From Marinospirillum sp. (GTDB lineage: Bacteria > Pseudomonadota > Gammaproteobacteria > Pseudomonadales > Halomonadaceae), in assembly GCF_014859565.1 (NCBI RefSeq), contig NZ_JACUUA010000197.1, forward strand, positions 1 through 5,873: 5,873 bases of DNA, read 5' to 3'. Shown one piece after another: positions 1 through 5,873 of the stretch. The notes beneath the pieces are model-generated. The model did no database searches. It worked only from the letters and a program-made list of their open reading frames with translations, and was not told where the DNA came from. Position 1 is the stretch's first letter, and every line of letters begins with the position of its first letter. Both the position numbers and the translations under genes were made by a program.

Positions 1-642
1 TTGCAAGGCATGACTGGCCTCACGTATTAGCAGAGAGTAACTGAGTGAGAGTAGCGAATTCACAGGGTCTTTGGGTGGGCGTTTATTGCGACCAGTAAAC
101 GCCCAGCTATCAGCAAAAAAGCTTCTATACCCTTCAAAATAATGACGGGCAGCGCTCCCCTCTATACCCAGGAGTTCTTCGCTTCCTGCTGAATGAAGGC
201 CGGACTGCAAAGCACTAATAGCTTTTCGCTTTTGCTGCACTAACCCCCGGTGTTTGGGCTGCAGCTGCACCAGTTGTTCAAGGTGGCTTGCCTGACTTTT
301 GAGCTTGGCTTCCATAAGCTCGCGTGAAGCCTGTATCCCGGCCTGGGTATCATGGATCAATGCGTACTGTTTGGCCCGGCGCTGGTAGGCCTTATGAGTA
401 AAGTTGATGCACTCGGTCATCATGGATTGGTTGCGAGGGTTAAGCACTGCAACACTGATGTCATGCTGGGCCAACTGATGCAGCAAGTGAATGGGTATAT
501 CGATGTTGGCGATTAGAGTCACCTGCTCCAACAGACGCAAAGGGATACTGGAGGGTTTGCGATCTGGACGATGGATTTTCAGGGCAAGGCCTTCAAGCTC
601 AAGACGCGTGTCTTTGTGGTCAATGATCAAATGCTGGGTCAT
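1..642 (-). CDS. cas1: CRISPR-associated endonuclease Cas1 (partial, C-terminus beyond left edge)
   Basis: Cas1 is the integrase of the Cas1-Cas2 complex that inserts new spacers at the CRISPR leader. I translated the 214 visible codons from the minus strand. The start is ATG at 642, preceded by AAAGAGG with a 6-base gap. Residues 1-80 form the beta-rich N-terminal domain. The catalytic domain shows the family hallmark GIEGSAARHYF (159-169), in which E161 is the expected first metal ligand. It is followed by NKRPPKDPVNSLLS (186-199). The His and Asp/Glu metal ligands of the complete protein (usually about 320-340 residues) would lie past the edge, so an intact active site cannot be confirmed. 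The gene begins 23 bases after cas2. Its own start and binding site rule out an N-terminal reverse transcriptase fusion, as found in some type III Cas1 proteins. Family assignment is secure; subtype is not. Confidence 0.95.
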   Translation of the reverse strand, partial: MTQHLIIDHKDTRLELEGLALKIHRPDRKPSSIPLRLLEQVTLIANIDIPIHLLHQLAQHDISVAVLNPRNQSMMTECINFTHKAYQRRAKQYALIHDTQAGIQASRELMEAKLKSQASHLEQLVQLQPKHRGLVQQKRKAISALQSGLHSAGSEELLGIEGSAARHYFEGYRSFFADSWAFTGRNKRPPKDPVNSLLSLSYSLLIREASHALQ

Positions 643-665
643 CGTGAACCTCTTTATTATTGATT

Positions 666-947
666 TCAGGAAACCAGCACCAGATCCTCATCCAGAGGGG
701 GCTGCGCCTGCCCCAAGTAGATGGGTTCTCGCTGGCTATCGAGGCGAATGCAAAACAGGCTTTCGCTTTGCGGGGTTTGCTGCTGTAGAGCTTGCACTAG
801 AGCCCCCTTCTCTACCCCGGTGAGATAGCACTCAAATGCAGAAAGCTGCTGACCGCTGGCCTGATGACGCAGGTGTTTTCTGGCCTGGCGCTGTAGGCGT
901 GGTATGCCCAGGTCATAGGCCAAAAAATAAAGCCCCCTCTTACTCAT
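666..947 (-). CDS. cas2: CRISPR-associated protein Cas2
   Basis: Cas2 is the small dimeric partner that bridges two Cas1 dimers during spacer integration. The 93-residue product has the ferredoxin-like Cas2 pattern. It opens with a beta strand, LYFLAYD (6-12), where D12 matches the conserved Asp. An Arg-rich helix follows (RLQRQARKHLR, 17-27), then the second hallmark strand SAFECYLT (36-43). Length is normal for the family. I chose ATG 947; a longer reading from a TTG at 974 would add nine residues before the typical Cas2 start and is less likely. The first 8 bases overlap the end of the phosphatase gene, which suggests translational coupling. Cas2 lies upstream of cas1, the reverse of the most common order. 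Confidence 0.93.
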   Translation of the reverse strand: MSKRGLYFLAYDLGIPRLQRQARKHLRHQASGQQLSAFECYLTGVEKGALVQALQQQTPQSESLFCIRLDSQREPIYLGQAQPPLDEDLVLVS

Positions 948-2043
948 GGGTATCCACCAGCCCGCTTGCGGCAAGCGCTATGCTGGCATCATCCCCTGTA
1001 GTGCCGCGTGTGAAGGCGTCCGAGTAAAACAGGCGAGTCAGGGTGCGGCGCTTGAGCTTGCCCTGACGCAAATCATTCAGCCAGCCACTGACTTGTGAGG
1101 ACACTTGAGAGCCGTCATTGGCCACCAGGCGGTCGGCGGCACCATCACTCATGGCGGCAAACCCAGTAAGGTTGTCAGTGGGATGAACACCGACCTGAAC
1201 ATCGCTGGGTTGCAAGTGATCATCAATAAAGGTGGTTTGATTGGCAAATTCACCTTTGCCAACTTCACCGAGGGTCCGCAATTCAGGATGAAGTTGGCCC
1301 TGTTCTTTACGCAGCTGCTCGACCACCAGCGCACCATCCCCAATCTTGACCCACAACAAATGTGCTTTGCCCTGGATTGCGAACAACAGCGTGCAGCGAA
1401 AATCTTTCTGGGGGCGGCGATGCTGGGTTGCCAGGTCATCCAGGATGCCCTTGGCATGTTTAACAAACAGCAAACCCTGGGCACGTGCCGTCTCTTCTGT
1501 GATGGCCTGGGGATCATCCAGCAAACTGCTCAGTTGCTTTTCCAGCGTATTGGCTAAGCGACCCAGGCCGGTGACAACCGCTTGAGAACCAATCTCCGAG
1601 ACTGCCGAGCTGCCCGCACCATCGGCAACCATGACCCAGGGTCGCGGGCTGGCTGCGGCAATAGCAGCATCCTGACAGGGCAAGGGTGGCCTGGCGTCCC
1701 GGTGGGATAACCCTGCCACTGCCTCATATAGGGCTTCCCACTTTTGATTGGGCAGAAAAAACTCTGGGACCGGTTCTTCTTCTACAGCCGTCTGGTCTGA
1801 CTGATCCAGCACTTCAGGGTTTTCTTTGGCGGTGTTTGTTGTGTTTTTTTCTTGGTTATCTTCTGTGGGAGCATCGCTATCTGAAACCTCCTCAGGCATT
1901 TTATGAACCTCAGCTTTTGGTTCTTGGGCCAAGGCTTCAGGTGCAGTTGGTTGTTGCATGGGCATGGACGTTTCCTCTGGAGCGGCTTCAGGGTGTTTTG
2001 GTTTTTTATTGCGCTTGAGTGTGAGTCTGGGCAATCTGGGCAT
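940..2043 (-). CDS. PP2C-family serine/threonine phosphatase with long disordered N-terminus
   Basis: This is a metal-dependent (PPM/PP2C) protein phosphatase of 367 residues, expected to remove phosphate from Ser/Thr, most likely on substrates of the adjacent kinase. The catalytic domain spans about residues 100-360 and keeps the metal-site landmarks: CQDA (123-126), VADGAGSS (139-146, with D141), KIGDGALV (233-240), MSDGA (298-302, with D300) and GDDASIALA (350-358). Residues 1-95 are Pro/Glu/Lys/Thr-rich and look disordered; the stretch after about residue 40 is mostly acidic. No membrane segment is visible. The ATG at 2043 has AGGAG with a 6-base gap. The gene starts 20 bases after the kinase and overlaps cas2 by 8 bases. 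The kinase, vWA and PP2C set corresponds to the TerY-P triad. Its target and its role in CRISPR immunity are unknown. Confidence 0.9.
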   Translation of the reverse strand: MPRLPRLTLKRNKKPKHPEAAPEETSMPMQQPTAPEALAQEPKAEVHKMPEEVSDSDAPTEDNQEKNTTNTAKENPEVLDQSDQTAVEEEPVPEFFLPNQKWEALYEAVAGLSHRDARPPLPCQDAAIAAASPRPWVMVADGAGSSAVSEIGSQAVVTGLGRLANTLEKQLSSLLDDPQAITEETARAQGLLFVKHAKGILDDLATQHRRPQKDFRCTLLFAIQGKAHLLWVKIGDGALVVEQLRKEQGQLHPELRTLGEVGKGEFANQTTFIDDHLQPSDVQVGVHPTDNLTGFAAMSDGAADRLVANDGSQVSSQVSGWLNDLRQGKLKRRTLTRLFYSDAFTRGTTGDDASIALAASGLVDTHE

Positions 2044-2063
2044 GGTGTGCTCCTGAGCAGTTT

Positions 2064-3059
2064 TTAACTGTGAGTTGCGGACTGGCTGTTGCCACGATAA
2101 GTGTTTGATTTGGGGGCAGAAGGCCGGATGGCTGTTTCATGCCAGCCCTTGTCCATTTCCTTGCGGTATCGCCGCAAAGCCTCCAGCCACTCCACTGGGG
2201 TTGCGCGTTTGCTGGGGTCATCGGCACCCTCGGTAAAGGTCTGAATGAACAGGCTTTTCAGGCGGTGCGGCATGTGGCTCCAGATGTTGTACCAGTCGCC
2301 CTTGGGAATTCCCTTGTTGCCAATCCCATAAGCAAAATTGCCCCGCTTCAGGTTGGTCACCGGATCTTCACCACCCACTATGTCATAGGGATGGCGGCCC
2401 AGTACCAAGCATTTGAAGAAGATAATGGCCAGAGAAAAGGCTTCGCTTTCAGGTGTGCGCACCAAGGAGGAAAACGACTTTCCCTGGTGCTCCTTGGGGG
2501 TCAGATCGGCGCTGCCCACAGGATTGGGGTAATGCTGGCCATTAACCTGAATCTGATAGCTGTCGCAGTCAATCAAGGTCACCTCATCACTTCCTGGATC
2601 ACAAAGGATGTTATGGAGGTTGTAATCCCCGACCATCACGCCTTGACTGTGCAAAACCCGCAGGTGCTGAACCAGCTGAATCAGATAGTCCACCAAGCCA
2701 CGCCGATCTAAGCCTGGAAAGTGCTTTTTGTAAAGCAGTGCATGAGCTAGATAAAACATGGGCTTGCCCTGTGCACGATACATGGCATAGCCGATCCAGC
2801 GCTGGTTGGCGTCATAAGCACTGATCAAGGGCCAACTCACACCTTTCTGCTGTCGGAGTTGACTTACTGCACGCATGGCTTCCACCTTTTTTTCCAGCTC
2901 AGCGCCGCGCTTTTGCAACTGCTCGGGATGATACAGCTTCACCAGCACGTCCTTGCGGTTAGCCAGGGGGTAAACCTCCCCCTCGCCTCCTTTGGCAAGC
3001 AGCTCACCCAGGTGTTGTTCCTGGTGGTTCACATCAAAAACATGGCGTTGGCTGGTCAT
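2064..3059 (-). CDS. Protein kinase of the TerY-P triad type (COG4248-like)
   Basis: This is a 331-residue Ser/Thr-type protein kinase fold. Visible motifs from ATG 3059 are a glycine loop KGGEGEVY (23-30), the phosphate-binding Lys in VLVKLY (K41), a catalytic loop VGDYNLHNIL (143-152, with D145 and N150) and a metal-binding segment LIDCDSY (162-168, with D164) in place of DFG. Then come PKEHQG (188-193) at the APE position and GRHPYD (221-226) in the C-lobe. DCD for DFG and the IDxDS pattern resemble the COG4248 kinases found beside vWA and PP2C genes. The C-terminal 30 residues are Ser/Thr/Lys-rich; no zinc ribbon, helix-hairpin-helix or membrane segment is visible. I preferred ATG 3059, with GAGG 5 bases upstream, over an in-frame TTG at 3083. 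The catalytic residues look intact, so activity is plausible; the substrate is unknown. Confidence 0.88.
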   Translation of the reverse strand: MTSQRHVFDVNHQEQHLGELLAKGGEGEVYPLANRKDVLVKLYHPEQLQKRGAELEKKVEAMRAVSQLRQQKGVSWPLISAYDANQRWIGYAMYRAQGKPMFYLAHALLYKKHFPGLDRRGLVDYLIQLVQHLRVLHSQGVMVGDYNLHNILCDPGSDEVTLIDCDSYQIQVNGQHYPNPVGSADLTPKEHQGKSFSSLVRTPESEAFSLAIIFFKCLVLGRHPYDIVGGEDPVTNLKRGNFAYGIGNKGIPKGDWYNIWSHMPHRLKSLFIQTFTEGADDPSKRATPVEWLEALRRYRKEMDKGWHETAIRPSAPKSNTYRGNSQSATHS

Positions 3060-3113
3060 GGGCACCTCGACTGAGTGGGTCAAAAAATTAGAGAAAATTC
3101 ACTGCTTGTAAAG

Positions 3114-3127
3114 TGGCCGTCCCTGGC
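3114..3127. repeat. Short intergenic repeat, copy 1 (14 bases)
   Basis: TGGCCGTCCCTGGC is found here, 27 bases past the vWA stop codon, and again at 4791-4804. With the next bases, GGCC recurs 6 bases later, allowing a small 4-base-pair hairpin. It may belong to a short genome-wide repeat family or be a weak 3'-end structure. There is no following T-run on either strand, so it does not look like an intrinsic terminator. Confidence 0.4.
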
Positions 3128-3153
3128 CTGCCTGTTGTCCTAACTCTTTGCGC

Positions 3154-3912
3154 CTAGATGCTGGCCCAACCATCCATGGGCGGCAGATCCACACTGGCGG
3201 TGGTCGAAGCAGAGTTGGAGACCCGGCTCATGCTGGCCGAAAGCCACTCAAAAAACTCACCGAACTTCAGCCCGTCCAGTTTGATGGCTGGTCGATGAGA
3301 AAACTCACCCAGGGTCTGTAGCTCTGCCCCTTCTACGCCGACCACCAAAGACACCAGCTTGCGGTTGGAAGAAAGCTGCTTGGCCTTGGCCGCTGCTGAC
3401 TGCCAGCTGTCGTTGGGGGCACCGTCGCTGATCACCACCAGCCAGGGCTGAAAATAGGCGACCCCGGCACTGCGGTACTGAGCTTTGCGCTCTTCCAGCT
3501 TCTTGAGTGCCAGATCGACAGCACCCCCTAGTGGAGTCATACCCCCGGCACTGAAAGAGTTGCAGTGGTCGATGTCCATTGCCGCTGTAAAAGGCAGCTG
3601 CTCGTCAATGCGGCCACCTGCGGTGATGACCCCCACTTCCACTGAGCAGGACGCGACTTCGTCGTCGTTCAGTGCTTGCAGAAAGTGCTGAAACCCGGCA
3701 TTCAACTGCTGAATCGGTGCTCCGCCCATAGAGGCCGAGGTATCCAGCACCACCATGCAGGGGCAGCGGGGTGAAGGGTTTTCGATCAGGTCGTTGCTGG
3801 TTGCGAGTTCGTAGCGGCTCATGGTGTCACCTCTCTGTGTGGATGCTGAAGACTGGCTGGTTGCCGTAACTGACTGGCTAAGGGTTTGTGCCAGTTGGCT
3901 GAAAAAGCTCAT
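3154..3912 (-). CDS. TerY-like von Willebrand factor A (vWA) domain protein
   Basis: vWA domains bind metal through a MIDAS site and mediate protein-protein contacts. The 252-residue product carries all three MIDAS elements: DTSAS (57-61), T126 in MTPLGG (125-130), and D163 in ISDGAPND (161-168). The run from ENPSPRCPC (44-52) through the C-terminus resembles the cytoplasmic TerY-type vWA proteins, with no signal peptide. Two starts are possible. ATG 3912 has GGAG with an 8-base gap. ATG 3822, at residue 31, has a stronger GAGAGG with a 7-base gap, and fits the usual TerY start better. The extra 30 residues are Ser/Gln/Thr-rich and lie outside the domain. The gene is followed by the kinase after 94 bases. 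It probably acts as the scaffold or sensor of the kinase-phosphatase pair, as inferred for TerY-P triads. Confidence 0.9.
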   Translation of the reverse strand: MSFFSQLAQTLSQSVTATSQSSASTQRGDTMSRYELATSNDLIENPSPRCPCMVVLDTSASMGGAPIQQLNAGFQHFLQALNDDEVASCSVEVGVITAGGRIDEQLPFTAAMDIDHCNSFSAGGMTPLGGAVDLALKKLEERKAQYRSAGVAYFQPWLVVISDGAPNDSWQSAAAKAKQLSSNRKLVSLVVGVEGAELQTLGEFSHRPAIKLDGLKFGEFFEWLSASMSRVSNSASTTASVDLPPMDGWASI

Positions 3913-3956
3913 GGGCGTTTCTCCGTTTCGGTTGTTCGGTTTTCTTAATGCGGTGT

Positions 3957-4688
3957 TTAGTCTTCAAACAGTGACCAAAGGCCGTAGGCAACGGCACCTG
4001 CTGCGACACCGACAGCCAGCCCTACGGGACCGCCCAGGCTGCCACCCGCTGCTGCACTCTTGCCTGCGAATGCGGCGAATCCAGCGGTTGATGCCATTGA
4101 GGAAACCCCTGCTGAAGTCAAGGCACTGGCCCCAGTTCCAGCCAGAGCGCTGGTCCCTGCATGCAGTGCCGTTTTGGATGCGGCCTGGCCAACAAAGGAA
4201 GCCGTCGCTCGTTTACCACCTTCATTGAGAAGGCTCTTGCTGGCCTGGGTGATCAGAGCTTCCGCTGTTTTCTTGCTGGCATAGGTGCGAGCGATATTTA
4301 CACCCGCAAAAGTGCCTGCTGTTGTAGCTCCTGCAGCTGCACGATTGACCTGACCACTGCGTTTCTTCCCGGTAATGCACCAGGTTGCAAAGTGCTCGCA
4401 GTTGTTGAAAATCAGGTTGTAATCCTTTTTGCCCAGCTGACTATAAGCACGACGGACAACCTCTTCGTCGGAGTAGCGAGCATTGGTATGCAACACAGCC
4501 GTGGGCTTTTTGCAGTTACCCCTGAAAGCAACCAGTGTGGTTTTTTCAATCTGGCCAGTCGCCTTGGAGGCAAGTCCATTTGCTGACCCTGAAAAATGAA
4601 TAACCTGATCCTTCCCAACATAGATACCGTGGTGGGTATAACCGAAACGGGTCACTTTGATATGGGTGCCTGGGGTCAAATTGCTCAT
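3957..4688 (-). CDS. LRAT/NlpC-P60-like cysteine acyltransferase-fold protein with Ala/Gly-rich C-terminus
   Basis: This 243-residue protein has an N-terminal domain (about 1-110) with the permuted papain-like layout of the LRAT family, whose members transfer or cleave acyl groups on lipids. Supporting residues are H19 in THHGIYVG (18-25), H31 in VIHFSG (29-34), and the nucleophile candidate C97 in NNCEHFATWC (95-104). Residues 117-240 are strikingly rich in Ala, Gly, Ser and Thr. The last part (about 213-241) is a hydrophobic, glycine-zipper-like stretch that could enter or perturb a membrane. No signal peptide is seen, so the catalytic part is probably cytoplasmic. ATG 4688 has GAGG with a 9-base gap. 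It sits upstream of the vWA gene by 44 bases and downstream of a 127-base intergenic region. I infer a lipid- or membrane-directed effector; the substrate cannot be read from the sequence. Confidence 0.8.
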   Translation of the reverse strand: MSNLTPGTHIKVTRFGYTHHGIYVGKDQVIHFSGSANGLASKATGQIEKTTLVAFRGNCKKPTAVLHTNARYSDEEVVRRAYSQLGKKDYNLIFNNCEHFATWCITGKKRSGQVNRAAAGATTAGTFAGVNIARTYASKKTAEALITQASKSLLNEGGKRATASFVGQAASKTALHAGTSALAGTGASALTSAGVSSMASTAGFAAFAGKSAAAGGSLGGPVGLAVGVAAGAVAYGLWSLFED

Positions 4689-4762
4689 GGTGTCTTACCT
4701 CGCGGTTGCTTCAGGTTATTAAGTGTTTAAGTATCAAGCATTGCGTTAAAAATGATGAACAA

Positions 4763-4776
4763 ACAAACTTGTGAGC
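4763..4776 (-). promoter_or_regulatory. Candidate operator upstream of the LRAT-like gene
   Basis: On the minus strand this reads GCTCACAAGTTTGT, an exact 14-base match to 5543-5556 in the csx16/CARF divergent region. Its core ACAAGTTTGT is a near-palindrome of the form ACAA-NN-TTGT. It lies about 75 bases before the start of the LRAT-like gene, followed by an AT-rich stretch in which I found no convincing promoter boxes. Recurrence only in intergenic DNA suggests a regulator-binding site; this is inference. Confidence 0.4.
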
Positions 4777-4790
4777 TCTTTTCTCTGCCT

Positions 4791-4804
4791 TGGCCGTCCC
4801 TGGC
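4791..4804. repeat. Short intergenic repeat, copy 2 (14 bases)
   Basis: This is an exact copy of the 14 bases at 3114-3127, located 11 bases beyond the stop codon of the 89-residue gene. Like copy 1, it lies just downstream of a minus-strand gene and in the same orientation. Its function is unknown. Confidence 0.4.
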
Positions 4805-4815
4805 TTGGCGCTGAA

Positions 4816-5085
4816 TTAACGACCATCCAGAACCTTCTGGAAAAACTCCATCACCTTGCTTTCAGCTCCCCAGGCGTGACGAACATCCTGCTCATCCAGA
4901 ATACGGCAGTGGCCAGTGACCGAGTTGCGTTGTACCCTCCAGCCATCGCATTGCGCCAGGTTGTTCCACCAGAGCTCTCCACCCATGGTGGGAGTCTTGA
5001 TGTTGGGCAGCAGGCCAATCCGCTCAATCAAATCAGGCGAAGAAACCAAAATACCGAGGGCGACCTTGAGTGCTTGGTTGTTCAT
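4816..5085 (-). CDS. Small conserved-looking protein of unknown function (89 residues)
   Basis: I do not recognise this family. It is probably a real gene: ATG 5085 follows AGAGGA with a proper gap, it is co-oriented with its neighbours, and its composition is that of a folded soluble protein. Residues 1-27 look helical. The central part (31-64) holds tightly spaced residues of a kind often conserved: TPTMGG (31-36), two Trp (39-40), GWR (48-50), QRN (52-54) and TGHCRILD (57-64). A final helix ends at about residue 87. There is no signal peptide, membrane segment or zinc-finger cysteine pattern; Cys46 and Cys60 are the only cysteines. It stands between csx16 (94 bases upstream) and the LRAT-like gene (127 bases downstream). 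It could be an adaptor or regulator of the triad, or an antitoxin-like partner of the LRAT-like protein; neither is shown. Confidence 0.7.
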   Translation of the reverse strand: MNNQALKVALGILVSSPDLIERIGLLPNIKTPTMGGELWWNNLAQCDGWRVQRNSVTGHCRILDEQDVRHAWGAESKVMEFFQKVLDGR

Positions 5086-5179
5086 GCTTGTGTTCCTCTG
5101 TTGCTTGGCGATGGCGGGAATAATCCCAAATTCAGTTGGTTTTCGTCTTCAGATATAAATTTATGGGTCCGTACTTGTA

Positions 5180-5473
5180 CTAATCCCAGGGTAGTAATAG
5201 AAAGCGCTGCAACTGAACATTGCACTCTTGCATTTGCGCATAACTCAACTCTTGCCCACGCAAGCTGTGTGGCACATCCATAGATAGGTGCCAGTATTCA
5301 GCACGACGTGAACAAACCTCGGCAGCCAGGTGGATTGGCAAGGTGCCAATCACCCGGTCCCCAGCGGTTACCTGCTCTGGAATTAGGTGGGGTACTTGCT
5401 CATCGACAAGGAAATCTTGAGCAGCAAGCCACTCTAATGCGCCGGGATGGCGACTAACGAACCAGGTTTTCAT
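5180..5473 (-). CDS. csx16: CRISPR-associated protein Csx16 (VVA1548 family)
   Basis: The 97-residue product matches Csx16. The opening MKTWFVSRHPGALEWL is the family signature, followed by VIGTLPIHLAAEVCSR (42-57) and a C-terminal SLRGQELS segment (70-77). Csx16 is a small Rossmann-like protein confined to type III CRISPR loci and predicted to be a ring nuclease, one that degrades cyclic oligoadenylate and so switches off the Cas10 signal. Length is typical of the family and no truncation is seen. ATG 5473 has GGAGG with a 7-base gap. It is the first gene of the leftward run and diverges from a CARF-domain gene, a pairing consistent with a shared second messenger. Family assignment is strong; enzymatic activity is predicted rather than read from the sequence. 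Confidence 0.92.
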   Translation of the reverse strand: MKTWFVSRHPGALEWLAAQDFLVDEQVPHLIPEQVTAGDRVIGTLPIHLAAEVCSRRAEYWHLSMDVPHSLRGQELSYAQMQECNVQLQRFLLLPWD

Positions 5474-5542
5474 GGCGAGGCCTCCGAGGCTTGTTGCGAA
5501 AGTTGAGGTGTGTAGATTAGTGAAAAAAACAGCCTACGGTTC

Positions 5543-5577
5543 GCTCACAAGTTTGTCGGCTTTTTCTCACAAACTTG
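5543..5577. promoter_or_regulatory. Inverted repeat in the csx16/CARF divergent region, candidate operator
   Basis: A perfect 9-base inverted repeat, CAAGTTTGT (5548-5556) and ACAAACTTG (5569-5577), encloses 12 bases. Each arm is also preceded on the plus strand by CTCA, so CTCACAA occurs twice, 22 bases apart. The left arm extends to GCTCACAAGTTTGT, identical to the minus-strand element at 4763-4776. The right arm overlaps the proposed -35 box of the CARF gene, which favours a repressor site over a terminator. A short AGCC/GGCT pairing with flanking A- and T-runs (5523-5565) is an alternative, weaker structure. Confidence 0.45.
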
Positions 5578-5604
5578 GCAACCTGCCCGAAAGGCTTTTT
5601 TTAT
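5575..5604 (+). promoter_or_regulatory. Possible sigma-70 promoter for the CARF gene
   Basis: TTGGCA (5575-5580) matches five of six positions of a -35 box. After an 18-base spacer, TTTTAT (5599-5604) matches four of six positions of a -10 box. This would give a leader of roughly 30 bases before the CARF start at 5644. The -10 box is poor, so this is only a candidate. Confidence 0.3.
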
Positions 5605-5643
5605 GGTCTACTCTCGCTATCAACTTATTCCAAGGAGCGTCCT

Positions 5644-5873
5644 ATGCACCCCGATCAAACTCTTCTGCTCGCAATTACGGGCATGTCCCCTGCTGTCGTT
5701 ACTGAAACCCTGTATGCAATGGATCGCAAGGGGCAGCAATGGCCAAGTGCTATCAAGATCATCACCACCTCAGTGGGCAAGAAAAAAGCCTGCGAAGGCT
5801 TATTGGAGGAAGGGTATTTGAATGCGCTTTGTGCCGAACTAGTTAGTGCCCATCCAGAAACACGTATTTTCAT
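5644..5873 (+). CDS. csm6: CARF-domain CRISPR ancillary protein, NE0113/Csm6-like (partial, C-terminus beyond right edge)
   Basis: The reading frame is open from ATG 5644 to the window end, giving 76 complete codons. The start has AAGGAG with a 6-base gap. Residues 7-24 (LLLAITGMSPAVVTETLY) match the N-terminal strand, loop and helix of the NE0113-type CARF family, which current databases name a Csm6-type CRISPR ring nuclease. WPSAIKIITTSVG (34-46) then gives the second strand and the TT-G loop of the ligand pocket. CARF domains bind cyclic oligoadenylate made by Cas10 and control an attached effector such as a HEPN RNase, or cleave the ring themselves. The C-terminal half is not visible, so I cannot say whether an effector domain is present; the symbol is therefore provisional. 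Its divergence from csx16 supports a type III locus. Confidence 0.8.
   Translation, partial: MHPDQTLLLAITGMSPAVVTETLYAMDRKGQQWPSAIKIITTSVGKKKACEGLLEEGYLNALCAELVSAHPETRIF

Follow-up and report, generated by a model that had tools for sequence, protein, structure and literature searches.

The TerY-P triad brings together a vWA protein, a PP2C phosphatase and a Ser/Thr kinase (PMC11090510, PMC7699616), and the sets that have been described protect against phage (PMC7699616, PMC10889362). As presented there, the kinase carries at its C-terminus either a zinc ribbon, in the CoCoNuT type, or an OB-fold, in the stand-alone defence type (PMC11090510). Systems related to vWA that combine a kinase with a phosphatase and occur near CRISPR loci are also already in print, UAS-7 and others (PMC10910872), and as far as the brief description of those systems goes, the locus analyzed here resembles them in its domain combination and in its CRISPR neighbourhood.

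A vWA, kinase and PP2C triad in a probable type III operon

The window, by which we mean the whole stretch of 5,873 nucleotides, includes several markers of a type III locus: csx16, a CARF gene, and cas1-cas2 (Table 1). The first-pass annotation had placed the triad between csx16 and cas2-cas1 in a single orientation, and both its coordinates and its gene order are correct. On one strand the order is csx16, ORF89, an LRAT/PLAAT-like gene, vWA, kinase, PP2C, cas2 and cas1, so that two extra genes separate csx16 from the vWA gene. The cas2 gene starts at the ATG at 947 and overlaps the 3′ end of PP2C by 8 nt. On the opposite strand, a CARF5/NE0113 gene starts beside csx16 and is truncated by the edge of the window, which is why its fragment scores 53.2 bits against TIGR02584, under the cut-off of 80.65. 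The window includes no cas10 or RAMP genes, which are present in the related loci L002, L003 and L102, and within it we find no tandem repeats, Rfam matches or CRISPR-like repeats. Its DNA has no match in a comparison with plasmids. Promoter-like sites (1 vs. a shuffle mean of 3.5) and terminator-like sites (5 vs. 7.4) are both fewer than in shuffled sequence.

Table 1. Features of the 5,873-nucleotide window, with the matches that identify them.
Feature	Position	Strand	Evidence
CARF5 / NE0113 (annotated Csm6-like), first 76 residues, runs off window	5644..5873	+	PADLOC CARF5--CARF 2.4e-21; NCBIfam TIGR02584 3.8e-14
csx16, ring nuclease family	5180..5473	-	PF09652 1.1e-32; PADLOC Csx16 3e-35
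ORF89, small protein	4816..5085	-	7 database matches including the window's own
LRAT/PLAAT-like domain with Ala/Gly-rich tail, candidate effector	3957..4688	-	PF04970 3.5e-27
vWA protein, complete MIDAS	3154..3912	-	PF00092 (VWA) 2.3e-11; motifs
Ser/Thr kinase, 331 aa	2064..3059	-	PF00069 (Pkinase) 1.5e-08
PP2C phosphatase	940..2043	-	PF13672 (PP2C_2) 8.8e-32, residues 120-310
cas2	666..947	-	PF09827 2.3e-05; TIGR01573 8.6e-07
cas1, first 214 residues, runs off window	1..642	-	PF01867 1.8e-41

All three triad proteins had been described as having intact motifs, and the residues are indeed there, next to Pfam matches for each protein. We located them by patterns that we take to be characteristic of these families. 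The vWA protein has DTSAS at residue 57, MTP at 125 and SDG at 162, and the kinase has VLVK at 38, GDYNLHN at 144 and IDCDS at 163, with D145, N150 and D164 invariant across an alignment of eight sequences (A1). PP2C has CQD at 123, ADGAGS at 140, SDGAAD at 299 and DDAS at 351, preceded by an N-terminal extension of some 100 residues that reads as rich in Pro, Glu and Gln. The kinase begins at an ATG in Table 1; its longest ORF starts instead from a TTG at 3083, giving a 339-aa form in which Pkinase spans residues 29-300.

How much like TerY-P is this triad? The same three domains, with intact motifs and in adjacent genes, are found here in a similar defence-associated setting, and to this extent the label "TerY-P-like" given in the first-pass annotation holds: the three-domain make-up, the MIDAS vWA, the PP2C and the kinase all stand. 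What does not carry over from the published descriptions is the end of the kinase. In a Pfam sequence search the Pkinase match takes up nearly the whole protein and nothing is matched beyond it, neither a zinc ribbon nor an OB-fold at the C-terminus. The gene order (vWA-kinase-PP2C) and the setting, probably a type III CRISPR operon, also differ from TerY-P as described in these sources, and neither the vWA protein nor PP2C has a match in PADLOC.

Recurrence of the triad and linkage to CRISPR genes

We retrieved relatives using the kinase sequence alone, and we call a kinase close if its match to the A1 profile has E <=1e-60 or if its locus came from the initial kinase search. One search gives 462 kinase relatives at E <=1e-40. 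One survey sample has 8 of 369 kinases at 1e-30, one of them close; the close kinases in the further samples number 1/201, 1/62, 2/150, 19/201, 2/390, 2/125, 2/50 and 1/47, where the samples overlap and each includes its own centre. The kinase tree has 32 rows, including the distant L058, L062, L063, L064, L070 and L071, and leaves out L102 and the distant kinases of L059, L060 and L061. Viral sequences contribute little: a single kinase sequence finds no relative among viral contigs, the kinase alignment finds two matches at 25%, and phage records give 1 match in 50,697, partial and at 35%.

We examined 27 loci with this kinase subfamily, 8 of them beside CRISPR genes and 19 not. Since 17 of the 19 unlinked loci belong to a single clade, 8 of the 10 loci outside that clade are linked when the window is counted, 7 of 9 when it is excluded, and 6 of 8 when the near relatives L001 and L005 are also merged as one. 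In the three genomes for which we computed it (G003, G655, G005), the kinase lies 2.5-6.0 kb from the nearest cas1, and the chance for a random gene is roughly 0.5-0.6% in each. The triad is not limited to one genome, and the neighbourhood search proposed in the first-pass annotation finds it recurring beside type III genes in several lineages.

Directly after PP2C comes cas2, CARF5, cas10 or Csx16-Card1 in 7 of the 8 CRISPR-linked loci, with frames that often overlap or abut. Besides the window, cas2 follows in L005, with a 2-nt gap if it starts at a GTG, and in L001, where the match starts 45 nt on. CARF5 follows by 4 nt in L002 (measured to the longest ORF, which has further ATGs past its start) and by 36 nt in L004, cas10 follows in L102 with longest ORFs overlapping by 20 nt, and in L040 Csx16-Card1 follows after 116-137 nt. 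The exception is L003, which has no type III gene directly after PP2C; a 680-aa protein at that locus (15128-17170) looked CHAT-like by eye, a candidate that we dropped as sequence searches of Pfam, PADLOC and PDB give nothing for it. An in-frame search of ten loci for cas2 finds it in L001 (48%) and L005 (51%), and not in L002, L003, L004, L006, L007, L040, L070 or L102; this query misses diverged cas2 genes, because L070 has an annotated cas2 and yet no match.

These junctions bear on whether the triad could be an independent anti-phage module of TerY-P type, which would sense infection by itself and share with CRISPR just an operon and a defence island. Described TerY-P sets work alone (PMC11090510, PMC7699616, PMC10889362), and L006, L007 and the 17 genomes of a single clade have triads with close kinases, vWA and PP2C adjoining the kinase, at sites where no cas gene is matched. 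A further argument for independence is L003, whose Cas10 is without the GG[DE][DE] cyclase motif. No CARF5 is seen at that locus either, and no csx16 is found anywhere in its genome, so a cyclic oligoadenylate signal is unlikely there; L002 and L102 keep the Cas10 GGDD. But an independent module does not account well for the type III or cas2 gene next to PP2C in so many linked loci, and those cas-free sites whose neighbours we scanned have housekeeping-like surroundings and do not resemble defence islands. We consider independence somewhat unlikely. The triad has the look of an older module that type III loci have taken up. The proposal that phosphorylation is part of CRISPR immunity is partly supported, in that the triad is a recurrent, operon-like neighbour of type III genes; the 19 of 27 loci without a cas match speak against a strictly CRISPR-only role.

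The first-pass annotation had also raised control of spacer acquisition, by which the triad would phosphorylate Cas1-Cas2 or otherwise regulate acquisition. The overlap of cas2 with PP2C in the window and its position directly after PP2C in L005 and L001 are what one would expect, and a distant triad, L062, adjoins a cas1. We do not favour this role and hold it to be very unlikely, since the partner gene at the junction is cas10 in L102 and CARF5 in L002 and L004, and none of those stretches gives a match to cas1 or cas2. G002 and G004, moreover, have their cas1 matches on contigs other than that of the triad, although a fragmented assembly could be the reason. Finally, csx16 lies upstream of cas1 commonly even where there is no triad (a same-strand cas1 is downstream in 14 of the 15 triad-free csx16 loci that have both genes), and therefore the adjacency of triad and cas2 may simply follow from the slot.

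The csx16-to-cas2 slot and its other occupants

In the comparators that we scanned, that slot mostly holds CARF/SAVED proteins. Among the ten slot proteins picked for scanning, from eight loci, nine have a CARF or SAVED match, and these come from seven of the eight loci. The same place between csx16 and cas2-cas1 that the triad occupies in the window is thus taken by type III accessory proteins such as CARF4-PDDEXK (as in Card1/Can2), CARF2-HEPN and CARF-TM. The window proteins differ from them in that vWA, kinase, PP2C, the LRAT/PLAAT-like protein and ORF89 have no CARF or SAVED match in Pfam or PADLOC, libraries that a remote match may escape; any link of the triad to cyclic oligoadenylate is therefore conjectural. 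The triad is rare in this setting, with 0 of 24 in the csx16 neighbourhoods surveyed. CARF5 accompanies the triad in the window, in L002 and L004, and at 11 kb in L070; CARF5-like genes are also found in 6 of those 24 neighbourhoods, all triad-free, and therefore this company is not specific.

Csx16 degrades cA4 (PMC12409355). Its gene, an off-switch, is found with the triad in L002 and L040 as well as in the window, which invites another reading: the triad as a brake, in which the phosphatase/kinase pair would silence the type III effectors (CARF5, Card1, LRAT) in healthy cells, or restore growth after clearance, much as Csx16 acts on cyclic oligoadenylate. PP2C is by family a resetting enzyme, which agrees with such a role. 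However, no Csx16 domain is seen in L003, in the short contig of L004 or in the 20 kb covered at L102, and we find a brake distinctly improbable.

The LRAT/PLAAT-like protein has its domain in residues 1-115, approximately, and the remainder is an Ala/Gly-rich tail. PDB entry 4dpz (HRASLS2) is matched at 1.1e-07, and Foldseek matches PLAAT3 at 1.1e-06. H19, H20, H31 and C97 are invariant in 23 sequences, and we take the conserved His, His and Cys to be the catalytic H, H and C of PLAAT enzymes. By predicted fold and by these residues, the protein appears to belong to the PLAAT/LRAT family. It resembles the PLAAT/HRASLS phospholipase-acyltransferases in its N-terminal fold and conserved His and Cys, and differs from them in being bacterial and in its tail; its activity is putative. 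Four of its relatives are plasmid-borne, placed in other settings. For ORF89, the model is confident (mean pLDDT 84.9) and fold matches are weak, some of them to RNase-type toxins. Neither gene is found at the other triad loci. We considered, and rejected, an upstream effector common to the window and L040: the LRAT/PLAAT-like protein and the L040 upstream protein give E 0.006 in a single comparison of low-complexity sequence, with an unconvincing alignment. The L040 upstream gene has a relative in L102.

A tentative signalling role

Our preferred reading is that the triad is an accessory signalling or effector module of the type III CRISPR system. We hold it tentatively, with a probability of about 0.45. 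What we observe is which genes are present, that their motifs are intact, that the junctions resemble those of an operon, that the triad recurs next to type III genes and that it sits in the slot; each causal step, from signal to kinase, from kinase to effector, membrane location and lipid attack, is one that we infer. Weighing against this reading are L003 with its Cas10, the 19 loci that show no cas match, the lack of the LRAT/PLAAT-like gene and ORF89 at other triad loci, and the rarity of the triad near csx16.

Under the accessory-module reading, a Cas10 complex encoded outside the window would sense phage RNA and make cyclic oligoadenylate, which the divergent CARF5 protein would read and Csx16 would remove. 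The vWA protein, kinase and PP2C would form a reversible phosphorylation switch, on during cyclic oligoadenylate signalling, in which the kinase acts, the vWA protein may be a metal-dependent scaffold, and PP2C would reset. The switch would free or activate a local effector, which in the window is most likely the upstream PLAAT-like enzyme with its Ala/Gly-rich tail. This enzyme might attack phospholipids, so that the infected cell is halted.

In a more specific version, one branch of type III CRISPR would have a second layer of signalling, made of reversible protein phosphorylation. Once Cas10 recognises its target, the kinase would be turned on, it would phosphorylate a membrane-anchored PLAAT-like phospholipase (or a partner of it), lipids would be attacked, and PP2C and Csx16 would be independent off-switches. 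As a complete chain, we judge this unlikely.

That related sets recur beside other CRISPR systems broadly of this type suggests that phosphorylation may be part of this immunity. Should the triad act downstream of Cas10, type III signalling would comprise cyclic nucleotides and also a kinase/phosphatase pair, and two languages of bacterial defence that are now studied apart would be connected. The kinase, PP2C, the vWA protein and the PLAAT-like enzyme would then be a small and concrete set of genes in which to test it.

Gene order of the window

The triad of adjacent vWA, Ser/Thr kinase and PP2C genes in the window is of the TerY-P kind, in a variant form linked to type III CRISPR; it is real, recurrent and rare. 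Its general kind is already known. The cited sections place TerY-P triads in CoCoNuT systems and cite stand-alone ones with OB-fold kinases (PMC11090510), report that TerY-P confers phage protection (PMC7699616, PMC10889362), and describe another conflict system with kinase, PP2C and vWA genes (PMC7159879). What the present analysis adds, unless published supplements already list them, is the kinase subfamily, its recurrent junctions with cas2, CARF5, cas10 and Csx16-Card1, and a PLAAT-like neighbour.

The first-pass annotation had put the triad between csx16 and cas2-cas1, on one strand with short gaps, and gene order, motifs and spacing confirm this. Motifs are complete in all three proteins, the gaps from csx16 through PP2C are 94, 127, 44, 94 and 20 nt, PP2C (end 940) overlaps cas2 (start ATG 947) by 8 nt, and 23 nt separate cas2 from cas1. 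The order listed earlier stands, but the list was incomplete: ORF89 and an LRAT-domain gene have to be added.

Features of the window and of the loci compared with it
Locus	Source	Feature	Coordinates	Strand
Window	Marinospirillum sp.	csx16, ORF89, LRAT-domain gene, vWA, kinase, PP2C, cas2, cas1	5473 down to 1	minus
Window		ORF89	4816-5085	
Window		CARF5/NE0113 gene, start only	from 5644	plus
L001	Marinospirillum MAG	triad, then cas2, cas1		
L001		cas1 after triad, only short frames (61 and 86 aa)	9832-10228	
L005	Pseudomonadaceae MAG	triad (present from within kinase onward), then cas2, cas1 (321 aa)		
L002	gammaproteobacterial MAG	triad, CARF5, 910-aa protein with Csx16 domain		
L002		910-aa protein	16389-19121	
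L003	Methylomicrobium sp. wino1, complete	cas1, cas10, cmr4, cmr1 genes and array adjoining triad		
L003		Cas10	1191-4103	
L004	Thiotrichales MAG	triad, CARF5		
L004		944-aa protein	4148-6982	
L040	genome surveys	triad, Csx16-Card1 fusion, RT-Cas1 fusion, repeat in 31 copies		
L040		Csx16-Card1 chain	12404-14341	
L040		protein upstream of kinase	8580-9440	
L102	genome surveys	kinase, then a single frame encoding both vWA and PP2C, then cas10, cmr3, RAMP		
L102		protein upstream of kinase	10555-11415	
L070	Photobacterium toruni plasmid	two GTPase genes upstream of CARF5/csm6 gene and cas1-cas2	24633-29868	
L097	Moraxella osloensis plasmid	LRAT relative directly upstream of viperin-family gene	4977-6658	

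The family of ORF89 is narrow, with 7 database matches counting that of the window itself, and has the conserved stretch GWRVQ.N..TGHCRILD; RNase-type toxins are among its weak fold matches.

The LRAT protein resembles human PLAAT/HRASLS enzymes in sequence (4dpz, 1.1e-07) and the PLAAT3 domain in fold (Foldseek, 1.1e-06), over an N-terminal part modelled with confidence within a model of mean pLDDT 59.9. Residues H19, H20, H31 and C97 are invariant across 23 sequences. Model confidence is low for the Ala/Gly-rich tail, and of the tail segments computed for hydrophobicity the last score highest. One relative is 95% identical. Four plasmid relatives have gene surroundings other than the window's: one precedes a gene of the antiviral viperin family, and another has AAA and PIN-domain genes downstream. 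The other triad loci gave no LRAT match. From its adjacency we infer that the LRAT protein may be the triad's effector.

Triad loci beside CRISPR genes

Does the arrangement recur? A kinase-only scan of genome contigs gave 7 loci (L001-L007), and CRISPR genes adjoin 5 of them; L001 and L005 are close kin of one another. L002 also carries a divergent run of cas10, cmr3 and RAMP genes, with a weak cas6 match under Pfam's cut-off. The 910- and 944-aa proteins downstream of triad and CARF5 in L002 and L004 are related (30% identity), both with weak TPR matches, and the Csx16 domain of the former is N-terminal. The Cas10 of L003, beside the triad, matches III-C models best and has the HD motif, and a search for GG[DE][DE] in it found none; at this triad locus the local Cas10 is unlikely to make cyclic oligoadenylate.

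In L040, a single chain joins a Csx16 domain to a Card1-like CARF and nuclease, and is likely an effector plus its own off-switch. Csx16 degrades cA4, according to the cited section (PMC12409355). The proteins immediately upstream of the kinase in L040 and L102 are related (67% over 110 residues, and 55% over 89 residues at the Gly/Ala-rich tail), the L102 matches being spread over more than one frame; they are a candidate effector family of that triad branch.

The gene immediately after PP2C is cas2 in the window, L001 and L005, CARF5 in L002 and L004, cas10 in L102, and Csx16-Card1 in L040, at junctions ranging from about 20 nt of overlap to a gap of about 137 nt. L003 is the exception, with no CRISPR gene of these kinds directly after PP2C. 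Elsewhere the partner varies yet is always a CRISPR gene, which speaks for a tie to the interference and signalling side over Cas1-Cas2 alone.

The csx16 slot in other genomes

As a control, csx16 was sought in 369 genomes of the class of genome G003, giving 24 places in 22 genomes. None of these 24 neighbourhoods (five are contigs of 4.6-7.6 kb) matches any triad gene, which makes the triad a rare accessory. Both csx16 and cas1 were found in 15 of the neighbourhoods, and in 14 of these cas1 is downstream of csx16 and shares its strand.

We scanned 10 hand-picked proteins from the slot between csx16 and cas2-cas1 at 8 csx16 loci, and 9 match a CARF or SAVED family: CARF4-PDDEXK (L074, L075, L079), CARF8-TM (L074, L079, L084), CARF2-HEPN (L080), a two-TM CARF/SAVED protein (L083) and CARF5-ADA (L086). 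The protein picked from L090 has no such match. Because of these matches, the triad, LRAT and ORF89 genes of the window can be said to fill the position of likely cyclic-oligoadenylate binders elsewhere; their own products show no CARF or SAVED match. Though all 24 neighbourhoods lack the triad, 6 contain CARF5-like genes, of which the one in L082 is divergent from csx16 as in the window; CARF5 company is not specific to the triad.

Triads without a cas match, and the kinase tree

The neighbourhood search proposed in the first-pass annotation bore out the CRISPR link in part. Among 27 loci with the close kinase subfamily, window counted, 8 are CRISPR-linked; the 17 loci of one clade, found in surveys, gave no cas match within the 15-20 kb fetched per locus, nor did L006 and L007, whose scanned neighbours are ordinary genes, against references of mainly type III and Cas1 proteins that other cas genes could escape. 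Outside the clade the link holds in 8/10 loci, in 7/9 leaving out the window, and in 6/8 if L001 and L005 are also merged. The clade loci have neighbours in common, namely a DUF349 gene and genes for an aminotransferase and a short-chain dehydrogenase (14/17 loci for each cluster, named from two representatives), and cas1 matches in these genomes are on other contigs or absent. Such loci speak for an independent module co-located with CRISPR genes, and the recurrent PP2C junctions against it; we rank this explanation second and consider it rather unlikely.

More distant triads are mixed. The L070 plasmid carries vWA-PP2C-kinase with a CARF5 gene and cas1-cas2 some 11 kb away, L062 adjoins a cas1, and L058, L063, L064 and L071 gave no match to the mainly type III and Cas1 references. 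On a kinase tree of 32 rows, the CRISPR label changes 4 times vs. 8.0 in shuffles (0/500 as low), a figure favoured by near-copies in the clade, and several branches are long. Rows linked to CRISPR are not united in a single clade.

The most likely role of the triad, to which we give a probability of about 45%, is accessory signalling or effector function. The simplest reading of its history is an older module that was taken into type III loci, and then kept or lost.
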